In this document: positions 1 to 64,000 of the stretch, in pieces
Position numbering within the stretch: position 1 is the stretch's first letter
Layout of the letters: every line of letters begins with the position of its first letter
Origin: Paraburkholderia sp. ZP32-5
Lineage (GTDB): Bacteria; Pseudomonadota; Gammaproteobacteria; Burkholderiales; Burkholderiaceae
NCBI RefSeq assembly: GCF_021390495.1
Contig: NZ_JAJEJP010000002.1
Coordinates: forward strand, 620,001-684,000
Direction of reading: 5' to 3'
Length of the DNA stretch: 64,000 bases
Program-made: the position numbers and the translations under genes
The notes under the pieces: generated by a model
The model's input: only the letters and a program-made list of their open reading frames with translations
Database searches by the model: none
What the model was told of the DNA's origin: nothing

Positions 1-90
1 CTGATGCGCGCGAGCCCCGGTCTCCAAATTCCCGGCACGGCCGTTGCTGCACGTTGAGTCCGTAGTCGCAACCTCAACCGGAGAACTGTC

Positions 91-615
91 ATGCCAGAGC
101 AGAAAACCTTGAAACGTGCCGCGGCCGATAAGCGCGCCGGCAAGTCGGCGAGTACTCAAGCCGGCGAGTTCGTGAAGGAACAGGTGGACAAGGTGCGCGC
201 CGGCAAGCACGGCGTCAGGTCGCCGAAGCAGGCGATCGCGATCGGTTTGTCCGAGGCGCGCCGCGCGGGCGTCGATGTGAAGCCGCCGAAGAAGGGCGCG
301 ACGAGCGAGGCGACCCGCAAGAAAGCGCAGAAGGATAGCGCCGCGGGCAAGCACGAAGGTACCGCGAAAAAGAGCGCGAGCAAGGAGTCGAGCGCGAAAC
401 GCTCGCGCGTGTCGGAGAACGTACTGAAGCGCGAGAGTAGGGCGGGGGCGTCGCCGGCCGCGATGTCGAAGCAGGCGAAATCGGCGGCGGCCAAACGGCC
501 CGCGGCCAGCCGCTCGGCCGCGGCGAAAAAGGCTGCGGCGACCAAAGGCGCGGCTGGCCGTTCGGCGGCCGCGAAGAAGGCCGCGCATACGCGGGCTTCG
601 CGCGCGCATCATTGA
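91..615 (+). CDS. DUF6496 protein with histone H1-like Lys/Ala-rich tail
   Basis: The 174-residue protein is highly basic. Residues about 8-68 look like a DUF6496 domain (STQAGEFVKEQVDKVRAGKHG, then SPKQAIAIGLSEARRAGV). The remaining hundred residues are low-complexity Lys/Ala/Ser/Arg repeats (AAAKKAAATKGAAG) like histone H1 or AlgP tails. Binding to nucleic acid is inferred from composition only. A GGAGA ribosome binding site lies 7-8 bases before the ATG. It stands alone, followed by a short tandem repeat array. Confidence 0.85.
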   Translation: MPEQKTLKRAAADKRAGKSASTQAGEFVKEQVDKVRAGKHGVRSPKQAIAIGLSEARRAGVDVKPPKKGATSEATRKKAQKDSAAGKHEGTAKKSASKESSAKRSRVSENVLKRESRAGASPAAMSKQAKSAAAKRPAASRSAAAKKAAATKGAAGRSAAAKKAAHTRASRAHH

Positions 616-651
616 GGCTGGTGGGGGGGCTAGTAAGGGCGCTGCGAAGTG

Positions 652-735
652 AAGCGCCTGAAACGAGGTGCCCGTAGCGAAGTGCCCGAAGCAAGGCGCT
701 GGAATCAAGGTGCCTGAAGCAAAGCGCACAAAGCA
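652..735. repeat. degenerate 14-bp tandem repeat, six units
   Basis: Six consecutive 14-base units fill this stretch without gaps. Examples are AAGTGCCCGAAGCA (680-693), AGGTGCCTGAAGCA (708-721) and AAGCGCACAAAGCA (722-735). The approximate consensus is A-R-G-Y-GCCTGAAGCA. The unit length is not a multiple of three and no plausible gene spans it, so it is a noncoding minisatellite between a + strand gene and the 3' end of the aminotransferase. Confidence 0.7.
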
Positions 736-837
736 AAAGAGCGGCGCACGCATCCACGTGCCACCGCTCTTTTGTGTTTGTCCCCACGTGGAGAGCTGCC
801 TTACGCACTCTCTCCCACAAGCATTCGCTCGCTGCGC

Positions 838-2166
838 TTACTGCACAGTCGCAAGCACATCACCGACCGTCTTGAAGATATGCGCGATCTGCTCTTCATC
901 GATGATCAGCGGCGGCGAAAACGCGAGGATATCGCCGGTGAAGCGGATCAGCACGCCCGCTTCGAAGCATTTGACGAACGCCTCGTAAGCCCGCGCACCC
1001 GGCGCGCCCTCTCGCGATTCCAGCTCGATGCCCGCAACCATGCCGAGGTTGCGCACGTCCTTCACATGCTTCGCGCCGCGCAGCGCATGCGCTGCGGCTT
1101 CGAACGACGGCGCGAGCCTTGCCGCGCGCTCGAACAGATTCTCGCGGCGATACAGGTCGAGCGTCGCGATGGCCGCGGCGGCGGCCGCCGGATGCGCCGA
1201 ATACGTATAGCCATGGAACAGCTCGATCGCGCCCGGCGCGCCGTTGCCGACCACCGTGTCATGAATCGTGCGGCTTGCCGCGACCGCGCCCATCGGGATC
1301 GACGCGTTGTTGATCGCTTTCGCGAGCGTGATCAGATCCGGCGTGACGCCGAAGTATTCGCTCGCCGTCGCCTTGCCGACGCGCCCGAAGCCGGTAATGA
1401 CCTCGTCGAAGATCAGCAGGATGCCGTGCTTCGTGCAGATGTCCCGCAGCTTTTGCAGATAGCCTTGCGGCGGAACCAGCACGCCGGTCGACCCGGCCAC
1501 CGGTTCGACGATCACCGCGGCGATCGTCGACGCGTCGTGCAGCGCGACGATGCGCTCCAGTTCGTCGGCCAGATGCGCGCCCCACGCCGGCTGGCCCTTC
1601 GAGAACGCGTTGTGTTCGAGATCGTGCGTATGCGGCAGATGATCGACTGCCGGCAGCAACGCGCCCGAGAAGGTCTTGCGATTCGGCGCGATACCGCCGA
1701 CCGAAATGCCGCCGAAGCCGACGCCGTGATAGCCGCGCTCGCGCCCGATCAGACGCGTGCGCTGTCCTTCGCCGCGCGCGCGATGGTAGGCGAGCGCGAT
1801 CTTCAACGCGGTGTCGACCGATTCCGAGCCCGAGTTCGTGAAGAAGATGCGGTCGAGGCCGGCCGGCATCAGTTCGGCGACTTTCGTGGCTGCTTCGAAC
1901 GCGAGCGGGTGGCCCATCTGGAAGGTCGGCGCGAAATCGAGCGTCGACAACTGTTGCGTGATCGCGGCGACGATTTCGTCGCGGCTATGGCCGGCGTTCA
2001 CGCACCACAGGCCCGCGCAGCCATCGAGAATCTCGCGCCCGTCGCTGCTGCGGTAGTACATCCCTTTTGCCGATTCCAGCAGGCGCGGCGCGGCCTTGAA
2101 CTGGCGGTTGGCGGTAAAGGGCATCCAGAAGGACGACAGATCGTCGATGACGGGGCGCGAAGTCAT
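838..2166 (-). CDS. class III omega-amino acid:pyruvate aminotransferase
   Basis: The 442-residue protein is a fold-type I PLP enzyme. The N-terminal WMPFTANRQFK motif is characteristic of omega-amino acid (beta-alanine) pyruvate transaminases. The DEVITGFGR motif is at residues 254-262 and the probable PLP lysine is Lys283 (TLAKAINN). The likely reaction moves an amino group from a beta- or omega-amino acid to pyruvate. The start at 2166 is chosen because GAGGAA lies just before it; a longer reading frame reaches 2232 without such a site. It is divergent from a MocR regulator, its probable controller. The exact substrate is not readable from sequence. Confidence 0.92.
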   Translation of the reverse strand: MTSRPVIDDLSSFWMPFTANRQFKAAPRLLESAKGMYYRSSDGREILDGCAGLWCVNAGHSRDEIVAAITQQLSTLDFAPTFQMGHPLAFEAATKVAELMPAGLDRIFFTNSGSESVDTALKIALAYHRARGEGQRTRLIGRERGYHGVGFGGISVGGIAPNRKTFSGALLPAVDHLPHTHDLEHNAFSKGQPAWGAHLADELERIVALHDASTIAAVIVEPVAGSTGVLVPPQGYLQKLRDICTKHGILLIFDEVITGFGRVGKATASEYFGVTPDLITLAKAINNASIPMGAVAASRTIHDTVVGNGAPGAIELFHGYTYSAHPAAAAAAIATLDLYRRENLFERAARLAPSFEAAAHALRGAKHVKDVRNLGMVAGIELESREGAPGARAYEAFVKCFEAGVLIRFTGDILAFSPPLIIDEEQIAHIFKTVGDVLATVQ

Positions 2167-2232
2167 GGAATTTCCTCGAAATGGGTTGGGGAGGCCGTCC
2201 CCGATGAGGAAAGGGACTTCCTGCGTAGCCAA

Positions 2233-2316
2233 AACTGTAGCGCTCGGGGTTTAATGGCGGCATAAACAGTTGCCGAAGTGTGGTGCTAACTGTGCTGGCG
2301 AATTCGTAGGGACTGT
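2233..2316. promoter_or_regulatory. candidate MocR operator region (AACTGT elements)
   Basis: The divergent region holds AACTGT at 2233-2238, its inverse ACAGTT at 2266-2271, AACTGT again at 2288-2293, and a related GACTGT near 2311. MocR regulators usually bind repeated short elements between themselves and a divergent target, so these are candidates. The elements are short and could be chance. Confidence 0.35.
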
Positions 2317-2430
2317 ATTGTTCCGTGCGAACCGCGCATTTCGGCATCGATTGGCATCGACAGCGGCATTGCACGCATGCGTCCGGCCGCCCGCCGCGGC
2401 CGTTTTCTGTCCGGATTTTTCGTCCGCATC

Positions 2431-3846
2431 ATGATCGAACTCGAACTTCAGCGCGACCGGCGCGCGTCTTCGACGCTCGTCGAGCAGGTCGTCCAGGGCT
2501 TCGCGCGCGCGATCGAAGCGCAATCGCTGCGCGCGGGCGCGCTGCTGCCGTCGGTGCGGCAGCTGGCACAAAGCCATGCGCTGAGCACCTTCACGGTGAC
2601 CGAGGCCTACAACAGGCTGGTATCGATGGGGCTGGTGGTCGCGCGACGCGGCTCCGGCTACCGGGTCGCGGCGCGCGGGCCGGCCACGCGCGCGGCGGTC
2701 GCCGACTGGCAGCCGCCGAGCCTGACCGCGAACTGGCTGCTGTCCGATGTGTTCGCCGATCATTCGGTGCCGATCAAGGCGGGCTGCGGCTGGCTGCCGG
2801 GCGAGTGGATCAACGAGGCCGGGCTGCAACATGCGTTGCGCGCGCTGAGCCGGGTACCGGCCGCGCGTTTCGGCGACTACGGTCATCCGTATGGCTTTGC
2901 GCCGCTGCGTGAGCGCATCGCGGAACAGCTCGACCGGCGCGGTCTGCCGGTCGAGGTGACGAACGTGCTGCTGACGCAGGGCGCGACCCAGGGGCTCGAT
3001 CTGATCGTGCGCACGCTGCTGCGCGCGGGCGACGCGGTGATCGTCGAGGATCCGGGCTACGGCAATCTGCTGCAGATCCTGAAGCTCGCCGGCCTCGTCG
3101 TGCATGGCGTGCCGCGCACGCCGGCCGGCGTCGATACCGATGTACTCGACGCGCTGGTCGCGCGCCACAAGCCGAAGGCGATCTTCGTCAACACGACGCT
3201 GCAGAATCCGACCGGCGCGACCTTCGGGATGTCGGCGGCGTTCCGCTTGCTGCAGATCGCCGAGCGCGAGCGCATCTGGGTCATCGAGGACGACGTCAGC
3301 CGCGAACTCGCGCCGCCCAGCGCGCCGCTTTTCGCCGCGATGGAGGGGTTGCGGCGCGTGCTGTATCTCGGCGGCTTTTCGAAGACGGTGACGCCGGCCT
3401 TGCGTTGCGGCTATGTGGTTGCCGAGACCGCGGTGCTGCGCGAACTGGCGCGCACGAAGATGGCGGTGGGGCTGACGTCGTCGGAGGCGATCGAGCGGAT
3501 CGTCGACAAGGTGCTGATCGAAGGGCGCTACGCGCGCCATGTCGACACGGTCAACGAACGGCTGAAGCTCGCGCACGCGGCGCTGGAAGAACGCTTCGAC
3601 GCGCTCGGGCTCGAGATGTTTCACCGGCCGCGCGGCGGCCTGTTCGCGATGGCGCGTCTGCCGATCGAAGCGGAGCAGGCCGGCGCGGTGACGACGGCCG
3701 CGCTCGCGCACGGCATCTGGCTTGCGCCGGGTTCTTACTTTCGTCCCGACGATGCGCCGAGCGCATGGTTTCGCTTCAACGCACCTTATTCGACCGACGA
3801 TGCGCTGTGGCGCTTTATCGAGCGGGTCGGGCAGGGAAAGCTGTAG
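2431..3846 (+). CDS. MocR-family transcriptional regulator (GntR wHTH + aminotransferase-like)
   Basis: This 471-residue protein has an N-terminal GntR winged helix-turn-helix (about residues 12-75; LLPSVRQLAQSHALS) and a class I aminotransferase-like domain. The probable PLP lysine is in GGFSKTVTPALRCGY. MocR proteins use PLP as an effector and often control a neighbouring aminotransferase or transporter. The divergent omega-aminotransferase is therefore the likely target. The ATG at 2431 begins the conserved MIELELQRD segment; an ATG at 2377 would only add an unconserved leader. Confidence 0.9.
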   Translation: MIELELQRDRRASSTLVEQVVQGFARAIEAQSLRAGALLPSVRQLAQSHALSTFTVTEAYNRLVSMGLVVARRGSGYRVAARGPATRAAVADWQPPSLTANWLLSDVFADHSVPIKAGCGWLPGEWINEAGLQHALRALSRVPAARFGDYGHPYGFAPLRERIAEQLDRRGLPVEVTNVLLTQGATQGLDLIVRTLLRAGDAVIVEDPGYGNLLQILKLAGLVVHGVPRTPAGVDTDVLDALVARHKPKAIFVNTTLQNPTGATFGMSAAFRLLQIAERERIWVIEDDVSRELAPPSAPLFAAMEGLRRVLYLGGFSKTVTPALRCGYVVAETAVLRELARTKMAVGLTSSEAIERIVDKVLIEGRYARHVDTVNERLKLAHAALEERFDALGLEMFHRPRGGLFAMARLPIEAEQAGAVTTAALAHGIWLAPGSYFRPDDAPSAWFRFNAPYSTDDALWRFIERVGQGKL

Positions 3847-4057
3847 GCGCCGGCGGCAGCGAGCCGCTTGGCGAGACTGATCACGCATTGCCGAACACCC
3901 TGGCAATCACATCACCCTCAGCGTGCGCTGTCCAACAGTGGTGGCGCACCAGCCTGCCTACATTGGGCACAACCGGCTCACATCTGAAATCCAATATCGC
4001 CGGCCAAGCGCAGAAGCAGATCTCGATGCTTCGGGTAATGCGTTAGAAGGGGGGACC

Positions 4058-4519
4058 ATGAACGATAAAAAATATCAGCCCGTGTATGCGCGTCGTCGCG
4101 CGAAGCGGGTAAGCCAACCGGCACAGCGCGGCGCGGCGGCGGTGGAATTCGCGATCGTGCTGCCGTTCCTGCTGCTTGTCGTATTCGCGATCGTCGAGCT
4201 TGGCATCGCGCTGTACGACAAAGCGGTGATCACCAATGCCAGCCGTGAAGGCGCGCGCGCCGGCGTAGTGCTGAAAAGTCCCAAGCCCACCACAACCGAC
4301 GTCCAGACCGTCGTGACGAACTACACGTCGAGCTATCTGCTGACGTTCGGCACGAAGTCCGCGCCCTCGGTGACCACCACCGGCGCGGGCGGCACGTTCG
4401 GTCAGCCGCTGTCGGTGACGGTCTCCTATCGATACACGGGGCTCGGCCTCGGCCGGATGCTGTCGGTCTTCACCGGTCCGGTCACGCTGTCCGCGACCAC
4501 CGTGATGAACAACGAATGA
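4058..4519 (+). CDS. TadE-like pilus assembly (pseudopilin) protein
   Basis: The 153-residue protein has the TadE N-terminus: a short basic segment, then RGAAAVEFAIVLPFLLLVVF with the glutamate of prepilin-like proteins, then one membrane helix. In Flp/Tad systems TadE is a minor pseudopilin processed by TadV. An AGAAGGGGGGACC stretch precedes the ATG. It lies 10 bases upstream of a TadG-type gene and is surely co-transcribed with it. No Tad ATPase, secretin or major Flp pilin is in the window. Confidence 0.9.
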   Translation: MNDKKYQPVYARRRAKRVSQPAQRGAAAVEFAIVLPFLLLVVFAIVELGIALYDKAVITNASREGARAGVVLKSPKPTTTDVQTVVTNYTSSYLLTFGTKSAPSVTTTGAGGTFGQPLSVTVSYRYTGLGLGRMLSVFTGPVTLSATTVMNNE

Positions 4520-4529
4520 GGGGGCCATC

Positions 4530-5651
4530 ATGCGCACGGGGAGCAGAAAGAAGGAGCGGGGCGCCGTAGCCGTGATGGTGGCGTTGATGCTGATCGTCCT
4601 GCTTGGGATCGCGGCGCTTGCCGTCGATATCGGCAATCTGATGGTTGCGCGCAACGAGTTGCAGAACGCCGCCGATGCGGCCGCGATGGCGGGAGCGGGT
4701 TGTCTGAAGCCGCGCACCGAGTGCGGTAACAGCACCGCCGGCCAGCCGGACTTTACGACCGCGCAGGCCACGGCATCGACGTTCTCGACGTCGAGTTCGA
4801 CCAACCAGGTGCAGGGCGCCTATGTGAAAGCCAGTACCGTATCGACCGGCTACTGGAATGCCACCGGCACGCCGTATGGCATCGAGGCGCTGCCGTTCAC
4901 ACCGGGAACCAGCGATATGCCCGCGGTGCAGGTGACCATTCTGAAGGACGGCTCGAATGCGAACGGCTCCGTCGCCGCGTTTCTCGGCCGGGTGTTCGGC
5001 GTCCGGGCACTGAAGGCGAGCGCGGTGGCGACGGCGGTGCTGTCGTCGCCGGGCAGCGTGGGGCCGCACGGGCTGTTTCCGATCGCGATGTCGAAGTGTC
5101 TGTACGACAACTACTGGAATTCGACAACCAATACGCCGAAGAACGCGCCGAATAACGGTGTCGTGGCGGGGATTTCGTGGCCGAATCAGGTCGCGGGGCA
5201 GCCGTATATTTTTCAGATCGGCTCGTCTTACCACTACGGCACGTGCAATTCAGGGCAGTGGACGACGTTCAGCGTCAGTAATCAAAGTGCCAGCTACTTA
5301 AACGGCCTGTTGACGAGCGGTAATCCGACGACGCTCTCCATCGGATCTTCGCCGGGGACGTGGATGCAGAGCGGCACTGAAAACTCGCTTTTCAACGCCA
5401 CATCCGCCTGCAGCGCCGCGGGCAATGGGCAATGCGCGTGGGCGACGGTGGCGGTGGTCAGCGATCCGTCGGCAAGCGGATTTCAGCCTGTCGTGGCGTT
5501 TGCCTGCCTGCATATCCTGGATGCAGCAAAGGGCAAGGACCCGTATGTGCTCGTGCAGATGTCCAACGATATGAGCCACTGCGAAACGATCGCCTCGGGC
5601 GGCGTCGGGCCGAACTACGGCGCTTATACGCCGCCGAGGCTGGTGCAGTAG
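4530..5651 (+). CDS. TadG-like pilus assembly protein
   Basis: This 373-residue protein starts with the TadG N-terminal motif: ERGAVAVMVALMLIVLLG, then AALAVDIGNLMVARNELQNA, followed by DAAAMAGA. One membrane helix covers about residues 11-33 and the rest is predicted periplasmic or surface-exposed. Several Cys residues in the C-terminal part could form disulfides. It forms a two-gene unit with the TadE-like gene. Its role outside a full Tad locus is unknown. Confidence 0.88.
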   Translation: MRTGSRKKERGAVAVMVALMLIVLLGIAALAVDIGNLMVARNELQNAADAAAMAGAGCLKPRTECGNSTAGQPDFTTAQATASTFSTSSSTNQVQGAYVKASTVSTGYWNATGTPYGIEALPFTPGTSDMPAVQVTILKDGSNANGSVAAFLGRVFGVRALKASAVATAVLSSPGSVGPHGLFPIAMSKCLYDNYWNSTTNTPKNAPNNGVVAGISWPNQVAGQPYIFQIGSSYHYGTCNSGQWTTFSVSNQSASYLNGLLTSGNPTTLSIGSSPGTWMQSGTENSLFNATSACSAAGNGQCAWATVAVVSDPSASGFQPVVAFACLHILDAAKGKDPYVLVQMSNDMSHCETIASGGVGPNYGAYTPPRLVQ

Positions 5652-5673
5652 AACGCATCCAGCGCGCTCACGC

Positions 5674-6297
5674 TCACGCGCCGTGGCCCAATAGCTTCAG
5701 CGCGATCGGATACAGCGAGAACACCAGCAGCAGCGCCATCGCGACATTGAAAACACGCAGCCGCTTCGGATTCGCCAGCACCTGACGCATCGCCGTGCCG
5801 AACCCTGCCCACAGGCAGATGCACGGAAAGCCGATCACATAGAACACCACGGCCATCGCCACGACGTTCATGCCGTAGCTCTCGCTGAGATGAATCGTCG
5901 TGGCGGCGGTCAGCACCATCATCCACGCCTTCGGATTGACCCACTGGAACGCGATCGCCTCGTGAAAGCGCATCGGGCGGCGTTCGCCCTTTTTGAGTTC
6001 GAGCCCGCCCGACGTGCCGATTTTCCACGCCAGATACAGCAGATAAGCAACGCTGACGACTTCGAGCACCGTGTACAGCACCGGGAAATGCATGAACGCT
6101 TCGCCGAGCCCGATGCCGACCGACAGCATCAACAGCACCACGCCGGCACTGATACCCGACAGATGCGGCAGCGTGCGGCGAAAGCCGAAATTGACCCCGG
6201 AAGCCAGCAGCATCGTGTTGTTCGGACCGGGCGTGATCGAGGTGACGAGCGCGAACAGAATGCCGGCGGGCAGCGCGCTGAGAGTGACAGAGGACAT
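5674..6297 (-). CDS. LysE/RhtB-family amino acid exporter
   Basis: The 207-residue protein has about six membrane helices and the LysE N-terminal signature (SITPGPNNTMLLASGVNFG). The family exports amino acids such as lysine, threonine or homoserine lactone derivatives; the substrate is not predictable here. It converges on the TadG gene with a 22-base gap. A GTACAG inverted repeat lies about 56-70 bases upstream of its start. Confidence 0.9.
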   Translation of the reverse strand: MSSVTLSALPAGILFALVTSITPGPNNTMLLASGVNFGFRRTLPHLSGISAGVVLLMLSVGIGLGEAFMHFPVLYTVLEVVSVAYLLYLAWKIGTSGGLELKKGERRPMRFHEAIAFQWVNPKAWMMVLTAATTIHLSESYGMNVVAMAVVFYVIGFPCICLWAGFGTAMRQVLANPKRLRVFNVAMALLLVFSLYPIALKLLGHGA

Positions 6298-6352
6298 GGA
6301 GGGCTCCGGTGTCGGCGGAAATGGGTGAAGGTCATTCTAACGATGTGGGCCG

Positions 6353-6367
6353 GTACAGTACCTGTAC
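6353..6367. promoter_or_regulatory. inverted repeat GTACAG-N3-CTGTAC upstream of lysE-like gene
   Basis: A perfect 6-bp inverted repeat (GTACAGTACCTGTAC) lies in the divergent region between the LysE-type exporter and the ABC binding protein gene. A further GGTAC follows about 20 bases on. It resembles a transcription factor operator; the regulator is unknown and no adjacent regulator gene is present. Confidence 0.4.
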
Positions 6368-6457
6368 GGTTTCGGGGATGCTGTCCGGTACGGATAACCG
6401 TGGCCGCAACGAAGACCATCGGGCGATGCTGCAATCGCGGTTGTGACTCAGTAGTTA

Positions 6458-6495
6458 ACATATGTTGTCGATTATTTTTTAATGGCAACATATGT
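6458..6495. promoter_or_regulatory. paired ACATATGT palindromes, long inverted repeat
   Basis: ACATATGTTG (6458-6467) and its exact complement CAACATATGT (6486-6495) flank an 18-base AT-rich spacer with a run of T. Each half contains the 8-bp palindrome ACATATGT, and the two are 30 bp apart, about three helical turns. It ends 61 bases before the start of the ABC binding protein gene. A dimeric or tetrameric regulator site is the simplest reading. Confidence 0.5.
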
Positions 6496-6556
6496 AGACG
6501 GTTCGCGTAGAAGCCGGCAATTCCTGACACAGATACCGCACGATTGGAGAGAGCCC

Positions 6557-7459
6557 ATGAAAGTAATGAATTGGCCCGCTGTCGCGGTGCTCGCCGCCGC
6601 GATATCGGCGAGTCCCGGCGCGTTCGCGCAGGACGCAACGTCCACGCTCGCGAAAATCCAGCAAAGAGGCGTGATCGCGATCGGCCATCGTGAAACGTCG
6701 GTGCCGTTTTCGTATGTCGATGCAAACAATCAGGTGATCGGGTTTTCGCAGGATCTGTGCAACAAGGTGATCGACGCGGTGAAGGCGAAAACCCGACGCG
6801 CCGATCTGAAGGTGCGCTTTATTCCGGTCACGTCGCAAAACCGTATTCCGCTGGTGCAGAACGGCACCGTCGACCTCGAATGCGGCGTGACGACCAATCT
6901 CGCCGCGCGCCAGAATCAGGTGACGTTTGCCGATACGTTCTTCGTCGCGACGACACGTCTGCTCACGCGCAAGGATTCCGGCATCAAGGACTTCCCGGAT
7001 CTCGCGGGCAAAACCGTGGTGACCAATCAGGGCACGACGTCCGAGCGCATCCTGCGCAAGATGAATGAAGAGCGGAAGATGAACATGCAGATCATCAGCG
7101 CGAAGGACTATGGCGAGGGGCGTCTCACGCTCGAAAGCGGGCGCGCTGCTGCGTACATGATGGACGACGTGCTGTTGGCCGGCACGCGCACGCTGACCGC
7201 GAAGCCGTCGGACTGGATCATCACCGGCACGCCGCAGTCGTCGGAAGCGTATGGCTTTATGCTGCGCCACGGCGATACCGAGTTCAAGAAACTGGTCGAC
7301 GGCACGCTCGGACAGGCGATGAAAGGGCCGGAAATCCAGACCATGTACGACAAATGGTTTATGAAGCCGGTGCCGCCGAAGAACATCAGCTTCGACTTTC
7401 CGATGACCGATTCGCTGAAGCAGCTCTATGCGGCGCCGAACGACAAGGCGCTCGAATAA
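6557..7459 (+). CDS. polar amino acid ABC transporter substrate-binding protein (GltI-like)
   Basis: The 300-residue protein has a signal peptide (hydrophobic segment ending SPGAFAQD) and a family 3 extracellular solute-binding domain. FSQDLCNKVIDAVKAK and VDLECGVTTNLAARQNQVTF are typical of glutamate/aspartate binding proteins (GltI). It would capture the amino acid in the periplasm for an ABC permease. No permease or ATPase gene follows, so it is an orphan binding component or works with a distant transporter. The ATG at 6557 is chosen because it begins the signal peptide and follows GGAGAGAG. Confidence 0.9.
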   Translation: MKVMNWPAVAVLAAAISASPGAFAQDATSTLAKIQQRGVIAIGHRETSVPFSYVDANNQVIGFSQDLCNKVIDAVKAKTRRADLKVRFIPVTSQNRIPLVQNGTVDLECGVTTNLAARQNQVTFADTFFVATTRLLTRKDSGIKDFPDLAGKTVVTNQGTTSERILRKMNEERKMNMQIISAKDYGEGRLTLESGRAAAYMMDDVLLAGTRTLTAKPSDWIITGTPQSSEAYGFMLRHGDTEFKKLVDGTLGQAMKGPEIQTMYDKWFMKPVPPKNISFDFPMTDSLKQLYAAPNDKALE

Positions 7460-7558
7460 CGATGCTTTCGGCTTGAAGATAGCGCGCTCGTTGTCGCGAG
7501 CGCGGTCCGCTTCGACGATTGCCGTTGTACGCGCAAAACGGGAACAGCGTCTTTTCAC

Positions 7559-7897
7559 GTGACATCCAACTCCATATCAACCGGCACATTCGCGCCCCGG
7601 TTCTGGAGACATGTGAAACAGGGCCGCGACGACAATCTTGCCCAATTGAAAACGCTGCAGGGCGCGGCGTTCGACCGGGCCTATATCGATCATGAAGTGG
7701 CCTATCATGAAAGTGTGCTCGATGCGCCCGACAACACGCTGATTCCCAGCGCGCGGAACCGCGAATTGAAGGTGCTTCTCGTCAAGGTGCGGCCGGCTTT
7801 CGTCGCGCATCTGGAGCATGCGAAGCATCTGCAGGCGGAACTGGGCAAGCGCATGGCTAAGCATCATCGATGCGGCGCTGGTATCGCCCGCGCGTGA
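7559..7897 (+). pseudogene. DUF4142 protein remnant, N-terminus missing
   Basis: The 112-residue frame matches only the C-terminal half of DUF4142 proteins (LQGAAFDRAYIDHEVAYHE, then LKVLLVKVRPAFVAHLEHAK). The signal peptide and first helices of the four-helix fold are absent, and upstream frames show none of them. The closing residues after MAKHHRCGAG look like readthrough past a frameshift. DUF4142 genes often precede a cupredoxin gene, and a broken cupredoxin follows here, so the pair looks like a decayed operon. Confidence 0.65.
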
Positions 7898-8198
7898 AGG
7901 GCTTCGCGGGCCATGCGTGGGTGATCGCATTCATCGGCATATCCATCGGTGCATTGACGGCCATGATGTCGCCGGCCAACAGCATTGCCGCGCCCAAAAC
8001 CTGCTACATCGTGATCGGCGGATGCGCTTCAATCCGCCGATGTTGACGGTGCATCGCGGCGACAGGATCGAGTGGATGAACAAGGATCTATTCGCACACA
8101 CGGCGAGCGCGACATCGCGCATTCGGCCGGGCTCGATTCGAGCGCGGCGTGTTTTAGCGTGCACCGATCGCGCCGCGCGACTGGCCAGGAGGTGCAAA
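7870..8198 (+). pseudogene. frameshifted cupredoxin-like gene remnant
   Basis: An ATG at 7870 opens a frame with a membrane or signal segment (HAWVIAFIGISIGALTAMM, then AAPKTCYIVI). The frame breaks near 8020. A second frame continues with MRFNPPMLTVHRGDRIEWMN followed by KDLFAHTASA, a cupredoxin core with the first copper His. The rest, including the Cys-His-Met loop, is scrambled. At least one single-base deletion is visible. The family identity is inferred from these segments; it is unlikely to give a working protein. Confidence 0.55.
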
Positions 8199-8609
8199 GT
8201 GATTACGTTGAATCGCCCTACGAAAGGCAGGCCTGTTTTCGTCGGCGGAATCATTCGCTGCATGCCGCTTATGTTGGGCATGTTTGTGCTGGCCGCGAAT
8301 GTCGGCGCCGAACAGCGCACGATCACGATCGTATCCGGCACCTATGGGCAGAACTGCGGCGCGGCGCGCGGCAACCTGACTCGCGATGTCGCGCGTCATT
8401 GCAACGGTCGCGAGAGTTGCGGCTATGCGGTGCCGGGACTGCAGGCGGGGCCGCATAAAGACAGCATCGCCGGTACGTGCCGGCGCGATTTTCTTGCCGA
8501 ATGGCATTGCGATAACGCCGAGTTTCATAGCGCGGCACTGGGCGCTGGCGCGAAATCGGGCGATACACTCGTGCTCAGTTGCGTCGAGTCGCGCGGTGCC
8601 GGCAAATAG
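8199..8609 (+). CDS. small secreted SUEL/galactose-binding-lectin-like protein
   Basis: A GTG at 8199 is preceded by AGGAGG at 8187-8192 with six bases of spacing. This is better supported than the internal ATG at 8262. The 136-residue product has a signal peptide ending near ANVGA. The mature part resembles a SUEL-type lectin domain: TYGQNCG, then CNGRESCGYAV, then CRRDFLAEWHC. The even spread of Cys suggests disulfides and a periplasmic or secreted location. The ligand is unknown; the family assignment rests on motif resemblance. A bidirectional terminator follows. Confidence 0.65.
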   Translation: MITLNRPTKGRPVFVGGIIRCMPLMLGMFVLAANVGAEQRTITIVSGTYGQNCGAARGNLTRDVARHCNGRESCGYAVPGLQAGPHKDSIAGTCRRDFLAEWHCDNAEFHSAALGAGAKSGDTLVLSCVESRGAGK

Positions 8610-8660
8610 TGGCAGTCGCAACGAAGAGTACTGCTCTGCCATCACCCGGCACACAAACAG

Positions 8661-8693
8661 AAAGGCCGAGACCATCACTGGCCTCGGCCTTTT
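8661..8693. terminator. bidirectional terminator between lectin-like gene and ClC gene
   Basis: AAAGGCCGAG (8661-8670) pairs perfectly with CTCGGCCTTT (8683-8692) over a 12-base loop. T and A runs at either end let it serve both convergent genes. Confidence 0.75.
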
Positions 8694-8713
8694 ATTCGCC
8701 CATTGCAGTGCTT

Positions 8714-10513
8714 TTAGCCGGCTTTGCGAACCGGCGCAAAGCGCCGTTTTCCAAGCGACGGCCCGATGCGCCGGAAGCGCTCACGCTTGTGCTCTTCCTC
8801 GAAGTGCGCAAGCGACGGCTTGACCAGATCGCTGCGCGACACGATGCCGACCAGATGCATGCTCTTGCGGTCGGCCACTACCGGCAGACGTTCGAGGCCA
8901 AGTACCGCGAGCCGCGTTGCGACGAGCCGGCAGGTTTCGGATGGCAATGCAAAAGCAGGGTTCTGCTGCGCGAATACGTCGGCGAGCGTCATCGCGCGCT
9001 TGTGTTGCGCGTCGTCGGCGCAGAACTGTTCGAGCAGCGCGCGATCGGCCACGCCGATCACCGCGCCGTCGCGCACGACAGGGTAGGCGCGACGCAGCTG
9101 GTTTGCACCGAACAGCGTTTGCAGCGTGTCGCCGACCGTCTTGCCGGAGTCGATCGATTCGACCGATGCGGTCATCACTTCATCGACATAGTGACGCTCC
9201 AGCGGATCGACGCCGTACTCGCGATAGATGTGATAGCCGCGGCGCGCGATCTTCTCGGTCATGATCGAACGGCGCATCACCACCGTCGAGAAGCCGTGCG
9301 CGATCAGCGTGGCGGTCAATAGCGGCAGCAAGGCATTGCTGTCGTGTGTCAGGCCGAAGGCGAACACGATGGCGGTGAGTGGCGCGCCGAGCGTCGCACC
9401 GAGTGTCGCGGCCATGCAGACGAGCGGCCACAACGCCGGTTCGCTGCCAGGCAACCAGTGCGCGAGCACGGTGCCGAGGCCGGCGCCGAGCATCAGCAGC
9501 GGCGCGAGCACGCCGCCCGAGGTGCCGGAGCCGAGCGCGATGACCCACATCACGGCCTTCACCGCGAGCAGCAGCAGCGCGACTTGCACCGCAATGTGCT
9601 GATGCAGCAGATCGCCAATTACGTCATAGCCGACACCGAGCGCGCGCGGTTCGAGCCATCCGCCGATCCCGACGACGATGCCGCCGAGCGCCGGCCACCA
9701 CATCCAGTGGATCGGCAGTTTGCCGAACAGGTCTTCGACTTTATAGAGCGCGGCGGACAGGCCCGATGCGAGCGCGCCCGACAGCACGCCGGCAATCGCG
9801 CAGGAAACCAGCGACCAGCCGTCCGGCGCGGCGGTTTGCAGCGGAAACAGCGGACCGGTACCGAAGAAAAGCGCGCGCGCGAAACCGGCGACCGCGCAGG
9901 CGATCGCGACCGGCAGGAAACTGCGCGGGCGCCATTCGAACAGCAGCAGTTCGACGGCGAGCAGCACGGCCGCCACCGGCGTGCCGAACACCGCGGTCAT
10001 GCCCGCGGCGGCGCCGGCGACGAGCAGCGTCTTGCGTTCCGCCGAGGTGACCTTCACGCACTGCGCAATCAGCGAGCCGAGAGCACCGCCGGTCATGATG
10101 ATCGGGCCTTCGGCGCCGAACGGTCCGCCGCTGCCGATCACGATGCCCGACGACAGCGGTTTGAGCACGGCGACCTTCGGCGACATCTTGCTCTTGCCGA
10201 ACAGGATCGCCTCGATCGCTTCAGGAATGCCATGGCCGCGGATTTTCTCGGAGCCGAAACGCGCCATCATCCCGACGATCAGCCCGCCGATCACCGGCAC
10301 GCCGATCACCCACAGCCCGAGCGTATTGGTGGCAGGCGAGCGTTCGACGAACGACAACGTGCCGAAGAAAAACAGATTGGTGAACAGCCGGATCAGGTTC
10401 AGCAAGACGAAAGCGGCAAGCGTGCTGATCAAACCGATACATGCAGCCAGCGCGAAAATGCCGGGCAGCCGCGCGTTGGCCGAAAAGTCGCGCTTGTGGG
10501 AATCCATACTCAT
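8714..10513 (-). CDS. ClC chloride channel/antiporter with CBS pair (first copy)
   Basis: The 599-residue protein has the ClC membrane domain (about residues 15-420) with GSGGPFGAEGPI, which holds the gating glutamate, and GSGTSGGVLAPLLM. Two cytoplasmic CBS domains follow (about 460-590) and may sense nucleotides. Such proteins move Cl- or other anions, often coupled to protons. The ATG at 10513 lies two bases after the stop of the marR gene, so translation is probably coupled; no good SD is seen. It is closely related to the second ClC gene at 13648. Confidence 0.92.
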   Translation of the reverse strand: MSMDSHKRDFSANARLPGIFALAACIGLISTLAAFVLLNLIRLFTNLFFFGTLSFVERSPATNTLGLWVIGVPVIGGLIVGMMARFGSEKIRGHGIPEAIEAILFGKSKMSPKVAVLKPLSSGIVIGSGGPFGAEGPIIMTGGALGSLIAQCVKVTSAERKTLLVAGAAAGMTAVFGTPVAAVLLAVELLLFEWRPRSFLPVAIACAVAGFARALFFGTGPLFPLQTAAPDGWSLVSCAIAGVLSGALASGLSAALYKVEDLFGKLPIHWMWWPALGGIVVGIGGWLEPRALGVGYDVIGDLLHQHIAVQVALLLLAVKAVMWVIALGSGTSGGVLAPLLMLGAGLGTVLAHWLPGSEPALWPLVCMAATLGATLGAPLTAIVFAFGLTHDSNALLPLLTATLIAHGFSTVVMRRSIMTEKIARRGYHIYREYGVDPLERHYVDEVMTASVESIDSGKTVGDTLQTLFGANQLRRAYPVVRDGAVIGVADRALLEQFCADDAQHKRAMTLADVFAQQNPAFALPSETCRLVATRLAVLGLERLPVVADRKSMHLVGIVSRSDLVKPSLAHFEEEHKRERFRRIGPSLGKRRFAPVRKAG

Positions 10514-10515
10514 GG

Positions 10516-10947
10516 TTATTCGAAGTCGATCTGTGGAATCTGAAAGGAACCTTCGAGCGATTTCAGCTCCGCGCGGTGCAACTCCGCGAGCCGCTCGAGT
10601 ACTCGTTCGCCTGCTTTTTCGAGGTGAACCTCGACCTGCCGGCGGTCGGTTTCGCTGATCTGCCGGCGCACGAGATTCAGCGCCTCGCAGCGCGACACCA
10701 ACGCAACGACGCCGTGATGCTGCGCCTGAAGCCGCTCGGCCAGTTCGCCGACGGTTGCCCAATCGCGCTCCGGGTAACCTTTGATATGCAGCAGCAACAG
10801 GTATTGCAGCGGCGTAATGCCTTCGTTTTGCGCGGCCTGTTCAGAAAACCGCTCGAAACGCCGCATCTGATAGCGAAACTCCGACAGCTGCTCGAAGTCG
10901 CGCTTGTTCAGTCCGCGAGTCCGTACTTTCATTGGATGTCCCGCCAT
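10516..10947 (-). CDS. MarR-family transcriptional regulator
   Basis: This 143-residue protein has a MarR winged helix fold (LQYLLLLHIKGYP; ATVGELAERLQAQHHGVVALVSRCEALNLVRR; the wing ISETDRRQVEVHL). Two starts are possible: ATG 10947 or ATG 10932, the second preceded by GGCGGGA. It forms an operon with the ClC gene. A dyad of the TCA-N5-TGA type lies just upstream at about 10965-10984, so autoregulation is likely. The same dyad occurs at four more places in the island, making this protein the best candidate regulator. Confidence 0.9.
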   Translation of the reverse strand: MAGHPMKVRTRGLNKRDFEQLSEFRYQMRRFERFSEQAAQNEGITPLQYLLLLHIKGYPERDWATVGELAERLQAQHHGVVALVSRCEALNLVRRQISETDRRQVEVHLEKAGERVLERLAELHRAELKSLEGSFQIPQIDFE

Positions 10948-10962
10948 GTGAGGAAATCCAAA

Positions 10963-10986
10963 AATGTATCACATAATGATGTATAT
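10963..10986. promoter_or_regulatory. island dyad site A (upstream of marR-clc)
   Basis: TGTATCA, CATAA, TGATGTATA: half sites TCA (10969-10971) and TGA (10977-10979) are 5 bases apart with AT-rich flanks. It lies 20-40 bases before the MarR start. It matches sites at 12415-12440, 13564-13590, 15498-15520 and 16666-16690. Confidence 0.55.
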
Positions 10987-11100
10987 GCGGAATCTCTTTC
11001 GGTGCGCTCGCTTTAGCGTTGGTGTTTAGCGTTTAGCGGCGCGGCCTGCTTCGCGTGATGCTTTCGGTCTGCTTTCGCGGCGTGTTTCGCTTTCGCGAAA

Positions 11101-12306
11101 TCACGCTATCCGGCGGGCTGTCGCGACGGTTTGCCGGTAAAGGCCGGCGATCAGATCCGCCTGCGTGATCATGCCGACTACCCGCTCCGCGTTGTCGAGT
11201 ACCGGTACGTGGTGGTGGCCGAAGTTCGCGAACATCGGCACGAGTTCGGTAATCGGCTCGGTCGCCTTGACGCAGCAAACTTCGGTGGTCATCACGTTGC
11301 CGATGTTTATTGTGCGAAGCGTGTCGCCGCGCAGCCAGCCGTCGAGGTAACGGATGATCGGCCCGAGGGGCCCAAAACTTCTCTTGTCGACGAAATCGAC
11401 GCGCGTGACGATGCCGACCAGCTTCTGGCCGGCGTCGACCACCGGCAGCGCCTTCACCTTGTTGCGCTTGAACAGGGCCCACGCGATGCTGGCGCGCGTA
11501 GTCGCCGATACCGACACGACATGGCGCGACATGATGTCTTCGCAGCGCAGTTCGTCGAAGCTGCGCGAAAACGCCTGCAACTGCGTTTCGCGCAACAGCG
11601 AATAGAGGTCGTCGGGATCGATGGGGAGCAGTTCATCGCGGCGGCCGAGCACGGCTTTCACATCGGCGCGCGTGAAGCCGACGCGCGACGCTTCGTCGGC
11701 GGCCTGGCTGGCGGTGGCGCGATCCTGTCCGCCCACGTGCGGATAGCGATGGCCAGTGGCCGCGTGATAGAGGAGCGCCGCGAGCAGCAGCGCGGCCGAC
11801 TGGATCGCGATGGGTTCGAGCACGAACCGATAGCCGAGCGCATGAATGACGGGGCCGCCGAGCACCGCGGTCAACGCCACCGCTCCCGACGGCGGGTGTA
11901 CGCAGCGCAGCGCGAACATCCCGCCAATCGACAGCGCAACCGCCGACGCGGCGGCAAGAGTCGGATCGCCGATCAACAGCGCGCAGGTTACGCCGATCGT
12001 CGAGGACACCAGATTACCGCCGATGATCGACCACGGTTGCGCGAGCGGACTCGCGGGCACCGCAAATAGCAGCACGGCGGACGCGCCCATCGGCGCGACC
12101 AGCAGCGGAATATTCGCGCTGGGCCCAAGCAGCAGGTACATGAGCCCGCCGGTGAACGCGATACCGAGCAGTGCGCCGACACATGAACGCGCACGCTCGT
12201 GCCATTTCACGGCGACCGGTGCGGGCAGGAAACTGGAAAGCCAGCCAAGAACGAGGGTACGGGACAAGATGAGTGCGGAAGTAGTCGATTGTGCCGGGGC
12301 CGACAT
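11101..12306 (-). CDS. HPP-family membrane protein with C-terminal CBS pair
   Basis: The 401-residue protein begins with an HPP domain of four to five helices (about residues 35-185) containing the hallmark HPPSGAVALTAVLGG. Two CBS domains follow (about 245-390; DIMSRHVVSVSATTRA and NVMTTEVCCVKATE). HPP proteins are linked to nitrite or anion transport in plants and cyanobacteria; the bacterial CBS fusions are little studied. It lies upstream of marR-clc on the same strand and is divergent from the DUF1840 gene. Confidence 0.9.
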   Translation of the reverse strand: MSAPAQSTTSALILSRTLVLGWLSSFLPAPVAVKWHERARSCVGALLGIAFTGGLMYLLLGPSANIPLLVAPMGASAVLLFAVPASPLAQPWSIIGGNLVSSTIGVTCALLIGDPTLAAASAVALSIGGMFALRCVHPPSGAVALTAVLGGPVIHALGYRFVLEPIAIQSAALLLAALLYHAATGHRYPHVGGQDRATASQAADEASRVGFTRADVKAVLGRRDELLPIDPDDLYSLLRETQLQAFSRSFDELRCEDIMSRHVVSVSATTRASIAWALFKRNKVKALPVVDAGQKLVGIVTRVDFVDKRSFGPLGPIIRYLDGWLRGDTLRTINIGNVMTTEVCCVKATEPITELVPMFANFGHHHVPVLDNAERVVGMITQADLIAGLYRQTVATARRIA

Positions 12307-12414
12307 TACCGGGGAAACCCTGGCAACGCGAATACAGTGTGGTCATGATTATATTTCAATATGATATAAAACCGCGCTTTCGCATGATGCGCTGCGGAAG
12401 AATGGGCCGTTGGG

Positions 12415-12440
12415 CTCTCTTATCATGTTGTGATATAAAA
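12415..12440. promoter_or_regulatory. island dyad site D (HPP / DUF1840 divergent region)
   Basis: TTATCA, TGTTG, TGATATAAA: half sites TCA (12423-12425) and TGA (12431-12433) have the same 5-base spacing as the other island sites, with perfect TATCA/TGATA arms. It lies about 75 bases before the DUF1840 start and 120 before the HPP start, so it could serve both. Confidence 0.55.
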
Positions 12441-12502
12441 TATCGACAAGGGGCGACACAAGCTGCATTCGGTTTGTTTCGTACATCGATAAAGGAGCCA
12501 TC

Positions 12503-12820
12503 ATGATGATCACTTTTCAATCGACGGCGTCACCGGATGTCGTGATGCTCAGAGACCTCGCTCAATATCTGCTGGGACTGATCGGCAAGCGGCTCGGCGA
12601 ACGCGGCGTCATTACGCACGATGAACTCCCGCACGCAATCGATCGCCTCGAAGCGGCGATCACCGATGACGCGACCGTGGAAGCCACCGCGGAAGCGTTG
12701 CATTGTTCGCCCGGCAATCATCGCGAGTCGCATAACCGGCTTTCGCAACGCGCATGGCCGTTTCTCGACATGATGCGCGCGGCGCGCGAACGCGATGTGG
12801 ACATCATCTGGGGACTTTGA
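12503..12820 (+). CDS. DUF1840 domain protein (first copy)
   Basis: The 105-residue protein matches DUF1840: ITFQSTASPDVVMLRDLAQY at the start, KRLGERGVITHDELPHAI in the middle, and LSQRAWPFLDMMRAA at the end. The function is unknown. A GGAG site lies 5 bases before the ATG. A paralogue of nearly the same length lies at 16155-16475. Dyad site D is upstream. Confidence 0.88.
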   Translation: MMITFQSTASPDVVMLRDLAQYLLGLIGKRLGERGVITHDELPHAIDRLEAAITDDATVEATAEALHCSPGNHRESHNRLSQRAWPFLDMMRAARERDVDIIWGL

Positions 12821-12903
12821 ACCTATTGCGCAGGGCTTTTTTATCCGCCCGGTCCGGTTTGCGTGACGGCAATGAAGCCAACGTAGCCGATAAAGGATCG
12901 ACG

Positions 12904-13275
12904 ATGAAACGACGTTCATCGCGGCGACGTTACGCTGTCGCGCTCGCGGCGGCTTGCGTTGTTCCCGCAGCGTACGCGTGCGAACCCGCGCGCTTCAGCG
13001 GCCGATACGAACGACCGGCAGGCGCGCATGATCAATGGACGCGTTTTGCAGCGGGCGGCTCCAGGCTGGCCACCGAATATTCCGCTGGTGTTCCGATCAC
13101 CGTGATCGGCAGCTACGGCGGCACCGTGCTCGATCTTCTATCCGATGGCAACGTGGTGCTCGTGAAATGGCCGGAAGATTCGCCGCACGAAAAATGGCGC
13201 GGGCAATGGCACAGCACACCCGTCAATTCCGAAGCAGACGGGGCTCATATTTTCTTTCTCTGGCCCGACTCATAG
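12904..13275 (+). CDS. hypothetical secreted protein
   Basis: The 123-residue product has a basic N-terminus (MKRRSSRRR) and a signal peptide ending near AAYACEPARF. The first mature residues contain a Cys. The mature part has no family I recognise; it includes FSGRYERPAGAHDQW and VLVKWPEDSPHEKWRG, and may be a small beta-rich periplasmic protein. AAGGA lies 7 bases before the ATG. It is 83 bases after the DUF1840 gene on the same strand and may be co-transcribed with it. Confidence 0.7.
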   Translation: MKRRSSRRRYAVALAAACVVPAAYACEPARFSGRYERPAGAHDQWTRFAAGGSRLATEYSAGVPITVIGSYGGTVLDLLSDGNVVLVKWPEDSPHEKWRGQWHSTPVNSEADGAHIFFLWPDS

Positions 13276-13300
13276 CGCCACCTCGCCGCGACCCGCCAAC

Positions 13301-13486
13301 TCAGGTAAACAGCGGCACCGCTTCAATCAACGCAAATCCGAGCAGCGCGCCCAGTGTTGCCCCCACTAGCCGGGGATGCAACCGCTGGAGGTGGAGTCTG
13401 TCGAGCAGTCCGCCGATCAGAATGATGCCGAGAAACGCAAAGGCAAACACCAGGTAGCTGATTTCGAAGTCGTTGTTGATGACCAT
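13301..13486 (-). CDS. small two-helix membrane protein
   Basis: The 61-residue product has two hydrophobic helices (about 10-28 and 40-58) joined by a basic loop (LLDRLHLQRLHPR). GGGAGG stands 6 bases before the ATG, so it is likely real. It is divergent from the second ClC gene, with a dyad site between them. No family was recognised. Confidence 0.7.
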   Translation of the reverse strand: MVINNDFEISYLVFAFAFLGIILIGGLLDRLHLQRLHPRLVGATLGALLGFALIEAVPLFT

Positions 13487-13563
13487 CGGGCACCTCCCGT
13501 GCGTAGTGCAATACGAACACGCAATCGCGCGTGCTGGCTTGTTACGTCGATTGCTTACCGGTT

Positions 13564-13590
13564 AGTATATATCACAGCGTGATCTATATC
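13564..13590. promoter_or_regulatory. island dyad site B (best copy)
   Basis: ATCAC (13571-13575), AGC, GTGAT (13579-13583) form a perfect core. The outer TATA on each side (13566-13569 and 13585-13588) also pairs, giving 9 of 10 matched positions. It lies between the small membrane protein gene and the second ClC gene, 60-85 bases from each start. Confidence 0.65.
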
Positions 13591-13647
13591 GAGCAATAGC
13601 AACGGCGAGCAGATCGAGGCTTTTCATCCCGAGAACGAGGAGCGGCA

Positions 13648-15435
13648 GTGCAGATGAATGAGTCAAAAGGCGATTTCGCCACCGATACCCGGCTTCTGCG
13701 AATCACGGTCATTGCCGCTGTCGTCGGCATGCTGAGCACGTTTGCCGCCGAGTTCCTGCTGCATCTGATTCGCCTGTTTACCAATCTGTTCTTCTTTCAG
13801 ACGCTCTCGATCGCGAATAACTCGCCCGCCGGCAACACGCTGGGGCTTTGGGTAATCGCGATGCCCGTCGTGGGCGGTCTGATCGTCGGCTTTATCGCGC
13901 GCTACGGTTCGGAGCAGATTCGCGGCCACGGTATCCCGGAGGCGATCGAGGCCATCCTGTTCGGCAAGAGCAAGATGTCGCCGAAAGTGGCCGTGCTGAA
14001 ACCGCTGGCCTCGGCGGTCGCGATCGGCAGCGGCGGACCGTTCGGCGCGGAAGGGCCGATCATCATGACGGGCGGCGCGCTCGGTTCGTTGATCGCGCAG
14101 TTCTTCCATCTGTCGAGCGGCGAGCGCAAGACGTTGCTGGTGGCCGGCGCGGTCGCCGGCATGACCGCGGTATTCGGCACGCCGGTGGCCGCCGTGCTGC
14201 TCGCGGTGGAGTTGCTGCTGTTCGAATTGAGGCCACGCAGCCTGCTGCCTGCCGCGGTTTCGTGCGCGGTGGCGGGCTTTTTACGACCGCTGCTGATGGG
14301 CAGCGGCCCGCTTTTTCCACTGCAGACGCTGCCGCTCGGCGCGCTCGGACTCGCTTCGTGCGCGCTCGCGGGGCTGATTGCCGGCGCGCTGTCGTGGGGA
14401 TTGTCGACGTGGCTCTATAAGGTCGAAGATGCCTTCGCACGGTTGCCGTTTCACTGGATGTGGTGGCCCGCGCTCGGCGGTCTCGCGGTCGGAATCGGCG
14501 GCTATTTTCAGCCCCGCACACTGGGCGTCGGCTATGACGTGATCGGCGATCTGCTGATGAATCACCTGGCCGTCGGTGTCGTGCTGGCGATCGTGCTGGT
14601 CAAGGCGGTGATCTGGGTGATCGCGCTGGGCTCGGGCACGTCGGGCGGCGTGCTTGCACCGTTGCTGATGATGGGCGCGGGCGTCGGCGCGCTGCTGGGT
14701 CCGGCGATGCCTGGCGGCGACCCCGCGATCTGGCCGTTGATCTTTATGGCGGCGTCGCTCGGCGGCATGATGCGTGCGCCGATCATGGCCGTCGTGTTCG
14801 CGTTCGAACTGACGCACGACGCGAATGCATTGCTGCCGCTGCTGACCGCCGCGGCGGTTTCGTACGGCTTTACCGTCGTCTTTATGCGCCGCTCGATTCT
14901 GACCGAGAAGATTGCGCGACGCGGCTACCACATCTACCGCGAGTACGGGATCGATCCGCTCGAACGTCATCACGTGAATGAGGTCATGACGCGTACCGTC
15001 AAGACGATCGATGCCGATCTTGGCGTCGCCGACGCGCTCGCGCAGCACTTTGGCCCGAGCCAGGCGCATCGCGCGTATCCGGTGGTGCGGGCGGGCCGCC
15101 TCGTCGGCATGGCGGATCGGCAGCGGCTTGCCGATGCGCTCGAAAATGGCCAGGCGACACTAGCGGTTGGCGATCTGTACGCCAATGAGCGGCTCGAAAT
15201 CGCGCTGCCGGATGAGACCTGCCGGCATGTCGCCGCGCGTCTTGCCGCGCGTTCGCTGGATCGCGTGCCGGTGGTGGCCGACGAATCCGCTTATCAACTG
15301 GTCGGCATCGTGTCGCGGCACGATCTCGTCAAGCCGTCGTTGTCCATTTTCAACGAGGAGCGCCAGCGCGAGCGGTTCCGTCATATCTCGCTGCTTCATG
15401 GACGCGAGTCGGCTACCGCCGAGCACCACGAATAG
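13648..15435 (+). CDS. ClC chloride channel/antiporter with CBS pair (second copy)
   Basis: This 595-residue ClC protein is a close paralogue of the first, sharing exact stretches such as GKSKMSPKVAVLKPL. The gating motif GSGGPFGAEGPI and the GSGTSGGVLAPLLMMGAG motif are present, followed by two CBS domains (about 445-580). The GTG at 13648 has GGAG five bases upstream, better than the ATG at 13654. It is followed by the Usp gene on the same strand. Confidence 0.92.
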   Translation: MQMNESKGDFATDTRLLRITVIAAVVGMLSTFAAEFLLHLIRLFTNLFFFQTLSIANNSPAGNTLGLWVIAMPVVGGLIVGFIARYGSEQIRGHGIPEAIEAILFGKSKMSPKVAVLKPLASAVAIGSGGPFGAEGPIIMTGGALGSLIAQFFHLSSGERKTLLVAGAVAGMTAVFGTPVAAVLLAVELLLFELRPRSLLPAAVSCAVAGFLRPLLMGSGPLFPLQTLPLGALGLASCALAGLIAGALSWGLSTWLYKVEDAFARLPFHWMWWPALGGLAVGIGGYFQPRTLGVGYDVIGDLLMNHLAVGVVLAIVLVKAVIWVIALGSGTSGGVLAPLLMMGAGVGALLGPAMPGGDPAIWPLIFMAASLGGMMRAPIMAVVFAFELTHDANALLPLLTAAAVSYGFTVVFMRRSILTEKIARRGYHIYREYGIDPLERHHVNEVMTRTVKTIDADLGVADALAQHFGPSQAHRAYPVVRAGRLVGMADRQRLADALENGQATLAVGDLYANERLEIALPDETCRHVAARLAARSLDRVPVVADESAYQLVGIVSRHDLVKPSLSIFNEERQRERFRHISLLHGRESATAEHHE

Positions 15436-15497
15436 TGCCTGCCTGGTGGAGCTTCGAGAGATTCTTTATGTACTTGCGTGGCATTTTCGTCCGGCCG

Positions 15498-15520
15498 TAT
15501 GTATCAAGGATTGACATATA
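15498..15520. promoter_or_regulatory. island dyad site F (upstream of usp)
   Basis: TATGTATCA, AGGAT, TGACATATA: TCA (15504-15506) and TGA (15512-15514) keep the 5-base spacing, and the outer TAT/ATA also pair. The centre is about 57 bases before the Usp start. Confidence 0.55.
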
Positions 15521-15565
15521 CTGAATTGATGATGTGCCCGCGAAGACGGTGCAGGGAGACATGAT

Positions 15566-16081
15566 ATGTCGTGCTTTAATCGCATTCTTCTCTGTTATGA
15601 CGGAACGCGTGAAGGACAGCACGCGTTGAAAGACGGCGCCGTTCTCGCGCAGGATCTCAACGCGGAAGTCCATCTGCTTTCCGTGCTCAACAATTCCGCC
15701 TGGATGCAGGGCGCCGACATCACCTCCGCGGTGCCGATGGATTTCATCAACGAGTCCGCCAAAAGTCTGCTCGACGAAGGATTGCAAAAGCTCGCCGCGA
15801 GGGGAATTCGCGCGGTGGGGCACCTCGCGATCGGCGAGCCGCTGGATCAGATTCCGTTCTTTGCCAAAGAGCTGAATGTCGATCTCGTCGTGGTGGGGCA
15901 TCGTCGCGCTCATGGACTCGCACGCTGGTGGGGCGGTCGCAACGATGGTCTGCTGCTGGACAGGGTGACGTGTAGCGTGCTCGTGACGATGGGCGCGGTG
16001 GCCGATGCACCGGTGGCGGCCGCGGGTGCCGCGGGTGCAACAGGTACCGGCGAGACCGAGCGGTCCGCCGAGCATTCGTAA
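15566..16081 (+). CDS. universal stress protein (UspA family)
   Basis: The 171-residue protein has a Usp fold (NRILLCYDGTREGQHALKDG at the start; DLVVVGHRRAHGLARWWGG near the end). The canonical ATP loop G-x2-G-x9-G-S/T is altered (GHRRAHG and no clear GS), so ATP binding is uncertain. A short Ala/Gly tail ends the protein. GGGAG stands upstream of the ATG. A dyad site precedes it, linking it to the ClC island. Confidence 0.88.
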   Translation: MSCFNRILLCYDGTREGQHALKDGAVLAQDLNAEVHLLSVLNNSAWMQGADITSAVPMDFINESAKSLLDEGLQKLAARGIRAVGHLAIGEPLDQIPFFAKELNVDLVVVGHRRAHGLARWWGGRNDGLLLDRVTCSVLVTMGAVADAPVAAAGAAGATGTGETERSAEHS

Positions 16082-16154
16082 TGCCTTGCACTAGCGTTGC
16101 ATTAATGCGCTAGTGCGTTCGAAAGCGTTCGTGCGCAGCGGCTATCTTCCCGTG

Positions 16155-16475
16155 CTAAATCGCCCAGCTAATGTCCGCTTGACGCAGCTCGGCTTCGCGC
16201 ATCATGTCGAGAAGCGGCCGGGCGCGTTGCGCGAGTCCGCTGCCGCGTTCACGCGATGCAGCCTGAGCGATGCAGTTCAGCGCGTCTTCCGCGATTTCTG
16301 CTTTTTCTTCGTTGGAAATGGCCTGCTCGATCCGGCTGATCGCGAGCGGCAGCTTGTCGTGCTGGATCACGCCGCGCTTGTCGAGGCGTTTGCCAAGCAG
16401 GCCCAGCAGATACTGCGCGAGTTCCGTCAACAACTGCACGTCGGCTGTGGCGGCCGACTGAAACGTGACCGGCAT
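16155..16475 (-). CDS. DUF1840 domain protein (second copy)
   Basis: The 106-residue protein is a paralogue of the first DUF1840 protein (VTFQSAATADVQLLTELAQY; GKRLDKRGVIQHDKLPLAI; RARPLLDMMREAE). ATG 16475 is chosen because GAGGAG lies 5 bases before it; a longer frame reaches 16514. It is divergent from a 45-residue gene. The function is unknown. Confidence 0.88.
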   Translation of the reverse strand: MPVTFQSAATADVQLLTELAQYLLGLLGKRLDKRGVIQHDKLPLAISRIEQAISNEEKAEIAEDALNCIAQAASRERGSGLAQRARPLLDMMREAELRQADISWAI

Positions 16476-16665
16476 GACTGCTCCTCGAAATTGTCCGCGC
16501 CATGCGGCCACCATGACCCGGGCAAGGCCTTACGCGTGACGGACTATTCCGCTGCGAAGCTGGACGCGGTCGACTTGGGGGCGCGCGTGATCCACGTGAG
16601 CCATTCCTGTACTCAGCCGCGGACTGCTCCGCGCACGGTACTCCGCCACGTGAAGGCTCTTTTCC

Positions 16666-16690
16666 ATAGTATGTCATAGCGTGATATGTT
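16666..16690. promoter_or_regulatory. island dyad site C
   Basis: TATGTCA, TAGCG, TGATATGTT: TCA (16674-16676) and TGA (16682-16684) with 5-base spacing. It shares the AGCGTGAT block with site B. It lies about 54 bases before the small gene at 16733 and about 200 before the divergent DUF1840 gene. Confidence 0.5.
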
Positions 16691-16732
16691 CAAGCGCAGC
16701 GCTTGATCGGCTGCATGACATGGAGGCACACC

Positions 16733-16870
16733 ATGGTAGACGTCGATGAGCAATTCAAGCATCCCCAGCCCGTGAAGCACAGCGACAACGAAAAGAGCAA
16801 GCTGCCGCAGCGCGAAGACGATCAGCAGAAGCCGAGGAAGAAACCGGAGGGCGAGCCGCCGGTTGAATGA
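16733..16870 (+). CDS. small highly charged hydrophilic protein (45 aa)
   Basis: The 45-residue product (MVDVDEQFKHPQPVKHSDNE, then a Lys/Gln/Glu/Pro-rich tail) has a clear GGAGG site six bases before the ATG. Dyad site C lies upstream. It has no Cys, no hydrophobic segment and is probably disordered. No family was recognised. Confidence 0.65.
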   Translation: MVDVDEQFKHPQPVKHSDNEKSKLPQREDDQQKPRKKPEGEPPVE

Positions 16871-17127
16871 GGCGGGGCGGCGGTTGGCGATTTGCCCGGT
16901 TTGAATGATCGGCCATGATCCCGAGCGATGCATCGATTGGCGCAGCGGCTTCGTTGTGCGCGAGATCAAATTAGATAGGGGCGGAACGTGCCGGCGTGGA
17001 TTTCCCGTTAAGCGGTCGACGCGGTACAGCACTTGCTACTCGCCTGATTAATTTTTGTCGCAGGCTGCCACGCATGTCCCGAATCCCGTCGACCTGTCAC
17101 AGATGGAGTGCCCGAGAGGTTAAGCTA

Positions 17128-17541
17128 TTGCATGAAGTGCCACGCGTCCTTGTCGTCGATGACAACGAAAACGCGGCCGAAGCGCTTGCCACCTTCCTTT
17201 CCTTTGAAGGGGTCGAAGCGCGGGCCGCGACCGGCTTTGCTCAGGCGCTGCGCTGCGTGAAAGACTGGGTGCCCGACATCGTCGTGCTCGACATCATGAT
17301 GCCGGAGCACGACGGCTACGAAACCGCGAGCGCGCTGCGCGGCTATCTGCCGACGCAAAGCCTCGGCATCGTCGCGTTTACGTCGCTCGATGAGCATCAC
17401 GTGAAGGAAACCGGCCGGAGCCCGCATAACTTCGATGGCTATTGCCAGAAGGGCACGACGCCGATTGCGCTGCTCGCGCTGATACGGGAGATTTGCGCGG
17501 ACAAGGGGGGCGGACCCCAGCCGAGGTGGATCGCGCACTGA
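17128..17541 (+). CDS. single-domain response regulator (CheY-like receiver)
   Basis: The roughly 137-residue protein is one receiver domain: acidic pair in VVDDNEN, phospho-accepting Asp in VVLDIMMPEHDGYE, Thr in VAFTSLD and Lys in YCQKGTTP. No output domain or neighbouring histidine kinase is present. The TTG at 17128 follows GAGAGG by eight bases; an ATG at 17074 would add an unconserved leader with a weak site. The partner kinase is unknown. Confidence 0.82.
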   Translation: MHEVPRVLVVDDNENAAEALATFLSFEGVEARAATGFAQALRCVKDWVPDIVVLDIMMPEHDGYETASALRGYLPTQSLGIVAFTSLDEHHVKETGRSPHNFDGYCQKGTTPIALLALIREICADKGGGPQPRWIAH

Positions 17542-17591
17542 TTTGCAACGCCAGCGATCCGATTCGCCAAAAAGCGCGCATCGATAAAAAA

Positions 17592-17623
17592 GCGGCGGCG
17601 TGGAGTTCGTTCCACACCGCCGC
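17592..17623 (-). terminator. terminator of the DUF4410 gene
   Basis: GCGGCGGCGTGGA pairs with TCCACACCGCCGC (one mismatch) over a 6-base loop. On the minus strand it is followed by a run of T, as expected downstream of the DUF4410 gene. It may also stop the convergent receiver gene. Confidence 0.65.
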
Positions 17624-17668
17624 GTAAAACCGCGCTATCTACCTGCTGCCTATCGCTACTGACCGCGT

Positions 17669-18457
17669 TCAGCTTTTCTGCGCAGTCGAAATCCAGCCAT
17701 TCTCAACGCCCATCTGCGAGATCTGTTTCGCGACCGCATCGCCGAGATGTTTCGCATCGGCCGATACACCGGCGCGTTTCGTTTCGCTGACGCCGTGCAG
17801 ACCCGCGCCCGCCGCCGCGGCGGTCGCGACCGTGCCGGCCGCCGCGCCCACGCCCGCGGTTTCAACGACGCCCGGCATCTTGCCGCTGTCCGCATTGGCG
17901 TTGAAGCTTTGCACGACACGCGGCTCGCCGCCGGCCGGCTTGTAGAGGATCTGCACCGACGTCGTCACTTCGCTCTTGCCCGCGCCGAAGCCGATCAGCA
18001 TGCGGCGGCGGCGGTTACCGGAGTCGATCGTCTGGAAGCTGCCTTGCACGAGCAGCACGTTCTGGTCGGCGGGCACCGGCGCATCGGTGCGCACCGCGTG
18101 CAGACCTTGCGCCTGCAACTTCTTGACGATTTCGTCGGCGACCTGTTCGCGGACTGCGTCGGCGTCGGCAACCTGCTGCTGCGCGTCGGACGAACCCGAC
18201 ATCTGCGTTTTCAGCTTCTGCAGCATGCCGCTATCGAGCTTGACCTGCTGCGGATCGGCCGCGAACGTGTACACGTAGATCGTGTCCGGATGCATCGTCG
18301 ACTGTACGCCTGCCTGCATCGTCGCCGGTGTGTTCGCCGCGCTCATATTCGTGACGCTGGCGCCGGCGCAGCCGCTCAACAGCGCGCTGCCGCAAACAAG
18401 CGCGGTACCGATAAAACGGGTGGCGTTCTTTTGGATGAAGTTCACTGAAGTCAACAT
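17669..18457 (-). CDS. DUF4410 family lipoprotein
   Basis: The 262-residue protein begins with a lipoprotein signal peptide (GTALVCGSALLSGCAG, lipobox LSGC). The mature region has the DUF4410 pattern: YVYTFAADPQQVKLDSGML, a central LVQGSFQTIDSGNRRRRMLIGFG, and VTTSVQILYKPAGGEPR. The function is unknown; it is predicted to sit at the outer membrane. AGGA lies before the ATG at 18457. Confidence 0.85.
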   Translation of the reverse strand: MLTSVNFIQKNATRFIGTALVCGSALLSGCAGASVTNMSAANTPATMQAGVQSTMHPDTIYVYTFAADPQQVKLDSGMLQKLKTQMSGSSDAQQQVADADAVREQVADEIVKKLQAQGLHAVRTDAPVPADQNVLLVQGSFQTIDSGNRRRRMLIGFGAGKSEVTTSVQILYKPAGGEPRVVQSFNANADSGKMPGVVETAGVGAAAGTVATAAAAGAGLHGVSETKRAGVSADAKHLGDAVAKQISQMGVENGWISTAQKS

Positions 18458-18748
18458 GATGATCCTGTCGTCGGCACGCGGTGCCAGTAGTCGCGAAGCC
18501 ATCCGCCGATGATCGGGCAACCGTGTGATCTTCGATCATCGGCGAACGTATTCGCACGTGAAGCACCTTGATCTCATGCGTCGTTTGATTCGTAACGCAC
18601 CGGCAGCGAACGAAGTATCGTCGAGTCGCCTGGGGAACTCCATTCAACAATTATTTCGCGCGATGTCACGATGAAATGAGGCCCGCGCGGCGGCCTTCGC
18701 GGCGCGGTACGACGCGAAAAAAAGTACGTCCGGCAAGGGGGAATACGT

Positions 18749-18832
18749 TCAGTTCAAGGCGAGCTTGATGATGCAGCAGAGGACAAACACGAGCAGAGCG
18801 GCGGCAATGGCCATGTCCAGCGGATAGCGCAT
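18749..18832 (-). CDS. possible 27-residue single-helix membrane protein
   Basis: A short frame reads MRYPLDMAIAAALLVFVLCC and then IIKLALN, which is nearly all one membrane helix. A GTGAAGGA stretch touches the ATG, so the ribosome binding site is poorly spaced. It may be a genuine small protein, but the evidence is only composition and position. Confidence 0.35.
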   Translation of the reverse strand: MRYPLDMAIAAALLVFVLCCIIKLALN

Positions 18833-19060
18833 TCCTTCACCCTGCACTGATGTTGCGGTGCTCCTATCCTAATCACCTGACGGAAGATGAAAAGCGCCAG
18901 TGAAGCGGCAATGTGGGACAGCCAACGTAGGCCGCCAAAGCCACGCCGGGCGGGGTTTTGGGAGCGCTTCCAGAGCTGGCGCGTACCGCGCGCCCGCTGG
19001 CGCAACGCAGCCGGATAGCGCATCATTGACCCCGTTATTCAACCGCAAGGAGGATCTCGC

Positions 19061-19486
19061 ATGGACCGACCTGAAGCCGCCAATCCGTTTGGCGATCTCA
19101 CCAAAATGCTGGAGCAGTTCAAGCTCCCGGGCTTCGACGTGCCGGCCATCATGGAAGCGCGCCGTAAGGACATGGAAGCACTGGTTCAGGCGAACCAGAC
19201 GGCTTTCCAGGGCATGCAGTCGCTCGCGCAGAAGCAGGCCGACATGCTGCGCTCCACGCTCAACGAGCTGCAGGCGATAACGACACAACTGGCGGCGGCC
19301 GGTACAACACCGTCGACGAAAACCGCCGAGCTGATCCAGCAGAGTCTGCACAAATCGCTGGCCGATATGCAGCAGCTCGCGCAAGCCGCGTATCAATCGC
19401 AAGCGGAGTCGTATGCGGTCATCGCGAAACGCGTAGAGGAAAACGTGCAGGAGTTGAAATCGCTTCTGGATCAGCAGAAGAAGTAA
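19061..19486 (+). CDS. phasin family protein
   Basis: The 141-residue protein matches the phasin family of PHA granule-associated proteins: NPFGDLTKMLEQFKLPGFDV, then KDMEALVQANQTAFQGMQSL, then long amphipathic helices. AAGGAGG precedes the ATG. It stands alone; no PHA synthase is nearby. Confidence 0.85.
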   Translation: MDRPEAANPFGDLTKMLEQFKLPGFDVPAIMEARRKDMEALVQANQTAFQGMQSLAQKQADMLRSTLNELQAITTQLAAAGTTPSTKTAELIQQSLHKSLADMQQLAQAAYQSQAESYAVIAKRVEENVQELKSLLDQQKK

Positions 19487-19511
19487 CAGCGCGCTTGCGT
19501 CTGGACAATCG

Positions 19512-19551
19512 ATGCCGCGGACAACCCACCGGTTCTCCGCGGTATTTTTTT
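19512..19551 (+). terminator. phasin gene terminator
   Basis: ATGCCGCGG (19512-19520) pairs with CCGCGGTAT (19537-19545), with one G-T wobble, and is followed by a run of T to 19551. Confidence 0.6.
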
Positions 19552-20003
19552 CAATTTCAGAAGCCGCGCGCAATGCGTTCGTAGTCAGAGGAATAAACGC
19601 GCCGGATCGCTATTTTTCGGCAGTTGCTTACATCGCGCGAATGATCCGTGAAGCGTTCGTATTTTTTACGCGACTCATTGACGTTTTTTCCCGTCGCACC
19701 GCGTTAAATATCTTCCGAAGTAGAAAGAGACGCCAAGCCATTGTCAGCTAAAGGTTTAACGTTCTTTTCACCTGCCAAATCCAGCAGCGTTCAGCGACGT
19801 CACCGCGTTCAAGTACTTAAATCACAGCGCAAACGATTGGCGCGCGGCGCGTCCTACCGCTAAAGTTTCGTCCCGTTCATCCGTAGACGCATTCACGCAG
19901 CCCGACCCGCATCGACGCAACGCGCTTTGTCCGGCCGGCTGCGTCCACTTTTAGTTTCGCGTTTTGCGATCGGTTCGATCCGCGTCGCAGGCGTTTCACC
20001 TCG
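19552..20003. other. gene-poor intergenic region
   Basis: About 450 bases lie between the phasin terminator and the DUF2844 gene. The 79-residue frame starting at 19512 has no ribosome site and unlikely composition. I see no gene, repeat or clear dyad; the region presumably holds the promoter for the DUF2844/DUF3443 pair. Confidence 0.5.
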
Positions 20004-20015
20004 AAGGGACATCTG

Positions 20016-20474
20016 TTGAAACCGATGCTTGTTACCCGCATTGCGTGCGCAATGCTCGGGGCGAGCTGCGCGTTGCCGCTCGCCGCGCACGCGACGCTCG
20101 GCCAGAACGCCAGCACTATCGACAGCGATCAGTCGCGGCTCCATGCAGTGGCTCGCGCGGCGACTACGCAGCATGCGTATTCGGTGCATCGGCTGACGCT
20201 GCCGTCCGGCACACAGGTGCGCGAGTACGTGGCGGCCAATGGCATCGTATTCGGCGTCGCGTGGGACGGTCCGACGCTGCCCGACCTGAAGGCGATGCTC
20301 GGCGCTTCCTTCGATACCTACGTCGCCGCGAACGCAACCCGGCGCGGCGCGCCGCTCGCGGTGTCGAACGGCGATCTGGTGGTGTTCTCGAGCGGTCATC
20401 TGCGCGCGTTCACCGGCTACGCGTATTTGCCGCGCGCGGTGCCCGCGGGCGTCGACGTCAGCGTCATCCAGTAA
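20016..20474 (+). CDS. DUF2844 domain exported protein
   Basis: The 152-residue product has a signal peptide (ACAMLGASCALPLAAHA) and the DUF2844 pattern (LHRLTLPSG-type strand: YSVHRLTLPSGTQVREYV, then GIVFGVAWDGPTLPDLKAML). The TTG at 20016 has AAGGGA six bases upstream, better than ATG 20025. It is 11 bases upstream of a DUF3443 gene; the two families commonly occur together. The function is unknown. Confidence 0.85.
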   Translation: MKPMLVTRIACAMLGASCALPLAAHATLGQNASTIDSDQSRLHAVARAATTQHAYSVHRLTLPSGTQVREYVAANGIVFGVAWDGPTLPDLKAMLGASFDTYVAANATRRGAPLAVSNGDLVVFSSGHLRAFTGYAYLPRAVPAGVDVSVIQ

Positions 20475-20485
20475 CGGGGCGAAGC

Positions 20486-21775
20486 ATGCGATCCAGGTCT
20501 TCGTGGATGACTCTGCTGGGCGCGACGCCGCTCGTGATTCTGGCGCTGCTGGTCAGCGCGTGCGGTGGCGGGGGTGGCGGCTCCAGCGGCGCGAGCCCGA
20601 CCGCCAATTCGAGCAGCGGCTCGACTAGTTCGGCGGCCGGCCCGGGCGTCACCAACGCGTCGCCGTCGCAGCAGGCGCTGGCCGCGAACGCGGTGCGTGT
20701 GACGGTCGATTCGGGCGTGAGCAATGTGCCGAACATGCCGTTCGTCAGCATCACGATCTGCGCGCCCGGCACGAACAACTGCCAGACGATCGATCACGTG
20801 CTCGTCGATACCGGCTCATGGGGCCTGCGCATATTTGCGTCGCAATTGCCCGCGTCGATGAACCTGCCGCAGCAGAAGGACGGCTCCGGTAATCTCGTCG
20901 CCGAATGCATGCAGTTTTTCGACGGCTATACATGGGGTTCGGTAAAGCTCGCCGACATGCAGATTGGCGGCGAGAAAGCCACGTCGTTGCCGATCCAGGT
21001 GATCGACCCGGCTTACGCGTCGCTGCCCACCGATTGCGCGGCTATCGGCGCGGCGCGCAACACGCCGGCCGCATTGCAGGCGAACGGCATTCTCGGCATC
21101 GGCGTGTTCAAGCACGACTGCGGCTCCAACTGCGCGCAGCAGGCGATTCCCGCGACGTACTACGGTTGCGGCGGCGCGAACTGTACGTCGATTCCGCTTG
21201 CCGAGCAGTATCAGGTCGCCAATCCGGTGCCGTACTTTACGACCGACAACAACGGCTCGTTTCTGAGCCTGCCGACGGTTTCCGGCGGCGCGCCTTCGGT
21301 GTCGGGGCAACTCGTATTCGGTATCGGCACGCAGAGCAACAATGGGCTCGGCAATGCGCAGGTGATCGGCGTGAGTCCGTCGAACGGCACGTTCACGACC
21401 GTGCAGAACGGCACGACGTACACGCACAGTATTCTCGACAGCGGTTCGACGGGTGTGTTCTTTCAGACCACGCTGATGCCGGCCTGCGCGAATCCGAACG
21501 GTGCGTATTACTGTCCGGTGTCGATGCAGCAGTTGAGCGCGATGATCGAGGGCGTGAATGGCGCGACGAGTTCGGTGACGTTCAGCGTCGGCAATGCGGC
21601 GTCGATTGCGCAGACGTATGGCGGCGATGCGGCGTTGCCGCTGCTCGCCGGGCCGGCGTTCGTGACGTCGGCCGTGTTCGACTGGGGACTGCCGTTCTTC
21701 TATGGCCGCAATGTGTATGCGGCGATCGAGCAGCAGTCGACGCCGGGTGGTACTGGGCCTTATGTCGCGTATTGA
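20486..21775 (+). CDS. DUF3443 family lipoprotein
   Basis: The 429-residue protein has a lipoprotein signal (LALLVSACGGGGG, lipobox VSAC) and a Ser/Gly linker. The DUF3443 body includes NVPNMPFVSITICAPGTNN, DHVLVDTGSWGLRIF and HSILDSGSTGVFFQTTLMP. The two D-T/S-G motifs resemble the paired catalytic motifs of aspartic proteases. It pairs with the DUF2844 gene upstream. The function is unknown. Confidence 0.85.
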   Translation: MRSRSSWMTLLGATPLVILALLVSACGGGGGGSSGASPTANSSSGSTSSAAGPGVTNASPSQQALAANAVRVTVDSGVSNVPNMPFVSITICAPGTNNCQTIDHVLVDTGSWGLRIFASQLPASMNLPQQKDGSGNLVAECMQFFDGYTWGSVKLADMQIGGEKATSLPIQVIDPAYASLPTDCAAIGAARNTPAALQANGILGIGVFKHDCGSNCAQQAIPATYYGCGGANCTSIPLAEQYQVANPVPYFTTDNNGSFLSLPTVSGGAPSVSGQLVFGIGTQSNNGLGNAQVIGVSPSNGTFTTVQNGTTYTHSILDSGSTGVFFQTTLMPACANPNGAYYCPVSMQQLSAMIEGVNGATSSVTFSVGNAASIAQTYGGDAALPLLAGPAFVTSAVFDWGLPFFYGRNVYAAIEQQSTPGGTGPYVAY

Positions 21776-21805
21776 GTGTGAGTGGGTGGTGCAAGACTGA
21801 GAAAC

Positions 21806-21833
21806 ACCCGCTACCGGTTATCGGGTAGCGGGG
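21806..21833. terminator. hairpin between DUF3443 gene and narK
   Basis: CCCGCTACC (21807-21815) pairs with GGTAGCGGG (21824-21832) over an 8-base loop, between two convergent genes. No T run follows, so it may act as a weak terminator. Confidence 0.45.
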
Positions 21834-21848
21834 TTCCACCGGCCGGCG

Positions 21849-23123
21849 CTAACGCACAACTTCTCCCACAACCGGCGTACGTTTCACTTCCGATAGATAA
21901 ATCAAAATCAGCGACACCCAGACGATGCCGTAAAGAAACATAAAGCACGTCGAGCGGATCTTGAACAGGTCGAGCAGTATGCCGAACAGAATCGGCAGCA
22001 GAAAGCCGCCCAGTCCGCCCGCGAGGCCGACGATGCCGGTCACCACACCCATGTTGTCGGCGAAATCATCGGCGACGTATTTGAATGTCGACGCCATGCC
22101 GAATGCAAACACGCCACCCAGTATGAAACTCAGCAGCACGAACGCGATCAGCGTCACGCGAATGTGCAGCGTCAGCGTGCCGTCTATCGTGTGAATGACG
22201 AAATCAGTGGGCGGATACGACAGCAGAAACAGGCATATCCACGCGACCCACAAGCCCCACCACGTGACGCTGTGCGCGCCGAAACGGTCGGCCAGTCCGC
22301 CGCCCACCGCACGCAGTATCGCGCCCGGCAGCGAAAAGCCGGCAGCGAAAGCGGACGCCATCACCAGCGACATCCCGTATTCGGCCTTCAGATACTGCGG
22401 TATCCACAGCGAGAGCGCGGTGAAGCCGCCGAACGTGATTGAGTAGTACTGGCATAGACGCCATACATGCGGATTGCGCAGCACCTTGAATGAATCAAAC
22501 AACGAGCCCTGGTTTTTGCCGGCGCCGGGATCGCGCGCTGACGCGAACCAGAAGATCACGGCAGTCACCAGCAGCGCGATCGCATAGACGCGCGGCACGA
22601 AGCGCCAGCCATAAGCGGCCTGCAACGACGGCGTGACGAACAGATTCACCGCCGCGCCGACCGTACCCGCGCCGAAAAAGCCCATCGCGAAGCCGCGCCG
22701 TTCAGGCGGAAAGAAACGCGCGACATACGGCGTGCCTACCGCGAACGACGCGCCCACGCAGCCAAGAAAAAGCCCGATCAACAGAAACTGCCACAACGCG
22801 TTGGCATAGCTGACGATATAAACCGGGATCGCGCAGACGACCAGCAGCGCCGTCATCACGATGCGTCCGCCGAAACGGTCGGTCCACAAGCCGAGCGGCA
22901 GACGCATCAATGCACCCGTCAGAACGGGTGTCGAGGTCAGCAGGCCGAATTCGGTGCTGTTCAGTTGCAGATCCTCGCGCAACTGGACGCCGAGCACGCC
23001 GAACATCATCCACACGACGAAGCAGACCAGAAACGCGAGCGTGCTCGCCAGCAGTACCGACCACGCCTGCGCGGTGACACCGGGCGTCGCGCCCGGATTG
23101 TTCATGCCGCTTTGGACGCTCAT
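21849..23123 (-). CDS. narK: NarK-type nitrate/nitrite MFS transporter
   Basis: The 424-residue protein has about 12 helices and the NarK signatures GFFGAGTVGAAVNLFVTP and VTGIVGLAGGLGGFLLPILF. It would bring nitrate in or exchange it for nitrite for the reductase encoded upstream. It is the last gene of the nar operon, 13 bases after the parvulin gene. Confidence 0.92.
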   Translation of the reverse strand: MSVQSGMNNPGATPGVTAQAWSVLLASTLAFLVCFVVWMMFGVLGVQLREDLQLNSTEFGLLTSTPVLTGALMRLPLGLWTDRFGGRIVMTALLVVCAIPVYIVSYANALWQFLLIGLFLGCVGASFAVGTPYVARFFPPERRGFAMGFFGAGTVGAAVNLFVTPSLQAAYGWRFVPRVYAIALLVTAVIFWFASARDPGAGKNQGSLFDSFKVLRNPHVWRLCQYYSITFGGFTALSLWIPQYLKAEYGMSLVMASAFAAGFSLPGAILRAVGGGLADRFGAHSVTWWGLWVAWICLFLLSYPPTDFVIHTIDGTLTLHIRVTLIAFVLLSFILGGVFAFGMASTFKYVADDFADNMGVVTGIVGLAGGLGGFLLPILFGILLDLFKIRSTCFMFLYGIVWVSLILIYLSEVKRTPVVGEVVR

Positions 23124-23136
23124 AATTTTCCCTCGT

Positions 23137-23928
23137 TTATTGAACCAGCGGGCCGTTGACTTCGCCCAGAACCGCGCCTTCGATTCGCGCCCGCGAGGCC
23201 AGCACGTTCACATACTGCTGGATCGCCTTATGGCGCACACGCTCGCCGAGAAAGCGGGCGATATCGGCTTCGACCGATTCGAATGGAAGCCGCTCGCCTT
23301 CGACTCGCCGATCGATACGCACGATATGAAAGCCGAAGCGCGTATTGACGAGCGCCGGCAGTACGCCGATGCCTTGCGTGTCGAACAGCGAACGTTCGAA
23401 TTCGGGCACGCTATCGCCGCGCAGCAACTGCCCGAGGCTGCCGCCGACTTTCGCCGAAGGACAGTTCGATAGCTCGCGCGCCGCGTCTTCGAATGTGTCC
23501 GGCGCACTGAGTACTTGTTGCAACGCGGTCTCGGCCTTGTGCCGCACCAGCGCGAGCGGCGCGCGATCGGTGACCGCGAAAAGAATGTGACTCGCGAATA
23601 CGATGTCGTTGTGTCTGAAGCTCGCGGGGTGGCTTTCGTAATAGCGCTCGCAGTCCGCGCGCGTCGCCGTCGGCACGTTCAGTTCGAGTTCGAGCAATGC
23701 GTCGAGCGATGCATCGTCGAGCGTGGTGCCGTCGGCGGTCAGCTTCAATTCGAGCGCGCGTTGCCGTAGCAATTCGCGGATCACGAGCGCATGTCGTGCG
23801 GCCATTTGCGGATCGGCGGCGTCCGCTTGATGCGCGATTTCATCGTCGATCGCGGCTGTTTCGATTGCGACGCCGTTCACGCTCAATGGGTGACCGCTGG
23901 CCAGCGCGCTCTGGTCGATCGTGCTCAT
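23137..23928 (-). CDS. parvulin-type peptidyl-prolyl isomerase (cytoplasmic, in nar operon)
   Basis: The 263-residue protein has no signal peptide. An N-terminal helical region is followed by a parvulin domain (about residues 110-215): FASHILFAVTDR, NCPSAKVGGSLGQLLRGDSV, and FGFHIVRIDRR. NifM-like cytoplasmic parvulins occur in nitrate reductase operons and may help the reductase fold. It lies 12 bases after narI. Confidence 0.85.
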   Translation of the reverse strand: MSTIDQSALASGHPLSVNGVAIETAAIDDEIAHQADAADPQMAARHALVIRELLRQRALELKLTADGTTLDDASLDALLELELNVPTATRADCERYYESHPASFRHNDIVFASHILFAVTDRAPLALVRHKAETALQQVLSAPDTFEDAARELSNCPSAKVGGSLGQLLRGDSVPEFERSLFDTQGIGVLPALVNTRFGFHIVRIDRRVEGERLPFESVEADIARFLGERVRHKAIQQYVNVLASRARIEGAVLGEVNGPLVQ

Positions 23929-23940
23929 TGCCAGTCCCCC

Positions 23941-24624
23941 TTAGCGCTTGCGCACGAGTTGATACGGACGGATCAGATAAGCCACCGACGCGAATCCGCT
24001 CCAGATATGCACCATCCGCGTGAACGGCGATACGAGGAAAATCGTGAAGCCGAGCGCGATATGGATCTGATAGGTAAGCGGCACACCGACTAGCAGCCCC
24101 GCGATATTCGGCCGGAACGTGACCACGCCTTTTACGTAGTCGGTCAGTTGCTCGAACATCACGCCGTCCATATGCCGCATCGACAGCACGACCGTGCCGA
24201 GCCCGAGTGCGAGCTGCGCCCACAGCATCAGCACGATGACGATATCGGACACGCGGCTATTGCGGCGGATGCGGACATCGCCGAGGCGGCGGTGAATCAG
24301 GATCGTCAGCCCGATGATCGCGACGATGCCCGCCGTGCCGCCCGCCACCATCGCGAGCAGCTGATGCATCGACGCCGAGATAAACGGCGCGACCAGCCAG
24401 TGCGGCGCGAGAAAGCCGACGAAATGACCGCCCACCACGATCAGGATGCCCCAGTGAAACAGATTGCTGCCGAGGCGCAACGCGCCGTGCCGCAGCATCT
24501 GCGACGAATCGCTTTTCCATGTGTATTGCTCGCGGTCGAAGCGCACGAGACTGCCGAGCAGCAGCACCGCGAGGCAGATATACGGGTAGATGCCGAACAC
24601 GAACTGATGGAAGTAGTCGCTCAT
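23941..24624 (-). CDS. narI: respiratory nitrate reductase gamma subunit
   Basis: The 227-residue membrane protein has five helices and the NarI b-type cytochrome pattern (FHQFVFGIYPYICLAVLLLG at the start; FLVSPFTRMVHIW near the end). It takes electrons from quinol and passes them to NarH. Its ATG overlaps the narJ stop by four bases. Confidence 0.95.
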   Translation of the reverse strand: MSDYFHQFVFGIYPYICLAVLLLGSLVRFDREQYTWKSDSSQMLRHGALRLGSNLFHWGILIVVGGHFVGFLAPHWLVAPFISASMHQLLAMVAGGTAGIVAIIGLTILIHRRLGDVRIRRNSRVSDIVIVLMLWAQLALGLGTVVLSMRHMDGVMFEQLTDYVKGVVTFRPNIAGLLVGVPLTYQIHIALGFTIFLVSPFTRMVHIWSGFASVAYLIRPYQLVRKR

Positions 24625-25373
24625 GACCTGTTCTCCCGAGTGGTACCGCGTCCCGCCGGCGATGGGGCGCCCGGACGGCTGTCGTAAAAGTGAATGGGCG
24701 CGCTTTCGCCGCTGATGGGCGTCGCGGCGCCGACGAAGCGCACCGGCTCGTCGGCCCAGGCGGCATCGAGCGCGCGATAGTCGGCGGCGGAGGGCGGCGA
24801 TTGCGCATCGTCCTCGTTCAGCGTGTCGGGTTTTTCGCCGCGGCCGAGCCCGGCGAGCGGCAACAGCGCACCGACGACAAAGCTGTACGGGCTGCCGCGT
24901 TTGGCGAGATGCGCGGTGATCGATTGCAGGATCTCGCCGGTTTCCGCGAGCAGATCGCGTGCTTCGCGCACGGGCAGACGCGACAGATATTCGAGGAACA
25001 CCGGCAGATAGTCGGGCAGTTCACCCGTGCCCAGATACAGGCCATGTTCTTCGTACATCCGCTTCAGATCGACCATGGCCTGGCCGCGATCGCGCGATTC
25101 GCCATGGACATGTTCGAACAGATAAAGCGAGGTGCCACGCCCGCGATCGAATAGCGCCACGTAGTTTTCCTGCAGCGTGAACAGATCGCGTTGCGCGCAA
25201 TAGTCGATGAACCGGTCGAGGCCGCCGCGCGCGTCGCGGGTCAGGCCGCGTTCGCCGTGCAGCAATTCTTGCGCTTCGGGCAATGCATCGAGCAGCGGCT
25301 GCTCCGGATAGCCGAGCAGCGCGCCCAGCACCGCATAGGTTGCGCCGGGCGGCGTGGCGTCACGAGAAGCCAT
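24621..25373 (-). CDS. narJ: nitrate reductase molybdenum cofactor assembly chaperone
   Basis: The 250-residue protein is a NarJ chaperone (YAVLGALLGYPEQPLLDALP; YLFEHVHGESRDRGQAMVDL; LPDYLPVFLEYLSRLP). It helps insert the molybdenum cofactor into NarG. The start at 25373 is one base after the narH stop; longer frames upstream overlap narH. The C-terminal 40 residues are less conserved. Confidence 0.93.
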   Translation of the reverse strand: MASRDATPPGATYAVLGALLGYPEQPLLDALPEAQELLHGERGLTRDARGGLDRFIDYCAQRDLFTLQENYVALFDRGRGTSLYLFEHVHGESRDRGQAMVDLKRMYEEHGLYLGTGELPDYLPVFLEYLSRLPVREARDLLAETGEILQSITAHLAKRGSPYSFVVGALLPLAGLGRGEKPDTLNEDDAQSPPSAADYRALDAAWADEPVRFVGAATPISGESAPIHFYDSRPGAPSPAGRGTTRENRS

Positions 25374-25374
25374 G

Positions 25375-26901
25375 TCAGAACTCCTGGCGAATCGGGATCT
25401 TGCGGTTGCTCTTTTTCGTCGTGAACAGACTCGCTTCGGATCGTCCGTCGGAACAACCATTGCCGAATGAGAAACCGCACGACGAGCGCAGATCGAATGC
25501 GTCTTCCGCGTATTCACGGTGCGAGGTCGGAATCACGAAGCGGTCCTCGTAGTTGGCGATCGCCAGATAGCGGTACATGTCCTCGACTTGCGCGACCGTC
25601 AGACCGGCCTGCTTTAGCACGCCAGGCGCTTCGACCTGATCGACGTGGCGCGAGCGCATGAACGCGCGCATCGCGAGCAGCCGTTCGAGCGCGAGCTTGA
25701 CCGGTTCTTCCTTACCCGCCGTCAGCAGATTCGCGAGATAGCGCAGCGGAATACGCAGCGATTCGATATCCGGCAGATAACCGTTCATGCCGAGATCGCC
25801 GCTATTGGCGGCCGCGTTGATTGGCGACAGCGGCGGCACGTACCAGACCATTGGCAGCGTCCGGTATTCCGGGTGCAGCGGGAAAGCGATCTTCCAGTCG
25901 ATCGCCATCTTGTAGACCGGCGAACGACGCGCGCCTTCCAGCCACGCGGCGGGTACGCCGTCGCGTTCGGCCTGCGCGATTACTTCAGGATCGTTCGGGT
26001 CGAGGAACACCGACAACTGTGCTTCATACAGATCGGCTTCACTCTCGACGCTCGCCGCCTCGCTGATACGATCCGCGTCGTACAGCAGCACGCCGAGATA
26101 GCGGATGCGGCCCACGCAAGTTTCCGAGCAAACGGTCGGCTGTCCCGCCTCGATACGCGGATAGCAGAAGATGCATTTCTCCGCCTTGCCGCTGTGCCAG
26201 TTGAAATAGATCTTCTTGTACGGGCAACCGGACACGCACATACGCCAGCCGCGACACTTGTCCTGATCGATCAGCACGATACCGTCTTCCTCGCGCTTGT
26301 AGATCGACCCGGACGGACACGCGGCGACGCAGGCGGGATTCAGACAGTGCTCGCACAGCCGCGGCAGATACATCATGAAGGTGTTTTCGAACTGCCCGTA
26401 AATATCCTTCTGTATGTTCTCGAAGTTGTAGTCCTTCGAGCGTTTCTCGAACTCGCCGCCGAGAATTTCTTCCCAGTTCGGCCCCCACTCGATCTTTTCG
26501 AGCCGTTCGCCGCTGATCAGCGAGCGCGGACGCGCCACCGGCATTGCCTTCGTATCGCCGGAATCCTGCAGATGCGCGTAATCGAAAGTGAAAGGCTCGT
26601 AGTAGTCGTCGATCTCGGGCAGATGGGGATTCGCAAAGATCTGCGCGAGCAATCGCCACTTGCTGCCGAGGCGCGGTTCGATCTTGCCGTCGGCCTTGCG
26701 CTTCCAGCCGCCGCGCCAGCGGTCCTGGTTCTCCCAGTCTTTCGGATAGCCGATGCCGGGCTTCGTCTCGACATTGTTGAACCACGCGTATTCCATGCCC
26801 TCGCGGCTCGTCCACACGTTCTTGCAGGTGACCGAACAGGTATGGCAACCGATGCACTTGTCGAGATTCAGCACCATCGCAATCTGTGCGCGCACCTTCA
26901 T
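25375..26901 (-). CDS. narH: respiratory nitrate reductase beta subunit (Fe-S)
   Basis: The 508-residue protein has the four Cys groups of NarH: CIGCHTCSVTCKNVW, CEHCLNPACVAACP, CRGWRMCVSGCP and CIFCYPRIEAGQPTVC. The Trp in CRGW marks the 3Fe-4S cluster. It conducts electrons from NarI to NarG. Its ATG overlaps the narG stop as ATGA. Confidence 0.95.
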   Translation of the reverse strand: MKVRAQIAMVLNLDKCIGCHTCSVTCKNVWTSREGMEYAWFNNVETKPGIGYPKDWENQDRWRGGWKRKADGKIEPRLGSKWRLLAQIFANPHLPEIDDYYEPFTFDYAHLQDSGDTKAMPVARPRSLISGERLEKIEWGPNWEEILGGEFEKRSKDYNFENIQKDIYGQFENTFMMYLPRLCEHCLNPACVAACPSGSIYKREEDGIVLIDQDKCRGWRMCVSGCPYKKIYFNWHSGKAEKCIFCYPRIEAGQPTVCSETCVGRIRYLGVLLYDADRISEAASVESEADLYEAQLSVFLDPNDPEVIAQAERDGVPAAWLEGARRSPVYKMAIDWKIAFPLHPEYRTLPMVWYVPPLSPINAAANSGDLGMNGYLPDIESLRIPLRYLANLLTAGKEEPVKLALERLLAMRAFMRSRHVDQVEAPGVLKQAGLTVAQVEDMYRYLAIANYEDRFVIPTSHREYAEDAFDLRSSCGFSFGNGCSDGRSEASLFTTKKSNRKIPIRQEF

Positions 26902-29900
26902 GAGGTTTCTCCCTGTCGATGTTGATGCTCGGTAGCGGGATTGACGGGATCGGGCGGCGCATCGTCGAGCCAGTCGACGTTTTTCATCTTGCGCACGATC
27001 AGGAATTCGTCGCGGTTCGAACCGACGGTGCCGTAGTAGTTGAAGCCATAGGCCAGTTGCGCATAGCCGCCGATCATATGCGTCGGTTTCAGCGCGACGC
27101 GCGTGACGGAGTTGTGAATGCCGCCGCGCGTGCCGGTAATTTCCGAGCCCGGCGTATTCACGATCTTTTCCTGCGCGTGATACATCATCACCATGCCGTG
27201 CGGGATGCGCTGACTGACGACGGCGCGCGCGCACAACGCGCCATTGGCGTTGTAGCACTCGATCCAGTCGTTATCGACGACGCCGATCTGCCGCGCGTCG
27301 GTCTCCGATAGCCAGACGATCGGGCCGCCACGCGATAGCGTCAGCATCAGCAGATTGTCCGTGTACGTGCTGTGAATGCCCCATTTCTGATGCGGCGTAA
27401 TGAAATTCAGCGCGATCTCCGGGTTGCCGTTCGAACGCGTGCCAAGCATCGTCTCGTAGTTGCCGGTTTCGATCGGCGGCTTGTACACGCATAGCGATTC
27501 GCCGAACGCGCGCATCCACGTATGGTCCTGATAGAGCTGTTGGCGGCCGCTGATCGTGCGCCACGGAATCAGCTCATGAACATTGGTGTAGCCCGCGTTA
27601 TACGACACGTGTTCGGATTCGATGCCGCTCCATGTCGGCGATGAAATGATCTTGCGTGGTTGCGCCTGGATGTCGCGAAAGCGGATCTTTTCATCGGCGC
27701 GCGCGTCGGCCAGATGCGCGTGCTCGATGCCGGTCAGCGCCGATACCGCGTCCCACGCTTTTACCGCGACCGCGCCGTTGGTTTCGGGCGCAAGCGACAG
27801 GATGACCTCGGCGGCGTCGAGCGCGGTGTCGATGCGCGGTCGGCCGGCCGTGCTGTTGCCGCTATTGCCGCCGTTGCCATTACTGCCATCACTTGCGACG
27901 CGATAGTTCAGTTCGCCGAGCAGTTTGACTTCTTCCTTCGTGTCCCACGAGATGCCTTTGCCGCCGTTGCCGAGTTTGTCCATCAGCGGCCCGAGCGACG
28001 TAAAGCGGTCATACGTGGCGGGGTAATCGCGCTCGACGACGATCACGGACGGCATCGTCTTGCCCGGCACGGGTTCGCATTCGCCGTGTTTCCAGTCGCG
28101 TACCTCGAATGGCTGCGCGAGTTCTCCCGGGCTATCGTGCGCGATCGGTGCCAGCACGACATCGCGTTCGACGCCGAGTTGCCCCTCGCTGAGTTCCGAA
28201 AACCGTTTGGCGATGCCTTTGAAAATCTCCCAGTCGCTCTTCGATTGCCATGCGGGATCGACTGCGGCCGACAGCGGGTGAATGAATGGATGCATGTCGG
28301 ACGTGTTCATATCGTCCTTTTCGTACCATGTCGCGGTGGGCAGCACGACATCCGAATACATGCAGGTGGTCGACATGCGGAAGTCCAGCGTGACGAGCAG
28401 ATCGAGCTTGCCGCGCGGCGCCTCGTCATGCCACGCAATTTCCTCGGGGCGCTTATGGCCGGATTTAAATACCTCGTCGCCCTGCACGCCATTGGTCGTG
28501 CCGAGCAGATGTCTAAGGAAGTACTCGTGCCCCTTGCCTGACGAGCCGAGCAGGTTCGAACGCCATACGAACAGATTGCGCGGAAAATTCGCGGGACTAT
28601 CGGGGTCTTCGCACGCCATGCGCAGACTGCCCGCTTTCAGTTCGCCGGCGATCTTCGCGCCGGCTTGCGCCGGGTCGTTCAGCGTGCGGCCGACATCGAG
28701 CGGATTGACCGTCAGTTGCGGCGCGGACGGCAACCATCCCATGCGCTCGGCGCGCACGTTGTAGTCGATCGGCGCGCCGTGAAAGCGCGTCTTGTCTTCG
28801 AGCGGAGAGAGCAGCGCGGTCGGATCCATCGGGTCATAGCGCCATTGGTCCGTGTGTGCGTAGAAGAACGATGTCGCGTTCATCTGGCGCGGCGGCCGGT
28901 TCCAGTCGAGCGCGAATGCAAGCGCGGTCCAGCCGGTTTGCGGACGCAGCTTTTCCTGCCCGACGTAATGTGACCACCCGCCGCCGGATTTGCCGATACA
29001 GCCGCACATGATCAACATATTGATGATCGCGCGGTACGACATGTCCATATGGAACCAGTGATTGATCCCCGCGCCGATGATGACCATCGACTTGCCCTGC
29101 GTCTTATGCGCGTTCTCCGCGAACTGCCGCGCGACATTGATCACGTCCGCGCGTTTTACGCCGGTGATCGCTTCCTGCCATGCGGGCGTGTACGGCAGAT
29201 CGTCGTCGTAGCTGGTAGCAATGTGCTCGCCGCCGAGCCCTTGATCGAGACCGTAGTTCGCGACGAACAGGTCATAGACGGTGGCGACCAGCATGTCGCC
29301 GTTGCGGGTCGCGATTCGGCGCGCGCCGATCTTGCGCGACAGTGTCGACGCATGCGCGGTGTGATTGAAGTGCGGATGGCGGATATTGCCAAAGTATGGG
29401 AAAAGCACGTCGAGCGCTTCGTCGTGCGCGTCGACGAGCGTCAGCCGCGGCACGATTTCGGCACCCGTTGCCGACTGTTCTTGCAGATTCCATTTGCCCT
29501 TGTCTTCGCCTTCTTTCTGTCCCCAGCGAAAACCGGCGGAGCCGACCGGCACGACGACATCGTTGGTCCGCGTATCGATCACGACGGTTTTCCAGTCAGG
29601 ATTGTTCGCCTGACCGAGCGCGTCGTCGAAGTCCGACGCACGCACGAGCCGCTCCGGCACATAGCGGCCATCGCGTTCGACGAGACGCACGAGGCACGGC
29701 ATATCGGTAAAGCGGCGGCAATAGTCGGCGAAGTAATCGCTCTTGCCCGCGAGGTGAAACTCTTTGAGGATCACATGGCCCATCGCCAGAGCCAGCGCCG
29801 CGTCGGTGCCTTGCTTCGGATGCAGCCAGATATCGCCGAACTTCGCGCCTTCCGCGTAATCGGGGAAGATCGACACGATCTTGGTGCCCTTGTAGCGGAC

Positions 29901-30707
29901 CTCGGTCATGAAGTGCGCATCGGGCGTGCGCGTTTGCGGCACGTTGGAGCCCCACATCATGATGAAGGTGGAGTTGTACCAGTCGGCCGATTCGGGCACG
30001 TCGGTCTGCTCGCCCCAGGTTTGCGGCGAGGCCGGCGGCAGATCGCAGTACCAGTCGTAGAAGCTCAGGCATACGCCGCCGATCAGCGACAGATAGCGCG
30101 AGCCCGCCGCATACGACACCATCGACATCGCGGGAATCGGCGAAAAACCCACCACGCGGTCGGGGCCATGATGCTTGACCGTATAGACATTGGCGGCGGC
30201 GACGATCTCGTTGACTTCATCCCATGTGGAGCGGATAAAACCTCCGAGCCCGCGTCGCATCTGATAGCCGCGCCGCGCGGCTTCGTCCTCGACGATCGAT
30301 TGCCACGCTTGCACCGGATCTAGCGTCTGGCGCCGCTCGCGCCATAGCTTGACGAGCGCGCTGCGCACCAGCGGATATTTGAGGCGGTTCGCGCTATACA
30401 GATACCACGAGTACGACGCGCCGCGGGAGCATCCGCGCGGCTCGTGGTTGGGCATGTCGGGGCGGGTGCGCGGATAGTCGGTCTGCTGGGTTTCCCACGT
30501 GACGATGCCGCCTTTCACGTAGATTTTCCAGGAGCACGAACCCGTGCAGTTCACGCCATGGGTGGAGCGTACGATCTTGTCGTGCTGCCAACGTTGTCGA
30601 TACGCGTCTTCCCACTTTCTGTCTTCATCGGTGACGGCGCCGTGACCGTCCGAAAATTGCGTGCGGGTCGTCGTGAAGTAACGCAACCTGTCCAGAAAAT
30701 GGCTCAT
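26898..30707 (-). CDS. narG: respiratory nitrate reductase alpha subunit (Mo-bisMGD)
   Basis: The 1269-residue protein is the membrane-bound dissimilatory nitrate reductase catalytic subunit. The N-terminal HGVNCTGSCSWKIYVKGG has the His/Cys ligands of the FS0 cluster. STFIMMWGSNVPQTRTPDAH contains the region of the molybdenum-binding Asp. The length is normal and no frameshift is seen. It is the first gene of narGHJI-parvulin-narK. No narXL genes are in the window. Confidence 0.96.
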   Translation of the reverse strand: MSHFLDRLRYFTTTRTQFSDGHGAVTDEDRKWEDAYRQRWQHDKIVRSTHGVNCTGSCSWKIYVKGGIVTWETQQTDYPRTRPDMPNHEPRGCSRGASYSWYLYSANRLKYPLVRSALVKLWRERRQTLDPVQAWQSIVEDEAARRGYQMRRGLGGFIRSTWDEVNEIVAAANVYTVKHHGPDRVVGFSPIPAMSMVSYAAGSRYLSLIGGVCLSFYDWYCDLPPASPQTWGEQTDVPESADWYNSTFIMMWGSNVPQTRTPDAHFMTEVRYKGTKIVSIFPDYAEGAKFGDIWLHPKQGTDAALALAMGHVILKEFHLAGKSDYFADYCRRFTDMPCLVRLVERDGRYVPERLVRASDFDDALGQANNPDWKTVVIDTRTNDVVVPVGSAGFRWGQKEGEDKGKWNLQEQSATGAEIVPRLTLVDAHDEALDVLFPYFGNIRHPHFNHTAHASTLSRKIGARRIATRNGDMLVATVYDLFVANYGLDQGLGGEHIATSYDDDLPYTPAWQEAITGVKRADVINVARQFAENAHKTQGKSMVIIGAGINHWFHMDMSYRAIINMLIMCGCIGKSGGGWSHYVGQEKLRPQTGWTALAFALDWNRPPRQMNATSFFYAHTDQWRYDPMDPTALLSPLEDKTRFHGAPIDYNVRAERMGWLPSAPQLTVNPLDVGRTLNDPAQAGAKIAGELKAGSLRMACEDPDSPANFPRNLFVWRSNLLGSSGKGHEYFLRHLLGTTNGVQGDEVFKSGHKRPEEIAWHDEAPRGKLDLLVTLDFRMSTTCMYSDVVLPTATWYEKDDMNTSDMHPFIHPLSAAVDPAWQSKSDWEIFKGIAKRFSELSEGQLGVERDVVLAPIAHDSPGELAQPFEVRDWKHGECEPVPGKTMPSVIVVERDYPATYDRFTSLGPLMDKLGNGGKGISWDTKEEVKLLGELNYRVASDGSNGNGGNSGNSTAGRPRIDTALDAAEVILSLAPETNGAVAVKAWDAVSALTGIEHAHLADARADEKIRFRDIQAQPRKIISSPTWSGIESEHVSYNAGYTNVHELIPWRTISGRQQLYQDHTWMRAFGESLCVYKPPIETGNYETMLGTRSNGNPEIALNFITPHQKWGIHSTYTDNLLMLTLSRGGPIVWLSETDARQIGVVDNDWIECYNANGALCARAVVSQRIPHGMVMMYHAQEKIVNTPGSEITGTRGGIHNSVTRVALKPTHMIGGYAQLAYGFNYYGTVGSNRDEFLIVRKMKNVDWLDDAPPDPVNPATEHQHRQGETS

Positions 30708-30797
30708 GGCAATCCTGTGCCGGTTGGGGAACGTTCACAAACATTAAAGGATGGGGAGCCAGATAAGTAAAGTTGACGTGGGAATTAACTGGATGCT

Positions 30798-30812
30798 TTG
30801 ATCCTGATTCAA
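30798..30812 (-). promoter_or_regulatory. FNR-like site upstream of narG (imperfect)
   Basis: TTGA (30798-30801) and TCAA (30809-30812) are separated by seven bases instead of the usual six of TTGAT-N4-ATCAA. The site is about 95 bases before narG. An FNR-type anaerobic regulator is expected for this operon, but the extra base makes this only a candidate. Confidence 0.3.
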
Positions 30813-30995
30813 TTACTTCATGTTTTGCCATCATCGAGATGGCGTTGAAACGTCGCAGCGTGTAGGTATTGCCGCGGACGCGGTGTGGTGGGCCGATACG
30901 GTCGTGTTACGGTTGTCTTGCGGTCGACTTGCGACATGCGGAATGAATTTGAGTATCGCTGTTCAGACAGGAGCGACCGCTGCCGTCAATTCCTT

Positions 30996-32603
30996 TCAGG
31001 CCGCATCAGGGGGCGGTCCCATTTGCTTTCGCGCTTCGTCGATCAACGCGCGCGAGGCGGGCCAGTCCTCCATCACGCGATCCGCTTTTTCATGGATACG
31101 CTCCGGGGTGGCCTGATGAAACGCCATCCACATGCGGGAGGATGCCGAAGCAACGCGATCGGCGGTGAGTAGAACGTGCCCGATAATGCCGCGGGCTGCC
31201 CAGTGCGCGACTTTCAATGCCTCGAGTTCTCTGACCAGTGGTTCTTCGTTGGTCCACATCCAGTTCGCAATCGGCAGGCGGAGGTCGTCGACGATGCTGT
31301 ATTGCCCCGTTCCGCGATCCTCGACAAACGAGAGTTTGGCGAACTCCTTGGCGCCCGCCGCGAGCGGATAGCCAGTCTGGAACGGACCGCCGATCAGCAC
31401 GCGAAACAGTGGCTCGTCGTAGATGAGCGTCGTCGATAATTGTTTGAGCGTTTGTATCTCGCTGTGAGTGAGCCTCGCGGACAACACATTCAGCAGCTCT
31501 TCTTCCACCAGGCCGTTGAATTCCTGATTTCCATCGGGCTGATCGCGAAGTCTCAATGCGATTTTCTCTAACCAGAACGGGTGGCCGAACGTGGCAGCGC
31601 TGATCGCGCGCTGAAGGTCGCGATTTGCAATGCCGAAGCTCGCCAGCAACTCGTGTGACGCAGCATCCGAAAGCGGCTCAAGCTCGATAAATTTGACCTC
31701 GATTTTGCGGGCCAGACGATCCCATCGACTCAGGCAGGCATCGGCCATCACGAACAGTGCATCGCTACGGGAAGCGATCAGCGTGTCGATTGCGTTGTCC
31801 AGTGGGAACGCGGTCCGCATCTTCTGTTCGGTTTCGTTGCCCCAAAACGGTTGATGCCGCGATGACAGGATGACGAGCCTGACAGGCTGATTCGTGATGA
31901 GGTACAGCTTGATATCGTCAGCGAGAAACCGCGGCAGCGAGGCTGCAATGGCAGTGGGCGATTGCTTTGAAAGGGCTTGCAGGGAGTTCAGAAGTTCGGT
32001 CTTGCGCTCCGGGTTCAGTTGGCTCTTCGCGTTCAGCACGCCGATATAGCTGGCGAATTTTTCTACCCTTTTTTCAAACTGTTTATCCAGCGACTTCAGA
32101 ATCTGTTTTCTGCACCACTCCGCGACCGGTCCGGCAGCGAGGGCAAGAGGGCCATGAGCCATCGCGACGGACGCTGCCAGCCCCAGCGATGAAGTCAGCA
32201 GCGTTCTGAAGATGGTCGAACCGAACGAAGCGGACAACGCCTTGAAATCGGTGGCCTGCGCACTGGCCTTTGCTTTTCCATACAGTTTTCTTTTGTACTG
32301 GTAGGCGGCGAGGTCGAAAAATTCGGCACGGAAAATCGCTCCTTTGTCTTTTGCGGCGGCCGCTATGCGCATGCGCAGATCGATCATCGCGTCTTGTGGC
32401 TTGTCGAGATAGCTGGTTTGCCAGTCCTCCCGGATCACGATCACATTGTCCCGAACCTTGAGATCGCTCTCCAGGTTGTCGAGCAGCCAGCGTTTCCCTA
32501 TTCCGTGAGGGCCGTGTACGACGATCAGGCGCGGATACTCGAAATGATCGACGTGCGTGAGAATGCTTTGCCGTACTTCGCTTCTTTCGAGTTCCTGGCT
32601 CAT
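30996..32603 (-). CDS. P-loop (STAND-like) NTPase of unknown function
   Basis: The 535-residue protein has a Walker A-like GPHGIGKRW at about residues 30-38; the Ser/Thr after Lys is replaced by Arg. A possible Walker B strand is RLVILSS. A hydrophobic stretch (TLLTSSLGLAASVAMAHGP) near residues 135-160 could enter or cross the membrane. The C-terminal third looks helical with a winged-helix-like segment (LTHSEIQTLKQLSTTLIYDE). I do not recognise a family. It stands alone, upstream of and on the same strand as narG. Confidence 0.75.
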   Translation of the reverse strand: MSQELERSEVRQSILTHVDHFEYPRLIVVHGPHGIGKRWLLDNLESDLKVRDNVIVIREDWQTSYLDKPQDAMIDLRMRIAAAAKDKGAIFRAEFFDLAAYQYKRKLYGKAKASAQATDFKALSASFGSTIFRTLLTSSLGLAASVAMAHGPLALAAGPVAEWCRKQILKSLDKQFEKRVEKFASYIGVLNAKSQLNPERKTELLNSLQALSKQSPTAIAASLPRFLADDIKLYLITNQPVRLVILSSRHQPFWGNETEQKMRTAFPLDNAIDTLIASRSDALFVMADACLSRWDRLARKIEVKFIELEPLSDAASHELLASFGIANRDLQRAISAATFGHPFWLEKIALRLRDQPDGNQEFNGLVEEELLNVLSARLTHSEIQTLKQLSTTLIYDEPLFRVLIGGPFQTGYPLAAGAKEFAKLSFVEDRGTGQYSIVDDLRLPIANWMWTNEEPLVRELEALKVAHWAARGIIGHVLLTADRVASASSRMWMAFHQATPERIHEKADRVMEDWPASRALIDEARKQMGPPPDAA

Positions 32604-32954
32604 AGGATCACCACGCTGCGTGGTTCGACATGCCTGTTACGGTGATGGGAACGTCTTCGGCCAGGAGAGAGGCTGGCCAGACGTGCGGGCCTCGCGGCGG
32701 CCGTTGCATGCGGCGGCCCTTCGATGGCCGATTGAATGTCGGCGCCGCTGTGAATCAGGCGTATCGGGAAAGATAGGTGATTAACGTCGCCGCAATAGGC
32801 GAGATGCGGTCTGAAAGTATGACGTAATGTGTGTTGCCGAACATAGCGATCCGTGAAGCGCTCGCAAGCCGGTCGCTGTCAGTCGTCGGCATGACCTGTT
32901 CCAACATCGCGGCGTCGCGGTGATCTCTTTCAAACCACAGAAAAACTTGACACC
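32604..32954. other. intergenic region with possible decayed sequence
   Basis: About 350 bases separate the NTPase gene from the first marR promoter. The only readable coding signal is the minus-strand alpha/beta hydrolase-like fragment listed separately. No strong repeat or RNA gene is seen. Confidence 0.4.
32755..32907 (-). pseudogene. possible C-terminal fragment of an alpha/beta hydrolase
   Basis: The translated segment MLEQVMPTTDSDRLASASRI, then AMFGNTHYVILSDRISPIAA, resembles the C-terminal end of alpha/beta hydrolases (a strand, then the loop with the catalytic His, then a helix). The rest of the enzyme is absent. The 76-residue frame around it runs into the marR promoter region. Family identity is tentative. 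Confidence 0.35.
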
Positions 32955-32975
32955 GTGCATATGCACACCTACACT
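32947..32975 (+). promoter_or_regulatory. promoter and operator of the first marR gene
   Basis: TTGACA (32947-32952) and TACACT (32970-32975) are 17 bases apart. The perfect palindrome GTGCATATGCAC (32955-32966) fills the spacer, so a bound repressor would block the polymerase. The predicted start of transcription is within a few bases of the ATG at 32984, and no ribosome binding site is present, so the mRNA may be leaderless. Confidence 0.6.
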
Positions 32976-32983
32976 CCGTTTCC

Positions 32984-33406
32984 ATGAACCGTCCTCTTGC
33001 CTACGATGAATGTAACTGCTTCGCGCTGCGCCAGGCGGCGCGGCACGTTACGCAGATCTACGAGCGCCACCTCGGCGCCGTAGGGCTCACCGCTGCGCAG
33101 TTCACGATTCTTGCCAAGCTCGCGCGTACGCCGAATCTGCCGATCGCCGATCTGGCCGAATGGATGGTGATGGAACGCACCACGCTGGTCCGCGCGATGA
33201 AGCCGTTGCAGCGCGACGGCCTCGTGACGGCCGAAGCCGCGGAACACGACGGCCGCACGTTCCTGTTCAGTCTGACGGAAAAGGGCGAAACGACGTTCGA
33301 CGAAGCGTCGATTGCATGGCGCGCGGCGCAGGACGAATTCGAGCAGAAGTTTGGCAGTGCGCGCGCGAAGACGCTGCGCGCCGAACTTTTCGGCATCAAA
33401 GGCTAG
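32984..33406 (+). CDS. MarR-family regulator (first of tandem pair)
   Basis: The 140-residue protein is a MarR regulator (CFALRQAARHVTQIYERHLG; LPIADLAEWMVMERTTLVRA; the wing EHDGRTFLFSLTEKG). It has no ribosome binding site and sits next to its operator. It shares length and many residues with the second MarR gene. It is probably a repressor of itself and the efflux operon. Confidence 0.9.
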   Translation: MNRPLAYDECNCFALRQAARHVTQIYERHLGAVGLTAAQFTILAKLARTPNLPIADLAEWMVMERTTLVRAMKPLQRDGLVTAEAAEHDGRTFLFSLTEKGETTFDEASIAWRAAQDEFEQKFGSARAKTLRAELFGIKG

Positions 33407-33418
33407 ACCGCGTATATG

Positions 33419-33439
33419 AACCCGCTTCGGCGGGTTTTT
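33419..33439 (+). terminator. terminator after the first marR gene
   Basis: AACCCGC (33419-33425), loop TTCG, GCGGGTT (33430-33436) and a run of T: a classic terminator. It separates the two marR genes into distinct transcription units. Confidence 0.8.
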
Positions 33440-33453
33440 CTACGCCGATTTAT

Positions 33454-33465
33454 GTGCATATGCAC
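33454..33465. promoter_or_regulatory. GTGCATATGCAC palindrome before the second marR gene
   Basis: A perfect copy of the 12-bp palindrome lies 24 bases before the ATG of the second marR gene, just past the terminator of the first. Confidence 0.6.
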
Positions 33466-33489
33466 TCGCGAGTAAAGGGAAGCGCAGCA

Positions 33490-33912
33490 ATGGAAACACT
33501 GCTTGACGACGACTGTTTTGCGATTCGCCAGGCGGCACGTCATGTGTCGCAGATCTACGACCGGCATCTGGCGAATGTCGATTTGACCATCACGCAGTTC
33601 TCGCTGCTGAACCGACTCAAACGCACCGGCCCGATGACGATGAAGCAGATCGCCGAACTGATGCGAATGCAGCGCACGACGTTGGTTCGCACGATCCAGC
33701 CGTTGCGCCGCGATGGCCTGGTGACGAGCGAGGCGACCGGTGCGGATGCCCGCGCGCTGTCGATCTCGCTGACGGCGGCCGGCGCGGAGCGGCTGAGCGC
33801 GGGACTTCCGCACTGGTATGCCGCGCAAGCTGAATTCGAACATAGCTTTGGTGAGCAGCGAGCGGCGTCGTTACGCGGCGAACTGTTCGCCATCACCGGC
33901 GATTCGCTCTGA
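33490..33912 (+). CDS. MarR-family regulator (second of tandem pair)
   Basis: The 140-residue protein is a paralogue of its neighbour (CFAIRQAARHVSQIYDRHLA; MTMKQIAELMRMQRTTLVRT). The ATG at 33490 gives equal length to the first copy; a longer frame starts inside the palindrome. The wing region differs (ATGADARALSISLTAAG), so the ligands may differ. It precedes the efflux genes. Confidence 0.88.
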   Translation: METLLDDDCFAIRQAARHVSQIYDRHLANVDLTITQFSLLNRLKRTGPMTMKQIAELMRMQRTTLVRTIQPLRRDGLVTSEATGADARALSISLTAAGAERLSAGLPHWYAAQAEFEHSFGEQRAASLRGELFAITGDSL

Positions 33913-33964
33913 GATTAAAGGCAGTGGAGGCTGGCGCGTCGCGCCATTTTTTTCAACCTGACGA

Positions 33965-33976
33965 GTGCATACGCAC
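33965..33976. promoter_or_regulatory. GTGCATACGCAC operator before the emrA-like gene
   Basis: The third copy of the palindrome has a single mismatch. It is followed at once by TATAAA (33978-33983), a good -10 box, 12 bases before the ATG of the membrane fusion gene. Confidence 0.55.
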
Positions 33977-33987
33977 ATATAAACATC

Positions 33988-35088
33988 ATGTCCACAACTC
34001 CTTCGACAGTCGCGCCGCCGGGCGCGGTACAACCGGCCAGCCAGGCGCGGCGCATTCCGTGGATGCTGCTGGCGGTCATCTCGGTTCTGGTGGCGCTGGC
34101 GCTGGCCGCTTCGTACTGGTTCTTCGTCGGCCGCTTCGTCGAGACGACCGATGACGCGTACGTCGGCGGCGACGTCACGGTGATGGCGCCGAAGGTGAAC
34201 GGCTTCGTGACCGAGGTGCTGGTGCGCGACAACGAGTTCGTTCACGCGAACCAGGTGCTGATACGCCTCGATTCGCGCGACTACGACGCACGGCTCGCGC
34301 AGGCGAACGCCGAAGTCGAAGGCGCGCAGGCCGCGGTGACCGAACTCGAAGCGAAGAAATCGCTGCAACTCGCGACGATCAATGAGCAGGCCGCCGAGGT
34401 CCGCGCGTCCGGTGCCGAGTTGACGCGCAGCGCCGCCGATCAGGCGCGCTACCGCGAACTCGTGAAGGACGAAGCGGTATCGAACCAGGTGGTCGAGCGG
34501 GCCGACGCCGATCTGACCAAAGCGCATGCCGCGGTCGATCGTAGCAACGCATCGCTAATCGCCGCGCAACGGCAGTTGACGGTGCTCGATGCGCAGATCG
34601 GCGACGCGAAGGCACGCATCGCGACCGCGCAGGCAGCACAGCGCGTCGCCGCGCTGAACGTCGAATACACGACGATCCGCTCGCCGATCGACGGCTATGT
34701 CGGCAATCGCACCGCGCGCGTCGGCTTGCTCGCGAACACCGGCGTATCGCTGCTGACGGTGGTGCCCGCGAGCGGTCTGTGGATCGATGCGAACTTCAAG
34801 GAAGACCAGCTGAAGAAGATGCATGCGGGCGATAGCGTCGACGTCGATCTCGATGCGTCGAGCCGTGGCCTGCATGGCGTGGTCGAAAGCCTGGCGCCGG
34901 CTACCGGTGCGACGTTCAGCGTATTGCCGGCCGAGAACGCGACCGGCAACTTCACGAAGATCGTGCAGCGCGTGCCGGTGCGCGTGCGTCTCGATGTGCC
35001 GAAGGATATGCAGGGCGTGCTGCGTCCGGGCCTTTCGGCGACCGTGAAGGTGCATATCGATTCGGGCAAGACCGCCGCGCAGGGATAA
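33988..35088 (+). CDS. EmrA/HlyD-family membrane fusion protein
   Basis: The 366-residue protein has one N-terminal membrane helix (about 25-45), then a biotinyl-lipoyl-like half (TDDAYVGGDVTVMAPKVNGF), a coiled-coil hairpin (about 95-200), and the second half with TTIRSPIDGYVGNRTARVG. It links an inner membrane pump with an outer membrane channel. It starts the operon EmrA-EmrB-NodT. Confidence 0.93.
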   Translation: MSTTPSTVAPPGAVQPASQARRIPWMLLAVISVLVALALAASYWFFVGRFVETTDDAYVGGDVTVMAPKVNGFVTEVLVRDNEFVHANQVLIRLDSRDYDARLAQANAEVEGAQAAVTELEAKKSLQLATINEQAAEVRASGAELTRSAADQARYRELVKDEAVSNQVVERADADLTKAHAAVDRSNASLIAAQRQLTVLDAQIGDAKARIATAQAAQRVAALNVEYTTIRSPIDGYVGNRTARVGLLANTGVSLLTVVPASGLWIDANFKEDQLKKMHAGDSVDVDLDASSRGLHGVVESLAPATGATFSVLPAENATGNFTKIVQRVPVRVRLDVPKDMQGVLRPGLSATVKVHIDSGKTAAQG

Positions 35089-35095
35089 GCCGATC

Positions 35096-36667
35096 ATGAC
35101 CTCCGTTCCCGACAATCCCGCCGACCTGCCGATGCGCACCAAGGTTTTCGCGTTCGTGCTGATGTGCGTCGGCTTTTTCATGGCGACGCTCGATATCCAG
35201 ATCGTCGCGTCCTCGCTGCGCGACATCGGCGGCGGACTGTCCGCGAGTCAGGATGAGCTGTCGTGGGTGCAGACCTCGTATCTGATCGCGGAAATTATCG
35301 TGATCCCGATGTCAGGCTGGCTCACGCGGGTGTTCTCGACGCGCTGGCTGTTCACGTTCTCCGCGTTCGGCTTTACGGTGACCAGCATGCTGTGCGGGAT
35401 CGCCTGGGACATCAACTCGATGATCCTGTTCCGCGGTCTGCAAGGCGCGCTCGGCGCCGCGATGATCCCGACGGTGTTCACGACCGCGTTCGTGTTGTTC
35501 CCCGGCCGGCAGCGTCTGGTTGCGGCCACCACGATCGGCGCGCTGGCGTCGCTCGCGCCGACCATCGGCCCGGTGATCGGCGGCTGGATCACGTCGCAAT
35601 GGTCGTGGCACTGGCTGTTCTATCTGAACCTCGTGCCGGGCGTGATCGTTACCGTGATGGTGCCGAGGTACGTGCATATCGACAAAGTGGATCTGTCGCT
35701 GCTGAAGAAGGGCGACTACGTCGGCATTCTGCTGATGTCGGTGTTTCTCGGTTGCCTCGAATACGTGCTGGAAGAGGGCCCGCGCAAGAACTGGTTCGGC
35801 GACGACGTGATCCTGATCTGCGCGTGGGCGGCGGCCATCGGCGGGTTTCTTTTCATCGTGCATGCCTTCACCGCGAAGGAACCGATCGTCGACTTGCGCG
35901 CGCTTGCGGTGCGCAACTTCGGCATCGGCAGTCTGTTGTCGTTCATTACCGGTATCGGGATCTTCTGCACGGTGTTTCTGACGCCTGTGTTTCTGGCCCG
36001 CGTGCGTGGCTTCGATTCGTTGCAGATCGGCCTGGCGCTGCTGTCGGTCGGCTGTTTCCAGCTGATTTCGCTGACCGCCTATTCGATCCTTGCTCGCTTC
36101 ATCGACATGCGCAAGCTGATGGTGTTTGGCCTCGTGCTGTTCGGCCTCGGCTGCTATCTGTATGTGCCGTTGACGAGTCAGTGGGGCTGGCAACAGTTGC
36201 TGATTCCGCAGGCGCTGCGCGGCATCGGCCAACAGTTCTGTATTCCGCCGATCGTCACGATGGCGCTCGGCTCGCTGCCGCCGTCGCGGCTGCGCTCCGC
36301 GAGCGGCCTGTTCAATCTGATGCGTAATCTCGGCGGGGCAATCGGCATCGCGGTCAGCAGCACGATGTTGAACGATCGGCTGAACCTGCATTACGAACGG
36401 CTCGACGAGCATCTGAACGCCGGCCGCCCCGCGGTCGAATCGATCTTGCACAAGCAGGCCGCGTATCTGTCGGCGGTCGGCGGCGACGTGCTGAACGCCG
36501 CCAGCGCGGGGCTCGCCGAACTGAACGCGCTGCTGACCCGCGAGGCGCTGGTGCTTGCATTCTCCGACGCGTTTCTGGCCGTGTCGCTTTGCTTCGTGGT
36601 GGGCTTGCTGAGCGTGCTGTTTTCGCGCCCGTTCGGCGCCGGCGCGCCGCCCCCCGATGCCCATTAA
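35096..36667 (+). CDS. DHA2-family MFS drug efflux pump (EmrB-like)
   Basis: The 523-residue protein has 14 helices. The DHA2 start (GFFMATLDIQIVASSLRDIG) and the loop GWLTRVFSTRWLFTFSAFGF are typical of EmrB pumps, which expel hydrophobic drugs and uncouplers using the proton gradient. It begins seven bases after the emrA-like stop. Confidence 0.94.
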   Translation: MTSVPDNPADLPMRTKVFAFVLMCVGFFMATLDIQIVASSLRDIGGGLSASQDELSWVQTSYLIAEIIVIPMSGWLTRVFSTRWLFTFSAFGFTVTSMLCGIAWDINSMILFRGLQGALGAAMIPTVFTTAFVLFPGRQRLVAATTIGALASLAPTIGPVIGGWITSQWSWHWLFYLNLVPGVIVTVMVPRYVHIDKVDLSLLKKGDYVGILLMSVFLGCLEYVLEEGPRKNWFGDDVILICAWAAAIGGFLFIVHAFTAKEPIVDLRALAVRNFGIGSLLSFITGIGIFCTVFLTPVFLARVRGFDSLQIGLALLSVGCFQLISLTAYSILARFIDMRKLMVFGLVLFGLGCYLYVPLTSQWGWQQLLIPQALRGIGQQFCIPPIVTMALGSLPPSRLRSASGLFNLMRNLGGAIGIAVSSTMLNDRLNLHYERLDEHLNAGRPAVESILHKQAAYLSAVGGDVLNAASAGLAELNALLTREALVLAFSDAFLAVSLCFVVGLLSVLFSRPFGAGAPPPDAH

Positions 36668-36677
36668 GGAACCCAAC

Positions 36678-38111
36678 ATGAAGCGGATTGTAATGAAGGT
36701 AGTGGCGAGCGCGGCATGGCTGACGCTTGCGGCGTGCGCGGTGCAACCGGCCACGCACGCGGATCTGCCGCAAACGGTAACGACGCTCGCGCCGGCCGCC
36801 TGGAGCGTCGACGCGCCGCAGGACAGCGTCAGCACCGATGCCTGGTGGGCGCGTTTCGGCGACCCTGTGATGCATCAACTGGTCGAGTCGGTGCTGACCG
36901 GCAATCTGGATGTGCAGGCTGCGGCGGAGCGCGTCAAGCAGGCGCAGGATCTGGTCACGCAGAATCGCGCGGCACTGGTGCCCGAATTGAACGCCCGCGC
37001 GGGTGCCTCGGACTCGCGCCAGAACACGCCGCCGCCGCTTGGCTATGTGCGGCAGGCGGGCTTCGGTGTCGCGGCAAGCTGGACGCCCGACGTGTTCGGC
37101 GGCGAACGGCTGGCGGTGTTGACGTCGCAGGCGCAGGTGTCGGGCCGCGAGGCGGCGCTGCAGGAATTGCGGCTCGCGCTCGCCGCCAATACGGCGGCCG
37201 CGTATATCGATCTGCGCTGGGCGCAGACGCAATTGCAGATTCTCAGCGACAACGAACAGATTCGCAGCCGCGCGCTGAAGCTGACGCAGGAGCGTTTGCA
37301 TTACGGACTGTCGACACAGCTCGACGTCGCGCGCGCGCAGAATCAGCTCGAGGATCTGCAGGCGCAGATTCCGCGCATGCAATCGACGGTGCAGCATCAG
37401 CTGAGTCTGATCGCCGTGTATTCGGGGCGCACGCCGGAGAGCGTCGACAAGCTGCTGCTCGCCGACGCGCGCGAGATTCCGGTGCCCGCGCAAAGCGCGC
37501 CGCAGGCGCTGCCTTCCGAGGCGTTGCTGCATCGGCCGGACGTGCGTACCGCGTATGCGCTGGTCGAACAGCGCGCGGCCGAAGTGGGGGTGTCGAAGGC
37601 GCAGCGTTATCCGCAGTTCCGGATCGATCTGACGAACGGCTTGCTGGCGTCGTCGTATCTCGGTCTGCCGACGCTGACCGACAATCTGTTTAGCGCCGCG
37701 CTGAACGCGACGAGTCCGATTTTCAACGCCGGGCGTATCACCGCGAATATCGATGCAAGCGAGAGCCGCATGCGCGAATCGCAGCTCGGTTTGCAGCAGA
37801 CGATGCTGCAGGCGTTGAAGGAGGTCGAGGACAACCGCAGCGATCTCGTCAGTGGCGCGGTGCAGGTGCAGCGGCTGGGCGGCGCGCTCGATGCGTCGAA
37901 CCACGCGCTGCGTCTGTCGACCGAGTTGTACAAGGGCGGCGCGTCGAGCTTCCTCGACGTGCTGGCCGCGCAGGAGGCGTATCTGCGCGACTCGGAATCG
38001 CTGAATCAGGCGAAGCGCGAGCATGCGCTGTCGGCCATCGCGCTGTATCGCTCGCTCGGCGGCGGCTGGGACGAGCACGACACGGTGGCGTCGACGGCGG
38101 CGAATCCGTAA
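36678..38111 (+). CDS. NodT-family outer membrane efflux lipoprotein
   Basis: The 477-residue protein is an OEP channel of the TolC/OprM fold with a lipobox (LTLAACAVQ). AWWARFGDPVMHQLVESVLT and LLHRPDVRTAYALVEQRAAE are NodT signatures. It completes the tripartite pump. ATG 36678 is chosen because it begins the signal peptide. Confidence 0.93.
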   Translation: MKRIVMKVVASAAWLTLAACAVQPATHADLPQTVTTLAPAAWSVDAPQDSVSTDAWWARFGDPVMHQLVESVLTGNLDVQAAAERVKQAQDLVTQNRAALVPELNARAGASDSRQNTPPPLGYVRQAGFGVAASWTPDVFGGERLAVLTSQAQVSGREAALQELRLALAANTAAAYIDLRWAQTQLQILSDNEQIRSRALKLTQERLHYGLSTQLDVARAQNQLEDLQAQIPRMQSTVQHQLSLIAVYSGRTPESVDKLLLADAREIPVPAQSAPQALPSEALLHRPDVRTAYALVEQRAAEVGVSKAQRYPQFRIDLTNGLLASSYLGLPTLTDNLFSAALNATSPIFNAGRITANIDASESRMRESQLGLQQTMLQALKEVEDNRSDLVSGAVQVQRLGGALDASNHALRLSTELYKGGASSFLDVLAAQEAYLRDSESLNQAKREHALSAIALYRSLGGGWDEHDTVASTAANP

Positions 38112-38121
38112 CGCGGCCGGC

Positions 38122-38147
38122 GCGACGTGTCGATGCGATGACACGTC
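38122..38147 (+). terminator. hairpin after the efflux operon
   Basis: CGACGTGTC (38122-38130) pairs perfectly with GACACGTCG (38139-38147) over an 8-base loop, 10 bases after the NodT stop. There is no T run. Confidence 0.45.
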
Positions 38148-38361
38148 GGCGTGGCGCTGCCGTGCGGCGCATCAGCGAGCCCGCTGCGCGGGCCGCCAGC
38201 ACCGTTGCGTTGCAGCACGCAGCGCATTGCGCGGGTATGGCCGGAAGCAATCCGCGATCTTTGCTACATTCCTGCACACGCACCGCATACGCGGCACAGT
38301 GGGAGTGCGTCGAACGTCGCGGCATGACCGGTGAGATCGAAATCCTTTGAAGAGGCTCAAG

Positions 38362-39297
38362 ATGCGAATTCTGGTGGTAGGGGCGGGCGCGGTAGGCGGA
38401 TATTTCGGCGGACGTCTCGCCGAGGCGGGGCAGGACGTGACCTTTCTGGTGCGTTCCGGCCGCGCGGAGCGGCTGCGGCGCGACGGCCTCGTGATCGACA
38501 GTCCGCGCGGCAACCTCGTGCTGCGCGACGTCAAGACGATTCTGGCCGGCGTGAGCGCCGAGCCGTTCGATGTCGTGCTGCTCAGCTGCAAGGCCTACAG
38601 CCTCGACGACGCGATCGATTCGTTCGCGCCGCTGGTCGGCGAATCGACGGTCATCCTGCCGATGCTCAACGGCATGCGCCATATCGACGTGTTGTCCGCG
38701 CGCTTCGGCAGGGAGCGCGTGCTCGGCGGCCAGTGCGTGATCGCCGCGACGCTGAATGCCGAACAGCACATCGTGCATCTGAACGACATGCAGACGATGA
38801 CGTTCGGCGAACTTCCCGGCGGCAACTCCGAGCGCGTCGAGGAGATCGCGCGGGCGATGGCGGACGCGAACTTCGACGCGTCGGTCAGCGACAACATCCT
38901 GCTGCGTATGTGGGAAAAATGGGTGTTCCTCGCCACATTGGCGGGCAGTACGTGCTTGATGCGCGGTTCGGTCGGCGATATTCTGGCTGCGCCCGACGGC
39001 AAGCGCGTGATCGAGAATCTGCTCGGCGAGTGCCGCGCGGTGGCGGAGAGCAACGGCTTCACGATGGTCGCGGATTTCGATGCGCGCGCCACGCAGACGC
39101 TGCTGACGCCGTCGCCGCTAACGGCATCGATGCTGCGCGACGTCGAAAACCGCTCGCATACCGAGGCCGATCATATTCTCGGCGATCTGATCGCGCGCGG
39201 CGGCGACGCGCAAAAGGGCGAGCACGGCCTGTCGCTGTTGCGCATCGCCTATAGTCATCTGAAGACATACGAAGCACGCCAGACCCGTACCTCCTGA
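38362..39297 (+). CDS. ketopantoate reductase (PanE/ApbA) family protein
   Basis: The 311-residue protein has a Rossmann start (MRILVVGAGAVGGYFGGRLA) and the ApbA C-terminal helical domain (LLRMWEKWVFLATLAGSTCL). The family reduces 2-dehydropantoate with NADPH in pantothenate synthesis, but paralogues may use other substrates. AGAGG seven bases upstream supports ATG 38362. Confidence 0.9.
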   Translation: MRILVVGAGAVGGYFGGRLAEAGQDVTFLVRSGRAERLRRDGLVIDSPRGNLVLRDVKTILAGVSAEPFDVVLLSCKAYSLDDAIDSFAPLVGESTVILPMLNGMRHIDVLSARFGRERVLGGQCVIAATLNAEQHIVHLNDMQTMTFGELPGGNSERVEEIARAMADANFDASVSDNILLRMWEKWVFLATLAGSTCLMRGSVGDILAAPDGKRVIENLLGECRAVAESNGFTMVADFDARATQTLLTPSPLTASMLRDVENRSHTEADHILGDLIARGGDAQKGEHGLSLLRIAYSHLKTYEARQTRTS

Positions 39298-39371
39298 CCA
39301 CCCGCCGCGGAGCCGGTGCCGAAACGGATGGCGGGCATTAGCGCAGTCCAACGACGTTTCGGAGGTGAAGC

Positions 39372-39671
39372 ATGCCGGCTCCAATCGGATCGGTTCCCGC
39401 GCTCAGTGCTGCGTCGGCGACGGTATTCTCGATCGGTATCATCTTTCTCGGCTACTGGGGCATGTATGAGCCGACCACATGGCGCGCGGCCGACGTGGTG
39501 GTGTTCGTGCTCGCGCTAGCCGGCTTCGCGTGCCTTGGCCTCGTGCCGTGGATGGCGACCAGCCCGGTCGAGCCGGAGACCAGCGACGCCCGCATCCGCA
39601 TTGCGCGGCATCTGTTTCTGAGCGGCGTGATATCGATCTGGCTCGCGGTGGCCATCTCCGTGGTTTTCTGA
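39372..39671 (+). CDS. small hydrophobic membrane protein
   Basis: The 99-residue product has three predicted helices (about 15-32, 40-62 and 82-99). GGAGG stands seven bases before the ATG. It is 17 bases upstream of the second MocR gene and probably co-transcribed with it. No family was recognised. Confidence 0.7.
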   Translation: MPAPIGSVPALSAASATVFSIGIIFLGYWGMYEPTTWRAADVVVFVLALAGFACLGLVPWMATSPVEPETSDARIRIARHLFLSGVISIWLAVAISVVF

Positions 39672-39688
39672 AAACGTCCGAAGCCCGA

Positions 39689-41176
39689 ATGGACATCCAT
39701 ATTGCGGTCGAAGGACATCACGATCTATCCGGACAAATCTATCGGCAGTTGCGCGCGGGCATCGTCGAAGGACGACTTGCCGGCGGCACGCGGCTGCCAT
39801 CCACGCGCGATCTCGCGACCCAGCTCGGCGTATCGCGCAAAACCACGCTCGACGTATTCGAACGGCTGCTGTCCGAAGGCTATCTGAGCGCGCGCGCCGG
39901 TTCCGGCACCTTCGTCGCCGACGGGCTCGCGCGGCTGCCGGCCGAGCGCTCCGCGCATGCCCGCACCGCCGATGCGTTGCGCGCCCGGGCCGCCGCGAAA
40001 ACCAAAGCCGCCGCACGCGCGCAACCGCTGTGGGAGCAGATGCCGGACAGCGTGCCGCTGCCGCAGCCTTCGGTGGCCTCGCCGTTGGACTTCGTGTGCG
40101 GCGCGACCGACAAGACACTGTTTCCCTTCGACGTGTGGCGCCGCTGTATCAATCACGCGCTGCGTACCCAGGCTCGCAGCCCCGCCACCTATCGCGACGC
40201 GGCCGGCGACCAGCAACTGCGGCTCGCAATCTCGCGCTACCTCGCCTTTAACCGCGCGGTGACCAGTAACTGGGAAGACGTGATCGTCACGCAGGGCGCG
40301 CAGCAGGCGCTCGATCTGATTGCGCGCGTCATGTTGCGGCCCGGCGAGATCGTCGCGATCGAGGATCCCGGCTATCCGCCCGCGCATGCGTGCTTTTCGG
40401 TAACGGGCGCGCGCGTCGTGCCGGTGCCTGTCGATCGCGACGGTCTGATCGTCGGCAAGCTGCCCGACCACGCGCGGCTGGTTTACGTGACGCCTTCGCA
40501 TCAGTTTCCGCTCGGCATGCCGATGAGCCTGGAGCGCCGCGTCGAACTGCTCGAATGGGCGCAAAAGCGCGGCGCGGTCATCATCGAAGACGATTACGAC
40601 TGCGAGTATCGTTTCGAAGGGCGGCCGATGGAGCCGCTCAAAAGTCTCGATCACGCCGGACTCGTTGCCTACGTCGGCACTTTTTCGAAGACCATCTTCC
40701 CCGAACTGCGGATCGGCTACGTCGTGCCGCCCGCGTCCTTGCACGCCGCGCTGCTGAAGGCACGTCAGATTGCCGATTGGCACGGCTGTACGCTGACGCA
40801 AACCGCGCTCGCGTCGTTCATGCTCAACGGCGACTTCGCGCGGCACTTGCGGCGCATGCACAAGGCTTACGCGGCACGGCGCGCGATGCTGCTCGATCAT
40901 CTGCGAGGCGACCTGTCGCGCTGGATCGAACCGATCGTGCCGACTGCGGGTATCCACCTGGCCGCGCGGCTGAAGGCGCCGCTCGCGTCGCTCGGCGAAG
41001 ACGCGCTCGTTGCCGCCGCGCGCGAAGCGTCGATCGGCCTGTATGGGCTCGCGCCGTTTCACCGCCGGGTAACACCGCAGCCGGGGCTGATGTTCGGCTA
41101 CGGCAACATCGCGGTCGAACATATCGACACCGCGCTCACGACGCTTGCCGGCATCCTGGCGCGTCTCGTACGCTGA
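39689..41176 (+). CDS. MocR/PdxR-family transcriptional regulator
   Basis: The 495-residue protein has a GntR winged helix (IYRQLRAGIVEGRLAGGTRL; LPSTRDLATQLGVSRKTTLD) and an aminotransferase-like domain with the PLP lysine in YVGTFSKTIFPELRIGYV. The PdxR subgroup controls vitamin B6 synthesis; others control amino acid transport. There is no divergent partner gene here, so the target is not evident. ATG 39689 is chosen because it begins the conserved helix. Confidence 0.9.
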   Translation: MDIHIAVEGHHDLSGQIYRQLRAGIVEGRLAGGTRLPSTRDLATQLGVSRKTTLDVFERLLSEGYLSARAGSGTFVADGLARLPAERSAHARTADALRARAAAKTKAAARAQPLWEQMPDSVPLPQPSVASPLDFVCGATDKTLFPFDVWRRCINHALRTQARSPATYRDAAGDQQLRLAISRYLAFNRAVTSNWEDVIVTQGAQQALDLIARVMLRPGEIVAIEDPGYPPAHACFSVTGARVVPVPVDRDGLIVGKLPDHARLVYVTPSHQFPLGMPMSLERRVELLEWAQKRGAVIIEDDYDCEYRFEGRPMEPLKSLDHAGLVAYVGTFSKTIFPELRIGYVVPPASLHAALLKARQIADWHGCTLTQTALASFMLNGDFARHLRRMHKAYAARRAMLLDHLRGDLSRWIEPIVPTAGIHLAARLKAPLASLGEDALVAAAREASIGLYGLAPFHRRVTPQPGLMFGYGNIAVEHIDTALTTLAGILARLVR

Positions 41177-41552
41177 CCCAAAGCTTGCCGCAAGCCGGGC
41201 GTTGGCCTCGCTAAAGTCTGGCGGTATACGGCCGGCTCCTCGGGAAAATGACGAAAGTGCCCTGAATCAAGGGGTGAAAGCGCCTGGGCCGGTCGCATCC
41301 GGCGTCGGAAAGCGGCCGCCGAAACGAACTGTAACGTGCGTTACGTGTGCATGTTAATGCCTGGCCGGGTGCGTTTTACCCCCTAAAACAGGCACTAAAA
41401 CGCGTCGACCTGTTGGCGCCGCGCAAAAAACTTCGTCTCGACACATAAAAGAGTCGCGCAAATCGCGCGAGCGCTTGTAGAATCCGGCGTTGAAGCGTGC
41501 ACATACGGTGTGCGCTTCGAGCAATTCACTGACCACAACAGGTAGGAGAAAC
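41177..41552. other. HU gene upstream region with palindrome
   Basis: This 376-base region has no gene. It contains the inverted repeat GTAACG-TG-CGTTAC at 41331-41344, which may be an operator, and a TAGAAT (41478-41483) that could be the -10 of the HU gene. Confidence 0.4.
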
Positions 41553-42005
41553 ATGCCGACTTCCGCAAAAAAGGTGGCCAAGAAGGCTGCTGCCCCGGTA
41601 CCGACCAAGAAGGTTGCTGCAAAGAAAGTTCCTGCGAAGAAAGCCGTCGCAGCCAAGAAGGTCGCCGTGAAGGCGTCTGGCGCACCGTCGCCGATCAAGG
41701 ACACCTTCACGAAGGCCTCGTTGGCAGCGCACATCGCTGAACGTGCTGCTGTTGAACCGAAGACCGCCAAGGCCGTGCTGGCCGCGCTCGAGGACACGAT
41801 CCTCGGCACGGTGCACAAGAAAGGCGCTGGCGAATTCACGCTGTCGGGTCTGTTGAAGATCGTCGTGCAGGCTGTGCCGGCGAAGAAAAAGCGCTTCGGC
41901 AAGGACCCGTTCACGGGTGAAGAGCGCTGGTTCCCGGCCAAGCCGGCAAGCGTGCGCATCAAGGCACGCGCGCTGAAGAAGCTGAAGGATGCAGCGGCAG
42001 CCTAA
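41553..42005 (+). CDS. HU-family DNA-binding protein with Lys/Ala-rich N-terminal arm
   Basis: The 150-residue protein joins a Lys/Ala/Pro-rich arm (about residues 1-48; KKVAAKKVPAKKAVAAKK) to an HU/IHF-type domain (FTKASLAAHIAERAAVEPKT; GEFTLSGLLKIVVQAVPAKK). The arm resembles histone H1 tails and the first gene of this window. It likely compacts DNA. TAGGAG precedes ATG 41553. A perfect terminator follows. Confidence 0.9.
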   Translation: MPTSAKKVAKKAAAPVPTKKVAAKKVPAKKAVAAKKVAVKASGAPSPIKDTFTKASLAAHIAERAAVEPKTAKAVLAALEDTILGTVHKKGAGEFTLSGLLKIVVQAVPAKKKRFGKDPFTGEERWFPAKPASVRIKARALKKLKDAAAA

Positions 42006-42108
42006 GCGCACGGGCAATGCTTCAGGCGTTGGTGTGGTTTCGACCTTCGAGGTTTAACCATCCCTGACGTTTGAGTGCTTGTTTTAGTGCTTGCAAACAG
42101 GTAGTCCG

Positions 42109-42143
42109 AGTCCCCGTGGATGAAAATCCACGGGGACTTTTTT
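42109..42143 (+). terminator. strong rho-independent terminator of the HU gene
   Basis: A perfect 13-bp stem (AGTCCCCGTGGAT, 42109-42121, with its complement at 42126-42138) closes a GAAA tetraloop and runs into six T. Confidence 0.9.
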
Positions 42144-42424
42144 ATGCGTGTGCTTCGTTATGAACGTCGTCATGAGCGTTACTGAGCGTCCAATTCTTCG
42201 GTGCATAGTGTGCGCCCTGATGGCGCGCGCGCACCGGAGTGGCGCATTATCAATTCACGGCAGTGCGATCGACACGAACGACGCCTTCCTGATGCGCCGT
42301 TAGCGTGTACGCAAACGTGCTTCAACACGTAAAACTCAATGGCATAACGCTTGCTTGATCGCTTGTCGAGTACCGAATGCGCAGCGCATTCGCCTTCTAT
42401 TTCGACAAAAAGAGTGGGGCTGAC

Positions 42425-43834
42425 ATGCGATGCTATGACGAGATGCGTCATCACGACGATGGCGTACGGCCGCATTACGCGCGCTTTGAGCGATGGTTGA
42501 CGCGCCAGGGCGAAGAGGCGATTGCACGCAAACGCGCGGAAGCCGACCTGCTGTTCCGGCGAGTCGGCATCACGTTCGCGGTGAACGGCGACCTGTCCGG
42601 CACCGAGCGGCTGATTCCGTTCGATCTGATTCCACGCATCATTCCGCGCGCTGAATGGCAAACGCTCGAAGCGGGTTTGCGGCAGCGCGTGCAGGCGCTC
42701 AACCAGTTCATCCACGACGTCTATCACGATCGCAACATCGTGCGCGCGGGCATCGTGCCGGCCGCGCAGGTCTATACCAATGCGCAGTATCGTCCCGAGA
42801 TGCAGGGCGTCGACGTGCCGCTCGGTGTTTACGCGCATATTGCCGGCGTCGACGTGGTGCGAGCCGGCGACGCCGGTGAGTTCTACGTGCTCGAAGACAA
42901 CCTGCGCGTGCCGTCGGGCGTGTCGTACATGCTGGAAAACCGCAAGATGATGATGCGGCTTTTTCCTGAGTTGTTCGTACAGAACCGTATTGCGCCGGTC
43001 GCGCATTATCCCGATCTGCTGCTCGATACGCTGCGCTCGGTGGCGCCCGAAGGTGTCGACGATCCGGTCGTCGTCGTCCTTACGCCCGGCATGTACAACT
43101 CCGCCTATTTCGAACACACGTTCCTCGCGCAGCAGATGGGCGTCGAGCTCGTCGAAGGCAAGGATCTGTTCGTCGACGACAACTATGTGTTCATGCGTAC
43201 CACCCAGGGGCCGCGGCGCGTCGACGTGATCTACCGGCGCGTCGACGATGACTTTCTCGATCCGCTCGCGTTCCGCGCGGATTCGGCGCTCGGCGTGCCG
43301 GGGCTATTGACGGCCTATCGCGCCGGCCGCGTCGCGCTCGCGAACGCGATGGGCACCGGCATCGCCGACGACAAATCGATCTATCCGTACGTGCCGGAAA
43401 TGATCGAGTTCTACCTGGGCGAAAAGCCGATTCTGAACAACGTGCCGACCTATCAGTGCCGCAAGCCGGACGACCTCGCGTATACGCTCGCGCATTTGCC
43501 GGAACTGGTCGTCAAGGAAGTGCACGGCGCGGGCGGCTACGGGATGCTCGTCGGCCCCGCGTCGACGCAGGCCGAAATCGAGGCGTTCCGTGCGCGTCTC
43601 GTCGCGCGTCCGGCCGGCTATATCGCGCAGCCGACGCTCGCGCTGTCCGCGTGTCCGACCTTCGTCGAAGCGGGTATCGCACCTCGCCATATCGATCTGC
43701 GGCCGTTCGTGCTATCGGGCAAGACCACCACGATGGTGGCGGGCGGCCTCACGCGTGTCGCGTTGCAGGAGGGCTCGCTCGTCGTCAATTCTTCGCAGGG
43801 AGGCGGCACCAAGGACACGTGGATGGTCGACTGA
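42425..43834 (+). CDS. circularly permuted ATP-grasp protein (Anbu cluster)
   Basis: The 469-residue protein matches the circularly permuted ATP-grasp family (DUF404/DUF407): FDLIPRIIPRAEWQTLEAGL, EFYVLEDNLRVPSGVSYMLE, and ELVVKEVHGAGGYGMLVGP. Members are thought to form peptide-like bonds using ATP. It begins a cluster with alpha-E, transglutaminase and Anbu genes; this grouping is established in many bacteria. The product is unknown. Confidence 0.92.
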   Translation: MRCYDEMRHHDDGVRPHYARFERWLTRQGEEAIARKRAEADLLFRRVGITFAVNGDLSGTERLIPFDLIPRIIPRAEWQTLEAGLRQRVQALNQFIHDVYHDRNIVRAGIVPAAQVYTNAQYRPEMQGVDVPLGVYAHIAGVDVVRAGDAGEFYVLEDNLRVPSGVSYMLENRKMMMRLFPELFVQNRIAPVAHYPDLLLDTLRSVAPEGVDDPVVVVLTPGMYNSAYFEHTFLAQQMGVELVEGKDLFVDDNYVFMRTTQGPRRVDVIYRRVDDDFLDPLAFRADSALGVPGLLTAYRAGRVALANAMGTGIADDKSIYPYVPEMIEFYLGEKPILNNVPTYQCRKPDDLAYTLAHLPELVVKEVHGAGGYGMLVGPASTQAEIEAFRARLVARPAGYIAQPTLALSACPTFVEAGIAPRHIDLRPFVLSGKTTTMVAGGLTRVALQEGSLVVNSSQGGGTKDTWMVD

Positions 43835-43945
43835 CGCGGGTGCCGCCGTGCGTCGCTCGCAAGCCGATGCTTAAGAACCACCCGCGCGGGCCTTCGATAC
43901 CGACCAAGGCCCCGGGTAATCAGCTTTCAGACAGGGAACGCCATC

Positions 43946-44896
43946 ATGCTTAGCCGAACCGCCGATCACCTTTTCTGGATGGCCCGCTATATGGAGCGTG
44001 CGGAGAACACCGCCCGCATGCTCGACATCAATCTGAAGGCGCAACTGTTGCCGCAGACGCCGGAACAGGAGGCCCGCGCGCAGCGCTCGGTGCTGCGCAT
44101 CTCGGAGCTCGAAGGCGCGTTCGCGCAGCGCCATGCGGAGCCGACGCACGAGCATGTGCTCGATTTCATGGTCGCGGATGCCAGCAATCCTTCGAGCATT
44201 CATTCGTGTTTGCAGGCCGCGCGCGAAAACGCACGCGCGGTGCGCGGCACGCTGACGACCGAGTGGTGGGAAACCATCAACGACACGTGGCTCGAATTCA
44301 ACGAGCGGTTATCGAGCGGACAGGCCGCGAGCAATCCGGACGCGCTGTTCGAATGGGTCAAGTTCCGCTCGCATCTGTCGCGCGGCGTGACGATCGGCAC
44401 CGCGCTGCAGGACGACGCGTTCTTCTTCACGCGGCTCGGCACCTATCTGGAGCGCGCCGACAACACCGCGCGGATTCTCGACGTGCGTTTTGCGAACGTC
44501 GAGCCGAATTCGCGCGATGCGGCGCGCCAGCTCGAAGACTTCTATTACTGGACCTCGATTCTGAGTTCGGTGTCGGCGCTGGAGATCTATCGCAAGGTGT
44601 ATCGCGACGTCGTGACGCCCGCGCGCGTGGTCGAGCTGATGATCCTGAACCAGCAGATGCCGCGTTCGCTGCTGGCGTCGCTCGATGGCGTGTGCGCCAA
44701 TCTCGCGATGCTGCGCACGGCGGGCTCGAACCCGTGCGAACGGTTCGCCGGCAAGCTGCGCGCCGATCTGCTGTATGCCGACATCCGGCAGATTTTCGAA
44801 ACCGGCCTGCACGCCTATCTGACGCAGTTTCTTGCGCGCGTGTTCAATCTGGGCAACCTCGTTGCGCAGACCTATTCGCTGCTGCCGGTGGCCTGA
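43946..44896 (+). CDS. alpha-E domain protein
   Basis: The 316-residue protein is an all-helical alpha-E domain (LSRTADHLFWMARYMERAEN; LGTYLERADNTARILDVRF). It always accompanies the ATP-grasp and transglutaminase genes, with no known activity. AGGGA precedes the ATG. The transglutaminase follows after 12 bases. Confidence 0.92.
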   Translation: MLSRTADHLFWMARYMERAENTARMLDINLKAQLLPQTPEQEARAQRSVLRISELEGAFAQRHAEPTHEHVLDFMVADASNPSSIHSCLQAARENARAVRGTLTTEWWETINDTWLEFNERLSSGQAASNPDALFEWVKFRSHLSRGVTIGTALQDDAFFFTRLGTYLERADNTARILDVRFANVEPNSRDAARQLEDFYYWTSILSSVSALEIYRKVYRDVVTPARVVELMILNQQMPRSLLASLDGVCANLAMLRTAGSNPCERFAGKLRADLLYADIRQIFETGLHAYLTQFLARVFNLGNLVAQTYSLLPVA

Positions 44897-44908
44897 CGGA
44901 GTTTTGCC

Positions 44909-45709
44909 ATGTACCTGACGATCCGCCATAACACGTCGTATCGCTATGAAGCGACGGTTCACTATTCGATCCAGCAATTGCGCCTGACGCCGGCGAGCGG
45001 CGCCGCGCAGACGGTGCGGCGCTGGAGCATCGACGCGCCGGGCAAGCTCGACGCGACCCAGGACGCGTACGGCAACGTGCTGCATACGCTCGTCATCAAC
45101 AAGCCGCACAACGAGATTCATCTGCTCGTGACGGGCGAAGTGGAGACGGTGCCGCTCGTCGACGGCGTGCTGCGCGATTCCGCCGGCCCGATTCCGCTCG
45201 AACATTTCACCTGCGCGACGCGTTTGACCGAGGCCGACGCGGCGATTCGCGAGCTGGCCGCGACGGTACCGGATCTCGCGACTCAGGCGAGCCTGCTCGC
45301 GTTGTCCGAGCAGATCGTGCAGCGCGTGCAATACCGGCCCGGTGTGACGGCGGTCACGAGCACGGCCGCCGAGGCGCTCGCGCTCGGAAATGGCGTGTGC
45401 CAGGACCATGCGCATCTGATGCTCGCGTGTTGCCGCGCGCGCGGCGTGCCCGCGCGTTACGTGAGCGGCTATATCGAGCCGGGCGACGTGCCGCATGCGG
45501 CGAGCCATGCATGGGTCGATGTCTGGCTCGACGGCACGGGCTGGGTTTCCATCGACGTCACGCATGCCGCGTTTGCCAGCGACATCTACTGCCGGCTCGC
45601 GGTCGCGCGCGACTATGAAGCCGCGGCGCCGGTGCGCGGGCGGCGCATCGGCGGGCTCGGGGAGGAACTCGACGTGGCGGTGACGGTGAGCGCGGAGATG
45701 CCGCAATAA
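44909..45709 (+). CDS. transglutaminase-like cysteine peptidase (Anbu cluster)
   Basis: The 266-residue protein has an N-terminal bacterial transglutaminase-associated domain and the catalytic core: Cys in ALGNGVCQDHAHLMLACCRA, His in ASHAWVDVWLDGTGW, and Asp in SIDVTHAAFASD. It could cleave or form isopeptide-type bonds made by the ATP-grasp enzyme. CGGAG precedes the ATG. Confidence 0.92.
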   Translation: MYLTIRHNTSYRYEATVHYSIQQLRLTPASGAAQTVRRWSIDAPGKLDATQDAYGNVLHTLVINKPHNEIHLLVTGEVETVPLVDGVLRDSAGPIPLEHFTCATRLTEADAAIRELAATVPDLATQASLLALSEQIVQRVQYRPGVTAVTSTAAEALALGNGVCQDHAHLMLACCRARGVPARYVSGYIEPGDVPHAASHAWVDVWLDGTGWVSIDVTHAAFASDIYCRLAVARDYEAAAPVRGRRIGGLGEELDVAVTVSAEMPQ

Positions 45710-45834
45710 GCGCTGCGGTGATGCGGGCAATCAATCGCCCGGGATCACGCCGCCGGAGCGCCGTTAATACGGATAAAAGGCGCTTCCGCGCCGCATTACA
45801 ATAGCGCCGTTCATGTGCTTTTCGCGGATTCCCT

Positions 45835-46707
45835 ATGACCTATTGCGTGGCGATGGCCGTCGACGACGGCCTCGTGTTCCTGTCGGACACACGCACCAAT
45901 GCCGGCGTCGATCACATCAGCACCGCGCGCAAGATGTCGGTGTTCGAGCAACCCGGCGAACGTCTGCTGGTGCTGCTGGGCGCCGGCAATCTGTCGCTGA
46001 CGCAGGCGGTGTTGCACGAGCTGTCCGAGCCCACCGATGCCGCGCAGCCGACGCTGTGGAGCGTGCCGACGATGGCGGACGCCGCGCGCGTGGTCGGCGA
46101 CGCGGTGCGTCGCGTGCATCAGCGCGAAGCGGACGCGTTGCAGAAGTTCGGCGTCGATTTCAATTGCAGCTTTATTCTCGGCGGGCAGATCGCGGGCAAC
46201 CGGATGCGCCTGTTCATGATTTATGCGGCCGGTAATTTCATCGAGTCGTCGGCGGCGAATCCGTATTTTCAGGTCGGCGAGGCGAAGTACGGCAAGCCGA
46301 TCATCGATCGCGTGCTGACGCCGTCCACACCGCTCGACGAAGCTGCGAAGTGCGCGCTGATTTCGATGGACTCGACGCTGCGTTCGAATCTGTCGGTGGG
46401 GCTGCCGCTCGATCTGCTCGTGTATGAAAAGGACGCGCTGTGCGTCACGCGTTTCGTGTCGATCGATCGCGACAATGGCTACTTCGACATGATTCACCGC
46501 ACGTGGGGCGAGCGCTTGCGTCAGGTGTTCGCGGAGATTCCCGACCCGGACTGGCGCGATTCGCCGGGCATGCAGCCGTTGCAGCCCGAGCGGGCGCTGG
46601 TGCGGTATCAGGCGCCGATAGGCGCCGATGGGATCGAGCACGAGAGCGCGGTGAAGCCAGCTCAGACGCTCGCGCAGGCCGACAAGGGCAAAGTGCAGCG
46701 GCGTTAG
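45835..46707 (+). CDS. Anbu / proteasome-type protease
   Basis: The 290-residue protein has a proteasome beta-subunit fold. After removal of Met the N-terminal residue is Thr (MTYCVAMAVDDGLVFLSDTR), the expected nucleophile; the TARKM lysine is also in place. This is the Anbu or betaproteobacterial proteasome homologue type. No ribosome site is evident. It closes the four-gene cluster. The substrate is unknown. Confidence 0.92.
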   Translation: MTYCVAMAVDDGLVFLSDTRTNAGVDHISTARKMSVFEQPGERLLVLLGAGNLSLTQAVLHELSEPTDAAQPTLWSVPTMADAARVVGDAVRRVHQREADALQKFGVDFNCSFILGGQIAGNRMRLFMIYAAGNFIESSAANPYFQVGEAKYGKPIIDRVLTPSTPLDEAAKCALISMDSTLRSNLSVGLPLDLLVYEKDALCVTRFVSIDRDNGYFDMIHRTWGERLRQVFAEIPDPDWRDSPGMQPLQPERALVRYQAPIGADGIEHESAVKPAQTLAQADKGKVQRR

Positions 46708-46735
46708 GACTTCGGCGAAAACCACGGGGCGAAAA

Positions 46736-46770
46736 AAAACCAGCCATCGGCATTGCCTCTGGCTGGTTTT
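46736..46770. terminator. bidirectional terminator between Anbu and porin genes
   Basis: AAAACCAGCC (46736-46745) pairs perfectly with GGCTGGTTTT (46761-46770); A and T runs at the ends serve both convergent genes. Confidence 0.85.
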
Positions 46771-46818
46771 GATCTACGCGGCTCGCAAGCCGCGTAGTCA
46801 CTCCGATTCGAAGTCCGA

Positions 46819-48003
46819 TTAGAACTTGTGACGGATACCGACGCTGACCATGACCTGGTTCTCGGTGCCCGACTGGTTGCCGTACGAACCGATCGAAGCC
46901 GTTGCCGGCACGAGCGCGCCGGTGGTCGGATCACGCTGATCGCCGCTCGCATGTTGCCATGCGCCCACTGCGTACAGGTCGGTGCGCTTCGACAGCGAGT
47001 AGTCCGCGCCGAGCGAAACCTGGTTGTACGTCGCCGTTGCGTCGCCCGTGCCGCGCGTGTACGCGTAGCCGATACCCAGCAGCGCTGCCGGCGTGAGCTG
47101 GTAGCCAACGTAAGCGCGGCCGACGTTGAACTTCTGCGTCGTCAGGAAGCCCGAGTTCGCATCCGGCTTGTATTGCGCGTTGCTGTAGCTCAGGTTCGCC
47201 GTCCACGGACCCGTCACGTACTGAACGGCTGCCGAAGCGATGCCGATTGACTTCGAGAATGCGTACGCGGCGTTGATGCCTGCGTTATCCGGGAAAGACG
47301 AATCGAACGTGCCGCCTGCCGTGCCAGCCCAGCCGCCTGCCGCGGTACGTGCTGCGAGCGTGTTGGCGTTGCTTGCGTGCAGGTAGCCGGCAGCGACGCT
47401 GAACGGACCCGTTGCGTACGTTGCCGCGCCCGACCACGTCTGGCCCGAACCCGTCGAACCAGCGGTGCCGCCCAGTGCGTACAAGCCTTCGATCTGGAAG
47501 CCCGACCACACCGGCGAAACATACTTGACTGCGTTGTTCACGCGGAAGCTGTTGTCGTTGTTGTCGACGTCACCCGGCGTTGCGAACGTGCTGCCGAAGT
47601 AGTTGTCGCCCGTCAGCGGCTGGACCATGTCGACCAGCGGGTCATACTGACGGCCCAGCGTCACGGTGCCCCATGTGTCGCCGGTCAGACCGACATAAGC
47701 CTGACGACCGAACATCAGGCCACCCTGACCGAGCTTGCCGTTGTTGACGTCAAAGCCGTTTTCCAACTGGAAAATCGCCTTCAGGCCGCCGCCGAGGTCT
47801 TCCGTGCCCTTCAGGCCGAAACGGCTACCTTGCAGGTTGCCCGAATACAGTTGCACGAGGGCGCCGCCGTGCGGCGTAGCGTTGTTCACGTACTGGACCG
47901 ATTCATCGATCAGGCCATAGAGGGTCACGCTGCTTTGCGCGTGAGCCATACCGGTGACGCCGAGCAGCGCCAGCGAAAGGGTAGACAGTGCGATTCGTTT
48001 CAT
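46819..48003 (-). CDS. Gram-negative porin (OmpC/Burkholderia type)
   Basis: The 394-residue protein has a signal peptide (LSLALLGVTGMAHAQ) and the 16-stranded trimeric porin pattern: SSVTLYGLIDESVQYVNN, SRFGLKGTEDLGGGLKAIFQ, and a C-terminal Phe (VSVGIRHKF) for BAM recognition. It allows passive diffusion of small solutes. The upstream region is AT-rich with a TAGTGA inverted repeat. Confidence 0.95.
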   Translation of the reverse strand: MKRIALSTLSLALLGVTGMAHAQSSVTLYGLIDESVQYVNNATPHGGALVQLYSGNLQGSRFGLKGTEDLGGGLKAIFQLENGFDVNNGKLGQGGLMFGRQAYVGLTGDTWGTVTLGRQYDPLVDMVQPLTGDNYFGSTFATPGDVDNNDNSFRVNNAVKYVSPVWSGFQIEGLYALGGTAGSTGSGQTWSGAATYATGPFSVAAGYLHASNANTLAARTAAGGWAGTAGGTFDSSFPDNAGINAAYAFSKSIGIASAAVQYVTGPWTANLSYSNAQYKPDANSGFLTTQKFNVGRAYVGYQLTPAALLGIGYAYTRGTGDATATYNQVSLGADYSLSKRTDLYAVGAWQHASGDQRDPTTGALVPATASIGSYGNQSGTENQVMVSVGIRHKF

Positions 48004-48502
48004 CTATTTCTCCACGCAGATGATGTTTTCTTTGTTGCGGAAAGCAGAATAGCTCACTGTTCGAATTGACAAGAACAGGAAAAAAAAGACTGTCGCCAAA
48101 AACTGACAAACCGTCGAAAGCCTTGTGTATCAGGCCGAACAACGATTGTTGCTATTTGTGAAATATTAGTTGTCATGTTATGCATTATTGTTGTTTTGTC
48201 GATAGTGACTGATTCACTAACTGCACTTTTGGCATGATTTCGAATATGCAACTTAATCGAGTCGTCTAATTGAACGGCTGATTTTGTAGAAAACGCCTAA
48301 GAAATAGGCGTGCATCAGGCGGCTTGCCAGGCTAGACAGAATCGGAGCGTTGTGCACCAGCGCAACCCGGGCGTCACCTTGAGGTGCAACCGAACGGTTG
48401 CAATGGCGATGACGATCGCGATTGCGTGTGGATCGCGGAAGAGGTGAGCGGATAGCTGGTGGTGCGCATGCCATGCGCGCGCGATGCGTTGCTCCCCCGG
48501 CG
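48004..48502. other. porin upstream region (AT-rich)
   Basis: This 500-base stretch has no convincing gene. It is AT-rich at 48045-48260 and contains TAGTGA-CTGAT-TCACTA (48203-48219), a perfect 6-bp inverted repeat that may bind a porin regulator. The porin promoter should lie here. The part near 48260-48480 is ordinary in composition and nothing stands out. Confidence 0.45.
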
Positions 48503-49783
48503 TCAGCGTTTCTCCACGCTACGGCGCGGGCGCGCCACCGCGGCGGCGGTCAGTCCGGCGGCTGCGGCGAGCAGTACTGAGGTCCATGGATTGCGCCGCA
48601 CGTAGCGGTCGGCGGCCACTGCCTGGCGGCGCGCTTCGACGAGCGCGGTGGCGGCCATTCGCGTGGCCTGCGCTTCCGCTTCGATCATCTTGCGGGCGAT
48701 CTGCACAGCGCTCGCGTGCGTAGCCGTTTCGCCACGCGTGTTTGAGTCCAATGCCGTCGAGTGCGCCGCGCCAACAGCGATCGCACTGCGCGTCGTGCTC
48801 TTGAGCGGCGCCGCATGCCGTGCCGCATCGCTGCCGACCGTCGATGCCGCCAGCACCGATGCAAGCATCGCGCGGCTGCCCGGCGGCGCGGCCGGCTGCA
48901 TGCCCCAACCGCCGCGTGGATCATGCAGCCGGCCGCGCGCGGCGGCAAACTCAGCGCCAAGCAGCAGCACCACCGCCGAGAAGTACAGCCACATCAGCAG
49001 TACCGCCAGCGAGCCGGCCGCGCCGAACGAACTGGCCATCCCGGCGTGCGCGAGATAAAGCGCAAACAGCTTTTTACCCGCGGTAAACAGCACGGCCGCG
49101 GTGATGCCGCCGACCAGCGCGTCGCGCCACAGCACTCTCGCATCGGGCAGGAACTTGAGCAGCCCGGCGAACGCAAACGCCAGCACGAGCAGCCCGACGC
49201 CAAGTTGCAGCAGATTGCCGATCACGACATACGGCGAGTCGCCCCACAACCAGTTGCCGATGAAAACGATGACCGTATCGAGCACGAGCGACACGATCAG
49301 CAGGAACGCGACGCCGAGCACGAGCCCGAACGAAATCAACCGCACCCGCACCAGCGCGAGCACGCTCGACGCGCGCGGCCCGCTATACGGCCACACGATA
49401 TTGAGCGCGCTATTAAGAGACGAGAAGGTGGCCGACGCACCGATCACCAGCAGCGAAAACGAGATGATCGCCGCGATGCCGCCTTTGCTGCCCGCGTGAT
49501 GCGCGTTCTCGACGATCGTCTGGACACCCGCGGCCGCCTGGTCGCCGATCAATCCGTTGATGTGTCCAAACAGTTCGCCGCGCGCGGCCGCGGGGCCGAA
49601 GAACCAGCCGGCCACCGCGATCACCATTACGAGGGTCGGCGCGAGGGAAAACGCCGCATAGAACGCGATGCTTGCCGCCAGCGCCGGGCAGCGGTTCTCC
49701 GAGAACTGCCGGAGCGCGCCGACTGCCCAATTGGCCTGCTGACGGGCCGCTTGTTGAAGGTTCTCGGTGGAGAGGGAATCCAT
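48503..49783 (-). CDS. YihY/BrkB-family membrane protein with DUF883-like C-terminal anchor
   Basis: The 426-residue protein has the BrkB/YihY domain with six helices (about residues 25-280): LAASIAFYAAFSLAPTLVMV, and SLAVLLMWLYFSAVVLLLGAE. A long Ala/Thr-rich region follows, ending with VAADRYVRRNPWTSVLLAAA and an Arg-rich tip. That end resembles the ElaB/YqjD (DUF883) membrane anchor. The function of YihY proteins is not settled. ATG 49783 follows GAGAGGG. Confidence 0.88.
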   Translation of the reverse strand: MDSLSTENLQQAARQQANWAVGALRQFSENRCPALAASIAFYAAFSLAPTLVMVIAVAGWFFGPAAARGELFGHINGLIGDQAAAGVQTIVENAHHAGSKGGIAAIISFSLLVIGASATFSSLNSALNIVWPYSGPRASSVLALVRVRLISFGLVLGVAFLLIVSLVLDTVIVFIGNWLWGDSPYVVIGNLLQLGVGLLVLAFAFAGLLKFLPDARVLWRDALVGGITAAVLFTAGKKLFALYLAHAGMASSFGAAGSLAVLLMWLYFSAVVLLLGAEFAAARGRLHDPRGGWGMQPAAPPGSRAMLASVLAASTVGSDAARHAAPLKSTTRSAIAVGAAHSTALDSNTRGETATHASAVQIARKMIEAEAQATRMAATALVEARRQAVAADRYVRRNPWTSVLLAAAAGLTAAAVARPRRSVEKR

Positions 49784-49956
49784 GTCCGTGGTCGTCCTTC
49801 GCAAGAGTGCCGGCGCGCTGCGCTTGGCGGGGCTTTTGTCTTCGTGCGATGCGCAAGCCTTGTGCCCGTCACTATACAAGCTAACCGGCGTGGTCTCGGC
49901 CGTTTGCGGCGCGTGCCGTTAGAATGCAGCGGGTTCCTCTCACATTCCTGCCTACC

Positions 49957-50496
49957 ATGTATTCGCACGAATTCGCTCAGCAACTGGACGTGATCGCTAT
50001 CGATCAATGGAGCGCGCATCTGCCCGCGCACGTCGTCGAACAATTGCCGACGCAGGGCGTCACGGTATTCGCCGTGACCGACGACGCGTCCGACACCGCC
50101 GCGTTCAGCGAGCGCTATGGCTTCGGTCTCGAAGACTGCGCGAACACGATCGTGGTGCGCTACAAGAAGGATGGCGGCGAGCATTACGCGGCGCTCGTAT
50201 CGCTCGGTTCGCTGCGGCTCGACATCAACGGCGCGGTCAAGGCCGCGCTCGGCGCGCAACGGCTATCGTTCGCGAAGCGCGAGGCGGCGGTCGAACATAG
50301 TCAGATGGAGTTCGGCGGCATTACCGCATTCGGCTTGCCCGCCGACTGGCGCGTGCTGGTCGATGCCGCGGTGATGGAGCGCACGCAGATCGTGATGGGC
50401 GCCGGCGTGCGCGCGGCCAAGCTGCTGCTGTCGCCGGACGTGCTGCGGCAGTGGCCGCGTTGCGAGGTTGCGCCGATGACGTTGCCGGCGGAGTGA
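49957..50496 (+). CDS. YbaK/EbsC-type aminoacyl-tRNA deacylase
   Basis: The 179-residue protein matches the YbaK/ProX editing domain: HAALVSLGSLRLD-like YAALVSLGSLRLDINGAVK, then FGGITAFGLPADWRVLVDAA, and VMGAGVRAAKLLLSP. Such proteins remove wrongly attached amino acids from tRNA. The substrate is not certain. It is divergent from the BrkB gene. Confidence 0.85.
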   Translation: MYSHEFAQQLDVIAIDQWSAHLPAHVVEQLPTQGVTVFAVTDDASDTAAFSERYGFGLEDCANTIVVRYKKDGGEHYAALVSLGSLRLDINGAVKAALGAQRLSFAKREAAVEHSQMEFGGITAFGLPADWRVLVDAAVMERTQIVMGAGVRAAKLLLSPDVLRQWPRCEVAPMTLPAE

Positions 50497-50548
50497 CGAG
50501 CGCGACGCTTCTTCAGGCGACGTCTCAAGCGAAGCCTCAAGCGAGGCT

Positions 50549-52036
50549 TCAAGCTAGGCCGATGCCCGCGCGGCTCAGCAACTGCCGGTTACGCTCCGAC
50601 AGATTTTTCATCCGCAACTGTTTGCCGGCTTTGCGATAACGCTCGGCCAGCCCCTGCAATGCGGCGAGTGCCGAATGATCGGCGAGCAGCAGATGACTGC
50701 AATCGACGGTCACGCTCGCCGGGCCTTGCGCCGGATCGAACAGTTCGTGAAAGCGCGTGGTCGACGCGAAAAACAGCGTGCCGCGCGGCACATAAGTTCT
50801 GTGATCGTCGCGATCTTCCGCATGCGCGTGAATTTCGCGCGCGTGCTGCCACGCGAAGTTGAGCGCGGCGATCACGATGCCGCACATCACCGCGATCGCC
50901 AGATCGGCAAACACGGTGATCACCGTCACCGCGACGATCACCAGCGCGTCATTGCGCGGCACCTTGCCGAGCACGCGCAGTGATCCCCATGCGAAGGTCT
51001 GCTGCGCGACCACGAACATCACACCGACCAGCGCCGCGAGCGGAATCCGCTCGATCAGCGGCGACAGAAACAGGATATAGAGCAGAATCATCACGCCGCT
51101 GACGACGCCCGATAAGCGCGAACGTCCGCCCGAATTCAGGTTGATCATGGTCTGGCCGATCATCGCGCAACCGCCTATTCCGCCGAACAGGCCCGAGGCA
51201 ATATTCGCCGCGCCGAGCGCGATGCATTCGCGATTCGGCTGGCCGCGCGTTTCGGTGATCTCGTCGGTCAGATTGAACGTCAGCAGCGTTTCGAGCAAAC
51301 CGACGATCGCGATCAGCACCGCGTACGGCAGGATCACACGCAGCGTGTCGAGATTCAGCGGCACGTCCGGCAGATGCAGCGACGGCAGATTGCCGGCAAT
51401 GTGCGCCATGTCGCCGAGCGTGCGCGCCGGCAGATGCAGCAATTGCGTAAAGAGCCCGACGCCGACGATCGCGACCAGCGCCGGCGGCGCCGCGCGCGTG
51501 AGCCGCGGCAGCAGGTAGACGATCGCCATCGTCAGCACGACGAGCGCCGCCATGCTCGCGAGCGCGCCGCCATGCAGCCATTGCTCGCCATGCGGCGTCA
51601 GTACCTTGAAGTGCGCGAGTTGCGCGGTCGCGATCACGATCGCCAGTCCGTTGACGAAGCCGAGCATCACCGGATGCGGGACCATGCGGATCAGCTTGCC
51701 GAGCCGCAGCGCGCCGAACAGCACCATCAGCAGGCCGCTCAGTATCACCGTCGCGAGCAGATACTGCGCGCCGTGCTCGACCACCAGCGCGACGATCACG
51801 ACGGCCATCGAGCCCGCGGCGCCGGAAATCATGCCGGGCCGTCCGCCGAACAGCGCGGTGATCGTGCAGATAAAGAACGCGCCGTATAAGCCCATCAATG
51901 GATTCAGATGCGCGACGAGCGCGAAGGCGATGCACTCGGGCACCAGTGCAAATGACGAGGTCAAGCCTGCGAGCACATTGCCGCGGATGTCGGCAAGCCG
52001 CGCGGGCCGACCGTGAGCGGGACTAGCGGTGTTCAT
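50549..52036 (-). CDS. SulP-family inorganic anion transporter with STAS domain
   Basis: The 495-residue protein has the SulP membrane domain (FALVPECIAFALVAHLNPLM; ALGAANIASGLFGGIGGCAM) and a C-terminal STAS domain (VTVDCSHLLLADHSALAALQ). It would carry sulfate, bicarbonate or a similar anion. ATG 52036 is chosen because the upstream frame is unconserved. Confidence 0.92.
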   Translation of the reverse strand: MNTASPAHGRPARLADIRGNVLAGLTSSFALVPECIAFALVAHLNPLMGLYGAFFICTITALFGGRPGMISGAAGSMAVVIVALVVEHGAQYLLATVILSGLLMVLFGALRLGKLIRMVPHPVMLGFVNGLAIVIATAQLAHFKVLTPHGEQWLHGGALASMAALVVLTMAIVYLLPRLTRAAPPALVAIVGVGLFTQLLHLPARTLGDMAHIAGNLPSLHLPDVPLNLDTLRVILPYAVLIAIVGLLETLLTFNLTDEITETRGQPNRECIALGAANIASGLFGGIGGCAMIGQTMINLNSGGRSRLSGVVSGVMILLYILFLSPLIERIPLAALVGVMFVVAQQTFAWGSLRVLGKVPRNDALVIVAVTVITVFADLAIAVMCGIVIAALNFAWQHAREIHAHAEDRDDHRTYVPRGTLFFASTTRFHELFDPAQGPASVTVDCSHLLLADHSALAALQGLAERYRKAGKQLRMKNLSERNRQLLSRAGIGLA

Positions 52037-52231
52037 GTTGTACGAGGTGGGCGCGCAAGCGCGTGATGCCGGCGCTGGTGTGGGCCGGCTGGCGGCACAC
52101 ATGGAGGTGCGAAGGGGGCGTCCGTTTGACGCGGACCGTTCGCGAAAGGCGTGGATTCTACCGTAGTGCGATGAAGGGCACCGACGCCTACGCCGCGTTA
52201 GGCGTTAGCGTGGCGCCCGCAGGTGATTCGC

Positions 52232-52822
52232 TCAGATGATCAGCCGCGATACCTTCGTGCCTTCGAGCGACACGCCGGCCATCAGGCCGCCGTTGGTCAG
52301 TACGAACGCCTGTACCGGGTTCGTCGCGGTCGACGTATCGACCGCGCCGTTCGCGCCGACCTTCAACACCGCGACCGTCGCATTGGCGCCGACCGCCCAT
52401 CCCTGGCTGTGCAGGAAATCGTCGAGGGCTTCCTGCGTCATGAACAGGAAGATGATCGCCTTCGACTGCGCACCGATCTGCAAACCGAACGAACCTGCCG
52501 CCGTGCTGTAGTAGCCGGCGGTGCGACCGTCGATGCGCAGCGCGCCTTCTCCATACTGGCCACCGACCCAGAAGCCGGCCGAGATCACCGAAGGAAACAC
52601 CAGTACGCCGCGCGCTTTGCCGACCAGTTCGCGCGAACCGGCGACGTTGTCGTAAAGCCGCGCCAGCGTCGAGTCGACTCCCGCGTTGATCGTGTCGCGC
52701 TTGCTGGCGTTATCCGACGATGAATTACTGGAGGACAGCGAAGTCGTCGTGCAACCGGTGAGGCTCAGGCCTGCGACGGCCAGTGCAGCGCTGCCGGTCA
52801 TGATGAACTGTCGTCTGCGCAT
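52232..52822 (-). CDS. SYLF (YSC84) domain lipoprotein
   Basis: The 196-residue protein has a lipobox (LSLTGCTTT) and a SYLF lipid-binding domain (ARGVLVFPSVISAGFWVGGQ; GRTAGYYSTAAGSFGLQIGA). The family binds lipids; the bacterial role is unclear. The N-terminal MRRRQF is typical of exported proteins. Confidence 0.9.
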   Translation of the reverse strand: MRRRQFIMTGSAALAVAGLSLTGCTTTSLSSSNSSSDNASKRDTINAGVDSTLARLYDNVAGSRELVGKARGVLVFPSVISAGFWVGGQYGEGALRIDGRTAGYYSTAAGSFGLQIGAQSKAIIFLFMTQEALDDFLHSQGWAVGANATVAVLKVGANGAVDTSTATNPVQAFVLTNGGLMAGVSLEGTKVSRLII

Positions 52823-53087
52823 GACTGTTTTCCTTTGCGTTTGTTACGCGTTTTGTACGTTATTGGAGAGCGCGGTGATGACGCCCGCTTTGCATTTGTG
52901 CTCTTTTGCGCGCGGGAGGTTCCGCGCGCGCGGGAGTTGTTGCATGCGGCGAAGCGTGCAGGGTCGATTATCGACGACCGCGCGAAACAACGGGCAGCAG
53001 CTAACGTGCCCAGGCGCCGCGCCGCCGTGAACGGCGGGCGGCGTGGACGATGAAGGGGCAACGATTCGAGGATTGTTTGTTTGTCGA

Positions 53088-53120
53088 CAGCCGATGCTCA
53101 ATGCAGTGGTGCATCGGCTG
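53088..53120 (-). terminator. hairpin after the FAD oxidoreductase gene
   Basis: CAGCCGATGC (53088-53097) pairs perfectly with GCATCGGCTG (53111-53120) over a 13-base loop, eight bases after the stop of the minus-strand gene. There is no clear T run. Confidence 0.5.
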
Positions 53121-53127
53121 ATCGCGG

Positions 53128-54516
53128 CTAAACCGTCGGACGAATGTTCTGGTTATTGCGGAACAGATTGCCCGGGTCGTAGCGATTCTTGGTTTCGACG
53201 AGCCGCGCGTAGTTCGTTCCGTACGCCTGCTCGATGCGGCCGCTTTCCTCCTGCGTCATGAAGTTCACGTACACGCTGCCGAGCGCGAACGGCTGCGCGG
53301 CATCGAAGAACGCGCGCGACCAGGCGATACAGCGATCGTCGTCGCGCGCATCGTCCCAACGACCGTGAACGTTCATCGCGTAGAGCGTGTCGCGCGCCGG
53401 GTAGGCGGTTGCGTCGGCCGCCACGCGCTGCGTCTGACCGCCGATCAGCCCGAAGAAGATCTCGCATTGCGGCGACGGCAGCGTATCGATTGCCTGAATC
53501 AGCGCATCGATCAGACCGTCGTCGATGCCGGCGAGATTGTGCGACTTCCAGTAATTGCGCGCGCCCGGCGTGAGCAGCGGGTCGAATGCCTGCTGCCACA
53601 TTTCATACGGCATCGGGCCGAGATGTTCGCCAAGCGGAGTGCCGAAGCGGCGCGCGCTTTCGACTGCCGCCGGCCCGTCGTCGACTGGCCCGGTGTAGCA
53701 CATCGCGAGCACGAGTACCGGTTTGCCATGCACGTCGGGCGGCAGGAACGGCAGCGGCGGCGCGAGCCGCGCGACCGCCCACACGGCCAGTTCCTCGGGC
53801 ATCGCTGGCGCCGCCGCGCGGTATTTGACGAGCGCGTCTTTCGCCTCGGCGAACGGCAGCACGACGAGGCCGCCATAGACGAGCGGCCCGACCTCGTGCA
53901 GCGCGTATTCGAACTGCGTGACCACGCCGAAATTGCCGCCGCCGCCGCGAATCGCCCAGAACAGGTCCTCGTTCGAACTGGCGCTCGCGCGGCGCAATTC
54001 TCCGTCCGCGGTGACGATGTCGGCGGCGACGAGATTATCTATCGTCATCCCGAAGCGGCGGCTGAGCCAGCCGAAGCCGCCGCCGAGCGTCAGGCCCGCG
54101 ACGCCGGTCGTCGAGTTGATGCCGAGCGGCGTCGCGAGTCCGAACGCCTGCGCTTCGTGATCGAAGTCGTGCAGCGTTGCGCCTGGCTCGACATACGCGC
54201 GCCGGGCTGCCGGATCGATGCGCACGGATTTCATCGACGACAGGTCGAGCACGACACCGTCGTCGCACAGCGCGCTGCCGCCGATATTGTGGCCGCCGCC
54301 GCGAATCGCGAGCGGCAGGCCGTTGTCGCGCGCGAACGCGATGCCCTGACGGATGTCGGCGACACCGGCGCAACGCAGAATCATCGCCGGATAGCGGTCG
54401 ATCATCGCATTCCAGATGCTGCGCGCTTCGTCGAAGCCGGGCGTGTCGGGTAGCAGAAGCGGACCTCGCAGGCCGGATTTCAATGCGTCGACAGCGCTGC
54501 TGGACAGAGTAACCAT
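53128..54516 (-). CDS. FAD-linked oxidase with BBE domain
   Basis: The 462-residue protein is a VAO-family flavoprotein: the FAD motif LAIRGGGHNIGGSALCDDGV with a possible covalent His, GVAGLTLGGGFGWLSRRFGM, and a C-terminal BBE segment (NYARLVETKNRYDPGNLFR). Relatives oxidise sugars, alkaloids or antibiotics. The substrate is unknown. ATG 54516 begins the conserved part. Confidence 0.9.
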   Translation of the reverse strand: MVTLSSSAVDALKSGLRGPLLLPDTPGFDEARSIWNAMIDRYPAMILRCAGVADIRQGIAFARDNGLPLAIRGGGHNIGGSALCDDGVVLDLSSMKSVRIDPAARRAYVEPGATLHDFDHEAQAFGLATPLGINSTTGVAGLTLGGGFGWLSRRFGMTIDNLVAADIVTADGELRRASASSNEDLFWAIRGGGGNFGVVTQFEYALHEVGPLVYGGLVVLPFAEAKDALVKYRAAAPAMPEELAVWAVARLAPPLPFLPPDVHGKPVLVLAMCYTGPVDDGPAAVESARRFGTPLGEHLGPMPYEMWQQAFDPLLTPGARNYWKSHNLAGIDDGLIDALIQAIDTLPSPQCEIFFGLIGGQTQRVAADATAYPARDTLYAMNVHGRWDDARDDDRCIAWSRAFFDAAQPFALGSVYVNFMTQEESGRIEQAYGTNYARLVETKNRYDPGNLFRNNQNIRPTV

Positions 54517-55221
54517 GGCGTACCTCATCGAACGGGAAAGAAGCGCCCAGCACACTATTGCGTAGATCAGACAAGCGAGCGCGGTGAATGAAAGCAAATT
54601 GAGAGGTTGGTGTGCGTCCAGTAAACGGGGCAGTGCGCCGAAGTCAAACAAAGGTAAACCCGCGCGTGTGAGCGATGGCGCGCAACGGCTTATGTGACAG
54701 GCATTTGCGGGCGGCGCCGGCCGCGTTGGCTGCCGCCCGGACGCGGATGTTGGAAGTGTTTTTAAAAGAATTTCCGCGCTGAAGTGTTGGGTGCGCGCCG
54801 TGCTGGTGGTCGCGTAGCGACACTTTGCAGCGCGAGCGTGAGTACGACGCGCGGTCCGGGGCGAGCCGCGCGCGCGTGGATGACGTGTGTGAGCTAGCGC
54901 ACGCCGCGCGCAAGCATTTTTTCGGGACGCGGCGAGGATTGCCGACATGTCGTTTCAGAAGCGGTGCGGCGCTTTTACGTCGCATTGTCTGTGGGATTAC
55001 GCTCATTCGTCTTTTGGCTTTTACTGATTTATGTGCGGATAAACACACGAATAAAGCAGCCGCCATGTAAATGCGTGTGTTGGGGTAAGAAGAAACCCTG
55101 ATTATTTTCATAATATAAATTTCATTTGGCTTTCTTATTGTTTATTTTTCGTTAAATGAACATAGCAATAAGCGAAGTTTCTGATGTCGTCACGATTAAC
55201 AATGGTTAACAGTTCGATTGC
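54517..55221. other. long intergenic region, AT-rich at its distal end
   Basis: There is no convincing gene here. The section at 55095-55200 is much more AT-rich than the rest of the window and contains TTAAC-AATG-GTTAA (55196-55209). It probably includes the promoter for the repeat protein gene and could be a silencer-binding (H-NS-like) region. Confidence 0.45.
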
Positions 55222-55246
55222 CACGGGTATTTGGCAAATACCCGTG
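55222..55246. promoter_or_regulatory. perfect 11-bp inverted repeat upstream of the repeat-protein gene
   Basis: CACGGGTATTT (55222-55232) and AAATACCCGTG (55236-55246) are perfect complements separated by three bases. The site is about 300 bases upstream of the start codon. It may be an operator. Confidence 0.5.
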
Positions 55247-55415
55247 ATATCTCCTTGCGTGGTCTAGCGCACGGTCCCGTCTGGGCGCTGCGAATAACTT
55301 CAACGTCCATCAAGCCTCGCTGTGCCGTTCTTAATAAGAATGTTCGCGCACAGCCAGCCGATTCTCTCGAAACACGCCAAATCGGACCGGGGATTTTCCG
55401 CGAGAGATATGTCCA

Positions 55416-55438
55416 GTGCGAATGGATTTAATTCGCAC
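55416..55438 (+). promoter_or_regulatory. leader hairpin 1 (8-bp stem)
   Basis: GTGCGAAT (55416-55423) and ATTCGCAC (55431-55438) pair perfectly over a 7-base loop in the presumed 5' leader. Confidence 0.45.
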
Positions 55439-55459
55439 GAGGCGAAGCCGGCTGGGCTT

Positions 55460-55495
55460 TTGAATTTTCTGTTATCTGGTGAACAGAAAATTCAA
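55460..55495 (+). promoter_or_regulatory. leader hairpin 2 (14-bp perfect stem)
   Basis: TTGAATTTTCTGTT (55460-55473) and AACAGAAAATTCAA (55482-55495) pair perfectly over an 8-base loop, 46 bases before the start codon. It could control translation or mRNA stability, or act as a protein binding site. Confidence 0.6.
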
Positions 55496-55541
55496 CTGTT
55501 ATTGGGCCGGTCGTTCAGGGTGAAATAATCAGGAGCTTCAA

Positions 55542-57989
55542 ATGAAAAAGCAAAACGGGGACGCGTGGATATTGGGTACGCGGCGGGCGGCTTTGGCGGC
55601 AGCCGTCAGTCTTTATGCGGCGATGGCCGGTGCGCAGACGACTCCTGCGGGAGCCACCGCGGAGACGGCGAATTCCAATGTGATGGTGCTCGCGCAGGCG
55701 AGCGGCGGATGCCCGGCAGGCAGCGGACCCGGCTGCACGTCCGGCGGCTCCGGCATGGCGCCGGGCGGAGTGGGCGTTGCAGCCGCGGGCCTCGGCCTCG
55801 GCTCGCAGTCGGGCGGCGGAGCGCCGTCGACGGGTCCGGGTACGGGCAGCAGCGGCGGAAACAGCTCGGCGAACTCGGGCTCGGGTGGCCTCGGCTCGGG
55901 AAACAGCGGCAATAACAACGGCAATGGCGGCGCCAACAACGGTGGCGGCGACAACGGGTCTGGAAATGGTGGTACGGGTGGGGATGGCGGTGATGGTGGC
56001 GGTGATGGTGGCGGTGATGGTGGCGGGGATAGTGGCGGTGATGGCGGCGGTGATGGTGGTCACGGTCATGGGCATGGACACGGTGGCCATGGGCATGGTG
56101 ACGGCGGTCATGGTCACGGCGACGGTGGTCATGGAGATGGTGGCCACGGTGACGGCGATGGCGGTCATGGAGATGGTGGCCACGGTCACGGCGATGGCGG
56201 TCATGGGGATGGTGGCCATGGTGACGGCGATGGTGGTCATGGCGATGGTGGCGATGGTCACGGTGACGGCGGTCATGGAGATGGTGGCCATGGTCATGGC
56301 GACGGTGGTCACGGCGGTGATGGCCACGGCGACGGCGGCCACGGAGATGGTGGCCACGGAGATGGTGGCCATGGTGATGGCGGTCATGGCGACGGTGGCC
56401 ACGGCGATGGCGGTCACGGCACCAGCGGTCATGGAGACGGTGGTCACGGTGATGGCGGTCACGGCGATGGTGGCCAAGGCGACGGTGGCCATGGTGATGG
56501 TGGTCACGGTGATGGCGGCCATGGCGATGGCGGTCACGGCGATGGCGGTCACGGCGACGGTGGTCATGGCGACGGTGGTCATGGCGATGGCGGCCATGGT
56601 GATGGCGGCCAAGGCGACGGTGGTCATGGCGATGGCGGTCACGGCGCCAGCGGTCATGGAGATGGTGGTCACGGTGATGGCGGCCATGGCGATGGCGGTC
56701 ACGGCGATGGTGGCCATGGTGATGGTGGCCATGGTGATGGTGGTCACGGTGATGGTGGTCACGGTGATGGCGGCCATGGCGATGGCGGTCACGGCGACGG
56801 TGGTCATGGCGATGGCGGTCACGGCGCCAGCGGTCATGGAGACGGCGGTCACGGCGACGGCGGCCAAGGCGATGGCGGTCACGGCGCCAGCGGTCATGGA
56901 GACGGTGGTCACGGTGATGGCGGCCAAGGCGACGGTGGTCACGGTGCCAACGGCAATGGTGGCGGCGAGGGCCACGGCGGCAAGGGTGGTGGCCAAGGTA
57001 ATGGCGGTTCCGGGAACGGCGGCCAAGGCAACGGTGGCTCTGGAAATGGCGGCCACGGCGGTAGCGGTGGCGGAGGCAACGGGGGTAACGGCGGCGGCCA
57101 AGGCAATGGCGGTAATGGCGGTGGCCAAGGCAACGGCGGCTCCGGAAACGGTGGCCACGGCGGTAACGGTGGTGGAGGCAACGGAGGCAACGGCGGAGGC
57201 CAAGGCAACGGTGGCAATGGCGGTAACGGTGGTGGCCAAGGCAACGGCGGCTCTGGAAATGGCGGCCACGGCGGTGGCCAAGGCAATGGCGGCTCTGGAA
57301 ACGGCGGCCACGGCGGCCACGGCGGTAACGGTGGTGGCGGTAACGGAGGCAACGGCGGCAACGGCGGCGGCCAGGGCAATGGTGGTAATGGCGGTGGCCA
57401 AGGCAACGGCGGCTCTGGAAATGGCGGCCACGGCGGTAACGGTGGTGGAGGTAACGGCGGCAACGGCGGCGGCCAAGGCAATGGCGGTAACGGCGGTGGC
57501 CAAGGCAACGGCGGCTCTGGAAATGGCGGCCACGGCGGTAACGGTGGTGGAGGTAACGGTGGCAATGGCGGCGGCCAAGGCAATGGCGGTAACGGCGGTG
57601 GCCAAGGCAACGGCGGCTCTGGAAATGGCGGCCACGGCGGTAACGGTGGCGGAGGTAACGGTGGCAATGGCGGCGGCCAAGGCAATGGCGGTAATGGCGG
57701 TGGCCAAGGCAACGGCGGCTCCGGAAACGGCGGCCACGGTGGTAACGGCGGTGGAGGCAACGGCGGCAACGGCGGCAATGGCGGCAATGGCGGCAATGGC
57801 GGCGGCCAGGGCAATGGCGGCAACGGTGGCGGCCAAGGCAACGGCGGCTCCGGCCACGGCGGCGGCTTCGGTGGCGGTTTCGGCGGCCACGGCGGAGGCT
57901 TTGGCGGCGGCTTCGGCGGCCATGGCGGTGGCTACGGTGGCGGCAATGGTGGAGGCAACGGCGGCGGTCACGGCGGCGGCAACCACTAA
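55542..57989 (+). CDS. exported Gly-rich repeat protein (GDGGHG and GQGNGG repeats)
   Basis: The 815-residue protein has an N-terminal signal-like segment (AALAAAVSLYAAMAGAQ), a linker with two Cys (GGCPAGSGPGC), then two long repeat blocks. Block 1 (about nt 55980-56940) is made of the hexapeptide GDGGHG (18 bp). Block 2 (about 56940-57850) is built of Gly/Asn/Gln/Ser/His units, with a 102-bp period for at least four copies (57429, 57531, 57633, 57735). The end is Gly/Phe/His/Tyr-rich. The His and Asp content suggests metal binding. AGGAG precedes the ATG. No family is recognised. Confidence 0.8.
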   Translation: MKKQNGDAWILGTRRAALAAAVSLYAAMAGAQTTPAGATAETANSNVMVLAQASGGCPAGSGPGCTSGGSGMAPGGVGVAAAGLGLGSQSGGGAPSTGPGTGSSGGNSSANSGSGGLGSGNSGNNNGNGGANNGGGDNGSGNGGTGGDGGDGGGDGGGDGGGDSGGDGGGDGGHGHGHGHGGHGHGDGGHGHGDGGHGDGGHGDGDGGHGDGGHGHGDGGHGDGGHGDGDGGHGDGGDGHGDGGHGDGGHGHGDGGHGGDGHGDGGHGDGGHGDGGHGDGGHGDGGHGDGGHGTSGHGDGGHGDGGHGDGGQGDGGHGDGGHGDGGHGDGGHGDGGHGDGGHGDGGHGDGGHGDGGQGDGGHGDGGHGASGHGDGGHGDGGHGDGGHGDGGHGDGGHGDGGHGDGGHGDGGHGDGGHGDGGHGDGGHGASGHGDGGHGDGGQGDGGHGASGHGDGGHGDGGQGDGGHGANGNGGGEGHGGKGGGQGNGGSGNGGQGNGGSGNGGHGGSGGGGNGGNGGGQGNGGNGGGQGNGGSGNGGHGGNGGGGNGGNGGGQGNGGNGGNGGGQGNGGSGNGGHGGGQGNGGSGNGGHGGHGGNGGGGNGGNGGNGGGQGNGGNGGGQGNGGSGNGGHGGNGGGGNGGNGGGQGNGGNGGGQGNGGSGNGGHGGNGGGGNGGNGGGQGNGGNGGGQGNGGSGNGGHGGNGGGGNGGNGGGQGNGGNGGGQGNGGSGNGGHGGNGGGGNGGNGGNGGNGGNGGGQGNGGNGGGQGNGGSGHGGGFGGGFGGHGGGFGGGFGGHGGGYGGGNGGGNGGGHGGGNH
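57318..57836 (+). repeat. 102-bp tandem repeats within the Gly-rich gene
   Basis: The marker CACGG-CGGTAACGG or a near copy recurs at 57318, 57429, 57531, 57633 and 57735. The last three intervals are exactly 102 bases, the first is 111. Each unit codes for 34 residues (NGGGQGNGGNGGGQGNGGSG and flanks), so copy changes would keep the frame. Confidence 0.75.
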
Positions 57990-58027
57990 CCGGTGGGCGA
58001 TCCCTGCATCACGCGGGGCACCCACCG

Positions 58028-58059
58028 GGTGCGGAGACCGGCTTGCCGGTTTCCGCACC
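58028..58059 (+). terminator. hairpin after the Gly-rich gene
   Basis: A 15-bp stem with one G-T wobble (GGTGCGGAGACCGGC and its complement) around TT lies 39 bases after the stop. It lacks a T run but is likely to end or protect the transcript. The next 150 bases are low-complexity CAACGAAG-like sequence. Confidence 0.5.
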
Positions 58060-58215
58060 AACACCCGTCGACGGCAACGAAGCCGTAACAACGAAGCTGC
58101 AACAACGAAATCGCACCAACGACCCAGCAGCAAAAGCAACTACGCAACTGCAAAGCAGCAAAGCAACCAGGCACGCAAAAGCACTCGAAACCGTGGACGG
58201 CCACGCGCCGTCCAC

Positions 58216-58878
58216 TTACCCCGCCAGATCGATCACCTTGTCCTGCGCGACAACAAAAATCCTCTCCCCAGCGACGCGCGCAGTTTCACGCGCTCCTCCC
58301 GTAAAGCTCCCAAAAGCGGGCAATACCCCGCAGTCGACGCCAAACCGGAAACACGGCACCCGCACCGAATCGGTCCGCGTCGCGATCCGGTAGACCGGAT
58401 GCACATGCCCCGCAAGCACGTACGCGCCGTCAACCACGCGCGGGTGATGACACAGCGCCCACGGTCCGGCATGCCACGGCTCGCGCGCGTATTCGACATC
58501 CAGCGTGTGGGGCAACGCGCCCGCATGCCGGTCGTGATTGCCTTCCACCAGCACGACCCGCATATGCGCATGCATCGCGCGCCATGCATGCAATGCATCG
58601 AGCGTGAGCGCCGTCAGCGATTCGCGCGCGTGCAGCAGGTCGCCGAGAAACACCAGCATCGCCGGTTCGAATTGCGCGATCAGCTGATCGATACGCAGCA
58701 GGTTGTCCTCGGTCGAACCCGTCGGCACTGGAATGCCGCGCGCGCGAAATACGGCGTCCTTGCCGAAATGCGCATCGGCGATAAACAGCGCGCGCAGCAC
58801 CGGATCGAAACTCGCGCGCAAACTCGACAGCACGAGTGGCTGTCCGGCGATCTCGATCGCAAGCGACGAAGGCGTCAT
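58216..58878 (-). CDS. pdeM: ligase-associated metallophosphoesterase (PdeM-type)
   Basis: The 220-residue protein has calcineurin-like phosphoesterase motifs: DAHFGK, GDLLHAR, GNHDRH and GHVHP. It matches the PdeM endonuclease family found with DNA ligases and a DEXH helicase. The start overlaps the helicase stop by four bases (ATGA). No ligase gene is in this window. Confidence 0.9.
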
Positions 58879-61508
58879 CGTTGCGCCGCCTTTTCGAGTT
58901 CGGCCAGCATCCGCTCGACGCGATCCGCGAGCTTCTCCGTGCTGACCTTTTCGCGCAGGCGTCCGACGATCAATGGAAAGGCGAACGGCGTCGGCTTCTT
59001 CGGATGCGTCATGACGACGCGGCTCGCGTTCATTCGTTCGAGTGCTTCGCGGATGCGCCGCACGTCGAGTTCCTGCAGCAGTACTTCGGTATCGGCCTGG
59101 TTCAACAGCAGATTGGCGCGGTCATGCTGACGGAAGATTTCGTAGAAGAGTCCGCTCGATGCCTGCAATTGCCGCGCGCTTTTCTGCTGTCCCGGATGCG
59201 CCTGAAACACGAGCCCCGACACGCGCGCAATCTCGCGAAAACGCCGCAACGACAATTCGGATGAATTGAGGCTCGCGAGAATATCGTGATCGAGTTCTTC
59301 GGCGGAAAGCAGACCACGCTGCAATTGCTCGTCCCAATCGAATGGTTGCGAGCACAGCAACTCGAAACCGTAGTCGTTCATCGAAATCGAAAACGTACCG
59401 GGCTTTTCGCGCGCGACTCGCCAGGCGAGCAACGCACCGAGACCGATATGCGCGGTGCGCCCCGCGAATGGATAGCAGAAGAAATGATGCCCTTCGCGCG
59501 ACTTCAGCAATTCGACGACGAGTACTTCCGGCGCCGGCAACGCCGACCATTTCTGCTGCAATTCGAGCAGTGGACGCACCGCGCGCATTTCCGGTTCGTC
59601 ATAGATACCGTCGGCAGCGCGCGCGAGCATCGTCAGCGTGGCCTCCGCGAGTTCGGACGAAAGCGGCATGCGGCTGCCGGCCCATTGCGGCATCGCTCCG
59701 CGTGACGAGGTCGCGCGTCGCACCCACGCGGTCATGTCCTGCACGCGGATCAATTCCAGCGTGCGGCCGCCGAATGAGAAAACGTCGCCGGGTTTGAGCC
59801 GTGAAATAAACGATTCCTCGATTGCGCCAATTCGGCCGCCCGACAGATACGCGACATTCAACGTACCGCCCGCGACGATCGTGCCGATATTGTTGCGATG
59901 CCGCCGCGCGAGATCATCGCGCGGTACCCGATACAGACCGTCGTCGCCGCGCGCGACGCGGTGGTAGTCCGGATAGGCGCGCAGTGTCGCGCCACCGCCT
60001 TCGACAAAGCCGACTGCCCAGTCGAACTCCGTCTGCGTGAGATCGCGGTATGCATAGGTACGCGAGATTTCGCGGTATAGATCTTCCGCGTCGAAGCCGC
60101 CGCCTATCGCCACGGTGACCAGATGCTGCACCAGAACATCGAACGGCTTTTCGGGCGTATCCCGGCTTTCGATGTGCCGCCGCTCGACGGCCTCGCGTGC
60201 CGCGGCGGCTTCGATCAGTTCGAGCGCATGCGTGGGCACGATCGTTACGCGCGACGGCAGACCGGGCGCGTGTCCCGAGCGGCCCGCGCGCTGCATCAAA
60301 CGCGCGACGCCTTTCGGCGAACCGATCTGGAACACGCGTTCGACCGGCAGAAAATCGACGCCAAGATCGAGACTCGACGTACACACAACCGCTTTCAGCA
60401 AGCCATTTTTCAGGCCGCGTTCGACCCATTCGCGCACCTGTTGATCGAGCGAGCCATGATGTAGCGCGAGCGAACCGGCCCATTCGGGCCTTGCTTCGAG
60501 CAGCGCCTGATACCAGAGCTCGCATTGCGAGCGCGTATTGGTAAAGACGAGCGAGGTACGCGCTTCGTCGATTGCACGCGCAACGGCATCGACCTGACGC
60601 ATACCCATATGACCGCCCCATGGAAAGCGCTCGATCGTCTCCGGAATGATCGTATCGACGATCAGCGCTTTCGGCAGCGCGCCGTGTATGTTCACGCGCG
60701 GCGTCGCGACCGGTGCGAGCAAAACCTGTTCGGCAAACGACAGATTGCCGAGCGTCGCCGACAACCCCCACACCTGCAATGCGGGCCGCCAATGCGTGAG
60801 CCGCGCGAGCGCGAGCTGGGTCTGCGTGCCGCGCTTATTGCCGAGCAATTCGTGCCATTCGTCGACGATCACCAGCCGCACGTGCGCGAGTACTTCGCGT
60901 GCATCGGCGCGGGTCAAGATCAGCGTCAGACTTTCGGGCGTCGTGACGAGCGCGGACGGCATGCGCCGGTTTTGCCGCTCGCGTTCGGCCGATGACGTAT
61001 CGCCGGTCCGCAGTCCGACGCTGAAGGGCACCGCCAGTTCGGCCGCCGAGCTTTGCAGTGCGCGCGCGGTGTCGGCGGCGAGCGCGCGCATCGGCGTGAT
61101 CCATAACACGGTGAGCGGTTCGGGTTGCTTGCGCGCCGCGGCCGCTTCGTTCGTGAACGCGGCGAGCGCGCCGAACCATACGGCCCAGGTCTTGCCGGCG
61201 CCGGTGCTCGCATGCAGCAGGCCGCTCGCGCCGTCGGCGATTGCGCGCCAGACCTCGCGCTGAAAATCGAATGGCTGCCAGCGGCGCGCGGCAAACCATG
61301 CGTCGAGTTTGTCCGTGAAAGGGCGACGAGCCTGTTCCGGCGTATAGGACGGAAACGGCAATGGCTCGAAAGCGGGCTCGCGCGCATCGAGCCGCGCCTG
61401 CTGCGCGCGACTGCGCGGGATCCGGCGTGGCCGTGGCGCGCGGCGCGACGCGTCGGCCGTCGCTAGCGGCGGGGTGGCGGGGTCGTCGGGGTGGGCCGGC
61501 TCGGTCAT
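58875..61508 (-). CDS. ligase-associated DEXH-box helicase (Lhr-like)
   Basis: The 877-residue protein is a superfamily 2 helicase: Walker [18 protein letters not shown] in [15 protein letters not shown], and the SAT motif in [11 protein letters not shown]. The C-terminal half has the Lhr-type winged-helix and DEAD/H-associated domain ([24 protein letters not shown] [20 protein letters not shown]). It is thought to act in DNA repair with PdeM. ATG 61508 is chosen; a longer frame reaches 61568. Confidence 0.93.
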
Positions 61509-61687
61509 CGAAAGCGCTCGATAGCAATGGATTCGCGTGCCGGCAAATGGCTCGCCGGGAATATTCACATGGACTTCGGAAGGGCCGCCGTGGTTCAGCG
61601 AAAGCCCGCGTCACGGTGATGCTTCGCCGTGTCTGCGCCACCCGATCCGCTACAATGCGGCGACCCACCCCCCACTGGAGATTCGCC

Positions 61688-62089
61688 TTGAAATCACTCG
61701 TTGCATTGCTGGCCGCAACCCTTCTTTCCTCGACCGCAATGGCCGCCGCGCCGACCACGGAAAAACTGCCCTCCGGCGTTGTCATCGAACATCTGACGCA
61801 AGGCACGGGCCCGCAACCGTCCGCGACCGATGTCGTCAAGGTCAACTATCGCGGCACGCTTCCCAACGGCACCGAATTCGACAGCTCCGCAAAGCATGGC
61901 GGCCCGGCCACGTTCCCGCTCAATCGCGTGATTCCGTGCTGGACCCAAGGCGTGCAGAAAATGAAAGTGGGCGGTAAGGCACGCCTCACCTGCCCGTCGG
62001 CGACCGCTTATGGCGATCGCGGCGTGGGTCCGATTCCGCCGAATACCGACCTGACGTTCGAAGTAGAACTCGTCGACATCGTCAAGTAA
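61688..62089 (+). CDS. FKBP-type peptidyl-prolyl isomerase, exported
   Basis: The 133-residue protein has a signal peptide (SLVALLAATLLSSTAMAAA) and an FKBP domain (VVKVNYRGTLPNGTEFDSS; VIPCWTQGVQKMKVGGKARL; PNTDLTFEVELVDI). The TTG at 61688 follows GGAG by seven bases and begins the signal peptide; no ATG is suitable. It helps periplasmic proteins fold. Confidence 0.88.
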   Translation: MKSLVALLAATLLSSTAMAAAPTTEKLPSGVVIEHLTQGTGPQPSATDVVKVNYRGTLPNGTEFDSSAKHGGPATFPLNRVIPCWTQGVQKMKVGGKARLTCPSATAYGDRGVGPIPPNTDLTFEVELVDIVK

Positions 62090-62124
62090 TAGCGCAAAAA
62101 TGCGCTTAATGCGCTGAACCCCAG

Positions 62125-62160
62125 GCCTCGCTACGGAACTCGCAGCGAGGCTTTGTTTTT
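62125..62160 (+). terminator. FKBP gene terminator
   Basis: GCCTCGCT (62125-62132) pairs with AGCGAGGC (62144-62151) and is followed by a T-rich run. Confidence 0.75.
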
Positions 62161-62195
62161 TGGGCCGGCGAAATAGGGCGCCCTGGAGACTCGGC

Positions 62196-62657
62196 ATGAA
62201 ACGCGACCAGAGTGCGGTGCAGGTGGCCAGCATCGGCTTCACCGGTAAGCCCGCGCGGAAGTTCTTCGACTTGCTGAAGGGGGCCCATGTCCGCACGGTG
62301 CTCGACATCCGCCTGAACAACACGTCGCAACTCGCCGGCTTTGCGAAAAGGCAGGATCTGCCGTACTTCCTGGAGAACCTGTGCAATACGGCGTATGTGG
62401 AAGTGCCGGAGTTGGCGCCCGAGCCGGATCTGCTCAAACGCTACCAGGCCAAAAAGCTGAGTTGGGAGAACCTGCGCGATGAGTATTTCGAGCTGATTGC
62501 AAGGCGCCGGGTGGAAAGCAATCTGGATATCGCGCTATTTGAGTCCGGCTGCCTGCTTTGCAGTGAACATTTACCACATCATTGTCACCGGGCGCTGGCG
62601 CTCGAGTACCTGAACAGTCATTGGAATAACCGGCTTGCCATTACGCATCTGACGTGA
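62196..62657 (+). CDS. DUF488 domain protein
   Basis: The 153-residue protein matches DUF488: ASIGFTGKPARKFFDLLKGA, VLDIRLNNTSQLAGFAK, and the paired Cys in CLLCSEHLPHHCHR. The conserved Cys/His cluster suggests metal binding. The function is unknown. CTGGAG precedes ATG 62196. Confidence 0.88.
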   Translation: MKRDQSAVQVASIGFTGKPARKFFDLLKGAHVRTVLDIRLNNTSQLAGFAKRQDLPYFLENLCNTAYVEVPELAPEPDLLKRYQAKKLSWENLRDEYFELIARRRVESNLDIALFESGCLLCSEHLPHHCHRALALEYLNSHWNNRLAITHLT

Positions 62658-62955
62658 CGGGCCGGTCCGCGGACGGCTCGAACGGTACGTCGCGGGATCT
62701 TTTCCTACGTATTTCTCCGTACTTTCGCTATTTAGTAGGGCGGGTCATCTCCTGCCGCCTTTGTTTGCGCCTGGCGGGCAAACCTCGGCCAAACACCGGC
62801 CAAACGTTTGACTGGCTCAAAACGCGGAAAAGCGCGTCTTTTTCAAGTCCGGCGCTGGTGGCTCGTTTACTATCTACTCACACGCGACCCCCTCCACCTT
62901 CTCGGCCGCCGGGAATACGCCCGCCGGTCTTCTTTGCGCGCCAGGAGCGCCTGCC

Positions 62956-64000
62956 ATGAATATCGACTTTCACTACGGTGTGGTCTACATTGCTGCGCGA
63001 ATCGGCGGAATGAAGCCCGGCGATGCATTGACCGTTGCCCATGCATGCCAGTATGTCGACGATGCGACAACGAGCGGAATACTGCGCTTTAAAGGCGGCG
63101 AGACATTCGAGCGTTTCGCGACCGCGCACAAATTATTCGATTACGCCAATACCGAGAATGACCAGAACCGCCTCGTCTGGGCGCCATTTCATTTTCTGCC
63201 GGCCGGAGTCGGTGAGAGCCTGGAAGAAAAAGCCATTTGCCGGCCGGATAGCGAAGTGGCGCGTGAAGTCGTGCGGCGCGCAATCCGGCAACGCGATTCG
63301 GAGACGGCATTGCACCGGCTCGGCGTGACGCTTCATACGTATGTCGATACCTGGGCGCACCAGGGGTTCGCCGGAATCGAAAGCCCGTGGAATCGCGTGC
63401 ATTCGCTGGAGGCCCAGGATTGCACGCACGAGGGCTGGCTGGCGAGCCTCAAGCAGGCGGTCAACCATCTGATCGAACATATCGAGGAAGACGTGGTGGC
63501 GATCGCGCTGCCGGTCGGCCATGGCGCCGCATTGCATTATCCCGATCAACCGTGGGCGCACTGGCACTATCTCGACGGCCGGAACAACCGCGTCACGCGA
63601 CACAATCTGCCGGATTTCGTGCAGGCGGCGGAAATGGCATGCCGCGCGGTACGCGGTTTTCTGGCCGGGAAAGAGGACTTCGAAAACCAGCCCGGCATGC
63701 CTGACGAAGTGAAAGAAGCGGTCACCACGCTGCTCGACACCAACCGGAATCTCGACGACAACATCCGTTTGCGAACAGTCCGCGAATGGGTGAAAGCCGG
63801 CCGCATTCCGGGTCTGGAAGAACAGGTGCCGGTTTATATCGGCAAAGGACACGGCTCGTGGAAGTACCTGGCCACCGGTCTGGCGTGCGATGACGATACC
63901 GGCGACCGCCCGGTATGGAGCAGTGACTTTGAGAAAAGCGACTATCGTCTCTTTCACGATGCAGTCAAACAGCACCGTTTCGTGATCACTCAGGAGATCC
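62956..64000 (+). CDS. DUF6765 family protein, runs off the window end
   Basis: The frame opens at ATG 62956 (AGGAG nine bases upstream) and continues without a stop to the last base, giving 348 codons. The start (MNIDFHYGVVYIAARIGGMK) and AHACQYVDDATTSGIL match DUF6765. HTYVDTWAHQGFAG and YPDQPWAHWHY are His/Asp-rich and could bind metal. There is no signal peptide. The function is unknown. Confidence 0.8.
   Translation, partial: MNIDFHYGVVYIAARIGGMKPGDALTVAHACQYVDDATTSGILRFKGGETFERFATAHKLFDYANTENDQNRLVWAPFHFLPAGVGESLEEKAICRPDSEVAREVVRRAIRQRDSETALHRLGVTLHTYVDTWAHQGFAGIESPWNRVHSLEAQDCTHEGWLASLKQAVNHLIEHIEEDVVAIALPVGHGAALHYPDQPWAHWHYLDGRNNRVTRHNLPDFVQAAEMACRAVRGFLAGKEDFENQPGMPDEVKEAVTTLLDTNRNLDDNIRLRTVREWVKAGRIPGLEEQVPVYIGKGHGSWKYLATGLACDDDTGDRPVWSSDFEKSDYRLFHDAVKQHRFVITQEI

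Follow-up and report, generated by a model that had tools for sequence, protein, structure and literature searches.

A 64,000-nucleotide stretch of the Paraburkholderia sp. ZP32-5 genome (hereafter the window) holds a gene for a MarR-family regulator in an island of ClC, HPP, Usp and DUF1840 genes, and one palindrome recurs between them. This raises the question of whether the palindromes are operators through which the MarR protein controls the whole island, as an earlier note on this DNA had proposed. Our analysis supports that interpretation as far as sequence can: the six dyads that we find are very probably the operators of a MarR repressor that controls its own gene together with a local anion-channel/stress regulon. 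What computation shows directly is where the sites lie, that they cluster in the island, that relatives keep them at the same genes, and that they occur together with the MarR gene. The genes of the island are as follows.

8714..10513, minus strand: clc-1, a ClC-type anion transporter, its ATG 2 nt after the marR stop (marR-clc operon)
10516..10947, minus strand: marR, a MarR-family regulator of 143 aa as called (Pfam MarR_2, E 4.9e-14)
11101..12306, minus strand: HPP membrane protein with CBS domains (Pfam TM_HPP, E 3.1e-48; CBS, E 5.9e-25)
12503..12820, plus strand: DUF1840 protein, first copy (Pfam DUF1840, E 4.9e-28)
12904..13275, plus strand: 123-aa protein downstream of DUF1840, with a signal-peptide-like N terminus (judged by eye)
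13301..13486, minus strand: 61-aa membrane protein (judged by eye), a conserved, family-less putative regulon member
13648..15435, plus strand: clc-2, a ClC-type anion transporter with CBS (Pfam Voltage_CLC, E 3.8e-75; CBS, E 2.8e-15)
15566..16081, plus strand: Usp, a universal stress protein (Pfam Usp, E 1.9e-19)
16155..16514, minus strand: DUF1840 protein, second copy (Pfam DUF1840, E 2.2e-22)
16733..16870, plus strand: 45-aa hydrophilic protein (P45), conserved in relatives

The earlier note had counted five TCA-N5-TGA dyads. All five are present, at most 2 bases off the positions given there, but the count was incomplete, as a sixth, degenerate copy lies upstream of HPP. In this copy (dyad 2) the left TCA is replaced by TTT, so it contains no TCA-N5-TGA; the TGA and both AT arms are retained, and relatives have either the same form or a fuller one upstream of HPP. 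The window contains ten TCA-N5-TGA in total, and exactly the five of the note have AT-rich flanks: 11–14 of their 18 flanking bases are A/T, as against 4–8 at the other five, in agreement with the AT-rich arms described. One copy had been singled out as nearly perfect, which is fair for 13565–13589 (9/12 arm pairs) but not unique to it, 15497–15521 also pairing at 9/12; the remaining four dyads pair at 6–7 of 12. The six dyads are listed here with their scores from a relatives-only matrix, an independent matrix trained solely on the marR promoters of 76 other species.

10962..10986: dyad 1, AAATGTATCACATAATGATGTATAT, putative operator of marR-clc, 37.5 bits
12347..12371: dyad 2, GATTATATTTCAATATGATATAAAA, putative HPP operator with a degenerate left half, 23.5 bits
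12416..12440: dyad 3, TCTCTTATCATGTTGTGATATAAAA, putative operator of the first DUF1840 gene, 18.8 bits
13565..13589: dyad 4, GTATATATCACAGCGTGATCTATAT, putative shared operator of the divergent 61-aa gene and clc-2, 29.6 bits
15497..15521: dyad 5, GTATGTATCAAGGATTGACATATAC, putative usp operator, 14.4 bits, the weakest of the six
16667..16691: dyad 6, TAGTATGTCATAGCGTGATATGTTC, between the second DUF1840 gene and the 45-aa gene, 20.1 bits

Over the 64 kb, this matrix recovered the six dyads and no other position at 8 bits or more. When each dyad was left out in turn, it ranked first among the non-training window positions with a matrix built from the other five. A Markov model of the island's intergenic DNA (858 bp) predicts about 0.009 sites by chance, and six were observed. 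The only promoter-like match of a consensus promoter scan spans dyad 4, and the island region has no excess of such matches over shuffled sequence (1 found where 2.2 were expected).

The Pfam MarR_2 score of the island regulator is 52.7 bits against a cut-off of 27, and the ATG at 10932, giving 138 aa, is the likelier start, a choice made by eye; relatives' alignments begin at query residues 2–13. The structural model is a winged helix (mean pLDDT 86.8) with MarR-type regulators as its best PDB matches. Its order of helices and strands fits the MarR-type winged helix-turn-helix domain. MarR-family proteins bind as dimers to palindromic operators of about 16–20 bp; palindromic sites were found at marR's promoter and at the putative target genes, and the model shows no helix beyond residue 131. 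Residues 77–89 form the predicted recognition helix, in which H78, A82, L83, R86, C87 and E88 are invariant in 14 diverse homologues. Cys87 occurs in 151 of 152 distinct homologues and is the sole cysteine of most of them; at any other position of the aligned part, cysteine occurs in at most 10 of the 152. This nearly invariant recognition-helix cysteine suggests that the protein senses thiol chemistry. None of the NCBIfam MarR subfamilies HpaR, OhrR, BilQ, LdtR and Saro_0803 accommodates it, with best scores of 22–32 bits against cut-offs of 121–250.

Lack of the sites in related genomes had been named in the note as a point against the regulon. We found the opposite, as the dyad is widely kept. 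It lies upstream of marR in 76 of 80 relatives' marR-centred loci, and in these promoters the mean information per column is 1.43 bits inside the dyad versus 0.11 and 0.27 in the flanks. Three of the exceptions (L132, L133 and L136) have dyads of 12.5, 19.6 and 15.6 bits before HPP instead, about 70–210 bp ahead of a co-directional HPP gene that precedes marR; the fourth (L141) has no dyad within 20 kb. In a further set of 40 relatives' loci, 8 were without a dyad at 17 bits within 250 bp of marR. An order-wide set (30 loci fetched of 46 matches) had the dyad in 22 of the 27 fetched loci from other families, all five misses being the five loci of one family (f37). The spacer is fixed: TATCA-N5-TGATA occurred 87 times and each other spacer of 2–9 at most twice, in a count that pools two locus sets sharing some genomes.

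The motif and the MarR gene also occur together. Among 150 genomes of the family, a strict motif match was present in 91 of the 102 with a MarR homologue at E 1e-15 or better and in 11 of the 48 MarR-negative ones (Fisher p 9e-16, uncorrected for kinship and genome size). Genomes below 3 Mb make up 41 of those 48, and of the seven MarR-negative genomes of at least 3 Mb one has a match. MarR-positive genomes gave 190 forward matches versus 3 in the control, and MarR-negative genomes 12 versus 16. A looser pattern was applied to five of the 11 MarR-positive genomes that had no strict match: G009, G061 and G081 carry a site of 16–31 bits, G128 has two sites, beside marR and HPP, and G053, represented by one locus, gave none. 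Sites of 21 and 24 bits occur in G147, which is MarR-negative. In genus g3, the two loci scored (L060 and L263) have a MarR gene without its own dyad, and a gene resembling Lrp/AsnC (named by eye) is close to several of the HPP/ClC genes there that have a dyad, so that a different regulator may be at work in this genus. The putative regulatory circuit is retained far outside this island, in many relatives across the order.

The conservation extends to the target genes. In the 80 marR-centred loci, a site precedes HPP in 75 of 79 copies, DUF1840 in 30 of 30, the 61-aa gene in 9 of 9 and Usp in 27 of 39. ClC is preceded by a dyad in just 5 of 77 copies because clc mostly follows marR; in 32 of 40 relatives' loci a ClC homologue lies on the same strand less than 300 bp downstream of marR. 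A search with the 61-aa protein, which matches no Pfam or NCBIfam family, gave 62 matches; of the 30 loci fetched from these, 21 have the dyad just upstream, including the window's own. These counts are free of the bias in those that include loci fetched by the motif (61-aa gene 25/25, DUF1840 40/44, Usp 34/47). The 45-aa protein, also without a Pfam or NCBIfam match, has a dyad within 300 bp upstream of its gene in 4 of 9 distinct copies, in loci partly fetched by motif. For the 123-aa gene, whose product belongs to no Pfam or NCBIfam family, the corresponding count is 0 of 12 distinct copies. Targets away from marR carry the dyad as well, among them HPP/ClC pairs in g3 and 61-aa genes on other contigs. 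The product of clc-2 matches a PDB ClC chain (E 3.2e-22). The regulon ClC is unusual: it has a histidine where Escherichia coli ClcA has its filter serine, and a leucine replaces the second glutamate of ClcA's EE pair.

We propose that the MarR protein (10516–10947) would bind as a dimer to each TATATCAC-N3-GTGATATA-like palindrome near the promoters. It would repress its own operon, marR-clc, as well as HPP-CBS, DUF1840 with the small secreted-like protein, the 61-aa membrane protein, the second ClC, Usp, the second DUF1840 and the 45-aa protein. On sensing its signal it would release all island units together. That MarR binds the sites, forms a dimer and represses rather than activates, and what signal it senses, are what we infer here. 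As the signal we would guess first at thiol modification or oxidation of Cys87, and the output may be protection from anion, acid or respiratory stress via ClC and HPP transport plus Usp. More tentatively, and with more doubt than belief, one can picture an old, order-wide thiol-sensing MarR switch, responding to cysteine oxidation or persulfidation. Its core would be the unusual ClC, HPP-CBS and the 61-aa protein, the ClC perhaps carrying an anion other than chloride or lacking proton coupling, with acetate and respiratory genes as lineage-specific additions.

MarR might instead be an activator or dual regulator at the dyads, which we consider unlikely. The gap between site and start codon varies, from about 15–30 bp at marR and 40 at HPP to 150–190 at the second DUF1840, and some sites could therefore be upstream of a promoter. 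However, at marR the distance from the end of the dyad to codon 1, in window numbering, has a median of 15 bp (11–27), and many relatives have the half-site form TGATATAAT, which seems to resemble an extended -10 element. MarR proteins are also described as repressors (PMC11211675).

It is quite improbable that the dyads are read by another regulator, a CRP/FNR-type low-oxygen protein or the Lrp-like protein of g3, with MarR as just another target. Usp genes and genes of acetate metabolism and respiration are classic low-oxygen targets, and in relatives some distal dyads lie before Acs/SatP, HiPIP/SLAC1 and SdhB-like genes. Usp genes are among those changed in Burkholderia cenocepacia at low oxygen, where an FNR-type protein is suspected (PMC3759415, PMC6127331), and the Lrp-like gene near several g3 sites points the same way. 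Against this, families with different neighbouring genes still have the dyads together with the MarR gene. The FNR box is TTGAT-N4-ATCAA and the CRP box TGTGA-N6-TCACA; 10900–16750 contains two matches to the former, one of which (at 13579) overlaps dyad 4, and one to the latter, all at 2 mismatches and none with fewer, and we rejected an FNR or CRP regulon. Finally, that the dyads are AT-rich palindromes arisen by chance, or copies of a dispersed repeat, with no regulatory meaning is barely credible, for although the intergenic DNA is AT-rich within a GC-rich genome and lax patterns occur genome-wide near control level (45 matches versus 38 in the control at 3 mismatches; 61 versus 41 with another lax pattern), the spacing is fixed, conservation is largely confined to the dyad, many genera have the dyad again at the same genes, and 230 sites of at least 14 bits were counted versus 8 in reversed control DNA (1.507 Mb).

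As an autoregulated MarR repressor, the island protein would share the winged helix and the conserved palindrome at its own promoter with E. coli MarR and others of this type. Both it and E. coli MarR have a cysteine in the DNA-binding part, Cys80 of the latter lying near the end of the recognition helix. They differ in operator sequence and in the targets, here ClC, HPP, Usp and DUF1840, and the E. coli MarR structures 3vod and 3voe are about 20% identical to the island MarR. The role of Cys80 is described in PMC11211675. BifR of Burkholderia thailandensis, from the same bacterial family as our host, is likewise a MarR-family protein, redox-sensitive through cysteine and reported for biofilm control (PMC10458429, PMC11211675); the island MarR and BifR may be identical. 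MftR of B. thailandensis has the MarR fold (PDB 8ylg matches our model over 101 columns at 16% identity). It is urate-responsive and is given as an example of a cysteine-less MarR protein (PMC11211675), whereas the island MarR has the conserved Cys87. The lxa locus of B. cenocepacia, where Usp clusters with metabolic genes, recalls some distal targets in relatives. The available texts of PMC3759415 and PMC6127331 mention no MarR and name a CRP/FNR protein instead, with no motif or TATATCA in the former and no binding site in the latter, and we dropped this link.

The type of system is ordinary, and this regulon appears to be undescribed and new. In the literature searched we found no description of it, though a Burkholderia MarR review or the BifR paper might contain one, and no known role for DUF1840, HPP-CBS, the 61-aa protein or the His-filter ClC. 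For these genes the analysis supplies a specific candidate operator, regulator and target list. The putative regulon spans many Burkholderiales of soil, plants and patients, and because the operator is well conserved the regulon, once settled, could be read from many genomes. The signal, if found, would tell the purpose of these channels.

Acetate was considered as a core theme. SatP/Acs genes have a dyad before them in G040 and G136, as Acs does in G034, and in G055 an acetate kinase gene follows about 0.4 kb after a dyad. A SatP protein search of 100 genomes gave 12 matches, with a dyad in 1 of the 12 loci of 3.5 kb, the query's own. As 3.5 kb does not take in the region upstream of acs, the other 11 loci were widened to up to 10 kb, which added one dyad, before the acs-satP pair of G034 (total 2/12). 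The SatP of the window's own genome has none, and we rejected acetate as the core; acetate genes are therefore a lineage-specific addition. Other distal genes (nitronate monooxygenase, DUF3857 and several flavoproteins) rest on crude gene calling and naming by eye.

Many unrelated matches elsewhere in the genome, which the note had held would count against the regulon, were not seen. A scan of all 9.09 Mb with the consensus TATRTCAYNNNRTGAYATA gave 6 places at 2 mismatches or fewer, 5 of them in the island. A wider regulon in this genome was rejected, as C2:1245707 and C3:724254, one-mismatch places of a separate pattern scan, and also C2:254409 all score below 14 bits (L203–L205). Among the off-island places in 3-kb loci (L004–L015, L249–L256), C1:99048 reaches 13.0 bits, C1:340368 12.1 and the remainder less than 12, apart from C1:270653 (19.0 bits) and C1:130765 (16.2 bits). 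These last two, of 22 off-island places scored, exceed the usp dyad of the window; extrapolation from the reversed control gives about 48 places of at least 14 bits expected by chance in 9.09 Mb. The site at C1:270653, which lies between a chemotaxis-receptor-like gene and another gene (named by eye), might be real.

The island comprises, in order, the genes for ClC-1, MarR and HPP-CBS (all three on the minus strand), DUF1840, a 123-aa protein, a 61-aa membrane protein, ClC-2, a universal stress protein (Usp), DUF1840 again and a 45-aa protein. Each proposed transcription unit is preceded by a dyad with AT-rich arms, in all but one case TCA-N5-TGA, and two dyads are common to divergent genes. 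Of the dyads in the earlier note, all five were found at the island, but the count was too low, for a sixth, degenerate dyad lies before HPP. The features referred to by position are:

8714-10513, minus strand, ClC-1; its ATG lies 2 nt after the marR stop
10516-10947, minus strand, MarR
12347-12371, sixth dyad, before HPP; left TCA replaced by TTT
13301-13486, minus strand, 61-aa membrane protein
13565-13589, dyad 4
13648-15435, plus strand, ClC-2
16733-16870, 45-aa hydrophilic protein, KHSDNEKSKLPQR...KKPEGEPPVE, with at least nine distinct conserved copies

TCA-N5-TGA occurs ten times in the 64-kb window, with AT-rich arms only on the five reported copies. When matrices were built leaving out one site at a time, the omitted site was in all six cases the best match among positions not used for training. 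A point against the regulon is the weakness of the window's usp site.

To gauge conservation, we gathered 80 loci of relatives by MarR similarity (the best 80 of 457, a few species contributing two loci) from Paraburkholderia, Caballeronia, Burkholderia and Trinickia. With a matrix of the window's six sites, a dyad at 15 bits or more was present within 250 bp upstream of marR in 76 of the 80 loci. The earlier note had proposed a weight-matrix scan, and a matrix from the 76 relatives' sites alone picked out all six island sites, with no other position of the window reaching 8 bits. Mean information per column was 1.43 bits in the dyad and fell to 0.11 over the 50 columns on its left and 0.27 over the 25 on its right. 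Sites of at least 14 bits numbered 230 in 1.507 Mb of relatives' loci, versus 8 in reversed sequence. The spacer is fixed: TATCA-N5-TGATA occurs 87 times in these loci and 40 other marR-centered loci combined, a count that includes duplicates from genomes common to both sets, and any other spacer of 2–9 at most twice. In the 40-locus set, a site of at least 17 bits lies within 250 bp of marR in 32 loci and is absent in 8. The finding of the earlier note is right, with one more site and conservation in related genomes far deeper than it had described.

The same 80 loci were used to count targets, defined as genes with a dyad within 300 bp upstream. These were MarR (76/80), HPP (75 of 79 copies), DUF1840 (30/30), the 61-aa gene (9/9) and Usp (27/39). 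For ClC the count is 5 of 77; ClC is usually downstream of marR (32/40 in the 40-locus set). The 61-aa protein, which has no Pfam or NCBIfam family, is present in 48 of 150 family genomes. A search with it gave 62 matches, and among the 30 loci fetched, the window's included, 21 had a dyad just upstream; the nine others hold copies of 56–62% identity. In relatives, dyads remote from marR occur at HPP/ClC genes of genus g3, at lone ClC genes and at Acs/SatP, SLAC1/HiPIP, an SdhB-like protein, AdhP, DUF1275 and others, some of them identified with Pfam. Because acetate targets are rare (a dyad at 2 of 12 SatP loci) and the island genes carry the dyad in relatives, the core of the regulon is the island's own gene set.

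Within the window's own genome (9.09 Mb in 4 contigs, the window being C2:620001-684000), TATRTCAYNNNRTGAYATA at up to two mismatches occurs in six places, five of them in the island; the many similar unrelated matches elsewhere that the earlier note had considered were not seen at this strength. At up to three mismatches there are 45 places, near the control (38). The strongest matches are therefore local, and the weak ones off the island are indistinguishable from chance. Two of the weaker off-island places scored exceed the weakest island site, at 19.0 and 16.2 bits. The higher (L008 1498-1522; G000:C1:270653) has a chemotaxis-receptor-like gene on one side and a different gene on the other; it could be a genuine additional target or a chance match.

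The MarR protein matches Pfam MarR_2 and has a MarR fold in the predicted model and in PDB comparison; no NCBIfam subfamily matched it at its cut-off. At an E value of 1e-15 or better, homologues were found in 102 of the 150 genomes searched from the family and in 42 of the 200 searched from the order. Over the 150 genomes, motif and MarR were both present in 91, MarR alone in 11, the motif alone in 11 (10 of these under 3 Mb) and neither in 37. MarR-negative genomes gave 12 motif matches versus 16 in the control, that is, no excess. A strict motif match was absent in 11 of the 102 MarR-positive genomes; a looser site was present in four of five re-examined. In genome G147, sites are present and MarR was not detected. 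Genus g3 also runs against the pairing: its HPP/ClC genes keep the dyad, but neither of the two loci scored has one at the MarR gene, and an Lrp-like gene is close by. Seven loci of this genus (L166, L169, L194, L196, L197, L198 and L201) have strong dyads (25–40 bits) at HPP genes or at divergent HPP/ClC pairs, remote from the MarR gene where its location is known and several near an Lrp/AsnC-like gene, identified by eye. Among loci fetched from other families, a dyad precedes marR in 22 of 27, and the five without it are the five from family f37. In five other-family loci (L265, L266, L267, L271 and L272), marR is preceded by a pair of overlapping dyads spaced 16 bp apart, which suggests two dimers per operator.

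The sites, their concentration in the island, their conservation and their co-occurrence with MarR were computed here. In the proposed mechanism, a MarR dimer would bind the dyad and would act as a repressor. The half-site form TGATATAAT is similar in appearance to an extended –10 element, so MarR binding could block the promoter. A promoter scan of the region gave one match, across dyad 4, versus 2.2 expected, and lends no support to promoter blocking. Cys87 is present in 151 of 152 distinct MarR homologues and is predicted to lie within the recognition helix (77–89). Because of this residue, our leading guess is that the signal would be thiol chemistry at Cys87; such chemistry is described for other MarR proteins (PMC11211675). 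The window's marR dyad ends approximately 15 bp upstream of the annotated marR start and approximately 30 bp upstream of an ATG at 10932. This ATG, with GGCGGG upstream, is probably the start instead of 10947, giving 138 aa. The model has no helix beyond residue 131, and the last dimer helix may be short.

A full-text search of one literature library found no description of this regulon and one paper with DUF1840, on fish-pathogen prophages. A review names four characterized Burkholderia MarR proteins, MftR, BifR, OhrR and TctR, and gave no match to the word chloride (PMC10458429). The kind of system is well known and this example appears to be new. It would give several uncharacterized families a regulator and a first functional handle, and is thus worth an experiment.

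Both ClC proteins of the window have GHGIPEA at the place of GSGIPE in E. coli ClcA, and in the alignment ClC-2 has a leucine opposite the second glutamate of the ClcA EE pair. Across the fetched loci, GxGIPEA has 120 distinct matches, of which 119 are GHGIPEA. The window's ClC proteins possibly have another anion selectivity or no proton coupling.

Six loci (L173, L181, L182, L183, L232 and L240) have strong dyads before an SdhB-like iron-sulfur protein (Pfam check on L232), four with a divergent flavoprotein-reductase-like gene. Two others are larger stress islands, with genes named mostly by eye. L189 (16237-19825) has a 54% identical MarR with its own dyad, then TPP-enzyme-like and enolase-like genes. 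L185 (3338-12088) carries four dyads, none directly before marR, among its marR, 61-aa, CysK-like, DUF1840 and TPP-enzyme genes.
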